A stretch of DNA of 64,000 nt, from NCBI RefSeq assembly GCF_028885415.1, contig NZ_CP118527.1:2294001-2358000 (forward strand). Reading direction: 5' to 3'. Both the position numbers and the translations under genes were made by a program. The notes beneath the pieces are model-generated. The model ran no database searches, was not told the origin of the DNA, and worked only from the letters and a program-made list of their open reading frames with translations. Each line of letters begins with the position of its first letter. The stretch's first letter is position 1. This stretch comes from Streptomyces coeruleorubidus. GTDB taxonomy: Bacteria; Actinomycetota; Actinomycetes; Streptomycetales; Streptomycetaceae. Shown here piece by piece: positions 1 to 64,000 of this stretch.

Positions 1-621
1 GGCGGGCGCCAGGATCCAGAACCAGCCGTCGTGCCGGTAGAGCTTGGGCCCTTCGAGGGTGAACCAGCCGGGTATGCGGTCGCCGTCGACGATCACCTTG
101 CCCTCGTCGAGGAGCTCGGTGCCGTCGGGGCGCATACGGTGGCCGGTGAGGCGGTTCTTGACGCCGGAGCGGGACTTGGCCCAGGCGTGCACGAGGTACG
201 CCTCGCCGGTCTCGTCGTCCCACAGGGGGCACGGGTCGATCAGGCCCTTACCCTCCTTCACCAGGTGCGGGCGGGTCCACGGGCCCCGGATCGCCGGTGC
301 GTTGACCTGGAAGATGCCCTGGTCGGGGTCGCCCCAGAAGATCCAGAAGCGGTCGTCGTGATACCTCAACGAGGGTGCCCAGACGCCGCAGTCGTGGCGC
401 GGTGCTCTGAACTCGCCCGCCGGTTCCAGGCGTTCGAGGGCGTGGCCGACCAGGGTCCAGTTGACCAGGTCGCGGGAGTGCAGCAGCGGCAGGCCTGGGG
501 CGCGGCCGAAGCTGGAGGCGGTCAGGTAGAAGTCGTCGCCGACGCGCACGACGTCCGGGTCGGACCAGTCGGCGTCGAGGATCGGGTTGCGGTACGTGAC
601 GTCGGTCTGCTCGGCGCTCAC
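1..621 (-). CDS. Glycoside hydrolase family 43 enzyme, N-terminal part (runs off the window)
   Basis: The first 207 codons of a GH43 (beta-xylosidase / alpha-arabinofuranosidase type) hydrolase are present; the C-terminus lies left of position 1. The start is a GTG that overlaps the stop of the upstream gene (GTGA), so translation is probably coupled. The N-terminus shows the five-bladed propeller signature: YRNPILDADWSDP with the catalytic-base Asp, then GVWAPS, then LIDPCPLWDD with the pKa-modulating Asp. No signal peptide is visible, so it is probably cytoplasmic and acts on imported oligosaccharides. It is the last visible gene of an operon with pectate lyase and ABC permeases, which suggests pectin side chains (arabinan or xylogalacturonan), but the exact substrate cannot be read from the sequence. 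Confidence 0.85.
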   Translation of the reverse strand, partial: MSAEQTDVTYRNPILDADWSDPDVVRVGDDFYLTASSFGRAPGLPLLHSRDLVNWTLVGHALERLEPAGEFRAPRHDCGVWAPSLRYHDDRFWIFWGDPDQGIFQVNAPAIRGPWTRPHLVKEGKGLIDPCPLWDDETGEAYLVHAWAKSRSGVKNRLTGHRMRPDGTELLDEGKVIVDGDRIPGWFTLEGPKLYRHDGWFWILAPA

Positions 622-1463
622 GGGCTCACCGCCTTCCGGACGAGGGACGCGGCCGCGTCCCGGTCGAGGCGGCCGTCGGCGACGACGGTGACGACGCGGC
701 GTACGACGGTGTCACCGGGCGGGATCGGCAGCCGTTCGTCGTGAGCGAGGGACGAGCCCACGCCCGGGTACTCCTCGGTGCGTACGAACCACGGGTCCCG
801 CCGGGTCTGTCCGGTGGCTCCGGCGAAGACCAGCGTCCAGGTGGAGCCGGCCAGGGCGAGCCAGTCGGCGTGCCGTCCGTGGACCTCGGCCTCGCCCTCG
901 GTGTCGGCGGTGAAGACGTCCGGGGCCCCGGACTCCTTGCGGGCCCGCCAGAAGAAGCCGCCGTAGGCCGCGCCCGGGCGGCCGTTGGTGGCGGGGCTGC
1001 CGATGGACAGCGGGTCCGGGGTGACGTTGGTGAGGGAGAAGGTGAGGTCCAGCGCCCAGGCGGAGTCGGTGAGTTCGGTGGCCGCGACCGTGCGGCGTTC
1101 CCGCAGCAGCTCGCCTCCCGCGGCCACCCAGCGCAGCTCCTCCACGAAACCGTCGGGGTCGCGCAGCTGGAAGGTGGTGTGCCGCTGGGAACCGTGGTTG
1201 TCCAGCTCGGTCGGGCCCTGGTCGCGGACGAAGGTGCGCCCGCCCCAGAAGTTGTACCCCTCGACGTCGGGAACGGCGACACCGACGCCGAGGTGGTGTG
1301 TGTGGTCGGCCGGGCTGAGCTCGGTCACGGCCGTGCCGGCCAGGGTGGTGACGGGGTGCAGGTACGGGCGCGGGGACAGGCGCGCGGGGAGCTCGGGCCG
1401 GAAGACGTACCGGCCGACCGGCCGGCCCGCGACGCGCAGGACCGCGGTGTCGGTGCTGGTCAT
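618..1463 (-). CDS. PmoA-like (DUF6807) family protein
   Basis: A 281-residue soluble protein that resembles the family annotated in actinomycetes as 'PmoA family / methane oxygenase PmoA' (DUF6807). Those members are beta-sandwich proteins found in sugar catabolic clusters and are not methane oxygenases. Visible family features are the THHLGVGVAVPDVEGYNFWGG stretch near residues 55-75 and the NGRPGAAYGGFFWR stretch further on. The ATG at 1463 overlaps the stop of the upstream Gfo/Idh gene by 4 bp and the stop overlaps the next start. The tight link to an oxidoreductase and a GH43 enzyme suggests sugar modification or binding, but the reaction is unknown. Confidence 0.75.
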   Translation of the reverse strand: MTSTDTAVLRVAGRPVGRYVFRPELPARLSPRPYLHPVTTLAGTAVTELSPADHTHHLGVGVAVPDVEGYNFWGGRTFVRDQGPTELDNHGSQRHTTFQLRDPDGFVEELRWVAAGGELLRERRTVAATELTDSAWALDLTFSLTNVTPDPLSIGSPATNGRPGAAYGGFFWRARKESGAPDVFTADTEGEAEVHGRHADWLALAGSTWTLVFAGATGQTRRDPWFVRTEEYPGVGSSLAHDERLPIPPGDTVVRRVVTVVADGRLDRDAAASLVRKAVSP

Positions 1464-2617
1464 CGGGTGCTCACCTCTTTCTGGCGGGCGGGCGGGAGCG
1501 CCCAGGGGGCACCCAGCTCGGAGTACAGGGAGAGGGTGTCTGCGGCGGCCGCGACCAGTCCGTCGATGCCGGGCACGACCCTGCGGTTCTCGCCGGGGAC
1601 CCGGTGCCAGGCGGTGTCGGGCAGCGGGGCCGGGTCGGGGGCCTGCCGGATCGCCTCCACGACCTTCATGAAGGCGCCGGTCTCGTCCGGGGTGACCAGC
1701 AGGCCGGCCCCGGTGGTGAGATGCGCGACGAGGTTCTCCAACAGGTCGGTGCGGCCGTACTCGTACTCCTCCGGGCCGTGGTCCGCACGCTGGAGCAGGA
1801 CCCGGTCCTGCTTGTACCAGAAGGTGATCCGACCGCTGCTGCCGTGCATCAGGACGTACGGCTCGTCGGCCCGCTCGGCGCACAGGGTCGCGGCGACGGT
1901 GACCGGGTGGCCCTGCGCGGTGGTGATGCGGACGCAGGAGGTGTCGTCGGACTCGATGGCGTTGGCGCGCAGCAGTTCGGTCTCGATGGCGGTGACGTCC
2001 TCGGCGCGGGTGCTGCCGCCAAGGGCGAGGGCCGTGGCGACGGCGTGCGCGAGGGGGTTGGTCAGCGCCCCGTCGATCACGTCGACGCCGTTCAGCCGCC
2101 GCTTGCCCGCCCAGGGCGCCCGGCGGAAGTAGGCCTCGTCGCGCACCCAGGCACCGGCTCCGCCGAGCCCGACGAGCTGGCCGATGGCACCCTGGGCGAC
2201 CAGTTCGCGGACCGCGGGCAGGGCGTGCGAGCCCAGCGACTGGAACCCGATCTGGCAGGCGACACCGGCCTCGGCGACCCCGTCGGCCATGCGGCGGTAC
2301 TCGGCGTAGGAGGGGGCGGGCGGCTTCTCCAGGAGGATGTGGACACCCTTGCGTGCGGCCGTCAGCGCGAGGTCGGTGTGCGTCGGGATCGGCGTGCAGA
2401 TCACCGCGATCCGGGCGCCGGTGGACTCCAGCAGCGCGCCGAAGTCGGCCGACTGCTCGGGGAGTTCGCCGCCGAACTCGTCCTCGGTCAGCGGGGTCAG
2501 CTCGCAGATGCCCACCAGCCGGACCAGTCCCGCGCGCTGGAGACGGCGGATGTTCTCCACGTGCCAGCGGCCGTGGCCGCGGGCGCCGGCGAGGACGACG
2601 GGCAGGGGTGTGCTCAT
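1460..2617 (-). CDS. Gfo/Idh/MocA family NAD(P)-dependent oxidoreductase
   Basis: 385 residues. The N-terminal Rossmann fold starts at VVLAGARGHGRWH (residues 7-19). The family motif EKPP is at residues 97-100 and its Lys is the usual catalytic residue. The C-terminal half is the mixed alpha/beta domain of Gfo/Idh/MocA enzymes. Such enzymes oxidise or reduce hydroxyls of sugars and inositols, or remove glycosyl groups by redox chemistry. It lies between pectate lyase and the PmoA-like gene with ATGA overlaps on both sides, so it is an integral operon member, probably converting a pectin-derived sugar. The substrate is not deducible. Confidence 0.85.
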   Translation of the reverse strand: MSTPLPVVLAGARGHGRWHVENIRRLQRAGLVRLVGICELTPLTEDEFGGELPEQSADFGALLESTGARIAVICTPIPTHTDLALTAARKGVHILLEKPPAPSYAEYRRMADGVAEAGVACQIGFQSLGSHALPAVRELVAQGAIGQLVGLGGAGAWVRDEAYFRRAPWAGKRRLNGVDVIDGALTNPLAHAVATALALGGSTRAEDVTAIETELLRANAIESDDTSCVRITTAQGHPVTVAATLCAERADEPYVLMHGSSGRITFWYKQDRVLLQRADHGPEEYEYGRTDLLENLVAHLTTGAGLLVTPDETGAFMKVVEAIRQAPDPAPLPDTAWHRVPGENRRVVPGIDGLVAAAADTLSLYSELGAPWALPPARQKEVSTR

Positions 2618-3903
2618 GGGATCCTCCCCGCTCCCGCGCCGCGGACCACGGCCCGGTCGGCCGCCTCGGCGCTGTCGATCTTCGTGTGCAGAGTGGGTGT
2701 CCAGCCCACGTCGGCGGTCAGGTCGCGTTCGCTGCCCGAGTTGTAGGCGTTGTGGATCGCGAGCAGGTCGACCGGGTAGCCGTTGAAGAGGGTGCCGCTC
2801 TGGTGCAGGGCGTTGCCGTTCCAGCTCTTGACCAGGTCGGCCGCCTCGACGTGGCCGGGCGTGGTGAAGGCGTTGTTCTCGGCGTAGAGGGCGGACTCGG
2901 TGCCCACGCCGAGGGAGTAGCGGTAGGGCGCGCCGTCGGGGACGACGTACCGGTTGTTGTAGAGGTGCACCTGGCCGAAGCGGACCCTTGGCGCGCGCTG
3001 GACGACCGACGTGAACTCGTTGTGGTGCAGGGTGACCCGGAGTCTGCCCCGGTCGCTCGTCGCCGAGTCGCTGTTGCCGATGAGCATGGCCTTGTCGTGG
3101 TCGGCGAACCGGCTCCAGGAGACGGTGACCAGGTCGGAGCCGTTGGTGATGTCCAGCAGGCCGTCGTGGCGCAGGTAGTTGCGGCCGAGGTAGGTGGGTT
3201 CCCTGTCGTCCGGGTGCCCCCTGTCGGAGAGCGTGACGTGGTCGATCCAGACGTGCGTGGCGCCGCGCAGCCAGATGTTGTCGTACGCGGTCTTCCAGTC
3301 GCCGAGGCCGCCGGTGTTGGGCTGCCAGACGGGGAAGCAGTCGTAGGCGTCGCGCAGGTCGAGGTTGCGGATGATCACGTTGTCCGCGTCCTTGACCTGC
3401 AGGCTGGCGCCCTTGAGCACCGCGCGGGAACCCAGCCCGACCATCGTGGTGTTGGAGCCGACGGTCAGCTCCACGCGTTCGGCCTGCCGGGCCGCCGACG
3501 CCTGGCGGGCCTCCTCCTGCGGGCCGCTGGGCTTGGCCGAGCCCCAGGTGCGGGGGTCGTAGGCGGCGAGGTACTTCTTCAGGCTGTAGCCGTCTGTGGC
3601 GTAGTCGGCGCAGTCCAGGCGGTCGCCGTCGTCGTCGGTGTTGGCGTCGATGGTCCCGGCGATCTTGATGATCTTCGGGGTGTCGCTGCCGCCGTCCAGG
3701 GCGCGCACCAGTTCGGCTCGGTCGGTCACGGTGTGGACGTGGGCGTCGTCGGCCGCGGCACCGCCGGTGGTGCCGCCCTCGGCCGCCGCCCAGCCGTCGT
3801 TCGCGGGCAGGGTGTCGCGGCTGATGTCCCGGGCCTCGGCGTGCGCGGGGACGCACAGCAGTCCCAGCAGGCCGGCGGCCACGACGAGGTGACGTGCTCT
3901 CAT
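2614..3903 (-). CDS. Secreted pectate lyase (polysaccharide lyase family 1)
   Basis: 429 residues with a Sec signal peptide (MRAR, a hydrophobic core, cleavage near AHA at 20-22). It cleaves polygalacturonate by beta-elimination outside the cell. PL1 hallmarks are present: VWIDH (218-222, calcium-site region) and RAPRVR (303-308, the RxPxxR motif with the catalytic Arg), in a long parallel beta-helix with regularly spaced Asn and aliphatic residues. The ATG at 3903 overlaps the stop of the upstream permease by 4 bp. An exported polymer-degrading enzyme co-translated with its importer genes is typical of Streptomyces plant-polymer loci. This is the strongest evidence that the whole cluster serves pectin. 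Confidence 0.92.
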   Translation of the reverse strand: MRARHLVVAAGLLGLLCVPAHAEARDISRDTLPANDGWAAAEGGTTGGAAADDAHVHTVTDRAELVRALDGGSDTPKIIKIAGTIDANTDDDGDRLDCADYATDGYSLKKYLAAYDPRTWGSAKPSGPQEEARQASAARQAERVELTVGSNTTMVGLGSRAVLKGASLQVKDADNVIIRNLDLRDAYDCFPVWQPNTGGLGDWKTAYDNIWLRGATHVWIDHVTLSDRGHPDDREPTYLGRNYLRHDGLLDITNGSDLVTVSWSRFADHDKAMLIGNSDSATSDRGRLRVTLHHNEFTSVVQRAPRVRFGQVHLYNNRYVVPDGAPYRYSLGVGTESALYAENNAFTTPGHVEAADLVKSWNGNALHQSGTLFNGYPVDLLAIHNAYNSGSERDLTADVGWTPTLHTKIDSAEAADRAVVRGAGAGRIP

Positions 3904-4799
3904 CCCTTCACCGCCCCGGCGCTGAACCCGGTGATCAGCCACTTCTGGATGAAGGCGAACACGATCACCACGGGCACGGCCGCGATGATGCCGCCCGCAG
4001 CGAGGGCGCCGAGGTCGACGCTGTCCGCGCCCATCAGGGTGTTGAGGCCGACCGGGATGGTCTGCTTCTGCTGGTTGTTGAGGAACATCAGGGCGAACAG
4101 GAAGTGGTTCCAGGAGTGCACGAAGGCGAAGGAGCCGACGGCGATGAGACCGGGCCGCAGCAGCGGCAGGACGACGATCCGGAAGGCCTTGAACCGGTTG
4201 CAGCCGTCGACCCAGGCGGCCTCCTCCAGGGAGTACGGCACGTTCTTGATGAAGTTGCTGATCAGGATCATCGACAGCGGCAGCTGGAAGACGGTCTCGG
4301 CGATGATGACGCTGCCCAGCGAGTTGATCATCTGCAGCTCGGCGAAGATCTCGAACAGCGGGACCAGCAACAGCGCGCCCGGCACGAACTGGGAGCACAG
4401 CAGGGCCAGCATGAAGACCTGCTTGACCCTGAAGTTGAACCGGGCGAGGGCGTAGCCCCCGGCCAGCGCGACCAGGGTCGTCATCACCAGCGTGACGACC
4501 CCGACGAGCACGCTGTTCTGGAAATAGATGCCGAAGCTGCGCTCCGTCCACACCTTCTCGAAGTGGTCGAAGGTCATCGGCCAGGGCACCAGCGAGGTGG
4601 AGCCGGCCGGGCGCAGCGAGAACAGCAGGATCCAGTAGAACGGGATCAGCGTGAAGACGAGGTAGATGCCCAGGGGCAGGTAGATCTGCCAGCGGGGCGC
4701 CTCGTCCCAGGCGCGGCGGGACTTGCCTGCCGGCCGCGGCGGTTCCGGGGTGGCGGGTGCGGGGGCGGGCGCGGCCTTGGTGGCCACCTTGGTGCTCAT
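3900..4799 (-). CDS. ABC sugar importer, inner-membrane permease (MalG type)
   Basis: 299 residues. An Ala/Pro-rich cytoplasmic N-terminus is followed by six predicted membrane segments. The permease 'EAA' loop reads EEAAWVDGCNRFKAFRIVVLP, the site that contacts the ATPase. The C-terminus GAVKG is typical of MalG-type CUT1 permeases. It pairs with the upstream MalF-type permease (ATGA overlap). Streptomyces CUT1 importers normally borrow the shared ATPase MsiK, so absence of a nucleotide-binding subunit is expected. Absence of a nearby substrate-binding protein is not. Likely cargo is oligogalacturonides or pectin side-chain oligosaccharides, inferred from the adjacent pectate lyase. Confidence 0.9.
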   Translation of the reverse strand: MSTKVATKAAPAPAPATPEPPRPAGKSRRAWDEAPRWQIYLPLGIYLVFTLIPFYWILLFSLRPAGSTSLVPWPMTFDHFEKVWTERSFGIYFQNSVLVGVVTLVMTTLVALAGGYALARFNFRVKQVFMLALLCSQFVPGALLLVPLFEIFAELQMINSLGSVIIAETVFQLPLSMILISNFIKNVPYSLEEAAWVDGCNRFKAFRIVVLPLLRPGLIAVGSFAFVHSWNHFLFALMFLNNQQKQTIPVGLNTLMGADSVDLGALAAGGIIAAVPVVIVFAFIQKWLITGFSAGAVKG

Positions 4800-5731
4800 T
4801 TGTTCTCGCCTCCGAACTTGCTCATCCGCAGATACACGAGCGAGCAGAAGAGCAGGATCACGAACGCGACCGTGGTCAGGGCCGACGCGTAGCCGAAGTT
4901 GTGGGACTCGACGCTGGTGCTGGCGATGTACAGCGGCAGCGTCGTGGTGACACCCGCCGGTCCGCCGCCGGTCAGCGTGTACAGCAGGTCGACGTTGTTG
5001 AACTCCCACACCGCGCGCAGCAGCGTGGACAGGATGATGGCGTCCTTCAGGTGCGGCAGGGTGATGTGCCAGAACTGCTTGATCCGGCTGGCCCCGTCGA
5101 CCTCGGCGGCCTCGTACAGGTCCTTCGAGACGGACTGGAGGTCGGCGAGGATCAGGATCGCGAAGAAGGGCACCCCGCGCCACAGGTCGGCGACGATCGC
5201 CGCCGGGAACACGGTGGAGGTGTCCGACAGCCAGCTGGTGCCGTAGGAGCCGATGCCCATGTCCGCGAGGTAACGGGTGATTCCGGTCTGGGAGTTGTAG
5301 AGCAGCACCCAGATCGCGGAGGTCAGCACGCCGGAGACGGCCCACGGGGAGAAGACCAGGGCACGTCCCAGGCCCCGGCCGACGAAGGTCTGGTTGACGA
5401 TGAGGGCGAGTGCGAGGCCGAACAGCAGTTGCAGGCCCACTTCGACGAAGACCCACTTGGCGCTGAAGACGAGACTGTCCCAGAACAGCGGGTCGTCGGT
5501 GAAGATGCGGACGAAGTTGTCGAAGCCCGCGTATCCGTTGCGCCACGGCTTGGTGGGGTTGTAGTTCTGCAGGCTGTAGTAGAAGACGCTGATGACCGGG
5601 TAGGCGATGAAGCCCAGCATGAGCAGGGCGGCCGGTGCGATCAGCAGGTAGGGGAGCCTGCGCGGGGTGGCGGAGGCACGGCGCCGCCGGGGTGGCGCGG
5701 GCGGTTTCGCCACGGCTGCGGCTTGGGCCAT
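4796..5731 (-). CDS. ABC sugar importer, inner-membrane permease (MalF type)
   Basis: 311 residues with six membrane helices after a basic, Pro/Arg-rich cytoplasmic start. The ATPase-contact loop is YEAAEVDGASRIKQFWHITLP. It forms the heterodimeric channel with the MalG-type permease that follows with a 4-bp overlap. It is the first gene after a 113-bp gap behind the IlvD-type gene. That gap carries a LacI-type palindrome, so the importer/pectate-lyase block may have its own regulated promoter in addition to read-through from the GntR operon. There is no solute-binding protein gene where one is expected, directly upstream. Confidence 0.9.
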   Translation of the reverse strand: MAQAAAVAKPPAPPRRRRASATPRRLPYLLIAPAALLMLGFIAYPVISVFYYSLQNYNPTKPWRNGYAGFDNFVRIFTDDPLFWDSLVFSAKWVFVEVGLQLLFGLALALIVNQTFVGRGLGRALVFSPWAVSGVLTSAIWVLLYNSQTGITRYLADMGIGSYGTSWLSDTSTVFPAAIVADLWRGVPFFAILILADLQSVSKDLYEAAEVDGASRIKQFWHITLPHLKDAIILSTLLRAVWEFNNVDLLYTLTGGGPAGVTTTLPLYIASTSVESHNFGYASALTTVAFVILLFCSLVYLRMSKFGGENK

Positions 5732-5777
5732 GACTGTTCTCCGATCTCAGTACGTCGTGGTACGTCGTGCGTGCGCG

Positions 5778-5792
5778 GGAAGCGCTTTCTTG
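5778..5792. promoter_or_regulatory. LacI-family operator-like palindrome before the permease block
   Basis: The gap contains GGAAGCGCTTTCTTG, centred on the perfect 8-bp palindrome AAGCGCTT (5780-5787), about 50 bp upstream of the permease start. The minus-strand reading AGAAAGCGCTT matches the central pattern of LacI/GalR-family operators. A very similar word, AGAAAGCGATT, is at 9284-9294 upstream of the GntR gene of the same cluster. No LacI gene lies beside it, so the regulator would act from elsewhere. Confidence 0.45.
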
Positions 5793-5844
5793 CTGGGCAA
5801 GGGTCGTGCCGGGTCGTGCTGAGGTACCTGGGTGGTGCGGCGGT

Positions 5845-7578
5845 TCAGCCCGCGTACGGGTCCTGCACCTTGCCCGGGCGGGCCAGGAACTCGAAGTCGC
5901 AGCCGGTGTCGGCCTGCGTGATCTGCTCGTTGTAGAGCGCACCGTAGCCGCGCTCATAACGGGTGGGCGGCGGCGTCCAGTCCGCCCTGCGCCGCTGAAG
6001 CTCCTCGTCGTCCACATGGAGATGGAGGGTGCGCGCCTCGACGTCGAGGGTGATGGAGTCGCCGGTGCGCACGAGGGCGAGCGGTCCGCCCACGTACGAC
6101 TCGGGCGCGACGTGCAGCACACAGGCGCCGTAACTCGTGCCGCTCATCCGGGCGTCGGAGATGCGGACCATGTCCCGCACGCCCTGCTTGAGCAGGTGGT
6201 CGGGCAGGGGCAGCATCCCGTACTCGGGCATGCCCGGGCCGCCCTTGGGGCCGGCGTTGCGCAGCACGAGCACGTGGTCGGGGGTGATGCCGAGCGACGG
6301 GTCGTTGATGGTGCGCTGCATGGTCTTGTAGTCGTCGAAGACGACGGCGGGTCCGGTGTGCTTGAGCAGGTGCCGCTCGGCGGAGATGTGCTTGATGACG
6401 GCGCCGTTCGGGCAGAGGTTGCCGCGCAGTACGGCGACTCCGCCCTCCTTCGCGACCGGGTTGTCCCGGGTCCGGATGACGTCGTCGTTGTGCACCTGCG
6501 CGCCTGCGATCTGCTCCCGCAGCGTGTCGCAGGAGACGGTCGGCCGGTCCAGGTGGAGCAGGTCCGTGATCCGGGAGAGGAACCCGGGCAGGCCGCCCGC
6601 GAAGTGGAAGTCCTCCATCAGGTACGTCTGTCCGCCGGGCCGTACGTTGGCCAGCACCGGGACCGTGCGGGCGATGCGGTCGAAGTCGTCGAGGCTGAGC
6701 CGGACGCCCGCGCGGCCCGCCATGGCGATCAGGTGGATCACCGCGTTGGTGGAGCCGCCGAGGCCGAGCACGGTCGTCACGGCGTCCTCGAAGGCCTCGG
6801 CGGTGAGGATGTCGCTCAGCTTCCGGTCCCTGTGGACCAGTTCGACGATCGTCATGCCCGCCTTGGCGGCCATCCGGTCGTGCCCGGAGTCGACGGCCGG
6901 AATGCTGGAAGCACCCGGGACCGTGACGCCGAGCGCCTCGGCGGCGGCGGTCAGGGTGGAGGCCGTGCCCATCGTCATGCAGTGGCCGGGCGAGCGGGCG
7001 AGGCCGCTCTCCAGCTCCTGCATCTCGCAGTCGCCGATGACACCGGCCCGCTTGTCGTCCCAGTACTTCCACATGTCGGTGCCGGAACCGAGCACCTCGT
7101 TGCGCCAGTGGCCCGGCAGCATGGGTCCGGCCGGTACGAACACCGCCGGCAGGTCCGCGCTCGCCGCGCCCATGAGCAGGGCGGGCGTGGACTTGTCGCA
7201 GCCGCCCATCAGCACGGCCCCGTCGACCGGGTACGACCGCAGCAGCTCCTCCGTCTCCATGGCGAGCATGTTGCGGTAGAGCATGGGGGTCGGCTTCTGG
7301 AAGGTCTCGCTCAGGGTCGAGACCGGGAACTCCAGCGGGAAACCGCCCGCCTGCCAGACACCGCGCTTGACCGCCTGAGCGCGATCCCTGAGGTGCACGT
7401 GACAGGGGTTGATGTCCGACCACGTGTTGAGGATCGCGATGACGGGCTTGCCGAGGTGCTCCTCGGGCAGGTAGCCGAGCTGGCGGGTGCGGGCGCGGTG
7501 GCTGAAGGTGCGCAGCCCTTCGGTGCCGTACCACTGGTGGCTGCGCAGGTCCTCCGGACGCTTCTTCGGTGTGCTCAT
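5845..7578 (-). CDS. IlvD/Edd family sugar-acid dehydratase
   Basis: 577 residues, the normal length for the family. The three cysteines that bind the catalytic iron-sulphur cluster are visible: C59 (INPCH), C127 (GGCDKS) and C200 (SPGHC). Members are dihydroxy-acid, phosphogluconate, arabonate, xylonate or galactonate dehydratases. Coupling to a DHDPS-like protein and a GntR regulator favours a sugar-acid dehydratase (for example aldonate to 2-keto-3-deoxyaldonate) over branched-chain amino-acid synthesis. The ATG overlaps the stop of the DHDPS-like gene by 4 bp. The substrate is open; L-arabonate-type or hexonate substrates fit the pectin context. Confidence 0.87.
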   Translation of the reverse strand: MSTPKKRPEDLRSHQWYGTEGLRTFSHRARTRQLGYLPEEHLGKPVIAILNTWSDINPCHVHLRDRAQAVKRGVWQAGGFPLEFPVSTLSETFQKPTPMLYRNMLAMETEELLRSYPVDGAVLMGGCDKSTPALLMGAASADLPAVFVPAGPMLPGHWRNEVLGSGTDMWKYWDDKRAGVIGDCEMQELESGLARSPGHCMTMGTASTLTAAAEALGVTVPGASSIPAVDSGHDRMAAKAGMTIVELVHRDRKLSDILTAEAFEDAVTTVLGLGGSTNAVIHLIAMAGRAGVRLSLDDFDRIARTVPVLANVRPGGQTYLMEDFHFAGGLPGFLSRITDLLHLDRPTVSCDTLREQIAGAQVHNDDVIRTRDNPVAKEGGVAVLRGNLCPNGAVIKHISAERHLLKHTGPAVVFDDYKTMQRTINDPSLGITPDHVLVLRNAGPKGGPGMPEYGMLPLPDHLLKQGVRDMVRISDARMSGTSYGACVLHVAPESYVGGPLALVRTGDSITLDVEARTLHLHVDDEELQRRRADWTPPPTRYERGYGALYNEQITQADTGCDFEFLARPGKVQDPYAG

Positions 7579-8486
7579 ATCGACCACCCGGCGGCGATGG
7601 CGGCGACCTCGGCCCGCTCGCTCTCGGGCAGTGGCCTGCTCGGTGGGCGGACCTCGCGGCGGCACAGCCCGAGGGAGGCGAGGGCCTCCTTGACGACGGT
7701 GACGTTGTTGGCTGAGCCGTTCGCTGCGCGCAGTTCCTCGAAGCGGCGGATCTGCTCCCAGACCTTCATGGCGGCCGGGTAGTCGCCGGAGCGCAGCGCC
7801 TCGATCATGTTCAGGGAGACGGCCGGGGCGACGTTGACGAGCCCGGAGGTGAAGCCGGTGGCGCCCGCGGAGAAGTAGGAGGGCGCGTAGGGCTCGGCGA
7901 GGCCGGCCACCCACACGAACCGTTCCAGCCCGGCGTCCCGGGCGAAGGCCGCGAACCTGGCGGCGTCCGGGACGGCGTACTTCACGCCGATGACGTTCGG
8001 GCAGGCGTCGGCGAGTTCGGCGAGGCGGGCCCCGGTGAGCTGCGCGTTGCGGATGTAGGGGACGACGCCCAGCTCGGGCACGGCCTCGGCGACGACGCGG
8101 TGGTAGTCGACCCAGCCGGCCTGGGAGACGTACGGGTGGACGGGCTGGTGCACCATCACCATCTGGGCGCCGAGGTCACGGGCGTGCCGGGCGGAGGCGA
8201 CGGCGGTCGGGATGTCGTGCCCGACGCCGACCAGGATGACGGCCCGCTCCCCGGCCTCGGCGATCGTCAACTCGGTGACGAGCCGGCGCTCTTCGGGGGT
8301 CAGTGCGTAGAACTCGCCGGTGTTGCCGTTCGGGGTGAGGGTCGTGATGCCGCCGTCGAGCAGACGGCGCAGCAGGGCCCGGTGGGTGTCCTGCTCGACG
8401 GAGCCGTCCTTGGCGAACGGCGTCACCGGGATCGCCACCACGTCGGCCAGTGCCGCCCGCTGGGTCTCGAACGCCACGCTGCTCAT
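7575..8486 (-). CDS. Dihydrodipicolinate synthase-family lyase/dehydratase (sugar-acid catabolism)
   Basis: 303 residues, a DHDPS/NAL-type TIM barrel. The Schiff-base lysine is K169 (VIGVKY) and the helper tyrosine is Y144 (VVPYIRN); the loop GNTGEF (54-59) is the substrate-carboxylate loop. Partnering with an IlvD-type dehydratase suggests a 2-keto-3-deoxy-sugar-acid aldolase or dehydratase step rather than lysine biosynthesis. It overlaps the GntR gene upstream and the dehydratase downstream, each by 4 bp, so regulator and both enzymes form one translationally coupled unit. Confidence 0.85.
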   Translation of the reverse strand: MSSVAFETQRAALADVVAIPVTPFAKDGSVEQDTHRALLRRLLDGGITTLTPNGNTGEFYALTPEERRLVTELTIAEAGERAVILVGVGHDIPTAVASARHARDLGAQMVMVHQPVHPYVSQAGWVDYHRVVAEAVPELGVVPYIRNAQLTGARLAELADACPNVIGVKYAVPDAARFAAFARDAGLERFVWVAGLAEPYAPSYFSAGATGFTSGLVNVAPAVSLNMIEALRSGDYPAAMKVWEQIRRFEELRAANGSANNVTVVKEALASLGLCRREVRPPSRPLPESERAEVAAIAAGWSI

Positions 8487-9142
8487 TCCTGACCTTCCTG
8501 TTCCAGTGCTGCCTCGGGGAAAGCGCGCTGCACGAAGGACGCGATGTGGGAGTGGAGGGCGCGCGCCGCGCCGTCGGCGTCGCCGTCGAGGGCGAGCCGG
8601 AGGATCTCGCGGTGCTCGCCGGCCTCCCGGTCCCAGGAGGGCGAGGCGGCCCAGGCGACGGCGGAGACGAGGGCGGCCTGGTCGCGGACCTCGTCGAGCA
8701 TCCGGCCGAGCAGCGGGTTGCCGCACGGCAGGTACAGGGCGCGGTGGAACTCGCGGTTGGCGAGGGAGCGTTCGGCGGTGTCGGTGGCGGCGTCGGCGCG
8801 GGTCAGCGCGTCCCGGGCGGCGTCCAGGGAGGCCCCGCGCCGCACGGCCCGCTTCAGCGCCTCGGGCTCCAGCAGCAGCCGCACGTCGTAGACCTCGCGC
8901 GCCATGTCCGCGTCCACCATGCGCACCGTGACGCCCTTGTACTGGCTCATCACGACCAGCCCGGTCCCGGCGAGGGTCTTGAGCGCCTCGCGCACCGGGG
9001 TCTTGGACACCCCGAACTGCGCGGCGAGCTCGGTCTCGACCAGCGCCTGGCCCGGCGTCAACTGCCCGGTGAGGATGCGGTGTTTGATTCCCTCCAGCAC
9101 GTACTGCGTGCGGGAGGGGATCGGCGTGGGCACAGAGGTCAT
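8483..9142 (-). CDS. GntR-family regulator, FCD (FadR) subfamily
   Basis: 219 residues. The N-terminal winged helix spans about residues 10-75 (ETELAAQFGVSKTPVREALK is the recognition region). The C-terminal all-helical FCD ligand domain has the metal-binding Asp/His pattern (EFHRALY). I chose the ATG at 9142 over the upstream ATG at 9205 because it has a GAGAGG ribosome site and matches family length. As first gene of the operon it probably represses it until a sugar acid binds. Two palindromes just upstream (9202-9224) are the natural operators. Confidence 0.88.
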   Translation of the reverse strand: MTSVPTPIPSRTQYVLEGIKHRILTGQLTPGQALVETELAAQFGVSKTPVREALKTLAGTGLVVMSQYKGVTVRMVDADMAREVYDVRLLLEPEALKRAVRRGASLDAARDALTRADAATDTAERSLANREFHRALYLPCGNPLLGRMLDEVRDQAALVSAVAWAASPSWDREAGEHREILRLALDGDADGAARALHSHIASFVQRAFPEAALEQEGQE

Positions 9143-9201
9143 GCGCGCCTCTCGGATCTCGCGTCCCTGGGGATCGCGTATCGGATCTCGCGTATCGCGT
9201 C

Positions 9202-9224
9202 TCATATATGACGTACGAAGTACG
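9202..9224. promoter_or_regulatory. Candidate GntR operators: two adjacent palindromes
   Basis: TCATATATGA (9202-9211) is a perfect 10-bp palindrome. CGTACGAAGTACG (9212-9224) is a perfect 5-bp-arm inverted repeat with a 3-bp centre, the geometry of FadR-type operators. Both lie 60-80 bp upstream of the GntR start, in a region otherwise without symmetry. Autoregulation of the pectin operon is the obvious reading. Confidence 0.5.
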
Positions 9225-9278
9225 ACGCGATGACGGTAGGAGGGCGCGTTTGTTTCGTCAATGCTTCTGACGAAGGAA

Positions 9279-9296
9279 GTAGCAATCGCTTTCTAC
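9279..9296. promoter_or_regulatory. Second LacI-type operator-like palindrome
   Basis: The 18-bp sequence GTAGCAATCGCTTTCTAC pairs in 14 of 18 positions (outer arms GTAG/CTAC). On the minus strand it contains AGAAAGCGATT, nearly the same as the word at 5780-5790. It overlaps the stop codon of the neighbouring DinB-like gene and lies upstream of the GntR operon. Confidence 0.4.
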
Positions 9297-9889
9297 GACC
9301 TGGGCTTCCACCCCGGATCCCGCCCGCTCAGCCCCACCGTCCGGTCCAGCAGCGGCGCGCCCTCCTCGACGGGGACGACGGGGCCGAAGATCTCGCCCCG
9401 GCCGGGGTCGTCGACCGACGCGGCGAGGAAGTCGTGGCAGGTCTGGAGCGCGGCCGGGTCGGGGGCGTACGGCTGGCCGGTCGCGCGGGCGAGGTCCCAG
9501 CCGTGGATCACCAGCTCGTCGGTGGCGACCAGGCCCGCGATCTCGCCGGGCAGGTCGACGCCCCCGGCCCGGGTCATGCCGGTCCAGGCGGCCGGGTCGC
9601 GCCAGGCCTCGGCCAGTCCGGCGAGGACCCTGGGCAGCTCCTCGCGCCAGCCGGGCCCGATGTCCGGGAGCGCGGAGTCCGGGCTGGTGTCGGTCGTGGC
9701 GCCCAGGTCCTTGCGGCCGGTGTCACGGAAGGCGACGGTCAGCCCGACCAGGTGGCCCAGCAGGTTGCGCACCGCGTACTCCGGGCAGGGCGTCGGGTCC
9801 GCCAGTTGCTCGTCGGTGACGCCTTCGGCCAGGCGCGCCAGGACCGCCGTCTGCGCTCGGAGGTCGAGGGTCGGGGTGGTGTCGGTCAT
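9293..9889 (-). CDS. TIGR03086/DinB-like metal-binding protein
   Basis: 198 residues of the actinobacterial TIGR03086 family (mycothiol-dependent maleylpyruvate-isomerase N-terminal/DinB fold). The four-helix-bundle pattern is visible: TPCPEYAVRNLLGHLVG at about 32-48, with the metal-binding His, and TDELVIHGWDLARATG further on, with the second His pair. Start ATG at 9889; the ribosome site upstream is weak. No catabolic partner is adjacent, so the reaction (often a mycothiol transferase) cannot be assigned. Confidence 0.8.
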   Translation of the reverse strand: MTDTTPTLDLRAQTAVLARLAEGVTDEQLADPTPCPEYAVRNLLGHLVGLTVAFRDTGRKDLGATTDTSPDSALPDIGPGWREELPRVLAGLAEAWRDPAAWTGMTRAGGVDLPGEIAGLVATDELVIHGWDLARATGQPYAPDPAALQTCHDFLAASVDDPGRGEIFGPVVPVEEGAPLLDRTVGLSGRDPGWKPRS

Positions 9890-10106
9890 CGGCTGTCCCT
9901 CTCCTGGTTTCGCTTCCTGGGAGTTGAAGTGCTCTCCCGGCTGAAGCCGGTCCGCGCTCGGGGGCGAACGCCCATCCCTGCTCCCACCCCTCGCCGCTGG
10001 GAGAGGGGCCGACCGTACCCACCACGGTGATCTCCGGGTGGTGTTCACTCAGGGCGTCGTGGATCCGGGCCAAGCGGTCGGGGAAGGGGAGTGCGGACTC
10101 GGAAAA
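9890..10106. other. Intergenic, no supported gene; hairpin-rich with a possible coding remnant
   Basis: With the hairpin that follows, this is a 328-bp gap. On the minus strand it contains a strong CCGGCT/AGCCGG hairpin followed by GAGAGCACTTCAACTCCC, which is reminiscent of the right ends of Streptomyces IS200/IS605 elements. There is also a short open stretch (LPFPDRLARIHDALSEHHPE) that looks like a decayed gene fragment. Neither is strong enough to call as a gene. Confidence 0.25.
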
Positions 10107-10146
10107 GCGCCGTTCGGGCCGTCGCACTCGACGGCCCGAACGGCGC
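10107..10146 (-). terminator. Intrinsic terminator of the tandem-repeat protein gene
   Basis: A perfect 18-bp inverted repeat (arms 10107-10124 and 10129-10146) with a 4-base loop CACT. On the minus strand it is followed directly by TTTT. It lies about 70 bp beyond the stop at 10218, so it terminates that minus-strand transcript. Confidence 0.85.
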
Positions 10147-10217
10147 GGCAGGCGATTGCTGTTGCGTGCAGCCTGACCTCGCCACGAACACGATCGCAGC
10201 CAACACCTCCCGGCACC

Positions 10218-11258
10218 CTAACGGCCGAACTGGAGGTATACCCCTTCCTCAGTGCCGTCGTAGTTCAGCCTCAGCTTGAACGTGATCGAACTGAAGGGAT
10301 CGGACTTGCTGACGTGAATGGTGCCGTTGGAATCGGTGGGCGGACCTTCCTTGGGCTTGCCCGTGACCATGTTGCCCTGAGGGACCTTGAAGTCCGCGTC
10401 GCCGCTGATCCGGGTAACAGTCGTACCCGCCTCGAACGTCATGATCGAGGCGAGCGATCCCAGGTGAAGAATGGCATCCTGCACCTTGCCACCGAAGTCG
10501 ATTTTGAACTCGGTGTCGTCTCTTCTGCTCCTGAGTTCCACCGAGTCCGAGGAGGGCAACTGAGGGGTGAAGAGGGCCGATCCGAATTCGGTGTGCTCCC
10601 CGTTGATGTCCACGGCGCCCAAAGTGCCCGTGACCCCGCTGACCGTCACCGTTCGGCCGCCCAACTTCCCGGTTGCTTTACGCTCGCTGTCGCGGGACGT
10701 CCAGTCGACGAACTCTACTGTCCTGCCGAACTGGAGGTATACGCCTTCCTCAGTGCCGTCGTAGTTCAGCCTCAGCTTGAACGTGATCGAACTGAAGGGA
10801 TCGGACTTGCTGACGTGAATGGTGCCGTTGGAATCAGTGGGCGGACCTTCCTTGAACCTGCCCGTGACCATGTTGCTCTGAGGGACCTTGAAGTCCGCGT
10901 CGCCGCTGATCCGGGTAACAGTCGTACCCGCCTCGAACGTCATGATCGAGGCGAGCGATCCCAGGTGAAGAATGGCATCCTGCACCTTGCCACCGAAGTC
11001 GATTTTGAACTCGGTGTCGTCTCTTCTGCTCCTGAGTTCCACCGAGTCCGAGGAGGGCAACTGAGGGGTGAAGAGGGCCGATCCGAATTCGGTGTGCTCC
11101 CCGTTGATGTCCACGGCGCCCAAAGTGCCCGTGACCCCGCTGACCGTCACCGTTCGGCCGCCCAACTTCCCGGTTGCTTTACGCTCGCTGTCGCGGGACG
11201 TCCAGTCGACGAACACCTGCGCTTCTGTTGCCCTCACTTGCTGTTGTGTTGCCATCAT
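10218..11258 (-). CDS. Uncharacterised protein made of two nearly identical 167-residue repeats
   Basis: 346 residues. After a 16-residue leader (MMATQQQVRATEAQV), two copies of one domain follow, each beginning FVDWTSRDSERKATGKLG and ending GVYLQFGR. Copies differ at only three residues (R/K, F/P, S/G). The domain is rich in Thr, Ser, Gly, Val and alternating hydrophobics, so a beta-sandwich is likely. I do not recognise the family. There is no signal peptide. The start is chosen for the AGGAGGT ribosome site five bases before ATGATG; the open frame extends further upstream without support. The gene ends in a strong terminator and stands alone. Codon use is more A/T-tolerant than in its neighbours, hinting at acquisition. 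Function unknown. Confidence 0.8.
   Translation of the reverse strand: MMATQQQVRATEAQVFVDWTSRDSERKATGKLGGRTVTVSGVTGTLGAVDINGEHTEFGSALFTPQLPSSDSVELRSRRDDTEFKIDFGGKVQDAILHLGSLASIMTFEAGTTVTRISGDADFKVPQSNMVTGRFKEGPPTDSNGTIHVSKSDPFSSITFKLRLNYDGTEEGVYLQFGRTVEFVDWTSRDSERKATGKLGGRTVTVSGVTGTLGAVDINGEHTEFGSALFTPQLPSSDSVELRSRRDDTEFKIDFGGKVQDAILHLGSLASIMTFEAGTTVTRISGDADFKVPQGNMVTGKPKEGPPTDSNGTIHVSKSDPFSSITFKLRLNYDGTEEGVYLQFGR
10225..10713 (-). repeat. Tandem repeat copy 2 (C-terminal half of the protein)
   Basis: 489 bp that match 10726-11214 with about six base differences (roughly 98.8% identity) at a period of exactly 501 bp. All differences fall in the first 160 bp of the copy (the C-terminal third of the domain). 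The period is a multiple of three, so the reading frame is kept. Confidence 0.95.
10726..11214 (-). repeat. Tandem repeat copy 1 (N-terminal half of the protein)
   Basis: Partner of 10225-10713. A 12-bp linker separates the copies. Near-identity at synonymous positions points to a recent duplication or ongoing gene conversion. Confidence 0.95.
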
Positions 11259-11434
11259 CTTGACCTCCTGACGATCTGGCCATTTCAACCAAAGGGTCTG
11301 CCCCAGCCTCTCAAGTGGAAGAGCCTCAAGCAAAGTTGAAATACGAAGTGCTGTCGGACCTCTCTTCCAGGCTAGCCGGATACAAAATTCGCGCACCTCG
11401 GGAGATCCTGCCATTTCATCTGTAGAAAGCCGGA

Positions 11435-11647
11435 CTAAGAGCGATGGGCAGGCGAGTCATGTTTCTCTTTGTCGGCGAGCGTGCAGCACCTGGGCGGGAT
11501 ATCGAAGTCGACGGCCCATCGAAGGTTCCCGATCTGGTCGAGGGCTGGAGTCTGGGCCCCGTGGATCGAGACAGGCCAGGCTCCAAGATGCCTGTCCTGT
11601 CGGGCGCGAACGGACTGCCCCTCGTTCTCGTTGTCCTTGGTCGCCAC
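11435..11647 (-). CDS. Hypothetical small protein, possibly a gene remnant
   Basis: 70 codons from a GTG start (11647) reading MATKDNENEGQSVRARQ..., hydrophilic, with CC near residue 53. The ribosome site is weak. It precedes the duplicated-repeat gene on the same strand by 177 bp and abuts transposase fragments, so it could be the surviving end of a disrupted gene. No family recognised. Confidence 0.3.
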   Translation of the reverse strand: MATKDNENEGQSVRARQDRHLGAWPVSIHGAQTPALDQIGNLRWAVDFDIPPRCCTLADKEKHDSPAHRS

Positions 11648-11664
11648 TTCAAGCCTCAGCGTCT

Positions 11665-12003
11665 GAGCTGCGAAGGTGGCTACGAGGCAAGCGCATCGGC
11701 GTCCGTATCACCCACAAGGGAATCGAGTCCTCCGAGCGACTCGGGCGACGCAACAGTCGCCGGGGTCCGCCTGGCAGTGACCAGGGCTCGGAGCCGTCTC
11801 GGACAGCCCCGTTCACAAGGCTGGGCCTGCGTCAGTTCGGGAAGCTGATCGCGCTACGCGAGCGCGCGGATCCGGTTCGCACAGGCCGCCCGTGGGGCCT
11901 GCCGCTGGAGGACCGAGTGCTTCTGGTTGCCGCCTGCTGGCGGACGAACCCGCCCCCGCGCCAACCGGCGCCCGTTTCTACGGCACTTGCCCGATTCCAG
12001 CTC
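11665..12003 (+). pseudogene. Transposase remnants (IS5-type fragments)
   Basis: One open plus-strand frame without a start joins two pieces of different transposase ends. At about 11665-11745 it reads ELRRWLRGKRIGV...GIESSERLGR, which resembles the C-terminal catalytic part of IS5-family DDE transposases. At about 11818-11945 it reads RQFGKLIALRERADPV and GRPWGLPLEDRVLLVAACW, which resembles the N-terminal DNA-binding part of another IS5-like group. No complete domain or terminal inverted repeats are visible. These are scars of insertion sequences flanking the duplicated gene. Confidence 0.6.
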
Positions 12004-12031
12004 GCGGGCCTTAGAACCACGATGACCAGGC

Positions 12032-13270
12032 ATGACGAACAGAACCGCCTGGCCCATGGTGCGCGTCCTGCGCGACCGCAACGCAGGGCTCTACCTCTCC
12101 GGAGTGGTGGTCTCCGGCTTCGGTACCTCGGCCCTGTGGCTGGCCTCCGGCGTGTGGGTCAAGGACCTCACCGGCTCGGACGGCCTGGCCGCGCTGTGCA
12201 TGCTCGCCATGTGGCTGCCGACCCTGGCCGGACCGCTGCTCGGCACGCTCGCCGACCGGGTCCGCCGCAAACCCCTGTTGATCGGCGTGAACCTGCTCCT
12301 GGGCGCCCTCCTGCTCACCCTCGTGGGCGTCGACGCCCCGGGCGACCTGTGGCTGCTGTACGCGGTGCTGTTCGTATACGGCGCGGCGGGCGTCGTCCAT
12401 GACGCGGCCGAGTCGGCGCTCGTCGCGACCGCCGTCGACCCGTCCCTGCTCGGCGACTTCAACGGTCTGCGCATGACGGCCAACGAGGGCATGAAACTCC
12501 TGGCCCCGCTGGCGGGCGCGGGCCTGTACGCGGCGTACGGCGGCGCGAGCGTCGCCCTCCTGGACGCGGCGACGTTCGTCCTGGCCACCGGCCTGTACGC
12601 GGTGCTGCGGGTGCGGGAGGAGAAGCCGGCGCGGCCCACCGGCACCCGCCGGGGGCGGACCGCCGAGGGCGTCCGCCACCTGTGGGCGCACCCCGTGCTG
12701 CGCCCCCTGGTCCTGGCGGGCGGCGCCACCATGCTGTTCGCCGGCCTGAACGGGGCGATGGCCTACGCCGTCGTCGACGGCCTCGGGCACTCCCCCGCGT
12801 ACGCCGGTGTGCTGTACGCCGTGCAGGGCGCCGGGTCGGTCGCGGTCGGTCTGTTCTCCGGCACCGCCCTGCGCCGCCTGGGCGAGCGGCGCTTCGCGGC
12901 GTACGGCATCGCGCTGCTGGCCGTCGCGGTGGCCCTGCGGGCGGTGCCGTCCGACCCACTGGCGCTGATGTGCGGCGCGGCGATCGGGGCGGGGCTGCCC
13001 GCCGTGCTGATCGCCACGCTGACGTCCGTGCAGCGCGAGACGCCGGGCCCGCTGCTGGGCCGGGTCACCGCCACCGCCAACACGCTGGTGTACACGCCGA
13101 ACGTGGTCGGGCTGGCCGCCGGGGCGGCCCTGGTCGAGCTGGTGAGCCACCGGCTGGTGCTGGTGGCCCTGGGCGTGGCCCTGCTGGTGACGGCCGCGGC
13201 GCTGCTTCAGAGCCCGGCGAGAGCGGAACGGACCGCCTCCAGGTCACCGTCGGACGCCAACCCGGCGTGA
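12032..13270 (+). CDS. Major facilitator superfamily efflux-type transporter
   Basis: 412 residues with 12 predicted membrane helices and the loop 2-3 motif GTLADRVRRKPLL typical of MFS drug:proton antiporters. A central loop rich in Arg separates the two halves. The ATG at 12032 is the first start after the transposase debris; the ribosome site is poor (CCAGGC). Its 3' end overlaps the convergent gene by 64 bp. No regulator or substrate clue nearby. Confidence 0.85.
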   Translation: MTNRTAWPMVRVLRDRNAGLYLSGVVVSGFGTSALWLASGVWVKDLTGSDGLAALCMLAMWLPTLAGPLLGTLADRVRRKPLLIGVNLLLGALLLTLVGVDAPGDLWLLYAVLFVYGAAGVVHDAAESALVATAVDPSLLGDFNGLRMTANEGMKLLAPLAGAGLYAAYGGASVALLDAATFVLATGLYAVLRVREEKPARPTGTRRGRTAEGVRHLWAHPVLRPLVLAGGATMLFAGLNGAMAYAVVDGLGHSPAYAGVLYAVQGAGSVAVGLFSGTALRRLGERRFAAYGIALLAVAVALRAVPSDPLALMCGAAIGAGLPAVLIATLTSVQRETPGPLLGRVTATANTLVYTPNVVGLAAGAALVELVSHRLVLVALGVALLVTAAALLQSPARAERTASRSPSDANPA

Positions 13271-14373
13271 TACAGCCGCAGTTCGGTGGCGCCGAGCCGC
13301 CGTGCCTCGGCCGCGTCGGCGGCGAGGGTGCCGGGGCTGCCGCCCATGCCGGAGACGACGGTGAAGTTGGCGGCGATGACGGCGCCCTCCTTGCCCTGCC
13401 GGGCGAACGGCGTCAGGGTGCCGGTGCCGCCCGCGCAGGGCACGACCACACCGTCCGCGACGGACAGGATGTGCGCCGGGTCGACGCCCGGGTTCGCACC
13501 GACGTGGTACGACACCGGGTCCGCGTGCAGCAGCACCTGGAAGCCCTCGGGCGCGGCCGCCCGCACCGCCGCCACGGCCTCCTCCTGGAGCGTGCGGGCC
13601 GTTTTGTCGCGCCACGCGCGCGTGGTGTTCGCGAGCGTCTCGCCGAGGAGCTTCTCGACGCCCGTCCAGCCTCCGTCGGAGGGCGTCGCCCCCTGCCACA
13701 CCGGCTCCAGCGCGGTCCGTACGGCGGCGGCCAGCTCGTCGGCGTCCAGGCCGTGCCGGCCGTAGCCCTCCCGGCAGGCCGGGCAGAAGCACAGCGCCAT
13801 CAGGTACTGCCCGGCGTCGCCGAGGCCGACGCCGCCGGTCTTGTCGTGGGCGTGCAGATGCTGCAGGCCGTACCAGCCGAGGGACTCCAGCTCGGTCCCG
13901 CGCGCCCCGGGCCGTACGGCCGCCTCCGCCGCCAGGTCGGTCAGGTACGCGCGCGTGGCGGGCTGGGCGATGCACGGCGCCCAGGGGTAGCGGTCGCCGT
14001 AGGCGTTGACGACCGAGGTGTCCGGGTGCTCGGCGCCCAGGCGGGAGTTGTGCGCGAGGACGACCCAGGTGTGCACCTGGAGGCCGGCGTCCGCGAGCGC
14101 GGCGGCGGCCTCCCCGAAGGCGTCCCCGGGGGCCCAGTCACCGGCCGCGTAGGGGCGCAGCTCCCGCCCGTCCCAGCGGCCGCCCAACGGGTACAGCACG
14201 GCGGCGTGCTCGGCGGTGACGATGCGGTGGCGCGGGTGGCGGGGCGTGAGCGCGCGCGTGGAGTGGTAGGCGGCGGCGAGCGTCACCTGCTCCACGCCGA
14301 GCGCGGCGATCCGCGCGGGCGCCTCCGGGTCCCCGTTGACGTCCCAGGGGTAGACGAATGCCGACGCCTTCAC
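13207..14373 (-). CDS. Uncharacterised barrel-like enzyme coupled to kdgD
   Basis: 388 residues, not confidently assigned. Alternating beta/alpha composition and motifs such as VYPWDVNG, WVVLAHNSRLG and YGDRYPWAPCIAQPATR look like a TIM-barrel glycoside-hydrolase-like fold. A CFCPACREGYG segment (about 198-208) could bind zinc. The ATG overlaps the stop of kdgD by 4 bp, so it is co-translated with a uronate-catabolic enzyme. Possible roles are a glycosidase releasing uronic acid or a lyase-like enzyme; the sequence gives no catalytic signature I can name. No signal peptide, so cytoplasmic. Confidence 0.7.
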   Translation of the reverse strand: MKASAFVYPWDVNGDPEAPARIAALGVEQVTLAAAYHSTRALTPRHPRHRIVTAEHAAVLYPLGGRWDGRELRPYAAGDWAPGDAFGEAAAALADAGLQVHTWVVLAHNSRLGAEHPDTSVVNAYGDRYPWAPCIAQPATRAYLTDLAAEAAVRPGARGTELESLGWYGLQHLHAHDKTGGVGLGDAGQYLMALCFCPACREGYGRHGLDADELAAAVRTALEPVWQGATPSDGGWTGVEKLLGETLANTTRAWRDKTARTLQEEAVAAVRAAAPEGFQVLLHADPVSYHVGANPGVDPAHILSVADGVVVPCAGGTGTLTPFARQGKEGAVIAANFTVVSGMGGSPGTLAADAAEARRLGATELRLYHAGLASDGDLEAVRSALAGL

Positions 14374-15335
14374 TGTGCCTCCTCAAGCAGCGCGTAGCCG
14401 CGCTCGATCACTTCGGCGAGCTGCTTGACATGATCCTCGGCCGGCTCGTGCAGCGGGGGGCGTACCTCCCCCACGTCCAGTCCGCGCAGTCGTACGCCGG
14501 CCTTGACGAGGGCGACGGCGTAGCCGCGGCCCTGGGCCCGCAGTTCGACGAAGGGGCGGTAGAAGCCGTCCAGCAGCTTCTCCACCGTGCTGTCGTCGCC
14601 GCTGCGCAGCGCCTGGTGGAAGGCGAGGGCGATCTCGGGCGCGAAGCAGAACACGGCGGACGAGTAGAGCGTGACTCCGAGGGCGCGGTAGGCGAGCTGG
14701 GTCTGTTCGGCGGTCGGCAGGCCGTTGAAGTAGAGGAAGTCGCCGGGGACCTCGGAGCGTACGGCGCTGACGATGCGCTGCATGAGGTCGAGGTCGCCGA
14801 GCCCGTCCTTGAGGCCGATGATCCCGTCCGTGCGGGCGAGTTCGACGACGGTCTCCGGGGTGAAGACGGCGTTGTCCCGCTGGTAGACGATCACGGGCAG
14901 GGCGGTCGCGGCGGCGATCTCCCGGTAGTGCCGCAGCAGCCCTTCCTGCCCGGCGATCACGAGGTACGGCGGCATGGCGAGCAGCCCGTCCGCCCCGGCC
15001 GCCTCGGCGAGCCGGGCGTAGCGCACGGCGAGCGCGGTGCCGTACCCGGCGCCCGCGACGACCGGCACGCGCCCCTCGGCCGCCTCGACGGCCACCTGGA
15101 CGCACCGCTCGAACTCCTCGGGCGTCAGCGCGTGGAACTCGCCGGTGCCGCAGCAGGCGAACACGGCGGCGGCTCCGGCCTCGACCCCGCGGCGCACGTG
15201 CGTGCGGTAGGTGTCGAGGTCCACGGAGCCGTCGGGGCCGTAGGCGGTGACCGGGAAGAACAGCGGTCCGCTGGGGATGTTGAGTCGAGCGGCGAGAGGG
15301 GCTGACGTCACGAGCTCTCCCGGTTCCATATTCAT
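14370..15335 (-). CDS. kdgD: 5-dehydro-4-deoxyglucarate dehydratase
   Basis: 321 residues, DHDPS-superfamily barrel. It converts 5-keto-4-deoxy-D-glucarate to alpha-ketoglutarate semialdehyde with loss of water and CO2. The Schiff-base lysine is K176 (IIGLKDG) and the helper tyrosine Y151 (VIVYQRDN). The N-terminal PSGPLFFPVTAY and the CCGTGEF loop are typical of KdgD rather than DapA. Start ATG at 15335, with an alternative at 15329; neither has a clear ribosome site. It is divergent from uronate dehydrogenase, which supplies the aldaric acid two steps earlier. An aldarate dehydratase is not in the window. Confidence 0.9.
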   Translation of the reverse strand: MNMEPGELVTSAPLAARLNIPSGPLFFPVTAYGPDGSVDLDTYRTHVRRGVEAGAAAVFACCGTGEFHALTPEEFERCVQVAVEAAEGRVPVVAGAGYGTALAVRYARLAEAAGADGLLAMPPYLVIAGQEGLLRHYREIAAATALPVIVYQRDNAVFTPETVVELARTDGIIGLKDGLGDLDLMQRIVSAVRSEVPGDFLYFNGLPTAEQTQLAYRALGVTLYSSAVFCFAPEIALAFHQALRSGDDSTVEKLLDGFYRPFVELRAQGRGYAVALVKAGVRLRGLDVGEVRPPLHEPAEDHVKQLAEVIERGYALLEEAQ

Positions 15336-15490
15336 GATTGCCGTCTATATTTCTGAACGCATCCACGCTAAAGCGCCGCCTCGGCGCGGGTCAAGCGCGC
15401 GAACCCGCGACACACCAGCGGATTCACTGCTTCCGCGGCATACTTGACGGGCTCCGCCCCGGATCCTTAGCGTGTCCACGAATATGAATG

Positions 15491-15510
15491 CCGTGCACTC
15501 ATGTGCACGG
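15491..15510. promoter_or_regulatory. Perfect inverted repeat before udh
   Basis: CCGTGCAC-TCAT-GTGCACGG, 8-bp perfect arms with a 4-bp centre, lies 24 bp before the udh start in the divergent kdgD/udh region. It is either an operator for a shared regulator or a 5'-UTR hairpin. It is not followed by a T-run, so it is not a terminator. Confidence 0.5.
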
Positions 15511-15533
15511 TGGGAGATTCAAGGAGACCGAGG

Positions 15534-16343
15534 ATGCCCGCTCCCCGCACCGTCCTGCTCACCGGCGCCGCCGGTGGCCTCGGCACCCTGATGCGGGACC
15601 TGCTCCCGGACTACGGCTACGAGCTGCGACTGCTCGACCTGCGCCCGATCGAGGGCGCGCCGGACGCGATCACCGCCGACCTCGCCGACCAGGACGCCGT
15701 GCGCGAGGCGGTCCGCGGCGTCGACGCGATCATCCACCTCGCCGGCATCTCCTTGGAAGCCCCCTTCGAGAAGATCCTCAAGGCGAACATCGAGGGCACC
15801 TACCACCTGTACGAGGCCGCCCGCGAGGAGGGCGTCGGCAGGATCGTCTTCGCCTCCTCCAACCACGCCGTCGGCTACACCCCGCGCCCCCAGGGCGACG
15901 ACCCCCTGATCCCGGTCGACACCCCCCGCCGCCCGGACACCTTCTACGGCCTGTCCAAGTGCTTCGGCGAGGACCTCGCGCAGCTCTACTGGGACAAGCA
16001 CGGCCTGGAGACGGTCTCGGTGCGCATCGGCTCCTGCTTCCCGGAGCCGACCAGCGTGCGCATGCTCTCGGTGTGGATGAGCCCCGCCGACGGCGCCCGC
16101 CTCTTCCACGCGGCCCTGACCGCCGAGCACGTCGGCCACACCGTCGTCCACGGCTCCTCCGCCAACACCCGGCTGTGGTGGGACCTCACCACCGCCCGGG
16201 CGCTCGGCTACGAACCGCAGGACGACTCCGAGCCGTGGGCCGAGAAGCTCATCGCCGAGCAGGGCGAGCTGGACCCGGACAACGAGGCGCACGCCTACCT
16301 CGGCGGCCACTTCGTGACGGACCCGCCGATCTGGCCGTACTGA
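15534..16343 (+). CDS. udh: Uronate dehydrogenase
   Basis: 269 residues, extended-SDR fold. It oxidises D-galacturonate or D-glucuronate to the aldarolactone using NAD+. The nucleotide-binding glycine motif is TGAAGGLG (10-17). The catalytic pair is Y138 and K142 (YGLSK), with serines in FASSN (107-110). The FPEPTSVRMLSVWMS stretch matches uronate dehydrogenases. The ATG at 15534 is preferred over the upstream ATG at 15501 because of AAGGAGA seven bases upstream and the usual family length. Together with kdgD it forms the oxidative uronate route to alpha-ketoglutarate, fed by pectate lyase at 2614-3903. Confidence 0.9.
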   Translation: MPAPRTVLLTGAAGGLGTLMRDLLPDYGYELRLLDLRPIEGAPDAITADLADQDAVREAVRGVDAIIHLAGISLEAPFEKILKANIEGTYHLYEAAREEGVGRIVFASSNHAVGYTPRPQGDDPLIPVDTPRRPDTFYGLSKCFGEDLAQLYWDKHGLETVSVRIGSCFPEPTSVRMLSVWMSPADGARLFHAALTAEHVGHTVVHGSSANTRLWWDLTTARALGYEPQDDSEPWAEKLIAEQGELDPDNEAHAYLGGHFVTDPPIWPY

Positions 16344-16655
16344 CCGGAAAGAGTCGTCGCGAGAGGGCGGGCGGGCAGAGAACGGGCCCGCCCGCTCGGG
16401 CGTTCGGGCACGGCCCGGATGCGGTCGGGCAGCGCCCTCAGGGGCGCGGGGAACTGCGCGACCAGCCACAACGCACCCGCGGACGGCCACGAACCCCCTG
16501 CGGCACGCGGCGCGTGTCCGGGACCGAACGGGCACACCCGGGCACGAACACTTCCGCAACAGACCTGGTCGCCGTGGAGCACCCGCTGTAGAACTTCCCC
16601 CATGGCCCGACCGAGGGCCCGAACGGGCAGCACAGCAGGAAGGCGGGTGACGGCC
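16344..16655. other. 312-bp intergenic region with a Streptomyces interspersed repeat
   Basis: No supported gene. It holds the repeat at 16432-16470 just beyond udh and, further on, the leader of the DeoR gene. No clear operator for the DeoR protein could be picked out. Confidence 0.6.
16432..16470 (+). repeat. Streptomyces interspersed repeat (hairpin type), copy 1
   Basis: GCGCCC-TCAG-GGGCGC hairpin followed by GGGGAACTGCGCGACCAGCC. A second copy with the same orientation lies at 35957-35994. I recognise this as a common dispersed motif in Streptomyces intergenic regions. Placement just after udh suggests it may act as a terminator. Confidence 0.8.
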
Positions 16656-17423
16656 ATGACCAGAACCGCGGAAGAACGCCAGCGCGAGATCGTCCGCGCC
16701 GCCCGCGCGAGCGGTTCCGTCGACGTCACCGCCCTCGCCGCCGAACTGGGCGTGGCCAAGGAAACCGTACGGCGGGACCTGCGTGTCCTGGAGGACCACG
16801 GCCTGCTCCGCCGCACCCATGGCGGCGCCTACCCGGTGGAGAGCGCCGGCTTCGAGACGACGCTCGCCTTCCGCGCCACCAGCCACGTCCCCGAGAAGCG
16901 CCGGATCGCGACCGCTGCGGCCGAGCTGCTCGGCGACGCCGAGACCGTCTTCGTCGACGAGGGCTTCACCCCGCAGCTCATCGCCGAGGCACTCCCCCGG
17001 GACCGGCCGCTGACCGTGGTCACCGCGTCCCTGCCGGTCGCCGGCGCGCTCGCCGAGGCCGACACCATGTCCGTCCTGCTGCTGGGTGGCCGGGTCCGCT
17101 CCGGCACCCTCGCCACCGTCGACCACTGGACGACGAAGATGCTGGCCGGATTCGTCGTCGACCTGGCGTTCATCGGCGCCAACGGCATCTCCCGCGAGCA
17201 CGGCCTCACCACCCCCGACCCGGCGGTCAGCGAGGTCAAGACACAGGCGATCCGGGCCGCCCGCCGCACGGTCTTCGCGGGCGTGCACACCAAGTTCGGA
17301 GCGGTCAGCTTCTGCCGGTTCGCCGAGGTCGGCGCACTGGAGACGATCGTGACGAGCACGCTGCTGCCGGCAGCCGAGGCCCACCGCTACTCACTGCACG
17401 GCCCACAGGTCATCCGCGTCTGA
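16656..17423 (+). CDS. DeoR-family transcriptional regulator
   Basis: 255 residues. N-terminal HTH with the DeoR signature VTALAAELGVAKETVRRDL (about 21-39), then the DeoR C-terminal sugar-phosphate sensor domain (FVDEGFTPQLIAEAL; GANGIS; SEVKTQAIRAARRTV). Start ATG at 16656. It lies directly upstream of, and on the same strand as, a polyol-type ABC importer and dehydrogenase, 77 bp before the binding-protein gene, so it is probably the local repressor. Confidence 0.88.
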   Translation: MTRTAEERQREIVRAARASGSVDVTALAAELGVAKETVRRDLRVLEDHGLLRRTHGGAYPVESAGFETTLAFRATSHVPEKRRIATAAAELLGDAETVFVDEGFTPQLIAEALPRDRPLTVVTASLPVAGALAEADTMSVLLLGGRVRSGTLATVDHWTTKMLAGFVVDLAFIGANGISREHGLTTPDPAVSEVKTQAIRAARRTVFAGVHTKFGAVSFCRFAEVGALETIVTSTLLPAAEAHRYSLHGPQVIRV

Positions 17424-17500
17424 CCCGCCGGCCCCGCCCCCACAGGGCTCAACCACGCCCTGCCATGCCCCTTATCTCCCCATAAATCCAGGAGCGATCC

Positions 17501-18874
17501 ATGCGAACCCAGAGCCGACGACGGCCACCGCGAGCCACGCTCGCCATGGCCGCCGCAGGGACGCTGCTCGCCCCGCTGCTCTCCGGCTGCTGGGTCGGGG
17601 CGGGCGGGGCCGGATCCGGCGGCGACGCCATCAACGTCCTGATGGTCAACAACCCCCAGATGGTCGAGCTGCAGAAGCTCACCCGCGCCCACTTCACCGA
17701 AGAGACCGGCATCAAGGTCAACTTCACCGTCCTGCCCGAGAACGATGTCCGCGACAAGATCAGCCAGGACTTCGCCAACCAGGCCGGCCAGTACGACGTC
17801 GCCACGCTGTCCAACTACGAGATACCGATCTACGCCCGCAACGGCTGGCTGCACGAGATGAACGGCTACGTCGCGAAGGACCCGGGCTACGACGAGCAGG
17901 ACATCCTGAAGCCGATGCGCCAGTCCCTCACCGGGGACGACGGCAAGCTCTACGGCCAGCCCTTCTACGGCGAGTCCTCGTTCCTGATGTACCGCAAGGA
18001 CGTGTTCGAGAAGAAGGGCCTGACGATGCCCGCCCACCCCACCTGGCAGCAGGTGGCGGACCTCGCGGCCAAGGCGGACGGCGCCGAACCGGGCATGAAG
18101 GGCATCTGCCTGCGCGGCCTGCCCGGCTGGGGCGAGGTGATGGCCCCCCTGACCACCGTCGTGAACACCTTCGGCGGCACCTGGTTCGACAAGAACTGGA
18201 AGGCACAGCTCGACTCCCCCGCCTTCGAGAAGGCGACGAAGTTCTACGTCGACCTGGTCCGCGCGCACGGCGAGTCCGGCGCCGCCCAGTCCGGATTCGC
18301 CGAGTGCCTGAACAACATGACCCAGGGCAAGGTCGCCATGTGGTACGACGCCACCTCCGCGGCCGGATCCCTGGAGGCGGCGAACTCGCCGGTCAAGGGC
18401 AAGATCGGCTACGCCCCCGCACCCGTCGAGAAGACCGAGTCCTCCGGCTGGCTCTACACCTGGGCCTGGGGCATCCAGCAGGCCTCCCGCAACTCCGACG
18501 ACGCCTGGAAGTTCGTCTCCTGGGCGTCCGGCAAGGAGTACGAGCAGCTGGTCGGCGACGAAATCGGCTGGTCCAACGTCCCGGCCGGCAAACGGGCCTC
18601 GACGTACGCCAACGCCGACTACCGCAAGGAGGCCGCCGCCTTCCAGGAGATGACCAAGGAGGCCATCGAGGGAGCCCGGCCCAATGATCCCGGCGTGCAG
18701 CCGCGGCCCGCGCCCGGCATCCAGTTCGTCGGCATCCCCGAGTTCACCGACCTCGGCACCAAGGTCTCGCAGGAGATCAGCGCGGCCATCGCCGGACGCC
18801 AGTCCGTCGAATCGGCCCTGAAGAAGTCGCAAGCGCTCGCCGAGAAGATCTCCGAGGAGTACGAGGGACGATGA
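17501..18874 (+). CDS. ABC importer solute-binding lipoprotein (polyol/sugar type)
   Basis: 457 residues. Lipoprotein signal peptide ending in the lipobox LLSGC (C about residue 29). The mature part is a cluster-B extracellular sugar-binding fold, similar in overall motifs to the SmoE/MtlE sorbitol-mannitol group (YDVATLSNYEIPIYARNGWL, WDATSAAG-like region). AGGAG seven bases before the ATG. First gene of a five-gene unit (binding protein, two permeases, dehydrogenase), all linked by 4-bp overlaps. Substrate inferred as a polyol because of the zinc dehydrogenase; not proven. Confidence 0.87.
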   Translation: MRTQSRRRPPRATLAMAAAGTLLAPLLSGCWVGAGGAGSGGDAINVLMVNNPQMVELQKLTRAHFTEETGIKVNFTVLPENDVRDKISQDFANQAGQYDVATLSNYEIPIYARNGWLHEMNGYVAKDPGYDEQDILKPMRQSLTGDDGKLYGQPFYGESSFLMYRKDVFEKKGLTMPAHPTWQQVADLAAKADGAEPGMKGICLRGLPGWGEVMAPLTTVVNTFGGTWFDKNWKAQLDSPAFEKATKFYVDLVRAHGESGAAQSGFAECLNNMTQGKVAMWYDATSAAGSLEAANSPVKGKIGYAPAPVEKTESSGWLYTWAWGIQQASRNSDDAWKFVSWASGKEYEQLVGDEIGWSNVPAGKRASTYANADYRKEAAAFQEMTKEAIEGARPNDPGVQPRPAPGIQFVGIPEFTDLGTKVSQEISAAIAGRQSVESALKKSQALAEKISEEYEGR

Positions 18875-19812
18875 CCGCCACGACAACGGCCCCCCTGGCC
18901 GCTCCCGAGACGCGCACCCCGGTCCGCCGGCCCTCCGCCCGCCTGCGCGCCTGGGCCACCCGCGCCCCGCTGCTCCCCGCCCTGATCTTCATGATCGTCG
19001 TGACCCAGCTGCCCTTCGTGGCCACGCTGGTGATCTCCTTCTTCGACTGGAACTCCCTCTATCCCGACGCCCGGCAGTTCACCGGCCTCGACAACTACCA
19101 GGAGGTCCTCACCGACCCGGACCTGCGCCGGTCGGTGTGGACGACCGTCCTGCTGACGGTGGCGGTGGTCCTGGCCAGCCTGGTGCTGGGCCTCGTCCTG
19201 GCGCTGCTGCTGGACCGGAGGTTCCGCGGCCGGGGCATCGTACGGACGCTGCTGATCGCACCCTTCCTGGTCGTACCGGTCGCGGCGGCCCTGCTCTGGA
19301 AACATGTGCTCTACAACCCCGAATACGGGTTGTTCAACGGGTTGTTGCACTATGTGGGCGGCCCACAGCCCGACTGGATCTCGAACACCCCGCTGCTCGC
19401 GGTCGAGGCGTCGCTCGTCTGGCAGTGGACGCCGTTCATGATGCTGATCCTGCTGGCCGGCCTGCAGAGCCGTGACCACCAGCAGATCGAGGCGGCCCGG
19501 GTCGACGGCGCGAGCGACTGGCAGATCTTCGTCCACCTGACGCTGCCACATCTGCGCCGCTACCTCGAACTGGGCGCCCTGCTGGGCTCGATCTACATCG
19601 TCCAGAACTTCGACGCGGTCTTCACGATCACGTCCGGCGGCCTGGGCACCGCCAACCTCCCCTACACCGTCTACCAGAGCTTCTACCAGGCCCACGAGAA
19701 CGGCCTCGCCTCGGCCGCGGGCGTCCTGGTGGTCATCGGCTCGATCGTCATCGCGACCTTCGCCCTGCGCGTGGTGTCGTCCCTGTTCCGCGAGGAGGTG
19801 TCCCGCGCATGA
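18871..19812 (+). CDS. ABC importer permease (MalF type)
   Basis: 313 residues, six membrane segments, with the ATPase-contact loop IEAARVDGASDWQIFVHLTLP. Overlaps the binding-protein stop by ATGA. It pairs with the next permease to form the transmembrane channel. No ATPase gene is present, as usual for MsiK-dependent importers. Confidence 0.9.
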   Translation: MTATTTAPLAAPETRTPVRRPSARLRAWATRAPLLPALIFMIVVTQLPFVATLVISFFDWNSLYPDARQFTGLDNYQEVLTDPDLRRSVWTTVLLTVAVVLASLVLGLVLALLLDRRFRGRGIVRTLLIAPFLVVPVAAALLWKHVLYNPEYGLFNGLLHYVGGPQPDWISNTPLLAVEASLVWQWTPFMMLILLAGLQSRDHQQIEAARVDGASDWQIFVHLTLPHLRRYLELGALLGSIYIVQNFDAVFTITSGGLGTANLPYTVYQSFYQAHENGLASAAGVLVVIGSIVIATFALRVVSSLFREEVSRA

Positions 19813-20660
19813 GCACGAACGCCCTGCGTGTCCGTCGTGTCCGTGGCAAGGGTGCGGGCCTGGGCCTGCTGGCCTGGCTGCTCGGCGTCGCGTTCTTCCT
19901 GCCCATCGCGTGGATGGCGCTGACGTCCTTCCACTCCGAGCAGGACGCGGCGACCAACCCGCCGTCCTTCGCCGCCGCCCTGACCCTGGACGGCTACCGC
20001 GAGTTCTTCGGCGCGGGCGGCGGCGCGAGCCCCTGGCCGGCGCTGATCAACTCCACGGTCGCGTCCGTGGCCTCGACCCTGCTGGTCCTGCTGCTGGCCT
20101 TCCCTGCGGCGTACGCGCTGTCGATCAACCGCGTCCGCAAGTGGACGGACGTCCTGTTCTTCTTCCTCTCCACGAAGATGCTGCCGGCGGTCGCGGGCCT
20201 GCTCCCGATCTACCTCTTCGCCAAGAACGCCGGGATGCTCGACAACATCTGGCTGCTGGTCATCCTCTACACCTCCATGAACCTGCCGATCGCGGTGTGG
20301 ATGATGCAGTCGTTCCTCGCCGAGATCCCGGTCGCGGTGATCGAGGCGGCCCGGGTGGACGGGGCACGGCTGCCGACGGTCCTCGCGCGGGTCGTGGCCC
20401 CGATCGCCCTCCCGGGCATCGCCGCGACGGCACTCATCTGCTTCATCTTCAGCTGGAACGAACTGCTCTTCGCACGGGTGCTGACCGGCGTGGTCGCCGA
20501 GACCGCCCCCGTCTTCCTGACCGGCTTCATCACCAGCCAGGGCCTGTTCCTGGCGAAGGTGTGCGCCGCGTCGCTCGTCATCTCCCTGCCGGTGCTCGCC
20601 GCGGGGTTCGCCGCCCAGGACAAGCTGGTCCAGGGCCTGTCGTTGGGAGCCGTCAAATGA
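19809..20660 (+). CDS. ABC importer permease (MalG type)
   Basis: 283 residues with six membrane segments and the loop VIEAARVDGARLPTVLARVV. The C-terminus LSLGAVK is typical of polyol/sugar MalG-type permeases. 4-bp overlaps with both neighbours show a tightly coupled operon. Confidence 0.9.
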   Translation: MSTNALRVRRVRGKGAGLGLLAWLLGVAFFLPIAWMALTSFHSEQDAATNPPSFAAALTLDGYREFFGAGGGASPWPALINSTVASVASTLLVLLLAFPAAYALSINRVRKWTDVLFFFLSTKMLPAVAGLLPIYLFAKNAGMLDNIWLLVILYTSMNLPIAVWMMQSFLAEIPVAVIEAARVDGARLPTVLARVVAPIALPGIAATALICFIFSWNELLFARVLTGVVAETAPVFLTGFITSQGLFLAKVCAASLVISLPVLAAGFAAQDKLVQGLSLGAVK

Positions 20661-21646
20661 AGGCCGCCGTCATCGAGTCCGTGGGCAAGGCCGTCGTCGC
20701 CGAGGTCCCCGACCCGACGCCCGGCCCGCGCCAGGTCGTCGTCGAGGTCGCGGCCTGCGGCCTGTGCGGCACGGACCTGCACATCCTCCAGGGCGAGTTC
20801 GCCCCCGAGCTGCCCATCGTGCCCGGGCACGAGTTCGCGGGCGAGGTGGTCGGGGTCGGCACCCAGGTCACGGAACTGTCGGTCGGCGACCGGGTAGCGG
20901 TGGACCCGTCCCTGTACTGCTACGAGTGCCGCTACTGCCGTACCGGCCACAACAACCTCTGCGAACGCTGGGCGGCGATCGGCGTGACGACGGCCGGAGG
21001 GGCCGCGAAGTACGCCCTCGCCCCCGTGGCGAACTGCGTGAAGCTCCCCGACCACGTCCGCACGCAGGACGCGGCCCTGGTGGAGCCCCTCTCCTGCGCG
21101 GTACGCGGCTACGACGTGCTCCGCTCCCGCCTCGGCGCGCACGTCCTGATCTACGGCTCCGGCACGATGGGCCTGATGATGCTGGAGCTGGCCAAGCGCA
21201 CGGGCGCGGCGAGCGTGGACGTCGTCGACGTGAACCCGGCCCGCCTGGAGACGGCCCGCCGCCTCGGCGTCTCGGCGGCGGCCGCGGGCCCGGACGAACT
21301 GGACCGCCCGCAGGGCTGGGACCTGGTCGTCGACGCCACGGGCAACGCGGCAGCGATCCAGGACGGCCTGGACCGGGTGGCGAAGGCCGGCACGTTCCTG
21401 CAGTTCGGTGTGGCCGACTACGCGACGCGCGTGACGATCGACCCGTACCGCATCTACAACCAGGAGATCACCATCACGGGCTCGATGGCGGTGCTGCACA
21501 GCTTCGAGCGCGCGGCCGAGCTGTTCGCGAACGGGGTCCTCGACCCCGACGTCTTCATCAGCGACCGGATCCCGCTGGAGCGGTACCCGCAGGCGCTGGA
21601 GCAGTTCGCGTCAGGGGTCGGCCGCAAGATCGTGGTCGTGCCGTAG
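20657..21646 (+). CDS. Zinc-dependent alcohol/polyol dehydrogenase
   Basis: 329 residues, medium-chain dehydrogenase. Catalytic zinc ligands C37, H58 and E59 (CGLCGTD; GHEF) and the structural zinc set C88, C91, C94 and C102 are all present. The coenzyme fold has IYGSGTMGLMM. Co-translation with the importer argues for oxidation of an imported polyol (sorbitol, mannitol, arabitol or xylitol class) to a ketose, probably with NAD+. The exact polyol is not deducible. Confidence 0.88.
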   Translation: MKAAVIESVGKAVVAEVPDPTPGPRQVVVEVAACGLCGTDLHILQGEFAPELPIVPGHEFAGEVVGVGTQVTELSVGDRVAVDPSLYCYECRYCRTGHNNLCERWAAIGVTTAGGAAKYALAPVANCVKLPDHVRTQDAALVEPLSCAVRGYDVLRSRLGAHVLIYGSGTMGLMMLELAKRTGAASVDVVDVNPARLETARRLGVSAAAAGPDELDRPQGWDLVVDATGNAAAIQDGLDRVAKAGTFLQFGVADYATRVTIDPYRIYNQEITITGSMAVLHSFERAAELFANGVLDPDVFISDRIPLERYPQALEQFASGVGRKIVVVP

Positions 21647-21718
21647 GGAACGGACCGCTGCGGGCGGGGCGGGCGAAATTCGCTGGGGCGCCTGCCCCGC
21701 CCCCCGTACGCTCGCGGC

Positions 21719-21940
21719 ATGCCACGACCCCACGGATTCGCTTACGAGCAGCACGCGGGCGGAACCGTCCGCATCACCCACCACGGCCGCCCCGCCACCA
21801 CGCTGAACGGCCCCCGGGCCGAGCAGTTCCTCGCCGAGGTCGAGGCCTCCGACCCCCAGCTCGTCATGGCCCGCTGGACCGGAAACTACAAGCGGGGCAA
21901 CGAACGCACCGCCCGCGACCACCCCCGCAACCGCCGCTGA
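21719..21940 (+). CDS. Small conserved-looking hypothetical protein
   Basis: 73 residues (MPRPHGFAYEQHAGG...), basic, no membrane segment. There is no ribosome site; a TACGCT hexamer ends 6 bp before the ATG, the spacing of a -10 element for a leaderless transcript. C-terminal run of Arg/Asn. Family not recognised with certainty. Confidence 0.6.
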   Translation: MPRPHGFAYEQHAGGTVRITHHGRPATTLNGPRAEQFLAEVEASDPQLVMARWTGNYKRGNERTARDHPRNRR

Positions 21941-21995
21941 CCCGAATGGGCGCAGGGTAAGGGAACGGCAAAACCGCCTCGATCGTTCACCCGGC

Positions 21996-23213
21996 ATGAC
22001 AGCTATGACCCCCGGCTCGAACATCCCCCTGTCCGCCACCCGCGTGACGGTCGACGTCGCCGCCCCGGTGCGGCTCGACGTATCGGGCCTGCTGCTCACC
22101 GCCGACGGCAAGGTGCGCTCCGACGACGACTTCATCTTCTACAACCAGCCTTCGGGCCCGGGCGTGACGTACCGCTCGGGCGGCGGCACCACGCCCGACG
22201 CGATCGTGGTCGACACGACGGCCGTGCCCCCCGGCATCGAGAAGATCGTCGTCACGGCGAGCCCGGACGCCGCGGGCCAGACCTTCCGTGGCATCGAACC
22301 GACGGCCACGATCCGCAACGCGGACGACAGCTCCGTCCTTGCCTCGTTCACGCCCCCGCAGCTCGGTGACGAGACGGCCCTGGTGATCGTGGAGATCTAC
22401 CTGCGCAACGGCCAGTGGAAGGCCCGAGCCGTCGGCCAGGGATACGCCAACGGCCTCGCGGGCATCGCCACGGACTTCGGTGTCTCGGTGGAGGAGCCGG
22501 TCGCCCCGGCCCAGCAGCCGGTGACCCCGCCGCCGGCTCCGACGCAGCCGCCGGTGGCTCCGCCGGCCCCGCCCGTCACCACACCCGCGGCGCCCCCGGC
22601 TCCGGCCACGCCTCCGCCGCCCGCGCCCGGCGCCGGAAAGATCAACCTCGACAAGGGCCGCGTCAGCCTCCAGAAGAACCAGACCGTCTCCCTCGTCAAG
22701 GGCGGCCGCCCGCTGCTCGCCTCCGTCAAGATGGGCCTCGGCTGGGAGCCGGCGTACCGCGGCAAGGACATCGACCTGGACGCCTCGGTCATCGCCTACG
22801 GGCCGCAGCGCAACCACATCGACAGCTGCTACTTCGGCAAGCTCCAGATCGTCGGTGGCGCGATCCGGCACTCCGGCGACAACCTCACGGGCGAGGGCGG
22901 CGGCGACGACGAGGTGATCACGGTCGACCTCGGCCGTCTCCCGCAGGAGGTCACCGGCCTGGTCTTCACGGTCAACTCCTTCTCCGGCCAGAAGTTCACG
23001 GAGGTCGCCAAGGCCTACTGCCGCCTCCTGGACGGCACGACCGGAGAGGAACTGGTCCGCTTCGACCTCACCAGCGCCGAGCCGCAGACCGGCGTGATGA
23101 TGGCCAAGCTGATCCGCCAGTTCTCCGGCGAGTGGGAGATGACGGCGATCGGCGACTTCGTGAAGTCCCGCACGGTCAGGGGAATGGTGAAGCCGGCGGC
23201 CCAGTCTCTGTAG
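21996..23213 (+). CDS. TerD-family protein with two TerD domains and a proline-rich linker
   Basis: 405 residues. TerD-type domain 1 spans about 1-165 (DDFIFYNQPSGPGV; DTTAVPPGIEKIVV) and domain 2 about 215-400 (VSLVKGGRPLLASVKMGLGW; DLDASVIAYG). They are joined by about 50 residues of Pro/Ala/Thr. TerD domains bind calcium and are linked to tellurite and stress resistance. Acidic ligand residues are visible in both. There is no clear ribosome site before 21996; an in-frame ATG at 22005 would give the more usual MTPGS start. Single gene, no ter partners next to it. Confidence 0.88.
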   Translation: MTAMTPGSNIPLSATRVTVDVAAPVRLDVSGLLLTADGKVRSDDDFIFYNQPSGPGVTYRSGGGTTPDAIVVDTTAVPPGIEKIVVTASPDAAGQTFRGIEPTATIRNADDSSVLASFTPPQLGDETALVIVEIYLRNGQWKARAVGQGYANGLAGIATDFGVSVEEPVAPAQQPVTPPPAPTQPPVAPPAPPVTTPAAPPAPATPPPPAPGAGKINLDKGRVSLQKNQTVSLVKGGRPLLASVKMGLGWEPAYRGKDIDLDASVIAYGPQRNHIDSCYFGKLQIVGGAIRHSGDNLTGEGGGDDEVITVDLGRLPQEVTGLVFTVNSFSGQKFTEVAKAYCRLLDGTTGEELVRFDLTSAEPQTGVMMAKLIRQFSGEWEMTAIGDFVKSRTVRGMVKPAAQSL

Positions 23214-23242
23214 CCAAGGGCTGGAGCCGGCATCTGCCGAAG

Positions 23243-24151
23243 CTAGTGGGCCGGCTGCTGGACATGCACCCTGTCGAGGAAGTCCCGCACCAGGGCGACG
23301 ACTTCCTCCAGGTGGGTCTCCAGCAGCCAGTGCCCGCCGTCGAGCAGGTGCAGCTCGGCGTCCGGCAGATCACGCAGATAGGCACGTGCGGCGCCCTCGG
23401 GCATGTAGCCGTCCTGAGGGCCCCAGGCGATCAGCGTCGGGGGGCGGTGCTCCCGCAGATACGTCTGGTACTTCGGGAACCAGTCGAGGTTCTCCCGCAG
23501 GCCCTCCATCAGCCCGACCATGATCTCGCGGCGCTGCGGGGAGGCCAGCAGCGGCCAGGACAGCTTCCACAGGTCGGGACTGATCCGTTCGACGAGCCGC
23601 TCGTCGATCTCGCCGACGAACTCGTCGCGCAGCCCCTCCTCGGTCACCGCCTCCAGCAGCCGCGCCCGCCCTTGGGGCGTCGGGTGATCCCAGTACTCCC
23701 GGAGCGAGCTGTACTTCGGGCCGAGCTCGTCCTCGTAGATGTCCCCGTTCTGGATGATGAGCGCGGCGACCCGCTCAGGTGCGCGCATCGCCAGCCGCAG
23801 CCCGATCTGCGAGCCGTAGTCGTGCAGGTAGAGGGCGTACCGCCGTAGCTTCAGCACGCTGGTGAACCGCTCCAGGAAGCCGGCGTACCCGTCGAAGGTG
23901 TACGAGAAGCCGGCCGGGTCCGGGGTGTCGCTGTAGCCGAAGCCGGGGAAGTCGGGCGCGACGAGCCGCCACCGGTCGGCCAGGGCCGGCATGAAGGCGC
24001 GGAACTGGAACGAGGAGGACGGATAGCCGTGCGGCAGCAACAAGGCGGGGGCGTCGGGGGGACCGGCCTCACGGTAGAAGACGCGGGTCCCGTCGACGTC
24101 CGCGTACCGGTGTGCCGTCCTGCGGGCCGGGCTGTCGATCGTTCTCGCCAC
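23243..24151 (-). CDS. Alpha/beta hydrolase, epoxide hydrolase/dehalogenase-like
   Basis: 302 residues. HGYPSS (41-46) is the oxyanion-hole motif. The nucleophile is D111 in LHDYGSQIG, as in epoxide hydrolases and haloalkane dehalogenases rather than serine esterases. The acid is the Asp of WGPQDGYMPEG and the base the His of LDGGHWLLETH. Substrate unknown. It follows a TetR gene on the same strand by 83 bp, so the two probably form a repressor-controlled detoxification pair. Confidence 0.85.
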   Translation of the reverse strand: MARTIDSPARRTAHRYADVDGTRVFYREAGPPDAPALLLPHGYPSSSFQFRAFMPALADRWRLVAPDFPGFGYSDTPDPAGFSYTFDGYAGFLERFTSVLKLRRYALYLHDYGSQIGLRLAMRAPERVAALIIQNGDIYEDELGPKYSSLREYWDHPTPQGRARLLEAVTEEGLRDEFVGEIDERLVERISPDLWKLSWPLLASPQRREIMVGLMEGLRENLDWFPKYQTYLREHRPPTLIAWGPQDGYMPEGAARAYLRDLPDAELHLLDGGHWLLETHLEEVVALVRDFLDRVHVQQPAH

Positions 24152-24234
24152 CTGTGCTGGTCGGACACGGAGAGAGCCGGAGTACCCGCCGAACTCCCGA
24201 AGAAACCGACGACACCGCGCCGGTCAGCGGGCCC

Positions 24235-24813
24235 TCAGAGCCGCGCCGAAGGCCGCAGCCCCTCCGTCAGCAACGCCAGATAGCGCCGGATGTGCCCGCC
24301 CTCCCCGTCCGCCAGCTCCGCCGCCGTCGCCACCCCGTGCGCCAGCCGCAGTACGTCGATCGGCTCGACGTCCCGCCGGAGCGTGCCCGCTTCCTGTGCT
24401 GCCCGGACCAGGCGCACCGCCGCGCTCTTCACCGCGTCGCCGCAGGCCGTGGCCACGGTCGAGTCGCTCTGTGTGACGGCCGGGCCCAGCAGGGCTCGCA
24501 GGCCGCGCATCTGGATCATCCCGGCACCGAGTTCGTACAGCCACTCCACCAGCGCCTCACCCGGCGGCAGTTCCGCCGCGAGTTCGTCGGCCCGGGCCGC
24601 GATCGCCTCGATACGGTCGAGGTACGCGGCTTCCAGCAGCGCGTGCCGGGTCGGGAAATGCCGGTACAGCGTGCCGGAGCCGACCCCGGCCCGCTTGGCG
24701 ATGTCGTCGAGCGACGCGCCTTCCCCGTGCTCGGCGAAGGCCTCCACGGCCACCTTCAGCAACCGCTCGTAGTTACGCCGAGCATCCGCCCGCATGGGCC
24801 TGACCTGCGCCAT
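24235..24813 (-). CDS. TetR-family transcriptional regulator
   Basis: 192 residues. HTH at the N-terminus (SLDDIAKRAGVGSGTLYRHFPTR, shown here only in part: GVGSGTLYRHF), then a helical ligand domain. ATG at 24813 chosen because GAGGAG stands seven bases upstream. Probably controls itself and the downstream hydrolase. A weak CTCCG/CGGAG repeat at 24844-24863 is a possible operator. Confidence 0.85.
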   Translation of the reverse strand: MAQVRPMRADARRNYERLLKVAVEAFAEHGEGASLDDIAKRAGVGSGTLYRHFPTRHALLEAAYLDRIEAIAARADELAAELPPGEALVEWLYELGAGMIQMRGLRALLGPAVTQSDSTVATACGDAVKSAAVRLVRAAQEAGTLRRDVEPIDVLRLAHGVATAAELADGEGGHIRRYLALLTEGLRPSARL

Positions 24814-24886
24814 GCAGCCACTCCTCACGAACCGGGGAACCCTCTCCGTACCTTAATTCGGAGTCGGAGCCGAGAACGCCGGCACG

Positions 24887-25519
24887 TCACGCCGGCGACT
24901 GCCCCTTGATCAGAGCTGCGGGGACGGCCTGGTGCAGCACCTGCTCGCGAGGGAGCGTCAGGCGGAACGTCTCCTCCACGACGGCGAGGGACTTGGCGTG
25001 GGCCGCGGCCCTGTCGTCCTCGTCCGGGATGCCCGCGGCCCGCACCGCAGCGCTGAGCAGCTCCGGGCGAGTACCGGTGATCTCGCGCGACCAGGTGTGC
25101 ATGTACATCTGGAAGCCGCACACGTGGACGCCGTCACGGAAGTAGCTGAACTCCGGCGGCGGCAGCTTCGGATTCTGCGTCTCGTAGTAGAACTGGAACA
25201 CGTGATCGCCCTGCACGGACAGGCCATCGATGTAGCCGGGCCCCATGCACCCGGGCCACTCCCCGTACGCCACGGCATAGGACAGGTCCGCGCTCGTGCC
25301 GTAGCGCACCGCGATACTGTCGTCCCGGCCGCGGTCCCGGTCGCGCCGGGCCAGGAAGCCGACCAGCTCATCGGCACTGTGGTCGCCGAGCTCCACGGGA
25401 GGCTCGTCGCCGGCGAGGCGCCGCACGAGCTCCTCGGGCTCCACGCCCCGGGCCAGGGTGACGCAGTACCCCAGCCAGGTGAGGTCCTCGCGGGCCAGCC
25501 ACGCTACTCCGTCGTTCAT
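24887..25519 (-). CDS. DUF6461-like hypothetical protein
   Basis: 210 residues. The N-terminal pattern (LTWLGYCVTLARGVEPEELVRRL) and overall composition match the actinobacterial DUF6461 group as I remember it. Soluble, acidic, with aromatic clusters (FQFYYETQ). GAGGGG precedes the ATG at 25519. No functional clue; neighbours are an unrelated TetR gene and an ABC operon. Confidence 0.65.
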   Translation of the reverse strand: MNDGVAWLAREDLTWLGYCVTLARGVEPEELVRRLAGDEPPVELGDHSADELVGFLARRDRDRGRDDSIAVRYGTSADLSYAVAYGEWPGCMGPGYIDGLSVQGDHVFQFYYETQNPKLPPPEFSYFRDGVHVCGFQMYMHTWSREITGTRPELLSAAVRAAGIPDEDDRAAAHAKSLAVVEETFRLTLPREQVLHQAVPAALIKGQSPA

Positions 25520-25606
25520 TTCCCCTCTTTCCTGCGCGGCGGGGGGGCACCGTACGCCGCCCCCGCCGACCCGACGGTTCGGTAACACCCTGCCGAACCG
25601 GTCGCC

Positions 25607-26479
25607 TCACATCTTCATCGCCCCCGCCGCCAGATCCCGCAGGAAGTGCCGCGCCCCGACCAGGAACACGACGATCAGCGGGATGACGCTCATCAGCGCA
25701 CCGGCCATCACCAGTGAATAGTCGGTGTTGTAGAGGATGTTGAGATTCGCCAGGGCGACCTGGAGGGTGACCTTGTCGGGGTCGATCATGACGACCAGGG
25801 GCCAGATGTAGTCGTTCCAGAGGCCGATGAACGTGAAGATGCCGAGGAAGGCGAGGGCCGGCCGGAACAGCGGCAGGGCGACCGTCCAGTAGAGGCGGAA
25901 GAAGCCGGCGCCGTCGATCCGCCCGGCGTCCAGCAGTTCGTCCGGCAGCGAGTTCTGCGCGTACTGGCGCATCCAGAAGATGCCGAAGGCGTTCGCCGCG
26001 CTGGGAATGATCAGTGCCTTCAGGGAGCCGGCCCAGCCGAACTCGGCCATGGTCACGAACTGCGGCACCAGGGAGAGCTGCGCGGGGATCATGTACGTCA
26101 CCAGCAGCATGCCGAAGAGGAACTTCTTCGCCGGAAACTCGTACTTGGCGAAGGCGAACGCGGCCAGCGAGTCGAAGAACAGCACCAGCACGGTCCCGAG
26201 CACGGCGACGACGACGGTGTTGAACAGCGAGCCGAAGAAGTCGACGGTGTCGAGCACCCGCCCCATGTTGTCCAGCAGATGCGGCCCCGGCACCAGCTTG
26301 GGCGGGTAGCGGTAGATGTCCTGCGTGGTGCCGGAGGCCAGCACCACCAGCCAGTAGAAGGGGAACAGCGAGACCAGCACACCGAGCAGCAGCACCGCCC
26401 GGACGCAAGTGCGGCTGAGCCTGCTGCCGGAGCCGACGGCCAGGCCCGCGCTCCCGGTCGACCTCTGTTCAGCGGCCAC
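25607..26479 (-). CDS. ABC sugar importer permease (MalG type)
   Basis: 290 residues, GTG start (26479) overlapping the preceding permease by 11 bp. Six membrane helices. The ATPase-contact loop is LLDAGRIDGAGFFRLYWTVALP, slightly divergent from the usual EAA-x-DGA. Third gene of a LacI-controlled importer operon. Confidence 0.88.
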   Translation of the reverse strand: MAAEQRSTGSAGLAVGSGSRLSRTCVRAVLLLGVLVSLFPFYWLVVLASGTTQDIYRYPPKLVPGPHLLDNMGRVLDTVDFFGSLFNTVVVAVLGTVLVLFFDSLAAFAFAKYEFPAKKFLFGMLLVTYMIPAQLSLVPQFVTMAEFGWAGSLKALIIPSAANAFGIFWMRQYAQNSLPDELLDAGRIDGAGFFRLYWTVALPLFRPALAFLGIFTFIGLWNDYIWPLVVMIDPDKVTLQVALANLNILYNTDYSLVMAGALMSVIPLIVVFLVGARHFLRDLAAGAMKM

Positions 26480-27488
26480 GGCGTGCCCCCTTGCGGCGCA
26501 GCAGACCGGCGATGCCGGGCCGGCGGTCGTCGTCCGAGCCGGCGACCAGACGCCAGTTGATGACGGTGAAGACGGCGATGATCGCGAAGAGGACCCAGCC
26601 CATGGCGGCGCCGTAGCCGAACTGGTGCTCCTTGAAGGCCTTCTGCCACAGATAGAGCACGATGGTCATCCCTTCCTGGCCCGGCCCGCCCGTGGTTCCG
26701 ACGTCGGTCGACTGGAAGAGCACCTGGGACTCGGTGAAGATCTGCAGGCCGTTGATGGTGGAGGTGACGGCGGCGAAGAGCACCACGGGCCGCAGTTGCG
26801 GCAGTACGACCCGGAAGAGGGTCTGCCTGCTGTTCGCGCCGTCGACGCGGGCGGCCTCGAAGTGCTCGGTGGGGATGGCCTGGAGGCCCGCCAGGAAGAT
26901 CAGCGCGTTGTAGCCGACCCACCGCCAGATGATCATGAGGGAGACGGACGACTTGATGCCCCACTCCGAGGACAGCCAGCCCACCCCGTCCAGCCCGATC
27001 ACCCGCAGCGCCGAGTTGGCGAGGCCCGCCTGGGCGAAGACCGAGCCGAAGACCACGGTCATGGCGACCATCGAGGTGACGTTGGGAATGAAGTACGCCA
27101 CCCGGTAGGCACCGGAGAAGCGGACCTGCGAGTGCAGCAGGAACGCCAGGACCAGGGCCAGGAACAGCATCGGCACCGTGGACAGGAACCAGATCTCGAA
27201 GGTGTTGAGCACCGAGTGCCAGAACACCGAGTCCTGCAGCAGCCAGCCGTACTGCTTGAGCCCGACGTAGCGCATGTCGCCGATGCCGTCCCAGTCCTGG
27301 AAGGACAGGTAGACGGAGAAGACGATCGGGAAGGCGCCGAAGGCGGCGAACAGCACGTAGAACGGGGAGATGGCGAGCAGGGGCGGGAAGTGCCGCCTGC
27401 GGCCGCCCGGGGTGGTGGGTTTCGTACGGCCGGCCGGCTGCTTCTCGTTCGCCGCCGGCGCGTCGGCCGGGTCGAGGACGGTCGCCAT
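26469..27488 (-). CDS. ABC sugar importer permease (MalF type)
   Basis: 339 residues with six membrane helices and loop FEAARVDGANSRQTLFRVVLP. Its start lies one base beyond the stop of the binding-protein gene. Partner of the MalG-type permease that follows. Confidence 0.9.
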   Translation of the reverse strand: MATVLDPADAPAANEKQPAGRTKPTTPGGRRRHFPPLLAISPFYVLFAAFGAFPIVFSVYLSFQDWDGIGDMRYVGLKQYGWLLQDSVFWHSVLNTFEIWFLSTVPMLFLALVLAFLLHSQVRFSGAYRVAYFIPNVTSMVAMTVVFGSVFAQAGLANSALRVIGLDGVGWLSSEWGIKSSVSLMIIWRWVGYNALIFLAGLQAIPTEHFEAARVDGANSRQTLFRVVLPQLRPVVLFAAVTSTINGLQIFTESQVLFQSTDVGTTGGPGQEGMTIVLYLWQKAFKEHQFGYGAAMGWVLFAIIAVFTVINWRLVAGSDDDRRPGIAGLLRRKGARRGR

Positions 27489-27489
27489 G

Positions 27490-28797
27490 TCAGCTCACCC
27501 CCACCCGGGACAGCGTGGTCTCGGCGGTGTTCACAGCGTCCCGCCAGGCCCGGTCGGGGTTCTTGCCGAGCATTTCCACATTGGTCAGCTCCTGGAAGAA
27601 CGGGGTGTTCGCGGACTCCTCGTAGGGGCTGAAGTAGACGACCGGGGCCTTCTCGGCGGCCGGGCCGAAGACGTCGATGGGCTGCTGACCGCCGAAGAAG
27701 GGGTCGGGCTTGTGCATCGCCGGGTCGGCGTAGGCGGCCGGGGTGGTGGGGAACAGGGCCATCTCCTGGTAGCTCTCGAGCTGGTTCGCCGGGCTCAGCA
27801 GCCACTTCAGGAAGGCGAAGCCCGCCTCGGGGTCCCGGCAGTAGCGGGTCAGCGTCATGTACGAGCCGCCGTAGTTGGCGGGGCCGTCCGGCATGGTGGT
27901 CAGCCGCCAGGACCCGGAGGTCTTCGGGGCGGTGTCCTTCAGGCCGTTGATGGCCCACACCGCCGTGGTCATCGTGGCGATCCGGCCGCCGCTCATGGCC
28001 GCGTTGAAGTCGGGTGTGCCGTCCGTGATCCTGGCGCTGAGTCCCTGGCGGAGGATGTCCACGGACAGGTCCCAGGCACGCCGGATGTGTTCCTGGTCGC
28101 CGATGAAGCGGTTGTCGGCGTCCACGAACTGTTTGGGGCTCTGCAGCAGGACCTGCTGGAAGACGTTGCCGATGTTGCTCACCAGGTACGGCTTTCCGGG
28201 CCCCTTCGCCCGCAGGGTCCGCCCGGCGGCGATGAACTTCTCCCAGGTGGGGATCTCCTCGGCGACGTCCGCCGGTTCGTGGGCCAGTCCGGCCTCCCGG
28301 AAGAGGTCCCTGCGGTAGTAGAGCGCGGTCGGGCCGGCGTCCAGGGGGAAGCCGATCATCCTGCCCGTCGGGGTGAAGCAGGCCTTCCACTTCCATTCGA
28401 GGTACTGGTCGCGGACGGACTGTGCGCCGAGCTCCCGCAGGTCGAGGAACTCGTTCTCGTCGGGGAAGAACGTGGCGAGGTTGTCGTTGTTGACGACCGT
28501 CACGTCCGGCACGTAGGCGCGCGCGGCGAGGCTGGTGCGCACCTTGGAGTCGATGTCGCCGTCGGGTATCTGCGAGCCCCGCACCTTCAGCCCCGGCACG
28601 CCGGGTACGCCGCGCCTGGCGGTGGCGAGCAGCTTGTCGCTGAGCGAGCCCTTCCAGTACCAGAGGCTGAGGTGGTCGGTGCCGGCGGAGGCCGATCCCT
28701 CAGCGGACCCGCATCCGGTCAGCCCGAGCAGGCCCGCCCCCGCACCACCAAGACAGGCCCCCAGGAAGCGTCTGCGGGACATCGTTCGGTGTTCCAT
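27490..28797 (-). CDS. ABC importer solute-binding lipoprotein with Tat signal
   Basis: 435 residues. The signal has the twin-arginine motif SRRRFLG followed by a lipobox LTGC, so it is probably Tat-exported and lipid-anchored. Mature part is a large cluster-B carbohydrate-binding protein (WYWKGSLSDKLL; GFPLDAGPTALYYRRDLF). The ATG at 28797 gives MEHRTMSRRRF; the ATG five codons later (28782) is equally possible because no strong ribosome site distinguishes them. First gene of the importer operon, about 170 bp downstream of a perfect LacI-type palindrome. Substrate unknown; no hydrolase accompanies it. Confidence 0.87.
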   Translation of the reverse strand: MEHRTMSRRRFLGACLGGAGAGLLGLTGCGSAEGSASAGTDHLSLWYWKGSLSDKLLATARRGVPGVPGLKVRGSQIPDGDIDSKVRTSLAARAYVPDVTVVNNDNLATFFPDENEFLDLRELGAQSVRDQYLEWKWKACFTPTGRMIGFPLDAGPTALYYRRDLFREAGLAHEPADVAEEIPTWEKFIAAGRTLRAKGPGKPYLVSNIGNVFQQVLLQSPKQFVDADNRFIGDQEHIRRAWDLSVDILRQGLSARITDGTPDFNAAMSGGRIATMTTAVWAINGLKDTAPKTSGSWRLTTMPDGPANYGGSYMTLTRYCRDPEAGFAFLKWLLSPANQLESYQEMALFPTTPAAYADPAMHKPDPFFGGQQPIDVFGPAAEKAPVVYFSPYEESANTPFFQELTNVEMLGKNPDRAWRDAVNTAETTLSRVGVS

Positions 28798-28966
28798 GGG
28801 CGCGCACTCGCTTTCCGGGCGTGCCGCGGCCGGGCACAGCACTGCCGCGGGCCCGTTTTTTCACGGGGATGGGGGGAGGCTTCCCCGGTGAGGGAAGTGA
28901 AGACAACGATGTCGGCGGGCGCGTGGTGGTCGGGCCGACGGTCTCGCGATGGGGGTTTCTGCGGCT

Positions 28967-28980
28967 CGTGAACGTTCACG
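28967..28980. promoter_or_regulatory. LacI-family operator, perfect 14-bp palindrome
   Basis: CGTGAACGTTCACG is a perfect palindrome with the central CG of LacI/GalR operators. It lies between the LacI gene (29069-30115) and the ABC operon it would control, 170 bp before the binding-protein start. Confidence 0.7.
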
Positions 28981-29068
28981 TGAGCGTTGCCGTCGAGTAT
29001 CGGGGCGCCCGAAAACCGGTGTCAAGGGAGCTGCACGGAAGGGTCTGCCGGGCCCGCGCCCGGGCAGG

Positions 29069-30115
29069 TCAGGCGGAAGCGCGGACCACCAGCTCGGGCA
29101 CCACCCACGCGTCCGCGCCGCGCAGCGGCTCCTCACTCGCGCGCAGCCGGGCCACCTGCTCCACGGCCAGCCGTCCCAGCTGCCGCTTGTCGATGTGCAG
29201 GGTGGTCAGGGCGGGGTCGACCAGCTCACCCAGGGAGAGACCGTCGAAGCCCAGCACCGCCAGATCGTCCGGGACGCTCCGGCCATGGCGGCGGGCGGCG
29301 CGCATCGCCCCGACCGCGATCAGGTCGTTGAAGCCGAAGACCGCGGTGATCTCGGGCCGCGCCGCCAGGAGCCGTTCCATGCCGGCCTCGCCGCCGGCCA
29401 CGCTGTGCTCGGGGCACACCACGACCCAGTCCTCGTCGACAGGCAGTCCGAGCCGCCGCACCTGCTCCAGGAAGGCCAGCCTGCGGGGGCCGGGGCCGTG
29501 CACGCCGTCCAGCATGCCGATCCTGCGGTGCCCCCCGCGGAACAGGTGGTTCATGCCCTGCTCCACTCCCGTGGCGGCGTCGATGCCCACGGCCGCGAAC
29601 CGGGTCTGCTGCGGACCGCGCTCCAGGAGCACCAGCGGCACGCCTCCGAGGTGCCGGGTGAGGACGTCGTCCGGGTCCTTGAAGTAGCCCACGACCGCGT
29701 CCGCCTGGTGGGACAGCACGTCGAGCGCCTGCCGCTCCCTGGCCTCGTCGATGCGGGAGTCCCACACGACCACCTGCCAGCCGCGTTGCTCGGCCGCCTC
29801 CAGCACCCCGGCTGCCACCTCGGGAAAGAACGGGTTGCGCAGGTCCGGGATGACCAGGCCCGCCGTCACCGCGCCCTTCTGGACGAGTCCGCGCGCGAAC
29901 CGGCTGGGCCGGTAGTCCAGGAGCCGGGCCGCCTCCAGGACCCGCTCCTTGGTGGCCGGGTCGATCTCACCCTTGTCGTTGACCGCCCGGGAGACCGTCT
30001 GTCGTGACACCCCGGCCAGTCGTGCGACGTCGTGGATCGTGGCCCGGCGCCGGGCACCGTCGGGCCGCTCGGCACCCGGCTCCGCCCGCTGATTGTCGGT
30101 CCACACGTTCAGCAC
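29069..30115 (-). CDS. LacI-family transcriptional regulator
   Basis: 348 residues from a GTG start with GGAG upstream. HTH and hinge: IHDVARLAGVSRQTVSRAVN (about 27-46) and LDYRPSRFARGLV. Periplasmic-binding-protein-like sugar-sensing domain with NDLIAVGAM and LGFDGLSLGELV. Adjacent to and upstream of the ABC importer; probably represses it until the imported sugar binds. Confidence 0.9.
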   Translation of the reverse strand: MLNVWTDNQRAEPGAERPDGARRRATIHDVARLAGVSRQTVSRAVNDKGEIDPATKERVLEAARLLDYRPSRFARGLVQKGAVTAGLVIPDLRNPFFPEVAAGVLEAAEQRGWQVVVWDSRIDEARERQALDVLSHQADAVVGYFKDPDDVLTRHLGGVPLVLLERGPQQTRFAAVGIDAATGVEQGMNHLFRGGHRRIGMLDGVHGPGPRRLAFLEQVRRLGLPVDEDWVVVCPEHSVAGGEAGMERLLAARPEITAVFGFNDLIAVGAMRAARRHGRSVPDDLAVLGFDGLSLGELVDPALTTLHIDKRQLGRLAVEQVARLRASEEPLRGADAWVVPELVVRASA

Positions 30116-30163
30116 TTTATCCGGCTCCGGTCCCCGCCCGGCAGGGGCGGCCGGGCGGGCGCC

Positions 30164-30568
30164 TCAGCCGTCGAGCTCGGTGAAGAGCGTCAGCTGCAGG
30201 TCGCCCGGGGCTTCGAGCCGGGAGTTCAGGGAGTTCCAGGGGGTGCGCGTGGGCTCGGCGACCACCTCGGCTCCGGCGGCGGCCAGCTTCGCGGTGGTGG
30301 CGACGGAGTCGTCCACCTGGAAGGCGACCCGGACGTGCCCGGCCACCCGCCGCCCCACCTCGACCTCGTCGATGAAGGCGGCGTGGTTCGGGTCGGTCAG
30401 CTCCAGGGTGGCCCGCCCGGCCTCCAGGATCGTGACCCGCCCGTCCTCCGAGGCGAACGCGCCCCGCTCGGCCAGGCCGAGCACGTCCCGGTAGAAGTGC
30501 AGCGCTGCGTCGTAGTCGTCCGCCGTCACGACCAGGCGGAGTTCTCGTACGGCTGGTTCATCGGGCAT
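30164..30568 (-). CDS. VOC (glyoxalase/bleomycin-resistance fold) protein
   Basis: 134 residues, two beta-alpha-beta-beta-beta modules (LRLVVTADDYDAALHFYRDVLGL; VRVAFQVDDS). GGAGGAG lies six bases upstream of the ATG at 30568. Too generic to assign a substrate; stand-alone gene between the LacI regulator and acdS. Confidence 0.8.
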   Translation of the reverse strand: MPDEPAVRELRLVVTADDYDAALHFYRDVLGLAERGAFASEDGRVTILEAGRATLELTDPNHAAFIDEVEVGRRVAGHVRVAFQVDDSVATTAKLAAAGAEVVAEPTRTPWNSLNSRLEAPGDLQLTLFTELDG

Positions 30569-30663
30569 GAGGGCTCCTCCGAGAGCTGGGGTAACGGCTG
30601 ACAACCCACGGGCCGGCCGGTTGATTCCCACGCGCGGCCGGGCCGGACGCGGCAGAGGCCTCG

Positions 30664-31710
30664 TCAGAACAGCGCGCTGTACGCGTTCAACGCCGGCTGT
30701 CCGCCCAGGTGGGCGTAGAGGACCGTGGAGTCGCGACCGATCTCGCCCCGCGCGACCAGGTCGATCAGGCCGGCCATGGACTTCCCCTCGTACACGGGGT
30801 CGGTGACCATCCCCTCCGTCCGGGCCGCGAGCCGCATCGCCGCCAGCGTGGACTCATCGGGGACGCCGTACGTGCCCGCGTGGTACCGCTCGTCGAGTTC
30901 GACGTCGGACTCGGTCAACTCGCGCTTGAGGCCGATGAGCTGCCCGGTGCCGTGCGCGATCCGGGCGATCTGGCCGCGGGTCGCGGCGGGTTTCGCCGAG
31001 GCGTCGACGCCGAGCACGCGCCGGGGCCGCCCGCCCGCCTCCTCCAGCGCGGCGAACCCGGCGACCATGCCGGCCTGGGTGGAGCCGGTCACCGAGCACA
31101 CGACCACCGTGTCGAAGAAGACGCCCAGCTCACGCTCCTGCTCGGCGACCTCGTACGCCCACCCGGCGAAACCGAGGCCGCCGAGCGGATGGTCGGAGGC
31201 CCCGGCCGGGATGGCGTACGGCTTGCCGCCCGCCTCCTCGACCTCCCTGAGCGCCTGCTCCCAGCTCTCCTTGAACCCGATCCCGAACCCGGCCTTCACC
31301 AGCCGTACGTCGGCCCCGGCGAGGCGGCTGAGCAGGATGTTGCCGACCTTGTCGTACACGGCGTCCGGCCAGTCCACCCAACTCTCCTGCACGAGCACGC
31401 ACTTGAGCCCGGCCCGGGCGGCGACCGCCGCGACCTGGCGGGTGTGGTTGGACTGCACCCCGCCGATCGACACGAGCGTGTCGCAGCCCTTCGCGAGCGC
31501 GTCGGCGAGCAGGTACTCCAACTTGCGGGTCTTGTTCCCGCCGTAGGCGACACCGGAGTTGCAGTCCTCGCGCTTGGCCCAGAGGGCGGCGCCGCCGAGG
31601 TGCGCGGTCAGCCGCTCCAGGGGGTGGACGGGCGAGGGCCCGAAGAGCAGGGGGTAGCGCTCGTACGAGGAAAGGGACGGGGAAGGAGACGGGGACGGGG
31701 AAAGGGACAT
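30664..31710 (-). CDS. acdS: 1-aminocyclopropane-1-carboxylate deaminase
   Basis: 348 residues, PLP-dependent fold II. It breaks the plant ethylene precursor ACC into 2-oxobutyrate and ammonia. The PLP lysine lies in [12 protein letters not shown] and [10 protein letters not shown] is the substrate-carboxylate region; [10 protein letters not shown] and the C-terminal [12 protein letters not shown] match ACC deaminases rather than D-cysteine desulfhydrases. The N-terminus carries an unusual SPSPSPSP run encoded by a short G-rich repeat. GGGAGGA precedes the ATG. The GntR gene 32 bp upstream is its likely regulator. Fits a plant-associated lifestyle together with pectin use. Confidence 0.87.
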
Positions 31711-31742
31711 GGGTCCTCCCGGAGTCGGGATGGGGATCGGTC

Positions 31743-32384
31743 TCAGTCGGCGAGCTCTTCGAGCCCCCGCCAGATCTCCGCCGTGACGCGGACCGCCTCG
31801 GCCACGTCACCGGCCGCGCAGGCCTCGATCAGCCGCTCGTGCAGCCCGGCCGAACGGCAGCTGCCGCCCTCGCCGAAGCGCCGTCGCTCCAGGCGGCGGA
31901 TGAGCGGGGTGTAGCGGGCGACGGTCGCGGCGGCCGCGCGGTTGCCGCTCACCCGGACGAGGACCTCGTGCAGCGCGTCGTCGGCGCGCAACGCCCCGTC
32001 CACGTCTCCGGTGCCGACGGCGGCGGCGAACCGCTGGTTGGCGGCGCGCATCGCCTCGATGTCCGCGGCACTCAGCCGGGGCACGGCGACCCGCGTCACG
32101 AGCTCGTGCATGGCGCCGACCACGGCGGCGGCGTCCCGGACGTCGGAGGCCACGAGCGGGGTCACCCGGGTGTAGCTCTGCGGCTTGCTCTCCAGCAGCC
32201 CCTCGTCCACGAGCCGGGAGAACGCCTCCCGCACCGGCGCCCGGGACAACCCCAGCCGCTCCGCGAGCTCGGCGTCCCGCACCACGGCACCGGGTTCGAT
32301 CTCCCCCGCCACGATGGCGTCCCGGATCGCCGCGTACGCACGGTCCCTGAGCAGGGTCCGGGGCACGGGCCGGATGGCTTCCAT
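31743..32384 (-). CDS. GntR-family regulator, FCD subfamily, next to acdS
   Basis: 213 residues. Winged helix about 10-75 ([20 protein letters not shown]) and FCD domain with the metal pattern ([22 protein letters not shown]). Same strand and directly upstream of acdS, so the two are probably one transcript under autoregulation from the palindrome at 32387-32407. Confidence 0.86.
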
Positions 32385-32386
32385 GA

Positions 32387-32407
32387 ACTGAAATGTTAGA
32401 TGTCAGT
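32387..32407. promoter_or_regulatory. Candidate GntR operator before the acdS regulator
   Basis: A 21-bp imperfect palindrome with arms ACTGA/TCAGT; 8 of 10 position pairs match around a single central T. It begins three bases upstream of the GntR start codon. AT-rich compared with its surroundings. Confidence 0.5.
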
Positions 32408-32476
32408 ACTAGGCGCGGACAAGGGTCAGGACAAGATCGTGGCCCGCACTCCCCACGCGGTGCGGGCCACGGTCTC

Positions 32477-34060
32477 TCAGGCCGCCCAGGGCCAGTCGGC
32501 GTCCCGGGATGCCTCGATCAGCGGCACCATCCGGAAAGCCGCGTCCGACAGGCCTCCGAAGGTGTGCCGATTCCCGGTGCCCGACGGGCCGTGGCCCGCC
32601 CGGTATCCGGCGAGGTTCCAGGTGTAGACCGGCACGTCGGCCGGGACCTGCTCGGTCGGGTCACCCCGGTGGTGGTGCGTGTACTGCTCGTCGGTGACGA
32701 TCAGCACCCGGTCGTGCTTGCGGTAGTGCCGGCGCACCGCCTCGGTGGTGTCGGTGCCGCCCAGGTCGCCGAAGCGGTCCAGGATCTTCAGCACCGACTC
32801 GCCCTCGCGGAACTTCACGCGGTCGCTCGTCGAGCCGAACTCGACCAGGTCCGCGCGCTCCGCCCGAAGCGCGAGCGCCGTGCCGAAGATCGCGGCGGCG
32901 TCTGCCCGGTTGAGCTCGGAGCGGTCGGACAGCCGCGACCAGAACATCGAGCCCGAGCGGTCCACGAGCACCAGCGTCCGGCCGGGCAGCGCGGGCACGT
33001 TGGCCAGCGAGTGGCCGAGCGCCCGCTCCAGCGCGTACGACCAGCGCAACGACGGCGCGTGCTGGTACGCGGCCAGGTACCGGAAGGGGAACTGCCGCGA
33101 GCGCGCGACCTCCGCCGGGTCGCTGATCCGCGCGGCGACCCGCTCGGCCACCTCGTCGGACACCCCGGCCTCGTCGAAGTTCCGCAGGTTGCGCACGAGC
33201 GCCATGGTGCCCATGGACGGGATCACGGCCTCCCAGGCCGCCTTGTCCATCGGCCCCTGGAGCCAGCCCGCCAGCGTCTCCCACGTCATCCCGGCCTCGG
33301 CCAGCCGCTCGGCACCGCCCTCGGCGGTCACGACCGCGCGCCGCTTGGCCACCGGCAGCGCCATCAGCTCGCGGTGCGCGGTGAGGACGCGGTCCGACGC
33401 GGGCGGCACCGCGGTGTCGGGGTGGTGCCGTCGGTCGAGGGCGTACCGGAACAGCTCGCCCTGCCAGGGCTTGTCCGGGTCCGGCGCGGCGTGCACGAGG
33501 TTGAGGACGTCGCCGAAGCGGTAGCCCTTGGAGGCGGTGTCGTACTTCAGCAGGGACTTGCCGTGGTAGAGACGGCGTACGGCGTCGGCGATGCCGCGCT
33601 TGACCGGCTTGGGCACGTTGCGGCCGTAGGTCGCGGTCCAGTAGGCGAGCAGTTCGCCGGGCTCGTCGGGCCGCTGGAGCACGGAGTCCACGACCTGCCG
33701 GTTGGACGGGCCGTCGGTCGCGCCCGCGTCCAGGCGGGCCTTGACGTACTCGGCGGCGCCGACGACGGAGGCCGTGCGCAGGTTGCCCTCACCGCGCAGC
33801 CAGCCGAGCAGGCCGGCCGTCCACGCCGGGTCGGTGACGGCGAGTTCGCGCACGAGCTTCGCGAAGCGGTCGTCGCGGTCGGCGCCGGTCTCGTAGAAGG
33901 TCTGCTGCGACACGAAGTTCGACACCGCGAGCAGAAAGAGCTCCGAGCGGGCGTCGCGCTCACGGCCACGGCCGCCCTCGTAGGTGCGCAGCACACGCCC
34001 GGTGGAGGTCACACGGGAGACGGGACGCGCCCGCGCCGCCTTGCTGTTGAATCGCGCCAT
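32477..34060 (-). CDS. rsr: TROVE-domain RNA-binding protein (Ro60/Rsr orthologue)
   Basis: 527 residues. The N-terminal two thirds are the HEAT-repeat-like TROVE ring that binds misfolded and Y RNAs (ELFLLAVSNFVSQQTFYETG; KPVKRGIADAVRRLYHGKSLLKY in part). The C-terminal third is a von Willebrand A-like domain with the MIDAS motif DRSGSM (367-372). In bacteria Rsr works with Y RNA and exoribonucleases in RNA decay and stress survival. ATG at 34060 with GGGGGAA upstream; the leader contains AGAATTCGGG twice. Two Y-RNA-like elements lie directly upstream on the same strand, the classic rsr/Y-RNA arrangement. An RtcB ligase is not present. Confidence 0.92.
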   Translation of the reverse strand: MARFNSKAARARPVSRVTSTGRVLRTYEGGRGRERDARSELFLLAVSNFVSQQTFYETGADRDDRFAKLVRELAVTDPAWTAGLLGWLRGEGNLRTASVVGAAEYVKARLDAGATDGPSNRQVVDSVLQRPDEPGELLAYWTATYGRNVPKPVKRGIADAVRRLYHGKSLLKYDTASKGYRFGDVLNLVHAAPDPDKPWQGELFRYALDRRHHPDTAVPPASDRVLTAHRELMALPVAKRRAVVTAEGGAERLAEAGMTWETLAGWLQGPMDKAAWEAVIPSMGTMALVRNLRNFDEAGVSDEVAERVAARISDPAEVARSRQFPFRYLAAYQHAPSLRWSYALERALGHSLANVPALPGRTLVLVDRSGSMFWSRLSDRSELNRADAAAIFGTALALRAERADLVEFGSTSDRVKFREGESVLKILDRFGDLGGTDTTEAVRRHYRKHDRVLIVTDEQYTHHHRGDPTEQVPADVPVYTWNLAGYRAGHGPSGTGNRHTFGGLSDAAFRMVPLIEASRDADWPWAA

Positions 34061-34156
34061 GATGAATTCCCCCGAATTCTTTACAGGTTCCCGAATTCTC
34101 TTCAGGTATCCGAGGGAAGCGCGCATGAGAGAGGTGAGTGCCCGAGAACAGAAGTC

Positions 34157-34261
34157 GGCGACGGACTTATCCGGATGCTCTGCCGATTGAGCTACAGCGA
34201 CCCGAAGTCGCTGACGGGACTCGAACCCGCAACATTCCGATCAAATGAAGTAACCGTTGCC
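34157..34261 (-). ncRNA. yrlA: Y RNA of the YrlA type with a circularly permuted tRNA-like module
   Basis: Read 5' to 3' on the minus strand. An outer stem pairs GGCAACGG (34261-34254) with CCGTCGCC (34164-34157) in 7 of 8 pairs, with an A-C mismatch at pair 4. Then ACTT/AAGT and CGGA/TCCG (anticodon-stem position). Inside is a tRNA core in permuted order: T arm GCGGG-TTCGAGT-CCCGT (34230-34214), acceptor 3' strand CAGCGAC, loop TTCGG, acceptor 5' strand GTCGCTG (34213-34195, perfect 7 bp), then TA and the D arm GCTC-AATCGGCA-GAGC (34192-34177) with GG in the loop. Bacterial YrlA RNAs are known to mimic tRNA and to bind Rsr. Ends are defined by pairing only; the transcript may be longer. Confidence 0.85.
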
Positions 34262-34307
34262 TGCGCACCGGGCACCCACCCCATGCTGCGCCTCCCGAGA
34301 TCAAGTC

Positions 34308-34349
34308 GGCGGCGGCGTCGGATTCTTTGGAAGAGAAGTAGCCGCTGCC
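34308..34349 (-). ncRNA. Second, short Y-RNA-like stem without the tRNA module
   Basis: Lies 46 bp upstream of the first element on the same strand. The stem GGCAGCGGC (34349-34341) pairs with GCCGCCGCC (34316-34308) in 8 of 9 pairs and has the same A-C mismatch at pair 4. The 5' block GGCAGCGGCTACTTC matches GGCAACGGTTACTTC of the neighbour at 13 of 15 bases, and the 3' block CCGCCGCCGACTT matches CCGTCGCCGACTT at 12 of 13. The loop of about 24 nt has a small TTCT/AGAA helix instead of a tRNA-like domain. It could be a second Y RNA or part of one longer RNA with two Ro-binding stems. Confidence 0.6.
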
Positions 34350-34421
34350 ATCGCACCGGGAGGTGCGTGACGTTGTGATCTCACTGTAGGAGGCGCGGTA
34401 CAGGACCTGCGAGCGAATTAA

Positions 34422-35864
34422 TTACCGCTTCTGCCGCTTCCAAGGACCGGTGATGGCGAGCAGGATGCCCGGGTCCTGGATGTTGGCGTAAAGGGTCTTG
34501 CCGTCGGGCGAGAAGGTGACACCGGCGAACTCGCTGTACTCCGGCTCCTCTTCGGTGCCGACGTTCAGGTCGTTGCGGGCGATCGGGTACGTGCGGCCGC
34601 TCTCGGTGGCGCCGAAGAGGTGCGAGACGCCCTCGCCGTCCTCGGCCAGGACGATGCCGCCGTACGGGGAGACGGTGATGTTGTCGGGGCCGTCGAACGC
34701 GCCGTCCTTGGACGGGTCGGGGTTCACACCGAGCAGGACCTTCAACGTCAGCGTCCGGCGCTTGGGGTCGTAGAACCAGACCTGGCCGTCGTGCTGGACG
34801 GGGCTCTCCTCGCGGGCGTACGAGGAGACGATGTAAGCGCCGCCGTCGCCCCACCACATGCCCTCCAGCTTGCGGGCGCGGGTGACCTCCCCGTCATCGA
34901 ACTGCTTGCGCACGGGCGTGGTACGGGCGTCACGGTCGGGTACGTCCACCCAGTCGACGCCGTAGACGGTGCCGGTCTTCGTGGCCCGGGACAGGTCGTC
35001 GACGAACCGGCCGCCGGAGTCGTAGCACTTGGGCGCCTGCAGGACGCCGGCGTCGTCGGCGAGCTCGCGGAACTTGCCGGGGCCGTACGCGAAGCCCTTG
35101 GGCGGGGTCCAGCGGTAGAAGAGGCCGTTGGGCTCGTCGTCGTCCTCGGTGAGGTAGGCGTGGCCGCGCCTGGGGTCGATGACGACGGCCTCGTGGTCGT
35201 AACGGCCGAAGAACTTCAGCGGCTTGGGGTTCCGGTTGGCGCGCCGGTCGCTCGGGTCGACCTCGAACACGTAACCGTGGTCCTTGGTCATGCCGTTGAC
35301 GCCGGCCCTGTCGGAGTTCTCCTCGCAGGTGAGCCAGGTGCCCCACGGCGTGCTGCCGCCGGCGCAGTTGGTGGAGGTGCCCGCGATGCCGACCCACTCC
35401 GCGACCCGTCCGTCGGGGCGTACCTCGACGACCGTGCAGCCACCGGCCGCGGCCGGGTCGTAGACGAGGCCCTCGGTGAGCGGCACCGGGTACTTCCAGT
35501 TGGCGCGCGGGCCCTTCAGCTCGTGGTTGTTGACGAGCAGGGTGGTGCCGCGGGGGCCGTCGAAGGTGGCGGTGCCGTCGTGGTTGGACGGCGTGAACTC
35601 ACCGGACTCCAGCTTCGTCTTGCCGCTGTAGGTGATGATCCGGTACGTGAACCCGGCGGGCAGGGCGAGGATCCCCTTGGGGTCGGGGACGAGCGGCCCG
35701 TAGCCCACTGAGTGCCGGGCGTCCGCCGCGCCCTCCGCACTGTCGGTGTCGTAGGACGCGAGGGCGTTCGGCGCGGTGGCGAGGGCGCCGACGCTGCCTG
35801 CCAGCGCGACACCGGCACCGGTGATCGCGGAGGTTCTGGCGAAGTCCCTGCGGGTGAGCGACAT
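34422..35864 (-). CDS. phoX: Secreted alkaline phosphatase, PhoX family
   Basis: 480 residues. The Tat signal SLTRRDFARTSA is followed by a hydrophobic stretch. PhoX (DUF839) motifs: VNNHE, GGSTPWGTWLTCEEN, GRYDHEAVVIDP, EGMWWGD, FDGPDNI, which carry the Ca/Fe cofactor ligands of this phosphatase family. It releases phosphate from organic esters outside the cell. A two-unit PHO box upstream (35933-35954) indicates PhoP control. Stand-alone gene; its start is followed closely by the interspersed repeat upstream of the PHO box. Confidence 0.9.
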   Translation of the reverse strand: MSLTRRDFARTSAITGAGVALAGSVGALATAPNALASYDTDSAEGAADARHSVGYGPLVPDPKGILALPAGFTYRIITYSGKTKLESGEFTPSNHDGTATFDGPRGTTLLVNNHELKGPRANWKYPVPLTEGLVYDPAAAGGCTVVEVRPDGRVAEWVGIAGTSTNCAGGSTPWGTWLTCEENSDRAGVNGMTKDHGYVFEVDPSDRRANRNPKPLKFFGRYDHEAVVIDPRRGHAYLTEDDDEPNGLFYRWTPPKGFAYGPGKFRELADDAGVLQAPKCYDSGGRFVDDLSRATKTGTVYGVDWVDVPDRDARTTPVRKQFDDGEVTRARKLEGMWWGDGGAYIVSSYAREESPVQHDGQVWFYDPKRRTLTLKVLLGVNPDPSKDGAFDGPDNITVSPYGGIVLAEDGEGVSHLFGATESGRTYPIARNDLNVGTEEEPEYSEFAGVTFSPDGKTLYANIQDPGILLAITGPWKRQKR

Positions 35865-35932
35865 GGGTGTCTCCTGTGACGGTGGGTATGCCGTGGAGGG
35901 TGGCGGACCTCATTCGCGGACACCGTCCCGCT

Positions 35933-35954
35933 CACGCATGAACGCCGGTTGAAC
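35933..35954 (-). promoter_or_regulatory. PHO box (PhoP-binding direct repeats) of phoX
   Basis: Two contiguous 11-nt direct-repeat units on the minus strand, GTTCAACCGGC and GTTCATGCGTG, with GTTCA spaced exactly 11 bp. This is the layout of Streptomyces PHO boxes. The box ends 69 bp before the phoX start codon. Confidence 0.75.
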
Positions 35955-35956
35955 AA

Positions 35957-35994
35957 CGCCCTAAGGGGCGCGAGGAACTGCGCGACCAGCCACA
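35957..35994 (+). repeat. Streptomyces interspersed repeat, copy 2
   Basis: CGCCCTAAGGGGCG hairpin followed by CGAGGAACTGCGCGACCAGC, nearly identical to 16432-16470 and in the same orientation. It sits between the 3' end of the gene at 36020-37438 and the PHO box. Confidence 0.8.
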
Positions 35995-36019
35995 CTCGAC
36001 CCGTACCCGCCGCGCAGGC

Positions 36020-37438
36020 TCAGCCCCCCTGCTGCGACCGCGCCTTGAAGGCCGCCTTCCGCGCTTCCTTCGCAACCTTCTTGTCCGGATGCAGCCGCCC
36101 CATCGCCTCCAGCACATCGGCCGTAGCGGGATGATCAACCCGCCACACAGCCTCAAAAAAACCACCGTTCTGCTGGGCGAGCCCCTCAACCAGTGCCCGC
36201 AACTCCTCGGAATTGCCCTCCGCAGCCAGCTGCGCGGCCACCGTGTCGATGGTCAGCCAGTACACCATCACCTCCGACGGCGCAGGCACATCCGCCGCAC
36301 CATGCTCGGTGAGCCAGACCCGGGCGAGACCACCCAACTCGGCATCGTCGAGGACTTCCCGCAGCGCCGGCTCGGCCGCGGCACCCACCAGGGACAGCGC
36401 CTGCTGACACCGCAACCGCCGCAGCGGCGCCCCGGCATCCGTGCCCCGCGCCGCCGCCAGCAACTCCCGTGCCGCGTCGAGCGATTCCCGACGCTCCAGC
36501 CACTGCTCGGTCTCGGCCTGTGCCGCACCCGGCGGGAACGCGGCCGTGCCGTCGAGCAGCGCGTCGGCTCCCTTGTCCGCGAGGTCCCCGACGGCCGGCG
36601 CCTCGAACCCGGCCTCCAGCAGCCGGGCCCGCAGGCCGTAGAGCCCGAGCGGGGTGAGCCGGACCATGCCGTACCGGGAGACGTCGGTGTCGTCGACGGG
36701 CGCCGTGGGCTCCTCGTCGGCCTCGGCCATGAGCGCCTCGTCCACGGGCTGGTACGCCACGAGCCCCACCGGCTCCAGCATCCGGAACTGGTCGTCCAGC
36801 CGCATCATCGCGTCGGACACCTGCTCCAGGACGTCGTTGGTCGGCTCGCCCATGTCGCTGGGCACGATCACCGAGGCGGCCAGTGCGGGCAGCGGCACCG
36901 GAGCAGCGGCGGGCGTGTCCTCGCCGGCGGTCAGCAGGTAGAGGTTGCCGAGCACGCCGTCGAGGAACTCGGCCTCGGCCTCCGGGTCCCAGTCGAGGGC
37001 GGAGAGGTCGACCTCGCCGTCCTCGGCCACGAGACCGTCCAGGTCGGGCACGCTCGCGTCGGCGAGCACCGTCTCCAGGGCCGCGAGCCACACCGCGAGC
37101 ACGTCCTGCGGCGAACCGCCGGTGAGCAGCGCCAGGTCCTCGCCCGCGGTGACGGTGCCCTCCTCCTCGTCGACGATCTCGACGAGCCCGGTGTCCACGG
37201 CCACCCGCCACGCCTCACTGGCGTCGGCGGCGGCGTCGTCCCCGCTCAGTCCGAGCACCTCGGCGGCCGCGGGCAACTGCTCGTCGACGAGCCCGCCCCC
37301 GGCGTCGACCCGGGTCTGCGGCCCGGTCCAGCGGGCCAGCCGGGCGGCCCGGGACAGCAACGGCGTGGACAGCGCGTCGCGCGCCAGCTCCGCTTCGGGG
37401 TGCAGCCGCACCGGCGGCAGGGGGGAGCTGTCTGACAT
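36020..37438 (-). CDS. Conserved-looking hypothetical protein with a HEAT-like C-terminus
   Basis: 472 residues, soluble, very acidic in the middle (EIVDEEEGTVTAGED; DEEPTAPVDD). The C-terminal 130 residues look like alpha-helical repeats (RRLRCQQALSLVGAAAEPALREVL) and end in a basic tail (KVAKEARKAAFKARSQ). Family not recognised; similar single genes occur in other Streptomyces as I recall. Divergent from the nuclease gene. No operon partner. Confidence 0.7.
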   Translation of the reverse strand: MSDSSPLPPVRLHPEAELARDALSTPLLSRAARLARWTGPQTRVDAGGGLVDEQLPAAAEVLGLSGDDAAADASEAWRVAVDTGLVEIVDEEEGTVTAGEDLALLTGGSPQDVLAVWLAALETVLADASVPDLDGLVAEDGEVDLSALDWDPEAEAEFLDGVLGNLYLLTAGEDTPAAAPVPLPALAASVIVPSDMGEPTNDVLEQVSDAMMRLDDQFRMLEPVGLVAYQPVDEALMAEADEEPTAPVDDTDVSRYGMVRLTPLGLYGLRARLLEAGFEAPAVGDLADKGADALLDGTAAFPPGAAQAETEQWLERRESLDAARELLAAARGTDAGAPLRRLRCQQALSLVGAAAEPALREVLDDAELGGLARVWLTEHGAADVPAPSEVMVYWLTIDTVAAQLAAEGNSEELRALVEGLAQQNGGFFEAVWRVDHPATADVLEAMGRLHPDKKVAKEARKAAFKARSQQGG

Positions 37439-37743
37439 CGGCTGTTTCTCCTAGCGGCGCCTCATACGACTCAGCCGCTCAGCCTAGACGGATTTACACC
37501 CATGCCGCCTACTTCATGTACCCGTCAGGGACTGTACATGGCCGAAACCTTGACAAGTGACCTGAGCAGGCTGGAGATTGACGCGCGTAGAAGTCGGCGG
37601 ACACTTGTTCACCGGGCCGGCCCCACCAGGCCCCCGTCCGCCGTCGGCTACGCGCGTCACACCGCCCGCCCCACAGGTTGCGGCAGACAGTCCACGCACC
37701 ACCCTCGTCCCGGCGCTCTGTCACGTCCCCGGAGGGATTCCCG
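37439..37743. other. 305-bp divergent intergenic region with one inverted repeat
   Basis: Contains CATGTAC/GTACATG arms (37515-37521 and 37534-37540) around a 12-bp spacer, and a TTGACA hexamer (37550-37555) pointing to the nuclease gene without a convincing -10. A single GTTCACC word at 37607 is too little for a PHO box. No gene supported. Confidence 0.5.
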
Positions 37744-39573
37744 TTGCCGAGCAAGTCGTCCGCGCGCCTCGCCGCGCTCACCGTCGCCGCCGTGTGCTCC
37801 GCGGCATCCACGATCGTCCTCACCACCCCGGCCCACGCGGACTCGGTCCGCATCCACGACATCCAGGGCAGCACCCGGATATCCCCGTACGCCGGCAAGC
37901 AGGTCACGGACGTGACCGGAATCGTCACCGGCATCCGGACCTACGGCTCGTCCCGCGGCTTCTGGATCCAGGACCCGAACCCGGACGCCGACCCCGCGAC
38001 GAGCGAGGGCGTCTTCGTCTTCACCAGCTCGACGCCGAAGGGAGTCGCGGTCGGCGACTCCGTCAAGGTCAGCGGCACGGTCTCGGAGTACGTCCCCGGC
38101 GGCACGACCTCCGGCAACCAGTCCCTGACGGAGATCACCAAGCCGACGACAACGGTCGTCTCCAGCGGCAACCGGCTCCCCGCCGCCGCGACGATCGACG
38201 CACGGTCGGTCCCCGCCGCCTACGCGCCGGCCGGCGACACCACGGCGAACGGCTCGATCAACGCCCTCCCCCTCAAGCCCTCGACGTACGCCCTGGACCA
38301 CTACGAGGCCCTGGAGGGCATGACCGTCCGCGTCACCGACACCCGTGTCGTGGGCGCCACCGACCCGTACACCGAACTCTGGGTGACGGTGAAGCCGCAC
38401 GAGAACCGCAACCGCCACGGCGGCACGGTCTACGGCTCCTACGACGCCCAGAACACCGGCCGCCTCCAGATCCAGTCCCTCGGCTCGACGGCCGACTTCC
38501 CGAAGGCGAACGTCGGCGACACCCTCGCCGGCACGACGGCGGGTCCGCTGGACTACAACCAGTTCGGCGGCTACACCCTGGTCGCGAGCGAACTCGGCAC
38601 GCTCAAGACGGCGGGCCTGAAGCGCGAGACGACGCGCAAGCAGCGCTCCTCGGAACTCGCGGTCGCCACCTACAACGTCGAGAACCTCGACCCGACCGAC
38701 GACACCTTCGCCGAGCACGCGTCCGCGATCGTGAACAACCTGAAGTCGCCGGACATCGTGTCCCTGGAGGAGATCCAGGACAACAACGGCGCGAAGAACG
38801 ACGGTACGGTCGCCGCCGACCAGACCATGACGAAGCTGATCGACGCGATCGTCGCGGCCGGCGGCCCGAAGTACGACTGGCGCTCCATCGACCCGGCCGA
38901 CAGCGCCGACGGCGGTGAGCCCGGCGGCAACATCCGCCAGGCGTTCCTGTTCAACCCGGAGCGGGTCTCCTTCCAGGACCGCGCGGGCGGTGACGCCACG
39001 ACGGCGACCGGCGTGACGAAGATCCGCGGCAAGGCGCACCTGACGCTCAGCCCCGGCCGCATCGCCCCCGCCGACGAGGCCTGGAAGAACAGCCGCAAGC
39101 CGCTGGCCGGCGAGTTCGTCTTCCGCGGCCGCACGGTCTTCGTGATCGCCAACCACTTCAACTCCAAGGGCGGCGACCAGGGCCTGACCTCCCAGTACCA
39201 GCCGCCGGCCCGCGGCTCCGAGACCCAGCGCCACCAGCAGGCCACCCTGGTGAACGGCTTCGTCAAGGACATCCTCGACACCCAGAAGAACGCGGACGTC
39301 ATCGCCCTGGGCGACATCAACGACTTCGAGTTCTCCCGCACCACCAGCGTCCTCGAAGGGCGGGGCGAACTCTGGTCGGCGATCAAATCGCTCCCCCGCA
39401 GCGAGCGTTACTCGTACGTCTACCAGGGCAACAGCCAGGTCCTCGACCAGATCCTGATCAGCCCGTCGATCCGCCGCGACTGCGACTTCGAGTACGACAG
39501 CGTGCACGTCAACGCGGAGTTCAACGACCAGATCAGCGACCACGACCCGCAGGTCCTGCGCTTCCGCCCCTAA
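37744..39573 (+). CDS. Secreted endonuclease/exonuclease/phosphatase-family nuclease
   Basis: 609 residues from a TTG start with GGAGGG eight bases upstream; this gives a proper signal peptide (LPSKSSARLAALTVAAVC..., cleavage near AHA-DS). An N-terminal OB-like nucleic-acid-binding domain (about 50-250, DVTGIVTGI; GFWIQDPN) precedes the EEP nuclease domain, with catalytic-site motifs ATYNVENLD, SLEEIQDNNG, VIANHFNSKGG, GDINDFE and ISDHDPQV. It resembles the ExeM/NucH group of extracellular DNases. Likely role is DNA use or phosphate recovery; the neighbouring phoX supports the latter by context only. Confidence 0.87.
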   Translation: MPSKSSARLAALTVAAVCSAASTIVLTTPAHADSVRIHDIQGSTRISPYAGKQVTDVTGIVTGIRTYGSSRGFWIQDPNPDADPATSEGVFVFTSSTPKGVAVGDSVKVSGTVSEYVPGGTTSGNQSLTEITKPTTTVVSSGNRLPAAATIDARSVPAAYAPAGDTTANGSINALPLKPSTYALDHYEALEGMTVRVTDTRVVGATDPYTELWVTVKPHENRNRHGGTVYGSYDAQNTGRLQIQSLGSTADFPKANVGDTLAGTTAGPLDYNQFGGYTLVASELGTLKTAGLKRETTRKQRSSELAVATYNVENLDPTDDTFAEHASAIVNNLKSPDIVSLEEIQDNNGAKNDGTVAADQTMTKLIDAIVAAGGPKYDWRSIDPADSADGGEPGGNIRQAFLFNPERVSFQDRAGGDATTATGVTKIRGKAHLTLSPGRIAPADEAWKNSRKPLAGEFVFRGRTVFVIANHFNSKGGDQGLTSQYQPPARGSETQRHQQATLVNGFVKDILDTQKNADVIALGDINDFEFSRTTSVLEGRGELWSAIKSLPRSERYSYVYQGNSQVLDQILISPSIRRDCDFEYDSVHVNAEFNDQISDHDPQVLRFRP

Positions 39574-39631
39574 CCCCCTGGGCCAAGGGCCGGCTGGACC
39601 AAGGCGTCCAGCCGGCCCCGCGGCACCGCAC

Positions 39632-40318
39632 TCACCCGGGCACGAGCCCCAGGGCATGCCGGTACCGGCTCCCGCTCACTCCCGTCACCCCCGGGGACGT
39701 CCGCACCCGCTCCCACGTGTCGGTCGCGGGCGCCGCCAAGGCCTCGTCATAGGCCTGGTCGCTCTCCCACTCGGCGTAGTTCAGCACGTGCCCGCCATCG
39801 GTACTCAGATGGAAATGGGCGGAGACCAGCCCGGCGTGCCCTTCGGGATCGTCGCCCAGGGCTTTGACCACGAGATCGACCCACTCCTCCCGCCGCTCCC
39901 CGGCCCCCTCCTCGAAGTCGATCCGCACGGTGACGATCAGCCCCGGCACCCGCACGTCCCCGACGGCCCGGTCCCGGCTGCGGTACCGCCGGTACCGCGC
40001 GAGCCCCAACCGCTCGATCTCCGGCACGGCGGTGTCGATCTCGTCGACCCGCTCCTGCCGATGAGCTTTGACGAAGGCCTCGTACGCCTGCTCGTCGCTC
40101 CACTGCGAGTAGTGCATCAGCGTGGAGCCGTCGTGCCCCGCGTACACGTGGTACCGCAGCAGATCACCGGTGGGCCACGGCCGCCGCTCCCACGTCCGCC
40201 CGATCGCCTCCACGGTCTGCCGTTGCCGCTCGGGGGTGCCGACCCGCCAGGTACTGAAGAAGAGAGCGCCTGGCCGGGGGTCGGTGAGGTCGGGGTGCTG
40301 TTCGATTCGACGGCTCAT
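39632..40318 (-). CDS. Antibiotic-biosynthesis-monooxygenase-type protein with two ABM domains
   Basis: 228 residues, two ferredoxin-like ABM repeats (about 20-110: FFSTWRVGTPERQRQTVEAI, YHVYAGHDGSTLMHYSQW; and about 120-215: VRIDFEEGAG, SAHFHLSTDGGHVLNYAEW). Members oxidise aromatic polyketides or quinones or act as heme-like oxygenases. GGAG stands seven bases before the ATG at 40318. From gene order I believe it corresponds to the S. coelicolor SoxR-regulon monooxygenase SCO1909; the SoxR-like box at 40367-40386 supports this. Expected inducers are redox-active compounds. Confidence 0.8.
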   Translation of the reverse strand: MSRRIEQHPDLTDPRPGALFFSTWRVGTPERQRQTVEAIGRTWERRPWPTGDLLRYHVYAGHDGSTLMHYSQWSDEQAYEAFVKAHRQERVDEIDTAVPEIERLGLARYRRYRSRDRAVGDVRVPGLIVTVRIDFEEGAGERREEWVDLVVKALGDDPEGHAGLVSAHFHLSTDGGHVLNYAEWESDQAYDEALAAPATDTWERVRTSPGVTGVSGSRYRHALGLVPG

Positions 40319-40366
40319 TGAACACTCCAGTCGTATGCGCCGGTTGCCTGCGCATCCCACCTTTCA

Positions 40367-40386
40367 ACCTCGACCAAGCTTGAGGT
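40367..40386. promoter_or_regulatory. SoxR/MerR-type operator before the monooxygenase gene
   Basis: ACCTCGACCAAGCTTGAGGT: the right half CTTGAGG is the SoxR half-site, the left half CCTCGA is its imperfect mirror. Total length fits the 18-bp SoxR box CCTCAAGTTAACTTGAGG. It lies 49 bp upstream of the start, where such a box would span the -35/-10 spacer. Confidence 0.6.
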
Positions 40387-40586
40387 CAAGTGAGGGGTGC
40401 CGCGCAGCTCGGCGCTTCCAGGTGCTCAATGTCGGTGCTGGGGCCGGGTGGGTCCGCAGCCCGGCGTGGCGGGGTACCGCTGCGCCCACCCGTGCCGCCC
40501 TTGGCGGCACGACTGCCCGCGGCTGAGCGGCCCCGGCCCACCACCAACGCGCAGGCGCAACCGTCTCGCACCCCACCCCACCCCGC

Positions 40587-40982
40587 TCAGCGATGCCAGC
40601 GATGCCCGCGAGACCAGTGATGCACGTGCTGCCGCCGCCGCAACACCCCGACAGCCACCACCGCAGCCCCCGCAGCCGCCCCGGCAACCAGCACCGGCCC
40701 CGGATGCCGCATCCCGGCCCGGACGACACCGCGCACCGGCCGAGGCCCCGCATGCGTCGCCTTGTCGTGCACCGTATGCCCGGCCTGCGCGGCGCTGCTC
40801 CGCAACTGCACGGTCATCGCCCCGGCCTTGTCCCGCAGATCGGCCGCCCGCGCCCGCGCACGCCCCTTCACATCCGTTTTCCCGGCCAACTCCTCGACCG
40901 TGTTCCCGAGTTCACTACGAGTCCGCTCGATCTGCTGGCGCAGCTCATCGGGCCCCTTGGCCCCACCTTTCGCGTCCGTCAT
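40587..40982 (-). CDS. DUF3618-type small membrane protein
   Basis: 131 residues. The DUF3618 signature PDELRQQIERTRSELGNTVEELAGKTDVKGRA (shown here as a motif spanning about residues 11-42) is followed by a helix and one membrane segment (VLVAGAAAGAAVVAVGVL), then a basic His-rich tail. Usually found with holin-like DUF1469 proteins, as here (4-bp overlap). Function unknown, envelope stress suspected. Confidence 0.82.
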   Translation of the reverse strand: MTDAKGGAKGPDELRQQIERTRSELGNTVEELAGKTDVKGRARARAADLRDKAGAMTVQLRSSAAQAGHTVHDKATHAGPRPVRGVVRAGMRHPGPVLVAGAAAGAAVVAVGVLRRRQHVHHWSRGHRWHR

Positions 40983-41398
40983 CGATGCGCCCTTTCCTTG
41001 ATCTCCTCCACGTCCGCCCTGACACTGCCGAGCGCCTCCGCAGGCGTGGGAGGCGTGGCCCGGCGCAACTGCCCCCGGCCGGCAGCGGCCAGCACGGCCG
41101 CGATCACGAACAGCACCCCCGTCACGATGAGCGCAGCGGCCCAGACGGGCAGCACCAGCGAGAGGGCGGCGACCCCTGTCCCGGCCAGCGCGAGCAGCCC
41201 CGCGTAGGCGACGGCACCCGCCGCACCGAGCAGCCCACCGCCGCGCCCCGCACGCCGCCCCTTCTCGGCCAGCTCTTCCTTCGCGAGAGCCACTTCCTGC
41301 CGCACGAGCCGGGAGGCCTGCTCCGCGGCCTGTGAGACGAGCTCACCCACGGAGTGGTGCTCGTCGTGCACGGCCCGATGATCGATGGTCCCGGTCAC
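40979..41398 (-). CDS. Phage-holin-like (DUF1469) membrane protein
   Basis: 139 residues from a GTG start with AGGAGG nine bases upstream. Amphipathic start (SVGELVSQAAEQASRLVRQEVALAKEEL), two membrane helices, then a charged tail. Typical 'phage holin family' annotation, although chromosomal members are not phage lysis genes. Overlaps the DUF3618 gene by ATGA. Confidence 0.82.
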   Translation of the reverse strand: MTGTIDHRAVHDEHHSVGELVSQAAEQASRLVRQEVALAKEELAEKGRRAGRGGGLLGAAGAVAYAGLLALAGTGVAALSLVLPVWAAALIVTGVLFVIAAVLAAAGRGQLRRATPPTPAEALGSVRADVEEIKERAHR

Positions 41399-41578
41399 GG
41401 TGTTCCGCCTCCTCTCGAAGTAGGAACCCCCGAGTACCCGGCCCACCCCCGGCTACCCCACCCCCGAATCCCGGCCCGGCCACCACCGCACAGTCCGGCC
41501 ATCCCCGTACAGCCCGGCCACCCCACACAGCCCGGCCTCGCCAACCGCTCCGTGCCAACCCCTCCACCCCGGCCCCGG

Positions 41579-42262
41579 CTATCCCGCCGCCCCACCCCCA
41601 CCACGCTCACCGAGCCGCGCCAGCTGGGCCTGAAACCAGTCGAGCCGCGCCTGCAACAACGCGGCCTCCGCGACAAGTTCGGGCACACCCAGCCCCTCGG
41701 CCCCCTCCAGCCCCGCCGGCGCCGTACCACCGCCGGCGACGACCCGCAACCTGTCCCCCGCCAGCCGCGCGAACCCGGCAAGCGACAAGGACGGCCGCCC
41801 CCGCAGACACCCCCCACAACAGGGCACCAAGGCCCGCCACCCCGGACGCCCCCAGCCGGCCTCGCCCAGCGCAGCGGCTCCGGCACCGCACGCACACGCC
41901 CCCACGGTCATGACCCGCACCCGCTGCCGGGCATACCGGAACCCGCGCTCGAAGCGGATGTAGACCCCGAGAACGGAGACCTCCAACAGCACGGCAGCCC
42001 GGTGCTCGGCCGTGCACAGCAACGCCTGGGCCGCCTCGCGGTCATGCACGCAGTGGAACCCGCAGTCGCAGCGCCGATGCGGCGCCCGGTGCCGCAGCCC
42101 GTACACGCACGACGCCTCCGCCACCACCCCGTACGGCAGCGCGCCGCCCAGCGACACACCGGTGAACCCGGCCCGGGTGCCGTCCTGGGACAGCACCGGG
42201 TGGGCGATCTTGTATCCGGTCGGCGGCTCCGTCGGACGCTCCGTCGGAAGCCGCAGCCTCAT
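41579..42262 (-). CDS. Cysteine-rich hypothetical protein
   Basis: 227 residues with two Cys-rich patches (CDCGFHCVHDREA; CACGAGAA and CCGGC), so metal binding is plausible. No membrane segment or signal. Its start overlaps the 52-residue gene upstream by 4 bp. A family of Streptomyces hypotheticals as far as I can tell; no function can be assigned. Confidence 0.65.
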   Translation of the reverse strand: MRLRLPTERPTEPPTGYKIAHPVLSQDGTRAGFTGVSLGGALPYGVVAEASCVYGLRHRAPHRRCDCGFHCVHDREAAQALLCTAEHRAAVLLEVSVLGVYIRFERGFRYARQRVRVMTVGACACGAGAAALGEAGWGRPGWRALVPCCGGCLRGRPSLSLAGFARLAGDRLRVVAGGGTAPAGLEGAEGLGVPELVAEAALLQARLDWFQAQLARLGERGGGGAAG

Positions 42263-42417
42263 CGGGCGACCGGCACCTCGTCCAGCGTGGACTCCTCGGC
42301 TTCCCGGAGTCCCTCGACTTCCTGGAGTCCCTGGAGCTCAGGGAGTTCGATCTCCTCGTCCCGGACCTGCGGCTGCTCCTCCGCGACCCCGGTGGCCAGT
42401 GCCTTGCCCAGCTTCAT
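42259..42417 (-). CDS. Short acidic protein upstream of the Cys-rich protein
   Basis: 52 residues (MKLGKALATGVAEEQPQ...), strongly acidic after a short basic start. ATG at 42417 with GGAGG four bases upstream; ATGA overlap with the next gene supports it as real and co-translated. Unknown function. Confidence 0.6.
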   Translation of the reverse strand: MKLGKALATGVAEEQPQVRDEEIELPELQGLQEVEGLREAEESTLDEVPVAR

Positions 42418-42582
42418 GACGCCTCCATGAAATGCCGTCGCCGACCGTCCTGGCCATGGTGACCCATAAGACCCTGGTTTGGACATAGGGCACTCCACCG
42501 GCACAACCGGAAAGCATCCCTTACGAATACCAGGTAGAAGAATTAACTGGAGCTACACAATCGTGCTGCCGACACTACTCAT

Positions 42583-43467
42583 ATGACGACCCCCTTCGGC
42601 CGCGCCCTGTGCGCCATGATCACCCCGTTCACGACGTCCGGAACACTGGACCTCGACGGCGCCCAACGCCTCGCCGCCCACCTGGTCGCACAGGGCTGCG
42701 ACGGCCTCGTCCTGTCCGGCACGACCGGAGAGTCGCCGACCACCACGGACGCCGAGAAGTCGACCCTGATCGCAGCCGTCCGCGAGGCCGTGGCCGACCG
42801 GGCGTCGATCGTCGCGGGCATCGGCACGCCCGACACCCGCCACACCCTCGACCTCGCCCGGGAGGCCGAAAAGGCAGGCGCGGACGGCCTGTTAGTGGTG
42901 GCCCCGTACTACAGCAGACCCCCGCAGGACGCGATCGAGGCCTACTTCCGCGAGATCGCCGACGCCAGTGAACTCCCGCTCATGCTCTACGACATCCCGA
43001 TCCGCACCGGCATCCGAGTCGAACCGGAGACGATCCTCCGCCTCTCCGCACACCCCAGGATCGTCGCGGTCAAGGACTGCTCCTACGACTTCCTGGCCGC
43101 CCAGAAGGTGCTGGCCCGCACGGACCTGGCGTACTACGCGGGCTGCGACGAGCACAACCTCGCCCTGTACGCGGTGGGCGGGGCCGGTTACGTCAGCACG
43201 GTGTCGAACGTGATCCCGGACCGGCTGCGAGCCGTGCTGGACGCGTTCGACGCGGGCGACACGACTCAGGCGGCCCGCCTCCAGCAGGAGGCCACCCCCC
43301 TCATCGAGGCGATCATGTCGGCAGGCCTCCCGGGCACGGTGACGACGAAGGCGCTCCTCACCGCCCTGGACCTCCCCGCGGGCCCGGTCCGCGCCCCTCT
43401 GCGGCCTGCCGACGCCAAGACGACCGACGGACTGCTGTCGCTCCACAAGACCCTGACCACCACCTGA
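42583..43467 (+). CDS. dapA: 4-hydroxy-tetrahydrodipicolinate synthase
   Basis: 294 residues, DHDPS barrel. It condenses pyruvate with aspartate semialdehyde in lysine/diaminopimelate synthesis. TTGES (about 47-51), Tyr in LMLYDIPIRTG and the Schiff-base Lys in IVAVKDCS are those of true DapA. Codon 104 (42892-42894) is TTA, the leucine codon read by bldA tRNA in Streptomyces, so production may be developmentally limited. No good ribosome site precedes the ATG. In the uninterrupted chromosome it lies near dapD, another enzyme of the pathway. Streptomyces usually carry a second dapA elsewhere. Confidence 0.88.
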   Translation: MTTPFGRALCAMITPFTTSGTLDLDGAQRLAAHLVAQGCDGLVLSGTTGESPTTTDAEKSTLIAAVREAVADRASIVAGIGTPDTRHTLDLAREAEKAGADGLLVVAPYYSRPPQDAIEAYFREIADASELPLMLYDIPIRTGIRVEPETILRLSAHPRIVAVKDCSYDFLAAQKVLARTDLAYYAGCDEHNLALYAVGGAGYVSTVSNVIPDRLRAVLDAFDAGDTTQAARLQQEATPLIEAIMSAGLPGTVTTKALLTALDLPAGPVRAPLRPADAKTTDGLLSLHKTLTTT

Positions 43468-43489
43468 GCAGGCCCGGCTCAAGGCCTGC
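43468..43489. terminator. Hairpin between dapA and the convergent pseudogene
   Basis: GCAGGCC-CGGCTCAA-GGCCTGC, 7-bp perfect stem starting right after the dapA stop. No T-run; probable bidirectional terminator for the convergent genes. Confidence 0.55.
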
Positions 43490-43501
43490 CCACCGACCTC
43501 C

Positions 43502-44130
43502 TCACCGCTGCGCGATCACCCGTTGGTCGGGGCTCTGGCTGTAGGTCGTGGCCACGAGCTTCGTGCCGTCGGGCGAGAACTCCACGCCCGCCACCGGACG
43601 GTCGACCGGGATCCACCGCTTGACCTCGCCGCTCACGAGGTCGAGCAGCCCGATGCGCCGGACGGGCAGGTCCCGTTCCAGGACGGCTGCGGTCTCCAGC
43701 CGGGGGCGACGGCGACGTACGACCACCGGTCGGCCTTCTCGTACCTCTTCGTCCTGGGATTCAGCAGCCAGTACGTGCGCTCGGACACGGCACGGTCGGC
43801 GGACCGCTCGACGTTCCTGGAGGTGTAGTACGCGGCCAGGGCGACCCGGCCGGCCGCGATCACATCACGCGGCGGCGACTGACCCGGACGGGCGGTGACG
43901 CTGGTCTGCTCCACGCCGCCCGAGGGACGTACGTCCTGCTTGCCGGAGTCCAGCATCGGCACGGCCACGGCCACTGCGACCACGGCGGCGGCCGTCGCGG
44001 CGGCGCAGGCGAGCCGGCGGCTGCTGCGGCGGCGGACCGCCAGGACGCGGTCGGCGAAGCCGGGTGCCGCGGGCGGCTGCCCCTCGGCCTGGTCGCGCAG
44101 CGCGTCGCGCACGAGTTCGTCGACGTTCAC
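43502..44130 (-). pseudogene. Frameshifted and truncated sigma-factor partner protein (membrane sensor type)
   Basis: The first part (to about 43705) reads MNVDELVRDALRDQAEG..., with one membrane segment (RLACAAATAAAVVAVAVAVP), as in the sensor/anti-sigma-like proteins that accompany SigE-type ECF sigma factors. At a run of five Cs (43702-43706 on the plus strand as Gs) the frame breaks. The sequence continues in another frame as RLETAAVLERDLPVRRIG...GVEFSPDGTKLVATTY, a beta-propeller-like stretch, and stops at 43502, much shorter than such proteins usually are. One missing C restores the frame. It overlaps the sigma gene by ATGA. Confidence 0.75.
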
Positions 44131-44717
44131 TGACGCACCTCCACGGGCGAGTAGTCACGGGACGGCCGCTGTTCGTCGGCGGCCGGGCCCAGGGCGGCCA
44201 GCTCGGGCGCGAGGGCGCGCAGCCGGGCCAGGGAGCGATGGGTGGCGGACCGTACGGTGCCGACGGAGCAGCCCAGGATGCGGGCCACCTCGGTTTCGGG
44301 CAGATCCTCGAAGATGGGGCCCCCGCTCGAGCGAAGCCGAGAGTGGGGGAGCAGGACCAGTACCGTGCGCTGCCGAGCGGTCAGCCGGGCCAGCGCGCCC
44401 CGCATCACCAGACGCAGCTCGGCCGCACCGGAGGCGTCCGGGGCGGTGCCGGTCTCCGGCGGTTCGGCGACGCTCAGTTCACGCCTCGGCCACTTCAGCT
44501 GCCAGCGGCTGACCTGCTGGCGATAGAGGATCTGCCGGACGTACGCCTCGGGTTCGTCGATCCGGTGCCAGCGGCCCGCCGCCTTGATCAGCGCGTTCTG
44601 GAGCAGGTCCTCGCCCGCGTGCCGATCGCCGCCGCTCAGCAGGACCGCGGTCTTCAGCAGCGCGGACGACCTGTTCGCCACGAATTCCCGGAAGCTCTCC
44701 TGCACTTCGGCATCCAT
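44127..44717 (-). CDS. SigE-family ECF sigma factor with an in-frame repeat insertion
   Basis: 196 residues. Sigma-2 region about 1-75 (FREFVANRSSALLKTAVLLSGG; AGEDLLQNALIKAAGRW), sigma-4 region about 105-185 (LARLTARQRTVLVL; DLPETEVARILGCSVGTVRS). Between these, where the family reads VLVLRYFEDLPE, this protein has VLVLLPHSRLRSSGGPIFEDL: eleven extra residues from the palindromic element at 44313-44351. Frame is kept, but the first helix of sigma-4 is disturbed, so activity is uncertain. GAAGG lies six bases upstream of the ATG at 44717. Confidence 0.82.
   Translation of the reverse strand: MDAEVQESFREFVANRSSALLKTAVLLSGGDRHAGEDLLQNALIKAAGRWHRIDEPEAYVRQILYRQQVSRWQLKWPRRELSVAEPPETGTAPDASGAAELRLVMRGALARLTARQRTVLVLLPHSRLRSSGGPIFEDLPETEVARILGCSVGTVRSATHRSLARLRALAPELAALGPAADEQRPSRDYSPVEVRQ
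44313..44351. repeat. Palindromic Streptomyces repeat inside the sigma-factor gene
   Basis: GATGGGGCCCCCGCTCGAGC followed by GAAGCCGAGAGTGGGGGAG. I recognise this as a frequent small interspersed element of Streptomyces genomes. It is flanked by normal sigma-factor coding sequence on both sides and adds a net 33 bp. Confidence 0.7.
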
Positions 44718-44821
44718 CGTCACCTTCGCTTTCCCCCGGAGCGAACCCGCTGCCCGCCCCCGTACCCCTTGTGACGCGCGCGGGAGCCTCCCGCTATGCC
44801 ATCTGCCGGACACGAAAAACA

Positions 44822-44865
44822 GGCCGGGGCCCGTACCGCGAGTGTGTGCGGTACGGGCCCCGGCC
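44822..44865 (-). terminator. Strong terminator hairpin
   Basis: Perfect 18-bp inverted repeat (44822-44839 and 44848-44865) with an 8-nt loop GAGTGTGT. Lies directly downstream of the small secreted protein gene (stop at 44881) on the minus strand, and separates it from the sigma factor gene. Confidence 0.85.
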
Positions 44866-44880
44866 CGTCGATGTGCCGGC

Positions 44881-45105
44881 TCAGTTCCAGGCGTACCCGT
44901 CGCCGAACAGCAGGGTGTGCTCCAGCACGTCCTCCGCCGGGTCGTCGACCTGGCCGACGTTGATCAGCCCCACCCGGTGGCCGTTGTGCGAGCCCGTGTT
45001 GGTCTCGTCGGCGTGCGCGGCCCCCGCCGGAAGCCAGCACACCACCAGCGCCGTGACCGCCCCGGCCAGACAGCGCGCTACGGCCCGCCCCCGCTCGTTC
45101 CTCAT
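44881..45105 (-). CDS. Small secreted protein
   Basis: 74 residues: a signal peptide (MRNERGRAVARCLAGAVTAL..., cleavage near AHA-DE) and a mature peptide of about 40 residues (ETNTGSHNGHRVGLINVGQV...). ATG at 45105. No Cys in the mature part. It is the chromosomal neighbour beyond dapD in the element-free state. Function unknown. Confidence 0.65.
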   Translation of the reverse strand: MRNERGRAVARCLAGAVTALVVCWLPAGAAHADETNTGSHNGHRVGLINVGQVDDPAEDVLEHTLLFGDGYAWN

Positions 45106-45265
45106 GCCTCGGTCCTCGTTTCGTCGGTTCGGCTTGATGATCGGACACGACGTCCGCCCGTTCATCGGACTCTGCGCCCACCCGTTCATCTGCAAAAACC
45201 ACCACGAGGTCACGCCGGGTAACTCGTACGTGGCCCTGTTCGGGCGCTCGGGGACGGCCGACGCC

Positions 45266-45281
45266 GATCAGTTGTGGCTGT
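45266..45281. other. attL core
   Basis: 16-bp GATCAGTTGTGGCTGT. The match to attR extends leftwards imperfectly to 28 bp (45254-45281, 25 of 28 identical). The integrase gene ends 25 bp to the right. Confidence 0.85.
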
Positions 45282-45306
45282 TCTGAATCATGAGCAGGTC
45301 AGACGA

Positions 45307-46548
45307 TCAACCCGCCTCAGGGGCCGTTTCGGGGCCGTCATCGGTGCTCTCTTGGTCCCGAAAGACGCGATCCACGGCGGCCCGGGTGCGCGCCTCACTG
45401 TTCGGCATCAGGTGCGTGTACGTGCGGAGCGTGAAGCTCGGGTCGTGGTGGCCCAGGTACTCGCTCAGGGCCTTGATGCTCTCTCCCGCGTCCAGGAGCA
45501 CGGAGGCGTAGAAGTGACGGAGGGCATGCATGCCGTTCTCGCGTCCGAGGGGTATGCCGGCCGAAGTGAGAGCCGGGCGCCATACGGACCGGTTGAAGCG
45601 GAACCGGTGCAGCCATTGACGCCGAGCGTTGACGAACAGCAGCGAGGCCGTGACGGGCGGGCCGTCCGGGCTCTTCCACGGCAGGGTGACCGCTACCGGC
45701 TCGTGCTTCGTGATGTGGGCCGCCAGCGCGAAGGAGACTGTCTCGGGCAGCGGTACGTGACGTTCCTTGCCGCCCTTCGGCGGACCGAAGATCGCTTGCA
45801 CGCCGCGTATGAGCTTGACCTGGCGGACTACGTGAACCGTGCCGCTGAGGAAGTCGATGTCCTCAACGGCGAGGCCGAAGATCTCTCCCTGTCGGAGCCC
45901 ACAGCCTGCCCCCAGGGAAACCATCTCCTGGTAGGCGTCCGGCAGCGCCTCGTGCATGGCCATGACGCGATCGAGGGACCACGGCTTGACCTTCCGGCCG
46001 TCGAGGGAGGGCGCCCGGACAGAACGGGCCCGGCACGGGTTCTCCGCAATGATCCGGTCCTCCACGGCAGCCGTGAAGACGGCCGACACGTTGGCGAAGA
46101 TCGACCGTCGGTAGGACGCCGCGCGCCCCGTCTCCTCCAGCTGTCGCATCCATGCCCGCAGGTGCGAGGGCCGGAAGGACGCCATGGGCCGATCGCCGAG
46201 GTACGGAAGGGCGTGGACCCTGAGACGAATCTCGACGCTCTCACGGGTCACCGGGTCGATGGTCAGCGCCGCCATCCATTCCTTGGCGTACTGCGCGAAG
46301 GTCACCGAGCCCGCAGCCGGGTCGATGTACCGCCCCTGGGACATGTCCGCTTCGATGTTGGACAGCCAGGCTTCGGCCTTGCGCTTCTGCTTGTCCGGGA
46401 AGCTCTTCGACTTCTCCGAGCCGTCCGGCGCGATGTACCGGGCGCGGTAGCGGTGGCCGACGCCAAAACGGTCGGTCTTGACCCTGACAGTCTTGCCGTC
46501 CGGGCCGGGGAGGGCCTTGTACCAGCGATCCTGAACATGTCCGGCCAT
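45307..46548 (-). CDS. int: Tyrosine recombinase (site-specific integrase) of the AICE
   Basis: 413 residues. N-terminal arm-binding and SAM-like core-binding domains (about 75-170), then the catalytic domain with R219 (GCGLRQGE), H341 and R344 (HALRH), H367 (LGHHD) and nucleophile Y377 (RTYTHL). The ATG at 46548 overlaps the xis stop by one base (TGATG); the open frame upstream of it has no ribosome site. Closest in layout to pSAM2-type integrases, but the target is a protein-coding gene (dapD) instead of a tRNA gene. Confidence 0.92.
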   Translation of the reverse strand: MAGHVQDRWYKALPGPDGKTVRVKTDRFGVGHRYRARYIAPDGSEKSKSFPDKQKRKAEAWLSNIEADMSQGRYIDPAAGSVTFAQYAKEWMAALTIDPVTRESVEIRLRVHALPYLGDRPMASFRPSHLRAWMRQLEETGRAASYRRSIFANVSAVFTAAVEDRIIAENPCRARSVRAPSLDGRKVKPWSLDRVMAMHEALPDAYQEMVSLGAGCGLRQGEIFGLAVEDIDFLSGTVHVVRQVKLIRGVQAIFGPPKGGKERHVPLPETVSFALAAHITKHEPVAVTLPWKSPDGPPVTASLLFVNARRQWLHRFRFNRSVWRPALTSAGIPLGRENGMHALRHFYASVLLDAGESIKALSEYLGHHDPSFTLRTYTHLMPNSEARTRAAVDRVFRDQESTDDGPETAPEAG

Positions 46549-46748
46549 CAGGCAGCAGCCCCTTCCATGCGGGACTTGACCCATGCCTGTACGTCCTGCG
46601 GGTCGAACCTGAGATGCCGACCGACCCTGAAGCCGCGGGGCCCTATGTGCTTTCTCCGCCACTGGTAGACGGTCTCGACGCTGGGCAGCTCGAAGAGCTG
46701 GACCAGGTCCTCAGGTGTGAGATACCGATCGGGCAGCCGGGTCGGCAT
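46548..46748 (-). CDS. xis: Excisionase, MerR-like helix-turn-helix
   Basis: 66 residues: YLTPEDLVQLFELPSVETVYQWR... and GRHLRFDPQDVQAWV, the winged-helix (HTH_17) pattern of AICE excisionases. ATG at 46748 with GGGAG eight bases upstream; GTG codons at 46754 and 46757 are alternatives. Lies between rep and int and is needed with Int for excision. Confidence 0.88.
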   Translation of the reverse strand: MPTRLPDRYLTPEDLVQLFELPSVETVYQWRRKHIGPRGFRVGRHLRFDPQDVQAWVKSRMEGAAA

Positions 46749-46750
46749 GG

Positions 46751-48127
46751 TCACCACTCCCTTTCATCTGGCAGCGCGGCGAGCGCTTCGCGGGCGGTTT
46801 CGCGGTTGAGCTGGAGGTCGCGGGCGATGGTGGCGGCGAGGGCGGATTCGCCGGGGGTGTGGCCGTGCCCGGCGTACTGCCAGTCGGCCAGGACCAGGAC
46901 GGTGTCGGGCTCGCGGTCCTCGAGGCCGAGGGCGGCGTGTTCCTGGGCGGCGCGGTAGTCGGCGCGTGCCTGGCGGAGGGCGCCGAGGGTGGTGGAGTAC
47001 CGGCGGGACTTGGAGGAGAAGTGGCCCCGGAAGCCGAGCATGTGAGCCCAGGCCCACAGGCGCCGGTCCGGGTAGAGCGGGTCGAGCTGCTTGCAGGCCT
47101 CGATGAGGCGGCGGGTGTGGTCCGGGACCTGGTGGCGGTCGAGCTCGGCGAGTTCGCCGATGCGGCGGTCCAGGGTGCCGGTGTTCTCGGCGGCCTTGGT
47201 GGCGTACTTGGCCACGTACGAGGCGACCGCCTGCTCGGTGATCTGGGAGCCGTCGCCGAAGGCCTTCACGGGCCGGACGTCGAGCTGGGTGCCCCAGCGG
47301 AAGGTACGGGCCGGTTGGTCCTCAGCGGCCGGGACGGAGACGGACGTGTAGGAGTGCGCGGCAGCTGCACGGATCGAGTCGGCGAGGAGATCGACCGTCG
47401 CCCAGGAGGGCGGGGCCGTCTCGGGTCCGTCGGGGCCGTCGATGCGGATCACTGCGTGGAAGTGCAGGGCGCCGCGCTTTTGGAACTCGGCGACCTTGCC
47501 GTATGAGAGACGGGCACACTCCTTCAGCTCGCGCTGGGTGATGCCGGCGCGGGCGGCGATCTCGCGGCGGAGCCGGTTGGTGAAGCGCTGCCAGAGCTGC
47601 CCGGCGTGGTTGTTGAACAGCACCGCGCCCGCGTAGTCATACGTCGCCGGGTCCAGGGCCGTTCCCAGGTCAGGGTCATCGGCGCCGTGGCGGATACCGC
47701 AGCGGCAGAGGCCATGGTCGGGCCGGTTGTGGACCCGACCGAAGGAGGGGGCGGTGAGGGTGGCGAAGACGCGCGGGTGGTCGCGGACGGTGGCGGGGAT
47801 GTCGCGTCGGTCGTCGCCAGCCAGGCCCGCGCGGATGAGGTGGTAGGTGTCGCCCGCGTACGTCCAGGCGCAGGACGGGCAGCGCGAAGCGCGTCGGTTG
47901 CCGCAGGCGACACGCAGACGGCCGCCCGGCTCGTTGGCGGTGGAGTAGTGGTGCAGGGTCTCGCCGGTGGTCTTGTCCTTGGCAAGGGTCCAGCCGGTCA
48001 GGTGGATAGGGTCGGCGCAGCCGCCGGTGCGGCGGATCTGCTCGTGCCAGCGGTCGAAGTCGGATGCCGAAGCCACCCTCAGCAGGTCGCCGAGGGTGGT
48101 CGGATCGAGCAGGTCAGGCACGCGCAC
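46751..48127 (-). CDS. Replication initiator protein (RepSA-type)
   Basis: 458 residues from a GTG start. It has a zinc-like CGNRRASRCPSCAWTY region, the two-histidine metal motif HFHAVIRID and a downstream VASYVAKYATKAAE motif with the candidate catalytic Tyr, as in rolling-circle initiators of pSAM2-like elements. It would nick the double-strand origin and let the excised circle replicate. Overlaps the small CxxC gene by 14 bp. Confidence 0.88.
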   Translation of the reverse strand: MRVPDLLDPTTLGDLLRVASASDFDRWHEQIRRTGGCADPIHLTGWTLAKDKTTGETLHHYSTANEPGGRLRVACGNRRASRCPSCAWTYAGDTYHLIRAGLAGDDRRDIPATVRDHPRVFATLTAPSFGRVHNRPDHGLCRCGIRHGADDPDLGTALDPATYDYAGAVLFNNHAGQLWQRFTNRLRREIAARAGITQRELKECARLSYGKVAEFQKRGALHFHAVIRIDGPDGPETAPPSWATVDLLADSIRAAAAHSYTSVSVPAAEDQPARTFRWGTQLDVRPVKAFGDGSQITEQAVASYVAKYATKAAENTGTLDRRIGELAELDRHQVPDHTRRLIEACKQLDPLYPDRRLWAWAHMLGFRGHFSSKSRRYSTTLGALRQARADYRAAQEHAALGLEDREPDTVLVLADWQYAGHGHTPGESALAATIARDLQLNRETAREALAALPDEREW

Positions 48128-48299
48128 CCTCCCGGACGCGGCGGGCGGGGACGGTGCCCAGGCCGTCGCAGGCCGGGCAGTTGGCGGTGATGATGCGCAG
48201 GTGGCCGTGCCGGTCGCGGCCGCCGGTGGTGATAGCGGCGGAGGCGAAACCGTCGCAGTCGGGGCAGATACGGGGCGCGGGTGCGGTGGGGTCGGTCAT
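48114..48299 (-). CDS. Small CxxC zinc-ribbon-like protein
   Basis: 61 residues with CPDCDG and CPACDG, a two-knuckle zinc site resembling half of a DnaJ zinc domain. It overlaps rep by 14 bp. Common in AICEs at this position; role unknown, possibly a Rep accessory. Confidence 0.7.
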   Translation of the reverse strand: MTDPTAPAPRICPDCDGFASAAITTGGRDRHGHLRIITANCPACDGLGTVPARRVREGARA

Positions 48300-48387
48300 G
48301 CTGGGGCTTCCTTCCGGTTGTGAGATCGGACAGGGGCGCGGCTCCCGGGCGGCGGAGACTTGGCGGTTGAGGCCGCCCGGGAGCCGG

Positions 48388-48711
48388 TCAGCGGCGCTTG
48401 GCGTCGGCGTTGACCAGGGAGCGGATCACCAGGGCGCAGATGGCGAGCGAGGCGCCGGTGACGGCGACCGCCAGGAGCATGGAGACCAGGACGGCGCCGA
48501 CGACCAGGACCACGGCGGTGCCGCCGCCGACGAGGGCGAGGGCGGTGCCGGGGGTGAGCTGCACCGTCGGCCGGGACGGCGCGGGGGCCGGGGCCACCGG
48601 GGCGGGCGGCGTGGTCTGAGCGGCCGGGACGATGGTGGTCGGCTCGACCACGGCAGGCGGGCTGACCTGGCCGGTCGGCGTGGGCATGGTCGGGATCTTC
48701 GGACGGAACAT
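48388..48711 (-). CDS. Pro-rich membrane protein (spread-type)
   Basis: 107 residues: Pro/Thr-rich first half, then one or two membrane helices (ALALVGGGTAVVLVVGAVLV; LLAVAVTGASLAICALVI). Position and composition match the Spd proteins of Streptomyces conjugative elements, which help intramycelial plasmid spread. Confidence 0.65.
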   Translation of the reverse strand: MFRPKIPTMPTPTGQVSPPAVVEPTTIVPAAQTTPPAPVAPAPAPSRPTVQLTPGTALALVGGGTAVVLVVGAVLVSMLLAVAVTGASLAICALVIRSLVNADAKRR

Positions 48712-48729
48712 CAGCGGTTCTCCCTTCGG

Positions 48730-48885
48730 CTACTTGATGAAGGTGTCGATGGCGGGGGCCAGGACGCTGTCGGCGAGGAGGAAGCCGCCGAGCAGCAGGA
48801 CGGCGATGAGCCAGGCGGGCGGGCGGATGAGCTTGACGCCGAGGTAGCCGACGACGAGCAGGGCGAGCCAGAGCGGTACTTCCAT
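48730..48885 (-). CDS. Tiny membrane protein of the spread cluster
   Basis: 51 residues (MEVPLWLALLVVGYLG...), almost entirely two hydrophobic segments separated by KLIRPPAW. AGGAGG stands nine bases before the ATG at 48885. Its size and place suggest an Spd-type spread peptide. Confidence 0.65.
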   Translation of the reverse strand: MEVPLWLALLVVGYLGVKLIRPPAWLIAVLLLGGFLLADSVLAPAIDTFIK

Positions 48886-48898
48886 GGCGGAGGGCCTC

Positions 48899-49090
48899 CT
48901 AGCGGATGCGGCAGCGGTGGGTGCGGGCGGCGAGCTGGGCGGCGGACTGGCTGGAGTAGTCGGAGGACCAGCCGCAGCGGTCGGCGGTGCACACGGCGGC
49001 GTGCTTGGTGTGGCCGTTGCGGTCGCGGTGGGTGCCGATCTGCACCGGGCCGATGCGCATCACGGAGTGGAAGTGGTCGCGGGCGGGCAT
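48899..49090 (-). CDS. Mobile-element transfer protein (SpdA-like)
   Basis: 63 residues with MRIGPVQIGTHRDRNGHTKH, C34/C39 and a C-terminal RTHRCR. This is the short family annotated as 'mobile element transfer protein' in pSAM2-type AICEs. Probably DNA- or metal-binding. Confidence 0.75.
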   Translation of the reverse strand: MPARDHFHSVMRIGPVQIGTHRDRNGHTKHAAVCTADRCGWSSDYSSQSAAQLAARTHRCRIR

Positions 49091-49091
49091 G

Positions 49092-49286
49092 TCAGTCGGT
49101 CTCCTCTCGGGTCAGGGCCGGGTCGGGGAAGGCGGCGCGGATACCGGCGGCGGTGGCCGGGTCGGCGGTGCGGCGTGCGGCTTCCTCGGCGAGCAGGTGC
49201 GCGAGGAGGGGCCGGTTCGCGGCGGCCATCTCGCGGGCGGCGTCGAGGTGGTCGGCGGCGGTCAGGTCGGCCGGGTCACTGGTCAT
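49092..49286 (-). CDS. Small helical AICE protein
   Basis: 64 residues (MTSDPADLTAADHLDAAREM...), Ala-rich and predicted helical. GGGAG precedes the ATG at 49286; one base separates its stop from the SpdA-like start. No assigned function. Confidence 0.6.
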   Translation of the reverse strand: MTSDPADLTAADHLDAAREMAAANRPLLAHLLAEEAARRTADPATAAGIRAAFPDPALTREETD

Positions 49287-49305
49287 GGCGTATCTCCCGT
49301 CGATG

Positions 49306-49998
49306 TCAGGCGAGTTGGGCGGCGATGGCGTCGGCGAGCTGGGGTGGGACGCCGAGGCGGGCGCGCAGGGTGTCGGTGTCGATCGGCGTACCGGTACGGG
49401 CACGGTGGTCGTCGGCGACCTTGCGGGCGTGGTCGACCAGCGCGGCCGGGACCGGCACAGCCGGAGCAGCGGCGACCGGGGCAGGCTCGGCCGGGGCAGG
49501 CTCGGCAGCCGGAAGGGCCGGGGTGTCGACAGCCGGAATCGGCTCGGGCTCAGGTTCCGTCTCAGCAACCGGCTCAGGATCCGGCTCGGTAACCGGGGCT
49601 GCGGGCGCCGGCGGATCCGGCACCCGGTCCACGGCGGACTTGGGTGCGTGGGCGAGAAGCGTGCCGCCGAGGAAGGCGAGGGCGGGCCACCCGGCGACGC
49701 CGAGCCGGAGCAGAGCGGGCGGGTGTTCCAGGTCCAGGAACCCGGCAGTGGCGACGTTGGCGCCGAGAGAGGCGAACAGAGCGACGATGAACCAGCACCA
49801 GGCCAACCGGGACGGGCCATCGACACGGAGCCGCCGCCAGGAGGCGACCAGGAGCAGGTCGACACTGACCGGGTAAGCCCATGCCTTCCAACCCGTCTGT
49901 CCAGCAGCGGCGGCCAGGTCGTGCAGGTGGGCGAAGGACAGGGCTCCGGCGATCACGGCCTGAACCAGGACGGCATCGGGGCGGATCGAGCGGGTCAT
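49306..49998 (-). CDS. DUF2637 membrane protein (SpdB-like)
   Basis: 230 residues. Four membrane segments in the first 120 residues (LVQAVIAGALSFAHLHDLAA; KAWAYPVSVDLLLVASW), the DUF2637 signature of SpdB-type spread proteins. A Pro/Glu-rich repeat follows and then a helical tail. In Streptomyces these proteins help the plasmid cross septa after TraB-mediated transfer. The linker contains a 43-bp sequence also found at 52670-52712. Confidence 0.78.
   Translation of the reverse strand: MTRSIRPDAVLVQAVIAGALSFAHLHDLAAAAGQTGWKAWAYPVSVDLLLVASWRRLRVDGPSRLAWCWFIVALFASLGANVATAGFLDLEHPPALLRLGVAGWPALAFLGGTLLAHAPKSAVDRVPDPPAPAAPVTEPDPEPVAETEPEPEPIPAVDTPALPAAEPAPAEPAPVAAAPAVPVPAALVDHARKVADDHRARTGTPIDTDTLRARLGVPPQLADAIAAQLA
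49593..49635 (+). repeat. 43-bp direct repeat, copy 1 (inside the DUF2637 gene)
   Basis: Begins CCGGGGCTGCGGGCGCCGGC and ends CCCGGTCCACGGC; identical to 52670-52712 except for one base (T instead of A at position 24). Here it encodes part of the Pro-rich linker on the minus strand. Confidence 0.9.
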
Positions 49999-50036
49999 GT
50001 CGTCACCTCCTTAGGTGGGCAAGGGACGAGGCGGGA

Positions 50037-51392
50037 TCAGGCGGCGGCCGGGGCAGACTCGACGGCCGGGGCCGGAAGCGGCTTCGGACCGCCGAGTGCG
50101 GGCCGGAAGGGAGCCAGGGCGGGCAGGTCCGGGACCAAATCGGCGTACCGGTTGCAGGTGTTGACGGCCTGACGAAGCGAGGTGTGCGGAGCGCGGATCC
50201 GGGCCCAACCGCCGGTCGAATCGCCCGTGATGGCGACGCCGGGCGTGTCGGTAGAGATCTGGATCGCGGCCAGCACGGCATCCGGTGCGATGTCGCCGAG
50301 GGCCATGTTCGCGCTGGACTCGTCGTTGACGCGGTGGGCGGTGCGGCCGGTGAGCTGGGCGCGCAGCATGGTGATGCCCTTGCCGAGTTCGGAGCCGAAG
50401 CGCTGCCCGCAGATCTCCAGGTAGATCCCGGCCGCCCGACCGAGCTGGGCCAACCGCGCGAGGGCGGTGATGATCCGGTCCCGGCGCTTCTCCTCGTCCT
50501 TGGTGGCGAACAGGGCGAGTTCGGCGACCTCGTCGACCAGGACCACGATGGGAACGGGTCGCAGGTCTTCCGGCAGGTCCCAGATGTCGGCGGCGATCTC
50601 CGCATCCGGCACGTCGGCGGTGATCCGCTGCTCGGCGCGGATGAGCTGGTAGACGTCTTCCATGTGCTCTACCAGCGCGTCGAGGAGTTCGGCGGCGGTG
50701 TCCGGGTTGTCGGCCAGCGCAGAGAACCGACGGGCCAGCGGGAAGAGTTCCACTCCTTGCTTGCAGTCGATGCCCACCAGCGCGACACGTTGCGGCGCAA
50801 GTGCGGCCACCAGGTTGCGCTGATAGACAGACTTGCCGGACTCGGTGGCACCGAGGGTGAGGGCGTGCGGAACAGCTCGGTAGTCCCTGAAGTGAACGGC
50901 GCCGTCCTCGCGCAGGGCGACCGGGACCCGCATCGGCCGGGTGTCGCACTTGGCAGGCATCTGCACGCGCTTGAGCACGTCATAGCCGGTCATCCGCACT
51001 TCAACCACGCCGGAGCGCAGTTCGCGGGAGGTGACGCCGTACATCGCGAACGAGTGCCGCAGCCGGTCACACGAGGCCGACACGTCGAAGGCGTCCTGTC
51101 CGGGCCGGAGCTTGAGGCGCAACACCAGGCCGGTCCGGGTCGGTCGTACCCGCAGGATGCGCGGAGCCCGGGGGCCGGGAACGGGACGGTTGGTCATCCG
51201 CGCCAGGGCCAGGCGCCAGCGGGGAGCCGGGACGGTCAGGCCACAGGCGTCCATCACGGACGGGTAGCGGAGCAGGACCCGCAGGGTCGCCAGGGCGACG
51301 CCGAAGGTCAGCCAGTACCAGGCGGGGCGCCGCCACCGCAGGAGTCCCGCAGCGGCGACGACCAGCGCCAGGGCGACGGTCAGCCAGGTCAT
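50037..51392 (-). CDS. TraB-type FtsK/SpoIIIE DNA translocase
   Basis: 451 residues. Two N-terminal membrane segments, then the FtsK-like motor with Walker A GATESGKS (181-188) and Walker B VVLVDEVA (283-290), and QLTGRTAHRVNDESSANMALG of the translocase core. Actinomycete TraB proteins move double-stranded DNA from mycelium to mycelium and bind 8-bp repeats at clt through a C-terminal winged helix. The C-terminal part here is short, so recognition may differ. Main conjugation gene of the element. Confidence 0.9.
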   Translation of the reverse strand: MTWLTVALALVVAAAGLLRWRRPAWYWLTFGVALATLRVLLRYPSVMDACGLTVPAPRWRLALARMTNRPVPGPRAPRILRVRPTRTGLVLRLKLRPGQDAFDVSASCDRLRHSFAMYGVTSRELRSGVVEVRMTGYDVLKRVQMPAKCDTRPMRVPVALREDGAVHFRDYRAVPHALTLGATESGKSVYQRNLVAALAPQRVALVGIDCKQGVELFPLARRFSALADNPDTAAELLDALVEHMEDVYQLIRAEQRITADVPDAEIAADIWDLPEDLRPVPIVVLVDEVAELALFATKDEEKRRDRIITALARLAQLGRAAGIYLEICGQRFGSELGKGITMLRAQLTGRTAHRVNDESSANMALGDIAPDAVLAAIQISTDTPGVAITGDSTGGWARIRAPHTSLRQAVNTCNRYADLVPDLPALAPFRPALGGPKPLPAPAVESAPAAA

Positions 51393-51395
51393 GGC

Positions 51396-51752
51396 TCAGG
51401 CCGCCTTCGGCTGCTCAGCACCGGCAGCGAGCGAGGTGACAGCGACCGCACGGAACGCGATGCCGTGCCGCTTCTGGCCGTTGAACTCGTTCTCCCACGG
51501 CCGGGCGATCAGCCCCGTCAGCGCGACCGGGGTACCCATCGTCAGCTCGCCCGAGATGCCGCTCTCCGGCACGGTGACGTTGAGGATCTCGACCTCGCCA
51601 TTGAGGGCGAACATCACGCTCACCGTCATCAGCTTCGCGCCCGTCTCGGCGTCCGTGGCAATCTCGCCGGTCCGGCGGTCACGAACCTTGGGCTCCGGGG
51701 TCTGGGCGACCATCACGGTCGCAGTGGAGGTGTCGACGGGAATCTGACGCAT
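51396..51752 (-). CDS. SCO3933-like regulatory protein of AICEs
   Basis: 118 residues. I recognise the family from annotation as 'SCO3933 family regulatory protein'; it is predicted beta-rich (MTVSVMFALNGEVEILNVTVP; WENEFNGQKRHGIAFRA). It may be a single-strand-binding-like fold. Three bases separate its stop from the traB start, so it is the first gene of the transfer operon. Its ribosome site is part of an inverted repeat (51761-51814). Confidence 0.75.
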   Translation of the reverse strand: MRQIPVDTSTATVMVAQTPEPKVRDRRTGEIATDAETGAKLMTVSVMFALNGEVEILNVTVPESGISGELTMGTPVALTGLIARPWENEFNGQKRHGIAFRAVAVTSLAAGAEQPKAA

Positions 51753-51760
51753 CGTCTGTT

Positions 51761-51814
51761 CTCCTGATCTGAGGGAGCTTTGGAACCGGCGTTCATCGCC
51801 GGTGAGATCAGGAG
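51761..51814 (-). promoter_or_regulatory. Leader hairpin that can mask the ribosome site of the transfer operon
   Basis: In the minus-strand transcript CTCCTGATCT (51814-51805) can pair with AGATCAGGAG (51770-51761), which contains the AGGAG ribosome site eight bases before the ATG at 51752. A smaller hairpin CCGGCG-ATGAA-CGCCGG (51802-51786) lies in the loop. Confidence 0.55.
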
Positions 51815-51849
51815 ACCGCGAGAGGTGGTGGACGCATCACGGTCCGTAT

Positions 51850-51898
51850 GGACGTTTAGGGACGTCTGAGCTATCGTCAAAACGTCCCCGATACGTCC
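51850..51898. promoter_or_regulatory. Operator region with four GGACGT half-sites in the AICE control region
   Basis: GGACGT at 51850 and 51860 and its reverse complement ACGTCC at 51882 and 51893, i.e. two direct half-sites facing two others. They lie between the divergent transfer operon and the HTH regulator, 17-65 bp before the regulator start. Confidence 0.55.
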
Positions 51899-51914
51899 CA
51901 CGAGAGGGCACGCC

Positions 51915-52646
51915 ATGGCGAACGAGCGTCTGCGCGCGGCGATTTCAGCGAAGGGCGAGACCATCCAGTCGGTAGCCCAGCACGTTGGGGTCGACCCCAA
52001 GAGCGTGGAGCGCTGGATCACGACCAACCGCACGCCGCATCGGGGGCACCGCTGGAAGGCCGCGAGCTTCCTCGGCGTCGACGAGGTCTACCTGTGGCCC
52101 ACCGTCGAGAAGCAGGCAGAGTCCGCGAGCACCTCTGAGCTGATCACGTACTACCCGCACCGGGGCGCCGTACCGGCCGCCCTGTGGTCATCGCTCATCG
52201 AGAAGGCGAAGGACCAGGTCGACATCCTCGTGTACGCGGGTCTGTTCCTCTTCGACAACCACCCGGATCTCCCTTACGAGCTGGCGGACAAGGCCAAGGC
52301 TGGAGCCCAAGTTCGGGTCCTGCTCGGCGACCCCGACTCGGAGATGGTCCGTCAGCGCGGCGAAGAGGAAGGCATAGGTGACGACCTGGCCGCGCGCGCC
52401 CGGATCACCCGTCGCTACCTCGAACCGGCGATGAAGACCCCGGGCGTAGAGGTCCGGCTGCACGACACGATCCTGTACAACTCGATCTATCGGTTCGACG
52501 ACGACGTGTTGGTGAACCCGCACGTGCTTGGAGCACCGGCCGGGCAGAACCCGGTGCTGCACTTCCGGTACATCCCCGGCGCCCGCACCTTCCGGCACTA
52601 CATGCGGAGCTTCGACTACACGTGGGAGCGCGGTCGGCCCGCGTAG
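51915..52646 (+). CDS. HTH regulator with a phospholipase-D-like C-terminal domain
   Basis: 243 residues. N-terminal XRE-like HTH (ERLRAAISAKGETIQSVAQHV, GVDPKSVERWITTNR; about 1-60). The C-terminal 170 residues resemble the DUF5919/PLD-like domain (VDILVYAGLFLFD; GAQVRVLLGDPDSEMV; HDTILYNSIYRFDDDVLVN) with one HxxxxxN pattern but not a full HKD pair. Divergent from the transfer operon and facing the GGACGT repeats, so probably the master repressor of the element. The sensor role of the PLD-like part is unknown. Confidence 0.78.
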   Translation: MANERLRAAISAKGETIQSVAQHVGVDPKSVERWITTNRTPHRGHRWKAASFLGVDEVYLWPTVEKQAESASTSELITYYPHRGAVPAALWSSLIEKAKDQVDILVYAGLFLFDNHPDLPYELADKAKAGAQVRVLLGDPDSEMVRQRGEEEGIGDDLAARARITRRYLEPAMKTPGVEVRLHDTILYNSIYRFDDDVLVNPHVLGAPAGQNPVLHFRYIPGARTFRHYMRSFDYTWERGRPA

Positions 52647-52669
52647 CAACGGCTCGGCGCCTTCAGGGG

Positions 52670-52712
52670 CCGGGGCTGCGGGCGCCGGCGGAACCGGCAC
52701 CCGGTCCACGGC
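52670..52712 (+). repeat. 43-bp direct repeat, copy 2 (before the Nudix gene)
   Basis: 42 of 43 bases equal to 49593-49635, same orientation. Here it is noncoding, between the regulator stop (52646) and the Nudix start (52751). Confidence 0.9.
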
Positions 52713-52750
52713 CGATTCGGTTCGTCTGCCAGACGTGCGAGGCTGGAGAC

Positions 52751-53221
52751 ATGGCGCGAGTCGACTACTTCAACGATCCGAACGCCCCGAAGGCGAACAG
52801 CATCGTCCCGTCCGTAACCGCGGTGGCGCTGAACGACGCCGGGGAAATCCTGCTGATCCACAAGACGGACAACGACCTCTGGGCCCTGCCCGGCGGCGGG
52901 GTCGACGTCGGCGAGTCAGCGCCCGACGCAGCCGTACGGGAGACGAAGGAAGAGACCGGCTTCGACGTCGAGGTGACCGGCCTGGTCGGCACCTACACCA
53001 ACCCGGCCCACGTCATGGCGTACGACGACGGCGAAGTGCGCCAGCAGTTCTCCATCTGCTTCCGGGCCCGTATCGTCGGCGGTGAGCTGCGCACCAGCAG
53101 CGAGAGCAAGGAAGTGGCGTTCGTCCACCCCAGTCGACTGGACAGCCTGAACATCCATCCGTCGATGCGGATGCGGATCGATCACGGGTTGGCGAACCGG
53201 CCGGAGCCTTACGTCGGCTGA
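52751..53221 (+). CDS. Nudix hydrolase (Pif-like)
   Basis: 156 residues with a complete Nudix box, GGGVDVGESAPDAAVRETKE followed by ETGF (Gx5Ex7REx2EExG). Substrate would be a nucleoside diphosphate derivative. In pSAM2 the Nudix-motif protein Pif blocks redundant transfer between donors; position and family suggest the same exclusion role. Start ATG at 52751; ribosome site GGAG is close (2 bases). Ends 13 bp inside the convergent HD gene. Confidence 0.85.
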   Translation: MARVDYFNDPNAPKANSIVPSVTAVALNDAGEILLIHKTDNDLWALPGGGVDVGESAPDAAVRETKEETGFDVEVTGLVGTYTNPAHVMAYDDGEVRQQFSICFRARIVGGELRTSSESKEVAFVHPSRLDSLNIHPSMRMRIDHGLANRPEPYVG

Positions 53222-53769
53222 TCACCGAGGCGAGCGCGCGTCCGCTCCACGGCGGCCCCGAGGTACGGACGCGCCTTGCTGATCGCGTTGTGCACCTCGC
53301 TGCCCGCCTCGTACCGCTCCAGGATCTCGTCAATACGGCGGTCGAAGTCGAAGGACTGCCCAGCCGGACCGGTCGTCATGTCGGCGTAGATCAAGGCGTC
53401 CAGGACGGGAGAATCCTCCCGCTCATACACGGCCAACTCATCGGAGAGCCCGCGCTGTTCAGCCTCGTACACAGCGCCGGAGTGGTGGGCGACCAGGCGA
53501 ACGAGCCGGGACGGTGCCCCGAGGGTTTCCAGGTAGCGCGCTCCGTCAAGAGGATGAAACCCCGTTCCCCGCAGCTCCGGGGCGTAGCCGATGTCGTGCA
53601 ACCATGCGGCGGCGACGAGGAGATCCTGATCCTCTGCGGACACAGCCGCCGAAGCCTCACGCGCACGCGCTGCCACGGCCTGAGTGTGCAGCCAGCGGTT
53701 CCCGAGCGGAGGCAAGAGCGACTCGGCCAGCTCGGCCGCGCCTTGGGGCGTGTCCAGTCCAGAGGTCAT
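53209..53769 (-). CDS. HD-domain phosphohydrolase
   Basis: 186 residues. Metal-binding HD motif H58-D59 (WLHDIGY), with upstream H28 (RWLHTQAVAA) and downstream HH in RLVAHHSGAV and ADMTTGP. Member of the small HD superfamily (nucleotide phosphohydrolases). Convergent with the Nudix gene. Possibly AICE cargo; biological substrate unknown. Start ATG at 53769; a GTG three codons earlier is also possible. Confidence 0.8.
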   Translation of the reverse strand: MTSGLDTPQGAAELAESLLPPLGNRWLHTQAVAARAREASAAVSAEDQDLLVAAAWLHDIGYAPELRGTGFHPLDGARYLETLGAPSRLVRLVAHHSGAVYEAEQRGLSDELAVYEREDSPVLDALIYADMTTGPAGQSFDFDRRIDEILERYEAGSEVHNAISKARPYLGAAVERTRARLGDQPT

Positions 53770-54328
53770 AGATCGCACCGTAGCCCAACAGGGCAGGTCT
53801 CTGAAGTCGCCGACCGGCCGCTCCGGATCACTGACGCGGTAAGACTTTCCCTACTTCATCAAGGCCCGCGCACGGCGCGGGCGCGCGCCGCCTCTGCGGC
53901 GCGGCCTGCCTCCTGTCTTCGCCCCGGCTGGCCGCGCCCGGCGGCGCGCTCGGCGGCTGCGGCCATGAAGTAGGAGACACCCTCTGTGGCTGGGGCGGTC
54001 GGCTCCACGGCTTTAGGCAGCCACCATGGGGCGAGCCTCGAAGATCATGGCCCCAACGTCGTGCTTTAACGGGCAGGTCCACAGACTGCCCGACTCGCCG
54101 GAAGCTTACGGGGCCATGATCACTCGCCCCATGGCAGCTCCCGCCCAAAGCCGCTCCACCGACCTCGTAGATGTCTGCGCGTGGCCACGTCATCTCTCCT
54201 TGGCATCACGTGGAGCGTAGTAATTGTTGCGGACGGTGATCAGCGGAGGTGAAGCTGAGCTGGATGCACCGGATCCCAGCGAGCGCGGACGGAACCGCGC
54301 AGGTCGCGGTGCGCGAGGAGAGCGTGCG
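53770..54328. other. Noncoding structured region of the AICE
   Basis: About 560 bp without a supported gene. It contains nested inverted repeats. CCTACTTCAT/ATGAAGTAGG (53850-53859 and 53965-53974) encloses several GC-rich stems. A two-part long palindrome spans 54025-54133. A plausible single-strand origin, transfer locus (clt) or regulatory RNA; the leader of the 54329 gene is at its end. Confidence 0.6.
54025..54133. repeat. Long interrupted palindrome with inner hairpin
   Basis: Outer arms CATGGGGCGAG (54025-54035) and CTCGCCCCATG (54123-54133); inner arms GATCATGGCCCC (54043-54054) and GGGGCCATGATC (54110-54121), all perfect. The loop holds a further hairpin CGGGCAG/CTGCCCG (54070-54092). 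Confidence 0.8.
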
Positions 54329-54616
54329 ATGCGGATGATGATGAAGGCCCGCATGGACACCCAGATGTCGAATCAGGTGACGAAGGGCGGAGCGATGCCT
54401 GACTCGGTGAAGTCGGCCATCGAGCGGCTGAAGCCGGAGGCCGCCTACTTCACTCCCGAGGGCGGGCGTTCCATGATTCTCGTATTCGACATGCAGGACA
54501 GCTCAGAGTTGCCCTCCATCGCCGACCCGTTCTTCCAAGAGATGGGCGCGGAAGTCACATTTGAGCCGGTCATGAACCTCGACGAATTGCAGAGGGGCCT
54601 TGCTGCCCTGAAGTAG
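54329..54616 (+). CDS. Small DUF3303-like hypothetical protein
   Basis: 95 residues (MRMMMKARMDTQMSNQ...; KPEAAYFTPEGGRSMILVFD). Predicted alpha/beta ferredoxin-like fold like the small 'DUF3303-like' proteins of actinomycetes. GAGGAG eight bases before the ATG at 54329. Last gene inside the element, so it is probably cargo. Function unknown. Confidence 0.7.
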   Translation: MRMMMKARMDTQMSNQVTKGGAMPDSVKSAIERLKPEAAYFTPEGGRSMILVFDMQDSSELPSIADPFFQEMGAEVTFEPVMNLDELQRGLAALK

Positions 54617-54709
54617 CTTCGGGACGAAGAGGTCTCCTCTTCCAGACTGACGACGGCCGGGCGCAGAGTCTGGGCCGTCCAAGGCCAGCCGACGCCGACC
54701 GACAACGAC

Positions 54710-54750
54710 AGAAGCCCACGGCATCTGAACTGTCAGAGCCGTGGGCTTCT
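54710..54750 (+). terminator. Terminator after the last AICE gene
   Basis: 13-bp stem AGAAGCCCACGGC/GCCGTGGGCTTCT with a 15-base loop, followed by TCTGTCCC. About 95 bp after the stop at 54616. Confidence 0.75.
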
Positions 54751-54915
54751 TCTGTCCCGCTGGTCAGCGGAAGGGCTGTGTAGTAGACCGGCATGTAAGC
54801 GCCCTGCCGGGGCCGTCCTCGGGCCGTGGAAGGGCGCTCAACGGTGACCAACGCCGACAACTGCCGACAGCTCAACAGCAGGTCAGGACGTTGATCGATA
54901 AGGCGGCCGCAGGTC
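54751..54915. other. Right-end noncoding sequence of the AICE
   Basis: No gene. AGCAGGTCAG at 54877-54886 is shared with 45293-45302 near the left end, a candidate integrase arm-type site. Confidence 0.5.
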
Positions 54916-54927
54916 ACGGCCGCCGAT

Positions 54928-54943
54928 GATCAGTTGTGGCTGT
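54928..54943. other. attR core, overlapping the dapD stop
   Basis: Second copy of GATCAGTTGTGGCTGT; the reverse complement reads the last dapD codons (Ser-His-Asn-stop). Extended match to attL 54916-54943. Confidence 0.85.
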
Positions 54944-55919
54944 GCAGGATCTCGTTCAGCCCGCCCCACACCGCGTTGTTCGGCCGGGCCTCGACGGTGC
55001 CGGTGACCGAGTTGCGGCGGAAGAGGATGTTGGAGGCGCCGGACAGCTCGCGGGCCTTGACGATCTGGCCGTCGGGCATGGTGACGCGGGTGCCGGCTGT
55101 GACGTAGAGGCCGGCCTCGACGACGCACTCGTCGCCGAGGGCGATGCCGACGCCCGCCTCCGCACCGATCAGGCAGCGCTCGCCGATGGAGATGATGACG
55201 TTGCCGCCGCCGGACAGCGTGCCCATGGTCGAGGCGCCGCCGCCGATGTCCGAGCCGTCGCCGATCACGACGCCCGCGGAGATACGGCCCTCGACCATCG
55301 ACGTGCCGAGCGTGCCGGCGTTGAAGTTGACGAAGCCCTCGTGCATGACGGTGGTGCCCTCGGCGAGGTGCGCACCGAGGCGGACCCGGTCGGCGTCGGC
55401 GATCCGGACGCCCTTGGGGGCCACGTAGTCGGTCATCCGCGGGAACTTGTCGACGGAGGTCACCTGGAGGTGCAGGCCCTCGGCGCGGGCGTTCAGCCGC
55501 ACCTTCTCGAGGTCGTCGACGGCGACCGGGCCGAGCGAGGTCCAGGCGACGTTGGCGAGGAAGCCGAACATGCCGTCCAGGCTCTGGCCGTGCGGCTTGA
55601 CCAGGCGGTGGGAGAGCAGGTGCAGGCGCAGGTAGACGTCGTGCGCGTCGATCGGCTTCTCGTCGAGCGAGGCGATGACCGTGCGGACCGCGACCACCTC
55701 GACGCCCCGGCGGGCGTCCGGGCCGATCGCCGCGGTCGCACCGCCGCCGAGCAGCTGCGCGGCACGCTCGGCGGACAGCCGCTCGGTGCCGGACGGGCCG
55801 GGCTCCTTGGCCAGTTCAGGGGCGGGGAACCAGGTGTCGAGAACGGTACCGTCGGCGGCGATCGTGGCGAGGCCGGCGGCCACGGCGCCGGTGGGGCGAG
55901 GAGCAGTCGTGTCGGTCAT
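54930..55919 (-). CDS. dapD: Tetrahydrodipicolinate N-succinyltransferase
   Basis: 329 residues, full length for the actinobacterial DapD. It transfers succinyl from succinyl-CoA to tetrahydrodipicolinate in diaminopimelate/lysine synthesis. N-terminal helical domain, then the left-handed beta-helix made of hexapeptide repeats ([42 protein letters not shown] in part), then a C-terminal domain. The last codons and the stop lie in the AICE core repeat, so insertion does not change the protein. Upstream, a 21-bp tandem repeat lies at 56040-56081. Confidence 0.93.
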
Positions 55920-56039
55920 GAGGGCAACCTAACCGGCGGACGGCGGTCGATGCGAACCGGTACGGGGGCGTCTCACGTGCCGGGCGGTACGTCTCGGCGC
56001 AGGTCGTCGGGACGCGCCCCGGCGGCCCCCGCCGTCGGC

Positions 56040-56081
56040 ATCATTGCCGGTGGCGACGCGATCATTACCGGTGACGACGCG
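56040..56081. repeat. 21-bp tandem direct repeat upstream of dapD
   Basis: Two adjacent 21-bp units (56040-56060 and 56061-56081) with 19 identical positions, sharing ATCATT, CCGGTG and CGACGCG. They lie 120-160 bp before the dapD start in a Pro/His-codon-like low-complexity region that continues to 56217. Regulatory role possible but unproven. Confidence 0.7.
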
Positions 56082-56217
56082 GCAGCCGCCCCACCACCGG
56101 CACTCACTCCTGCAGCCCCGCAGCAACCCCGCCACCGGCCACTCACACCCGCAGCCCGGCAGCCGCCGCCACCACCGGCATCACCCCCACACCCCCCATC
56201 CACCCCACCTCCGGCAC

Positions 56218-56766
56218 TCACATCCCCGCCCCCGCGACAACCCGCCCCAACACCTCCCGGGCATACGCCTCGTCATACGGCACCCCGGTCAGCAGCACCT
56301 GAAGACAGATGCCGTCGACGACCGCCACCAGCGCCCGCGCGGTCACCGGATCCGTACGCCGGGACAACAGCTCGGCGACCCCCTCGGCCCACTCGGCGGC
56401 GACGGGCCGCAGGGCGGGCCGGCGCAGGGCGGCGAGGTAGAGCTCGTACTCCAGCTCGACGCCGGTGCGGTCACCCGCCAGCCACTCCCCCATCCACGCG
56501 GCGAGTGCGGCGGCCAGGTCGGTGTGGGGATCCTCCAGCCCGCCGCGCCCGGCGACGACCTTGGCGAAGCCCTCGTTGGCCTGCCGCAGCGCGGCGACCA
56601 GCAGTTCGTCGAGGGTCTTGAAGTGGTACGTCGTCGAGCCGAGCGGCACATCGGCCTCGGCGGCGGCGGTGCGGTGGCTCAGCCCGGCGATGCCCTTCGC
56701 CCCGACGACCCGGATCGCCGCGTCGATGATCCGCTGTCGCCGCTCGGGGTCGTGGCGCCGGGGCAT
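56218..56766 (-). CDS. TetR-family repressor of the SMR pump
   Basis: 182 residues. HTH about 22-45 (GLSHRTAAAEADVPLGSTTYHF), helical ligand domain. The ATG shares its A with the stop of the SMR gene (TGATG), so both are co-translated. Probably binds the palindrome at 57087-57102. Confidence 0.86.
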   Translation of the reverse strand: MPRRHDPERRQRIIDAAIRVVGAKGIAGLSHRTAAAEADVPLGSTTYHFKTLDELLVAALRQANEGFAKVVAGRGGLEDPHTDLAAALAAWMGEWLAGDRTGVELEYELYLAALRRPALRPVAAEWAEGVAELLSRRTDPVTARALVAVVDGICLQVLLTGVPYDEAYAREVLGRVVAGAGM

Positions 56767-57086
56767 CAGTGCGCACCTCCCAGGTTCAGCACAACGACCC
56801 CGAGGATGATCAGCGCGATCCCGGCGGCCTTGGCGACGGTCATCCCCTCCCCCAGGAAGAGGAACCCGATGGTGGCGATGGCGGCGGTGCCGACGCCGGC
56901 CCAGATGGCGTAGGCCGTTCCGACGGAGACGGTCTTCAGCGTCTGCGCGAGCAGCGCGAAGGAGACGAGGTAGCCGAGGAGTGTCAGCAGCGAGGGTCCG
57001 AGCCTGCTGAAGCCCTCGCTGTACTTCATGGCGGTCGTCGCGCCCACTTCGGCGGCGATGGCCGTGGCCAGCAGCAGATAACCCAT
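56766..57086 (-). CDS. Small multidrug resistance (EmrE/QacE) efflux protein
   Basis: 106 residues, four membrane helices. E13 (AIAAEVGATTAMK) corresponds to the essential EmrE glutamate; KYSEGF and AYAIWAGVGTA are SMR signatures. It exports quaternary ammonium or similar cations with proton exchange. There is no ribosome site before the ATG at 57086; TACGCT lies 7 bp upstream, the spacing of a leaderless promoter, and overlaps the operator palindrome. Confidence 0.9.
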   Translation of the reverse strand: MGYLLLATAIAAEVGATTAMKYSEGFSRLGPSLLTLLGYLVSFALLAQTLKTVSVGTAYAIWAGVGTAAIATIGFLFLGEGMTVAKAAGIALIILGVVVLNLGGAH

Positions 57087-57102
57087 GTGTACGAGCGTAC
57101 AC
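57087..57102. promoter_or_regulatory. TetR operator overlapping the SMR promoter
   Basis: GTGTACGAGCGTACAC, perfect 7-bp arms with a 2-bp centre, directly abutting the SMR start codon. A related GTAC-AC-CC-GTAC sequence follows at 57110-57119. Confidence 0.65.
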
Positions 57103-57255
57103 AACATCTGTACACCCGTACGCAACGCGAGGAGAGATACCGCTTTCAACAAACGCCTCACAGGGGTCCCCCTGGTCCACTACGGTGTCAGCGATCACAC
57201 ACCGGGCCACCACAACTGCGCCGCTGTAAAGGGTGCCCGCCGGAGGAAAAAGCGC

Positions 57256-58086
57256 ATGTCAGAAGAGAAGTCCCGGCCCCCACTGGACCGCCCGTGGGAG
57301 AGCGGCTGGGCCCCGGACACCACCCGGGCACCGGGAACGCGACGGCTGTGGCTGGCGGGTGCCCTCGCCCTCGCCACGGTCTCCGCGTGCGTGACGGCGA
57401 TCGCCGTGATGGACAGCCGGACCGGCGAGCCGGCCCCTTCGGCGGCGCAGCCGACGGCCCTCAGCAGCTCGGCGCCGGGCGGCCTGATCTCCTTCGCAAC
57501 GCCCTCCAAGACGGGGAAAGCGCCCGCCAAGCACCACAAGCGCCCGTCCCCCACGCCTACCCGAAGCACATCGCCCCGCCCCGACGCCAGTCCGGAGCCG
57601 CACACGAAGGCGCCCAAGCCCCCGGCGTCCCACCGGACTTCACCGCCGGCCACGCCCCCGGCCGCGAAGACCGGGACCTCCATACGCTCCGTCAACTACC
57701 CCGACCGCTACTGGCAGACCAGCGGCGGCTACGTCACCCTCGCCCCGGCCGGCTCGGCCTCGGCCCGCCGCAACGCCACGTTCGAACGGGTGGCGGGCCT
57801 GGCCGATTCCTCCTGCTACTCCTTCACCACGGCCGACGGCACCTACCTCCGTCACCGCAACTTCGTCCTGCGCACGGAACGCGACGACGACTCGTCGCTC
57901 TTCCGCAAGGACGCCACCTTCTGCCCCCGCCCCGCGGCCTCCTCGGGCGCGGTCATGCTGGAGTCCGTGAACTATCCGGGCCGCTTCCTGCGCCACCGCA
58001 ACTTCCAGCTCCGCCTGGAGCCGTACCAGCACGACGGCCTGTACCTCGCGGACTCGTCGTTCCGCCTGGTGGCCGGGCTGGACTGA
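57256..58086 (+). CDS. Membrane-anchored protein with an AbfB (CBM42-like) domain
   Basis: 276 residues. Cytoplasmic N-terminus (about 30 residues), one membrane segment (RLWLAGALALATVSACVTAI), a Pro/Thr/Ser-rich linker to about residue 135, then a beta-trefoil AbfB domain (SIRSVNYPDRYWQTSGGYV; GTYLRHRNFVLR; SVNYPGRFLRHRNFQLRLEP). AbfB domains bind arabinose side chains. No catalytic domain. GGAGG nine bases before the ATG. Possible surface adhesin for plant arabinan. Confidence 0.83.
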   Translation: MSEEKSRPPLDRPWESGWAPDTTRAPGTRRLWLAGALALATVSACVTAIAVMDSRTGEPAPSAAQPTALSSSAPGGLISFATPSKTGKAPAKHHKRPSPTPTRSTSPRPDASPEPHTKAPKPPASHRTSPPATPPAAKTGTSIRSVNYPDRYWQTSGGYVTLAPAGSASARRNATFERVAGLADSSCYSFTTADGTYLRHRNFVLRTERDDDSSLFRKDATFCPRPAASSGAVMLESVNYPGRFLRHRNFQLRLEPYQHDGLYLADSSFRLVAGLD

Positions 58087-58094
58087 ACACGCGA

Positions 58095-58127
58095 AAGGGG
58101 CGGTACCCCGGCAGGGTGCCGCCCCTT
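58095..58127. terminator. Bidirectional terminator between the AbfB gene and the suf operon
   Basis: 14-bp stem AAGGGGCGGTACCC/GGGTGCCGCCCCTT (one G-T pair) with loop CGGCA, midway between the convergent stops at 58086 and 58155. Confidence 0.85.
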
Positions 58128-58154
58128 CGTCAGTCAGTGGGTCTCAGACGGATC

Positions 58155-58487
58155 TCAGACGTTGAACCCGAGCGCCCGAAGCTGCTCCCGCCCATCGTCC
58201 GTGATCTTGTCGGGGCCCCACGGCGGCATCCAGACCCAGTTGATGCGCAACTCGTTGACGAGGCCGTCCGTGGCGGACTTCGCCTGGTCCTCGATGACGT
58301 CCGTCAGCGGGCAGGCCGCCGAGGTCAGGGTCATGTCGACGGTCGCGATGTTCGACTCGTCGACGTGGATGCCGTAGATCAGGCCGAGGTTGACGACGTC
58401 GATGCCCAGCTCGGGGTCGACGACGTCCATCAGGGCCTCACGGAGTTCTTCCTCCGAGGCCGGCTTCATCTCCACGGTCTCGCTCAT
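58155..58487 (-). CDS. DUF59/MIP18-family Fe-S assembly factor (SufT-like)
   Basis: 110 residues: MDVVDPELGIDVVNLGLIYG and TSAACPLTDVI, the MIP18 (DUF59) core with its conserved Cys. Such proteins help mature Fe-S proteins. Last gene of the suf operon, coupled to sufU by ATGA. Confidence 0.88.
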   Translation of the reverse strand: MSETVEMKPASEEELREALMDVVDPELGIDVVNLGLIYGIHVDESNIATVDMTLTSAACPLTDVIEDQAKSATDGLVNELRINWVWMPPWGPDKITDDGREQLRALGFNV

Positions 58488-58954
58488 GCCGTCGTCTCCT
58501 TCTCGGCGTCGGCGCCGCCCAGCACCTGGGCCGTCGCGTCCTTCCAGGCCATCCAGCTCAGCAGGGCGCACTTGACCCGGGCCGGGTACTTGGAGACCCC
58601 GGCGAACGCGACCGCGTCCTCCAGGATCTCCTCCATCGCGTCGTCGGGTTCGAGCTTCCCCTTGGACTGCATCAGCTCCAGGAAGGTCTCCTGGATCTTC
58701 CGCGCGTCGGAGAAGTCCTTGCCGACGAGGAGTTCGTTCAGTACGGAGGCCGAGGCCTGGCTGATCGAGCAGCCCTGGCCCTCGTACGAAACGTCCTCGA
58801 TCTTCGTTCCGTCGTACTTCACGCGCAGCGTGATCTCGTCACCGCACGTCGGGTTGACGTGGTGCACCTCGGCGTCGCCATCCCGCAAGCCCCGCCCGTG
58901 CGGGTTCTTGTAGTGGTCCAGGATGACTTCCTGGTACATGGAGTCCAGTTTCAC
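58484..58954 (-). CDS. sufU: Iron-sulphur scaffold / sulphur-transfer protein SufU
   Basis: 156 residues. Zinc ligands are visible: NPTCGD, GQGCSIS and ARVKCALL, the three Cys of SufU. It accepts persulphide from SufS. 15 bp after sufS. Confidence 0.92.
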   Translation of the reverse strand: MKLDSMYQEVILDHYKNPHGRGLRDGDAEVHHVNPTCGDEITLRVKYDGTKIEDVSYEGQGCSISQASASVLNELLVGKDFSDARKIQETFLELMQSKGKLEPDDAMEEILEDAVAFAGVSKYPARVKCALLSWMAWKDATAQVLGGADAEKETTA

Positions 58955-58969
58955 CGTTCAGCACGCCCT

Positions 58970-60222
58970 TCAGCCGAAGAAGTTCCGTACGTGCTCCAGG
59001 CCGTCGACCAGCGCGTCGATCTCGGCCGGCGTGGAGTACAGATAGAACGACGCTCGCGTGGTCGCAGGAATTCCGTACCGCAGGCACACCGGCCGCGCGC
59101 AGTGGTGACCGACCCGGACCGCGATGCCCTGCTCGTCGAGGACCTGGCCCACGTCGTGCGGGTGGATGTCGCCGAGCGTGAAGGAGATCGCCGCTCCGCG
59201 CTCCTCGGCCGTGGTCGGGCCGATGATGCGCAGGTCCGGGACCTCCAGCAGCCGCTTCACCGCGTACTCGGTGAGTGCGTGCTCGTGGGCGAGGATCTTG
59301 TCCATGCCGATCGAGTTGAGGTAGTCGATCGCCGCGCCGAGACCGACCGCCTGGGCGACCGGGGGCGTGCCCGCCTCGAACTTGTGGGGCGCCGGGGCGT
59401 AGGTCGAGGAGTGCATCGACACCGTCTCGATCATCTCGCCGCCGCCGAGGAACGGAGGCAGGTCCTCCAGGAGCTCCTGGCGGCCCCAGAGGACGCCGAT
59501 GCCCGTCGGGCCGCACATCTTGTGGCCGGTGAAGGCCACGAAGTCGGCCTGCAGGGCCTGCACGTCCAGCGGCATGTGCGGCGCGGCCTGCGAGGCGTCG
59601 ATGCAGACCAGCGCACCGACCTCCTGGGCGCGGCGCACGATCGCCTCGACCGGGTTCTGGGTGCCCAGGATGTTGGAGACCAGCACGAAGGAGACGATCT
59701 TCGTCTTCTCGTTGATGACCTCGTCGATGTTGGACAGGTCCAGGCGGCCGTCGTCGGTCAGGCCGAACCACTTCAGCTTCGCGCCCGTACGCTGCGCGAG
59801 CAGCTGCCACGGCACGATGTTGGAGTGGTGCTCCATCTCCGTGATGACGATCTCGGTGTCCGAGTCCACGCGGTAGGGCTCGTCGGCCCAGCCCAGCATG
59901 TTCGCCACGAGGTTGAGCGACTCCGAGGCGTTCTTGGTGAAGATCACCTCGTCACGCGAGGGCGCGTTGATGAAGTCCGCGACCTTGTCGCGCGCACCCT
60001 CGTACAGCGCCGTGGCCTCCTCGGCGAGGACGTGCACGCCACGGTGGACGTTGGCGTTGTAGCGCTCGTAGTACTCGTTGAGGGCGTCCAGCACCTGGCG
60101 CGGCTTCTGGCTCGTCGCCGCGTTGTCCAGGTACACGAGCTTCTTACCGTCGTGGACCTGGCGGTCCAGGATGGGGAAGTCCTTGCGGAGCGCCTCGGTG
60201 TCGAGGAGGCCCGGCAGCTGTG

Positions 60223-60226
<4 letters not shown>
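58970..60226 (-). CDS. sufS: Cysteine desulfurase SufS
   Basis: 418 residues, PLP fold I. The PLP lysine lies in AFTGHKMCGPTG and the catalytic Cys in VRVGHHCARPVCLRYG. It takes sulphur from cysteine for cluster assembly. GTG/ATG choice: the ATG at 60226 overlaps the sufC stop by 4 bp. Confidence 0.93.
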
Positions 60227-60987
<761 letters not shown>

Positions 60988-60994
60988 GGGTGCC

Positions 60995-61312
60995 TCAGGA
61001 CTCCTGGGTGAGGGAGACGAGCACGTCGTCTCCTTCGATCTTTACGGGGTATACGGGGACGGGGCGCGTCGCGGGAAGGGCGTCGGGCTTGCCGGAGCGG
61101 AGATCGAAGCGCGAGCCGTGCAGCCAGCACTCGATGTGGCAGTCGTCGACCTCGCCCTCCGACAGGGAGACGTTCGCGTGCGAGCAGATGTCGTGGATCG
61201 CGAACACCTCGCCCTCGGTCTGCACGATGGACACGGGCGTGCCGTCGAGTTCCACCCGCTTCGGGGTGTCCTCCTCCAGCTCGCCCAGTCCGCAGGCGCG
61301 TACGAAGGTCAT
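60995..61312 (-). CDS. Rieske-type ferredoxin of the suf operon
   Basis: 105 residues, Rieske [2Fe-2S] motifs CSHANVSLS (CxH) and CWLHGSRFD (CxxH). Annotated in many actinomycetes as a dioxygenase-type ferredoxin, but its place between sufD and sufC suggests electron supply for cluster assembly. ATGA overlap with sufD. Confidence 0.9.
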   Translation of the reverse strand: MTFVRACGLGELEEDTPKRVELDGTPVSIVQTEGEVFAIHDICSHANVSLSEGEVDDCHIECWLHGSRFDLRSGKPDALPATRPVPVYPVKIEGDDVLVSLTQES

Positions 61313-62493
61313 GCGACCGCCGCCTCCAGCTCCTCCTCGATCTTGGCGATCAGGCGCTCCTCGATGTCGGGGAGGCCGATCTGCTGGACCAGCTCGGCGA
61401 AGAAGCCGCGGACCACCAGACGGCGGGCCTCGTGCTCCGGGATGCCGCGGGCCATGAGGTAGAAGAGTTGCTCGTCGTCGAAGCGGCCGGTGGCCGAGGC
61501 GTGGCCGGCGCCGACGATCTCGCCGGTCTCGATCTCGAGGTTCGGTACGGAGTCCACGCGCGCCCCGTCCGTGAGGACCAGGTTGCGGTTCATCTCGTAC
61601 GTGTCCGTGCCCTCGGCGGCGGCCTCGATGAGCACGTCGCCGATCCACACCGCGTGCGCGTCGTCGCCCTGGAGCGCGCCCTTGTAGACGGCGTTCGACT
61701 TGCAGTGCGGGACGTTGTGGTCGACCAGGAGGCGGTGCTCCTGGTGCTGGCCGCGGTCGGTGAAGTACAGGCCGAACAGCTCGGCCTCGCCGCCGGGGCC
61801 GGCGTACCGCACGCGCGGGTGCAGCCGGACGAGGTCGCCGCCGAAGGTGACGACGACCGACTTGAAGGAGGCGTCGCGGCCGACGAGCGCGTTGTGCTGG
61901 GCGACGTGGACGGCCTCGTCGTCCCAGTCCTGGACGCAGACGACGGTCAGCTTGGCGCCGTCGCCCAGGAGGTAGTCGACGTTGGCTGCGAGCACCGCGT
62001 CGCCGGTGTGGTCGATGACCACGACGGCCTCGGCGAAGGCGCCCAGCTCGATCACCTGGTGGCCGAAGGCGGTGCCGCCCTCGCCGTGCACCGCGATGCG
62101 GATCGGCTCGGTGAGGACGGTCTCCTTCGGGACGGTCACGACCGAGGCCTTCTCGAAGGCGGAGTAGGCCTGGGCGGCGACGCGGTCCACCGGGGTGCCC
62201 GCCTTGCCGAGCCGCGCGTCGTCGCGGCCGACGGTCTCGACGGTGACGCCCTCGGGGGCCTGGACGTCGACCTTCACGCCGTTGCCGTCGGCCACGGCGG
62301 TGCCGTCGTGCAGCCCGCGCAGGCGCTCCAGCGGGGTGAACCGCCACTCCTCCTCACGGCCGTGCGGAACGGGGAAGTCCGCGACGTCGAAGGAGGGGGG
62401 CGCGCTCATGCGGGTGGCGACGGTCGACTCGGCCGCCACCGCGATCGAGCCGGTGGTGGTGGAGCCCACCGGGATGTTCTGAGCCTCAGCCAT
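61309..62493 (-). CDS. sufD: Fe-S assembly protein SufD
   Basis: 394 residues, right-handed beta-helix SufBD core, with the C-terminal GHASATGRFDDEQLFYLMARG motif. Partner of SufB in the SufBCD scaffold. Starts 56 bp after sufB. Confidence 0.93.
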   Translation of the reverse strand: MAEAQNIPVGSTTTGSIAVAAESTVATRMSAPPSFDVADFPVPHGREEEWRFTPLERLRGLHDGTAVADGNGVKVDVQAPEGVTVETVGRDDARLGKAGTPVDRVAAQAYSAFEKASVVTVPKETVLTEPIRIAVHGEGGTAFGHQVIELGAFAEAVVVIDHTGDAVLAANVDYLLGDGAKLTVVCVQDWDDEAVHVAQHNALVGRDASFKSVVVTFGGDLVRLHPRVRYAGPGGEAELFGLYFTDRGQHQEHRLLVDHNVPHCKSNAVYKGALQGDDAHAVWIGDVLIEAAAEGTDTYEMNRNLVLTDGARVDSVPNLEIETGEIVGAGHASATGRFDDEQLFYLMARGIPEHEARRLVVRGFFAELVQQIGLPDIEERLIAKIEEELEAAVA

Positions 62494-62549
62494 GGCTGTC
62501 GTAGTGCTCGCTTTCCGTTACGTAAGGGCTTGATGGGACTGCGGCCGGA

Positions 62550-63971
62550 TCAGCCGACCGCGCCTTCCATCTGCAGCTCGATCAGCCGGTTGAGCTCCAG
62601 GGCGTACTCCATGGGGAGCTCCTTGGCGATGGGCTCGACGAAGCCGCGCACGATCATCGCCATCGCCTCGAACTCACTCAGACCGCGGCTCATCAGGTAG
62701 AAGAGCTGGTCCTCGGAGACCTTGGAGACGGTGGCCTCGTGGCCCATGGACACGTCGTCCTCGCGGACGTCCACGTAGGGGTAGGTGTCCGAGCGGGAGA
62801 TCGTGTCGACCAGCAGCGCGTCACAGAGCACGTTCGACTTGGAGCCCGCGGCGCCCTCGCCGATCTCGATCAGACCGCGGTAGGACGTACGGCCGCCACC
62901 GCGCGCGACGGACTTCGACACGATGTTGGACGACGTGTTCGGTGCCATGTGGACCATCTTGGCGCCCGCGTCCTGGTGCTGGCCCTCGCCGGCGAAGGCG
63001 ATGGACAGCGTCTCGCCCTTGGCGTGCTCGCCCATCAGGTAGACGGCCGGGTACTTCATCGTCACCTTGGAGCCGATGTTGCCGTCGACCCACTCCATGG
63101 TCGCGCCCTCGTAGGCCACGGCGCGCTTGGTGACCAGGTTGTAGACGTTGTTCGACCAGTTCTGGATGGTCGTGTAGCGGCAGCGGGCGTTCTTCTTGAC
63201 GATGATCTCGACGACCGCGGAGTGCAGCGAGTCCGACTTGTAGATCGGGGCGGTGCAGCCCTCGACGTAGTGCACGTAGGCACCCTCGTCGACGATGATC
63301 AGGGTCCGCTCGAACTGGCCCATGTTCTCCGTGTTGATGCGGAAGTAGGCCTGGAGCGGGATCTCCACGTGGACGCCCGGCGGCACGTAGATGAAGGAGC
63401 CGCCCGACCACACGGCGGAGTTCAGCGACGCGAACTTGTTGTCGCCGACGGGGATGACGGTCCCGAAGTACTCCTTGAAGAGCTCCGGGTGCTCCTTCAG
63501 GGCCGTGTCGGTGTCGAGGAAGATGACGCCCTGCTCCTCCAGGTCCTCGCGGATCTGGTGGTAGACGACCTCCGACTCGTACTGCGCGGCGACGCCGGCG
63601 ACGAGGCGGTTCTTCTCGGCCTCGGGGATGCCCAGCTTGTCGTACGTGTTCTTGATGTCCTCGGGCAGGTCCTCCCAGGAGGCCGCCTGCTTCTCCGTGG
63701 AGCGCACGAAGTACTTGATGTTGTCGAAGTCGATCCCCGACAGGTCCGAGCCCCAGTTCGGCATGGGCTTCTTCTCGAACAGGCGCAGGCCCTTGAGACG
63801 GAGCTTGGTCATCCACTCCGGCTCGTTCTTCTTGGCGGAGATGTCGCGGACGACGTCCTCGTTGATGCCGCGCTTGGCAGAGGCGCCGGCCGTGTCGGAG
63901 TCGGCCCAGCCGTATTCGTACTTGCCCAGGCCCTCGAGCTCGGGGTGGGCAGTCTCCGTGGGGAGAGTCAT
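62550..63971 (-). CDS. sufB: Fe-S assembly protein SufB
   Basis: 473 residues. SufB signature regions: [21 protein letters not shown] (acceptor Cys), [20 protein letters not shown] and [19 protein letters not shown]. First suf gene in the window, with GGAGGAA before the ATG at 63971. The usual upstream regulator gene (SufR type) would lie to the right of the window. Confidence 0.94.
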
Positions 63972-64000
63972 GCGGGGTTCCTCCCGGCCGTGCTTGCAGA
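63972..64000. promoter_or_regulatory. Start of the suf leader
   Basis: Only 29 bp remain. They contain the GGAGGAA ribosome site of sufB and no further signal. Confidence 0.5.

Follow-up and report, generated by a model that had tools for sequence, protein, structure and literature searches.

Between the rsr gene and a PhoX-type phosphatase gene of Streptomyces coeruleorubidus, the analyzed window (the whole stretch of DNA, 64,000 nucleotides) carries on its minus strand a previously unannotated RNA of the YrlA type, a kind of RNA that is itself known. We call this element Y3. Its structure, its conservation, and its linkage to and co-occurrence with rsr were confirmed by comparison with homologues, and it is very probably a bacterial Y RNA and a partner of the Rsr protein. 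This reading, already proposed in an earlier note made from the sequence alone, is supported by the permuted order of the tRNA-like parts, an acceptor stem closed by a short loop, the basal stem, the association with rsr, and double changes in four of the six helices. From these data we infer that Y3 is transcribed, which part of it binds Rsr, and what the partner and function of its tRNA-like head may be. Beyond the earlier note, the analysis yielded a second tandem unit, a longer RNA, a score that misses the Rfam threshold, and a head type that was exchanged between species. The elements of Y3 are as follows.

34136..34277, minus strand: YrlA-type Y RNA Y3, the rsr-proximal unit, in its full extent with the lower stem, as given by the alignment of 41 class-I homologues including the window
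34269..34277, minus strand: 5' strand of the lower stem, GGGTGCCCG, pairing with 34136-34144
34136..34144, minus strand: 3' strand of the lower stem, CGGGCACTC, pairing with 34269-34277
34254..34261, minus strand: 5' strand of the upper (Ro-proximal) stem, GGCAACGG, 7/8 pairs with one A-C mismatch
34157..34164, minus strand: 3' strand of the upper stem, CCGTCGCC, pairing with 34254-34261
34236..34240, minus strand: 3' strand of the anticodon-type stem (tRNA positions 39-43), followed by a 5-nt variable region at 34231-34235
34171..34175, minus strand: 5' strand of the anticodon-type stem (positions 27-31), forming 5 bp with 34236-34240
34214..34230, minus strand: T arm with the 5-bp T stem GCGGG/CCCGT, whose outermost pair is G-U, and the loop TTCGAGT
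34195..34213, minus strand: acceptor stem of 7 bp, with the 3' strand CAGCGAC at 34207-34213 and the 5' strand GTCGCTG at 34195-34201
34177..34192, minus strand: D arm of class I, GCTCAATCGGCAGAGC, with the stem GCTC/GAGC

Read from 5' to 3', Y3 runs from a lower stem of 9 bp through an internal loop, the upper stem and the anticodon-type stem to the T arm, the acceptor stem, the dinucleotide UA and the D arm. The permuted order claimed before (T arm, acceptor 3' strand, UUCGG, acceptor 5' strand, UA, D arm) was borne out by reading the minus strand and by aligning homologues, and the tRNA lengths of the stems (T stem 5 bp, a perfect acceptor of 7 bp, D stem 4 bp) and the T loop are read directly from the letters. 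The acceptor strands form 7/7 Watson-Crick pairs closed by the loop TTCGG (UUCGG in RNA) at 34202-34206, UA precedes the D arm, and both a T loop UUCGAGU and a D loop containing GG are present. The closest D-arm matches are tRNA-Lys and tRNA-Asn of the same genome, with Trp close behind. The anticodon side had been described as opened and running into an outer stem; the strands indeed lead into the basal stems with no anticodon loop between them, but an anticodon-type stem of 5 bp is kept and carries compensatory changes. Similarly, the proposed extent of 34157..34261 does belong to the RNA, and its end at 34157 is, as stated, on the strand of rsr and 97 positions upstream of the A in the start codon ATG (34060), but the 9-bp lower stem extends the element to 34136-34277.

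That Y3 is real was settled by the alignment of homologues, not by the fold of the single sequence or by its Rfam score. The best 80 of 286 Streptomyces rsr loci together with the window were used as a sample of 81 close loci. In the 41 class-I rows (window included), 98.7% of the cells of the named structure were paired, i.e., the predicted stems are conserved, and sliding the partner by one to three columns left just 33–50% of the cells paired. Double changes were found at eight pairs, amounting to 42 cells vs. 8.7 in shuffled alignments (0/500), with a covariation score of 0.152 vs. 0.085 after shuffling. The compensatory changes anticipated for other Streptomyces were thus present in four helices, namely the lower stem (9 pairs, 98.9% of cells paired, double changes at 2 pairs), the anticodon-type stem, the acceptor stem (99.7% of cells paired, double changes at 3 pairs) and the D stem. 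The other two were neither supported nor contradicted: the upper stem, in which 100% of the cells of its 7 pairs are paired and double changes are absent, varies only from A-U to G-U, the T stem hardly varies, and covariation is neutral for both. The T stem was paired 5/5 in all 80 heads parsed by pattern, where the parse demanded at least 4 pairs and one head (L044) came from an upstream unit. For the anticodon-type stem, 168/175 cells were paired in 35 unique class-I modules, compared to a mean of 152.9 and a maximum of 160 after shuffling. RNAalifold yielded the same class-I helices unaided.

A covariance search with the Rfam model for YrlA (RF02553), suggested in the earlier note, did match Y3 over the full model (1-114/114, E = 7.3e-8), but the score of 44.7 bits stays below the curated cut-off of 69, which is an operational threshold and not a biological feature. 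Y3 was the only one of seven matches in its own genome (E ≤ 10) that does not lie at a tRNA gene, and the second-best match was a tandem tRNA-Asn pair with 36.5 bits. Because this pair approaches the score of Y3, the proof has to be comparative, and a sub-threshold score of about 36–45 bits was rejected as sole proof. At E ≤ 1e-5, the model matched 17 of 100 genomes of the phylum, none above the cut-off, and also E. coli among the controls; none of 19 actinomycete rsr loci reached the cut-off. Folding of the single Y3 sequence gave no signal beyond chance (z −1.0). Neither the T arm nor the D arm forms in the minimum-energy fold of this sequence (−64.2 kcal/mol), and the comparative structure evaluates to −51.0 kcal/mol; because RNAalifold does not recover the alternative pairing of the head, we gave the alignment more weight than the thermodynamic fold.

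The gene downstream of Y3 and the repeat behind it are located as follows.

32480..34060, minus strand: rsr, coding for a Ro60/TROVE protein, with the start codon ATG at 34060 and the stop codon at 32477-32479
32434..32475, minus strand: GC-rich inverted repeat, terminator-like, directly 3' of the rsr stop codon

The rsr product matched the Pfam TROVE family with 52.6 bits (cut-off 23; 5.4e-14) over 63 of 442 profile positions, and a profile built from 21 relatives recovered Rsr of D. radiodurans (2nvo, 3.3e-13) and Ro60 (1yvp, 2.5e-12). Because it scored only 23.8 bits vs. a cut-off of 900 with the NCBIfam Rsr equivalog NF041674, we regard this Rsr, judged from its sequence, as a divergent branch. 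The inverted repeat is a likely terminator; a search in both orientations also returned it as a match to mir-9209, well under the cut-off.

Y3 is accompanied by a second unit, and the two lie in tandem on the minus strand between rsr and the PhoX-type phosphatase gene (34425-35864).

34291..34363, minus strand: second Y RNA unit Y2, headless, in which a short hairpin replaces the tRNA-like head on the frame of Y3
34383..34388, minus strand: candidate -10 element TACAGT of an array promoter, picked by the pattern TANNNT
34409..34419, minus strand: candidate upstream promoter block AATTCGCTCGC, a conserved block before the candidate -10 element

The frame common to Y2 and Y3 consists of a 5' part, CCGGTGCGNNGGCNNCGG-N-UACUUC, and a 3' part, CCGNNGCCGACUU..UCUCGG. 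In an alignment of 52 Y2 sequences, 98.4% of the cells were paired, with 16 double-change cells vs. 3.4 after shuffling; further pair types were not above the shuffled alignments (304/500). The covariance model R1 scored Y2 with 104.6 bits in its own genome, Y2 itself being part of the model; in R1 the small hairpin is shifted by one register, and the pair counts for Y2 refer to the right register. A further class-I unit upstream was found by a strict pattern in 47 of the 81 loci and is absent from the window. A TANNNT hexamer lay within reach in 117 of 134 upstream regions, and 86 of 116 distinct regions read TA(G/C/A)AGT; this pattern served to select the hexamer but not the AATTCG block that precedes it. 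TACAGT lies 29 bases ahead of the Y2 frame, as in 22 of the 116 distinct regions, and 13 bases is the distance in 60. A generic promoter scan found none before the array, and no terminator-like site was found between Y3 and rsr on the same strand. Of the two tandem Y units, which would be transcribed together with rsr or immediately ahead of it, Y3 is the last.

Among 199 Streptomyces genomes, 99 contained rsr, 95 a Y2-type unit as detected by R1, and 93 both. The unit was therefore present in 93/99 rsr-positive vs. 2/100 rsr-negative genomes (Fisher p 1.5e-46, a value overstated because related species are not independent). The two RNA-positive genomes without rsr (G169, G185) retain rsr fragments behind the Y RNA: one locus has a 22-residue C-terminal piece with 77% identity, the other has two blocks, and the adjacent Y unit is still recognizable. 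Of the six rsr-positive genomes without an R1 match (G043, G058, G146, G080, G142, G176), the first three were read and do contain Y units, identified by eye or by the frame pattern. At least one frame was present in all 81 close loci. The pattern also found it in 39 of 40 more distant Streptomyces rsr loci (second rsr copies included), the fortieth (L129) carrying a different Y unit by eye, and upstream of rsr in 14 of the 15 loci read from other actinomycete genera (21 of 296 such genomes contain rsr), L255 having none; chance matches of the pattern numbered 4 in each of two control sets, of 45 and 80 segments. Copies of rsr with 72–74% identity were also seen on four large Streptomyces plasmids.

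A further Y RNA away from rsr occurred in 9 of the 199 genomes, all nine also containing rsr, which points to an RNA acting in trans. Six of these were read. In L224 the distal Y RNA lies between metK and priA (NCBIfam), the sole case with identified neighbors. The Y units off rsr in L222, L223, L224, L227 and L228 lie at about 2900-3350 (oriented), seemingly in one setting, and in L222 and L228 visual inspection showed another unit, whose D arm (ATGGCCGAGTGG) is class-II-like. L221 contains headless and class-I Y units far from its own rsr, in a setting that differs from metK-priA.

The tRNA-like head is not the same in all relatives. After parsing the T arm and acceptor by pattern in 80/81 loci and assigning the classes after inspection, the rsr-proximal head was of class I in 42 loci, of class II, resembling tRNA-Leu, in 37, and absent in two (L015, L044). 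Leu was the top D-arm match for 37 of 78 parsed heads of the close set, 36 of them by a wide margin; the exception, L078 (0.25), has an insertion. Leu was also the best whole-module match for 29 of 36 class II modules, whereas class I can only weakly be identified with an amino acid in this way (0.73–0.82 vs. 0.60–0.79 when ordinary tRNAs for different amino acids are compared). The class II alignment showed 96.4% paired cells and 52 double-change cells vs. 16.8 after shuffling. Because gaps are misplaced in alignment A3 where a row has a short variable region, such cells were set aside, and a script was used to count the stem: 161/165 cells of the anticodon-type stem were paired vs. a shuffled mean of 124.6, where the partner was the best-pairing 5-mer, a choice that favors the observed over the shuffled count. 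Most class II heads further possess a long variable arm with a helix of its own. A helix of at least 5 bp was formed by 18 of 21 long variable arms as parsed (shuffled letters: mean 3.4, at most 11) and by 20 of 23 when two arms were lengthened by hand; in nine unique class II modules the variable region is short.

Mapped on an rsr DNA tree (89 rows, quick IQ-TREE, SH-aLRT only), parsimony required 16 switches between the two classes, of which supported branches alone enforced no fewer than 13. Because shuffled labels needed 28 changes, head type also follows kinship. Each switch may represent a new conversion or the recombination of an existing allele. In ten hand-picked pairs of near relatives with different heads, not all independent, the 5' frames were 0.88–1.0 identical and the heads 0.58–0.69, with values of 0.71–0.99 for the upstream stretch, 0.67–0.90 for the 3' frame and 0.46–0.94 for the leader. 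Over all pairs, heads were 0.62 identical across vs. 0.80 within classes, compared to 0.93 and 0.95 for the 5' frames.

Further head types are suggested, more weakly than Leu, by D arms of other actinomycetes, Streptomyces or phages, which appear Gln-, Glu- or initiator-Met-like. The head of L127, a divergent Streptomyces unit, is apparently initiator-Met-like as read from the D arm, and its best whole-module match was Met (0.80). Gln-like D arms were found in L248 (0.74 vs. 0.35 for the next match, and 0.74 vs. 0.61), L251 (0.58 vs. 0.35) and L249 (0.63 vs. 0.55), and Glu-like ones in L250 (0.80 vs. 0.60), L247 (0.65 vs. 0.50) and L249 (0.45 vs. 0.30, not relied on); segments without a D arm score 0–0.16 in this matching. 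Some arrays are mixed: in addition to class I, L248 and L251 have a Gln-like head and L247 has a Glu-like one. By eye, units of L140, L155-L157, L243 and L246-L250 have a T arm and an acceptor-like stem, the D arm being absent.

Relatives of Rsr were also present in 88 of 50,697 phage records, six of which were read. Four of these phages (Alone3, BRock, pSt2308 and Atuin) have rsr within tRNA gene arrays, VanLee has a single annotated tRNA near it, and in Kela rsr follows an RNA ligase gene. In the Streptomyces phages Alone3, BRock and pSt2308, four Y units were recognized by eye upstream of rsr, of which the frame pattern found 3, 2 and 2, respectively; it found none in the stretches of VanLee, Kela and Atuin (3/6 phage records match). 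All six stretches gave RF02553 matches below the cut-off, which are weak alone, as tandem tRNAs also match. Judged by eye, the D arm of the unit closest to rsr is Gln-like in Alone3 but of class I in BRock. An annotated tRNA-Ser(gct) of Alone3 (L257:2274-2347) and an annotated tRNA-Arg(tct) of Gordonia phage VanLee (L260:2204-2275) overlap Y units upstream of rsr, and RF00005 gave no match at either with E ≤ 0.01; both are probably mis-annotated tRNA mimics.

In known systems, YrlA holds Rsr by its basal stem and binds PNPase through its tRNA-like domain, and it is modified by DusA and TruB, according to the part of PMC8394870 drawn on here; in RYPER of D. radiodurans, a Y RNA is the partner of Rsr, as described in the portion of PMC6181284 used. 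The lower and upper stems of Y3 with their conserved internal loops (CCGGTGCG..., UACUUC, ...GACUU..UCUCGG) would form the Rsr-binding frame, from which the permuted head would project and offer a tRNA elbow to a tRNA-binding partner. This partner may be PNPase as in the RYPER model, or enzymes acting on tRNA.

Two accounts of what the head does can be weighed against each other; the one discussed second leaves the identity of Y3 as a Y RNA untouched. The head may be a general tether for PNPase in RNA decay of the RYPER type, for which any tRNA elbow would work and identity would drift freely; we regard this as plausible, if short of probable. The constancy of the T arm favors it, with five of five T-stem pairs in all parsed heads, as do the actinomycete units that by eye retain only T arm and acceptor, but it leaves unexplained the coexistence of headless units and the preservation, through compensatory changes, of distinct D arms and entire class-II variable arms. 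Retention of the class-II arms and the head exchange instead favor heads that serve as exchangeable decoys or adaptors, directed at enzymes attacking, modifying or repairing particular tRNAs and swapped in conflicts with tRNA-cleaving toxins or phages, with Rsr holding or disposing of the catch, a possibility we consider rather doubtful. It would fit the class switches on a conserved 5' frame, the different heads side by side in L247, L248 and L251, and the phages, where rsr and Y units lie within tRNA arrays, an RNA ligase gene is present in Kela, and the nearest head differs between Alone3 and BRock. Hughes et al. 2020, in the part of the article considered, proposed that YrlA may competitively inhibit an anticodon nuclease (PMC7790460), and phage TROVE proteins were placed in RNA repair in the section of PMC7824862 used. 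The exchange could, however, be neutral recombination among strains, and the heads lack an anticodon loop, so that they could bind anticodon nucleases but not be cut by them.

Other explanations dispense with a separate Y RNA. The element lies directly upstream of rsr on the same strand, and with no terminator-like site in between it could act in cis as a 5' leader controlling the translation of rsr, e.g., in autoregulation by Rsr; this is improbable in view of the nine genomes with a further Y RNA far from rsr, the tandem repetition of units, and heads exchanged on a constant 5' frame. A decayed tandem tRNA pair, the junction of which imitates a permuted tRNA, is suggested by the RF02553 score of the tRNA-Asn pair, but is contradicted and very improbable: basal stems and frame are conserved, the RNA co-occurs with rsr, and ARAGORN finds no tRNA within the window, just as the earlier note had expected of a tRNA search. 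All stems have tRNA length, the anticodon-type stem included, as would suit a permuted tRNA gene that is circularized and matured into a working tRNA. This is hardly credible, as a conserved two-part stem occupies the place of a 7-nt anticodon loop, the acceptor strand is not followed by CCA, and headless units share the frame; the conserved basal stems contradict it.

YrlA, or bacterial Y RNA-like A (RF02553), was reportedly described by Chen et al. in 2014 and Wang et al. in 2018. YrlA and Y3 share the basal stem, the permuted T-acceptor-D domain and a gene beside rsr. In contrast to YrlA, Y3 scores under the Rfam cut-off and is arrayed with a headless unit, and its relatives carry class I, Leu-like and apparently initiator-Met-, Gln- and Glu-like heads. 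In the permuted tRNA genes of algae and archaea, the 3' half likewise precedes the 5' half, but Y3 differs from them in having no anticodon loop, a closed acceptor and extra conserved stems. As in the yrlB-yrlA pair of the Salmonella rsr-yrlBA-rtcBA operon, described in the part of PMC7790460 consulted, two Y RNAs lie beside rsr; in the window they are upstream of the gene, and neither RtcA nor RtcB was found among the five neighboring proteins scanned. The Y RNA of D. radiodurans is likewise an Rsr partner and has a T-arm-like hairpin in its head, as far as the consulted text of PMC6181284 goes, whereas the head of Y3 is fully tRNA-like. YrlA had been predicted earlier by genome scans in mycobacteria and a Mycolicibacterium prophage, likewise actinobacterial, and the passages of those accounts used here mention neither arrays nor head types nor Streptomyces (PMC9569102, PMC8190616). 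Neither arrays in Streptomyces, nor Leu-like heads, nor a change of tRNA identity on an unvarying Ro frame came up in the titles and abstracts covered by the literature search.

Units of this kind are overlooked by the Rfam cut-off (0/19 actinomycete loci), and two phage records label them tRNAs. Near relatives that differ mainly in the head, such as L087 (class I) and L083 (Leu-like) with identities of 0.93 upstream, 1.0 in the 5' frame, 0.90 in the 3' frame and 0.94 in the leader vs. 0.66 in the head, provide a natural experiment on whether tRNA identity, the shape of the elbow or the mere T arm matters. As a tentative and on balance unlikely generalization, the Ro60 loci of actinomycetes and actinophages may be arrays of exchangeable tRNA look-alikes, in which one Rsr-binding frame would carry generic class I heads, Leu heads with their long variable arm, or initiator Met, Gln or Glu heads, swapped probably as tRNA-specific toxins, nucleases or phage tRNA strategies shift.
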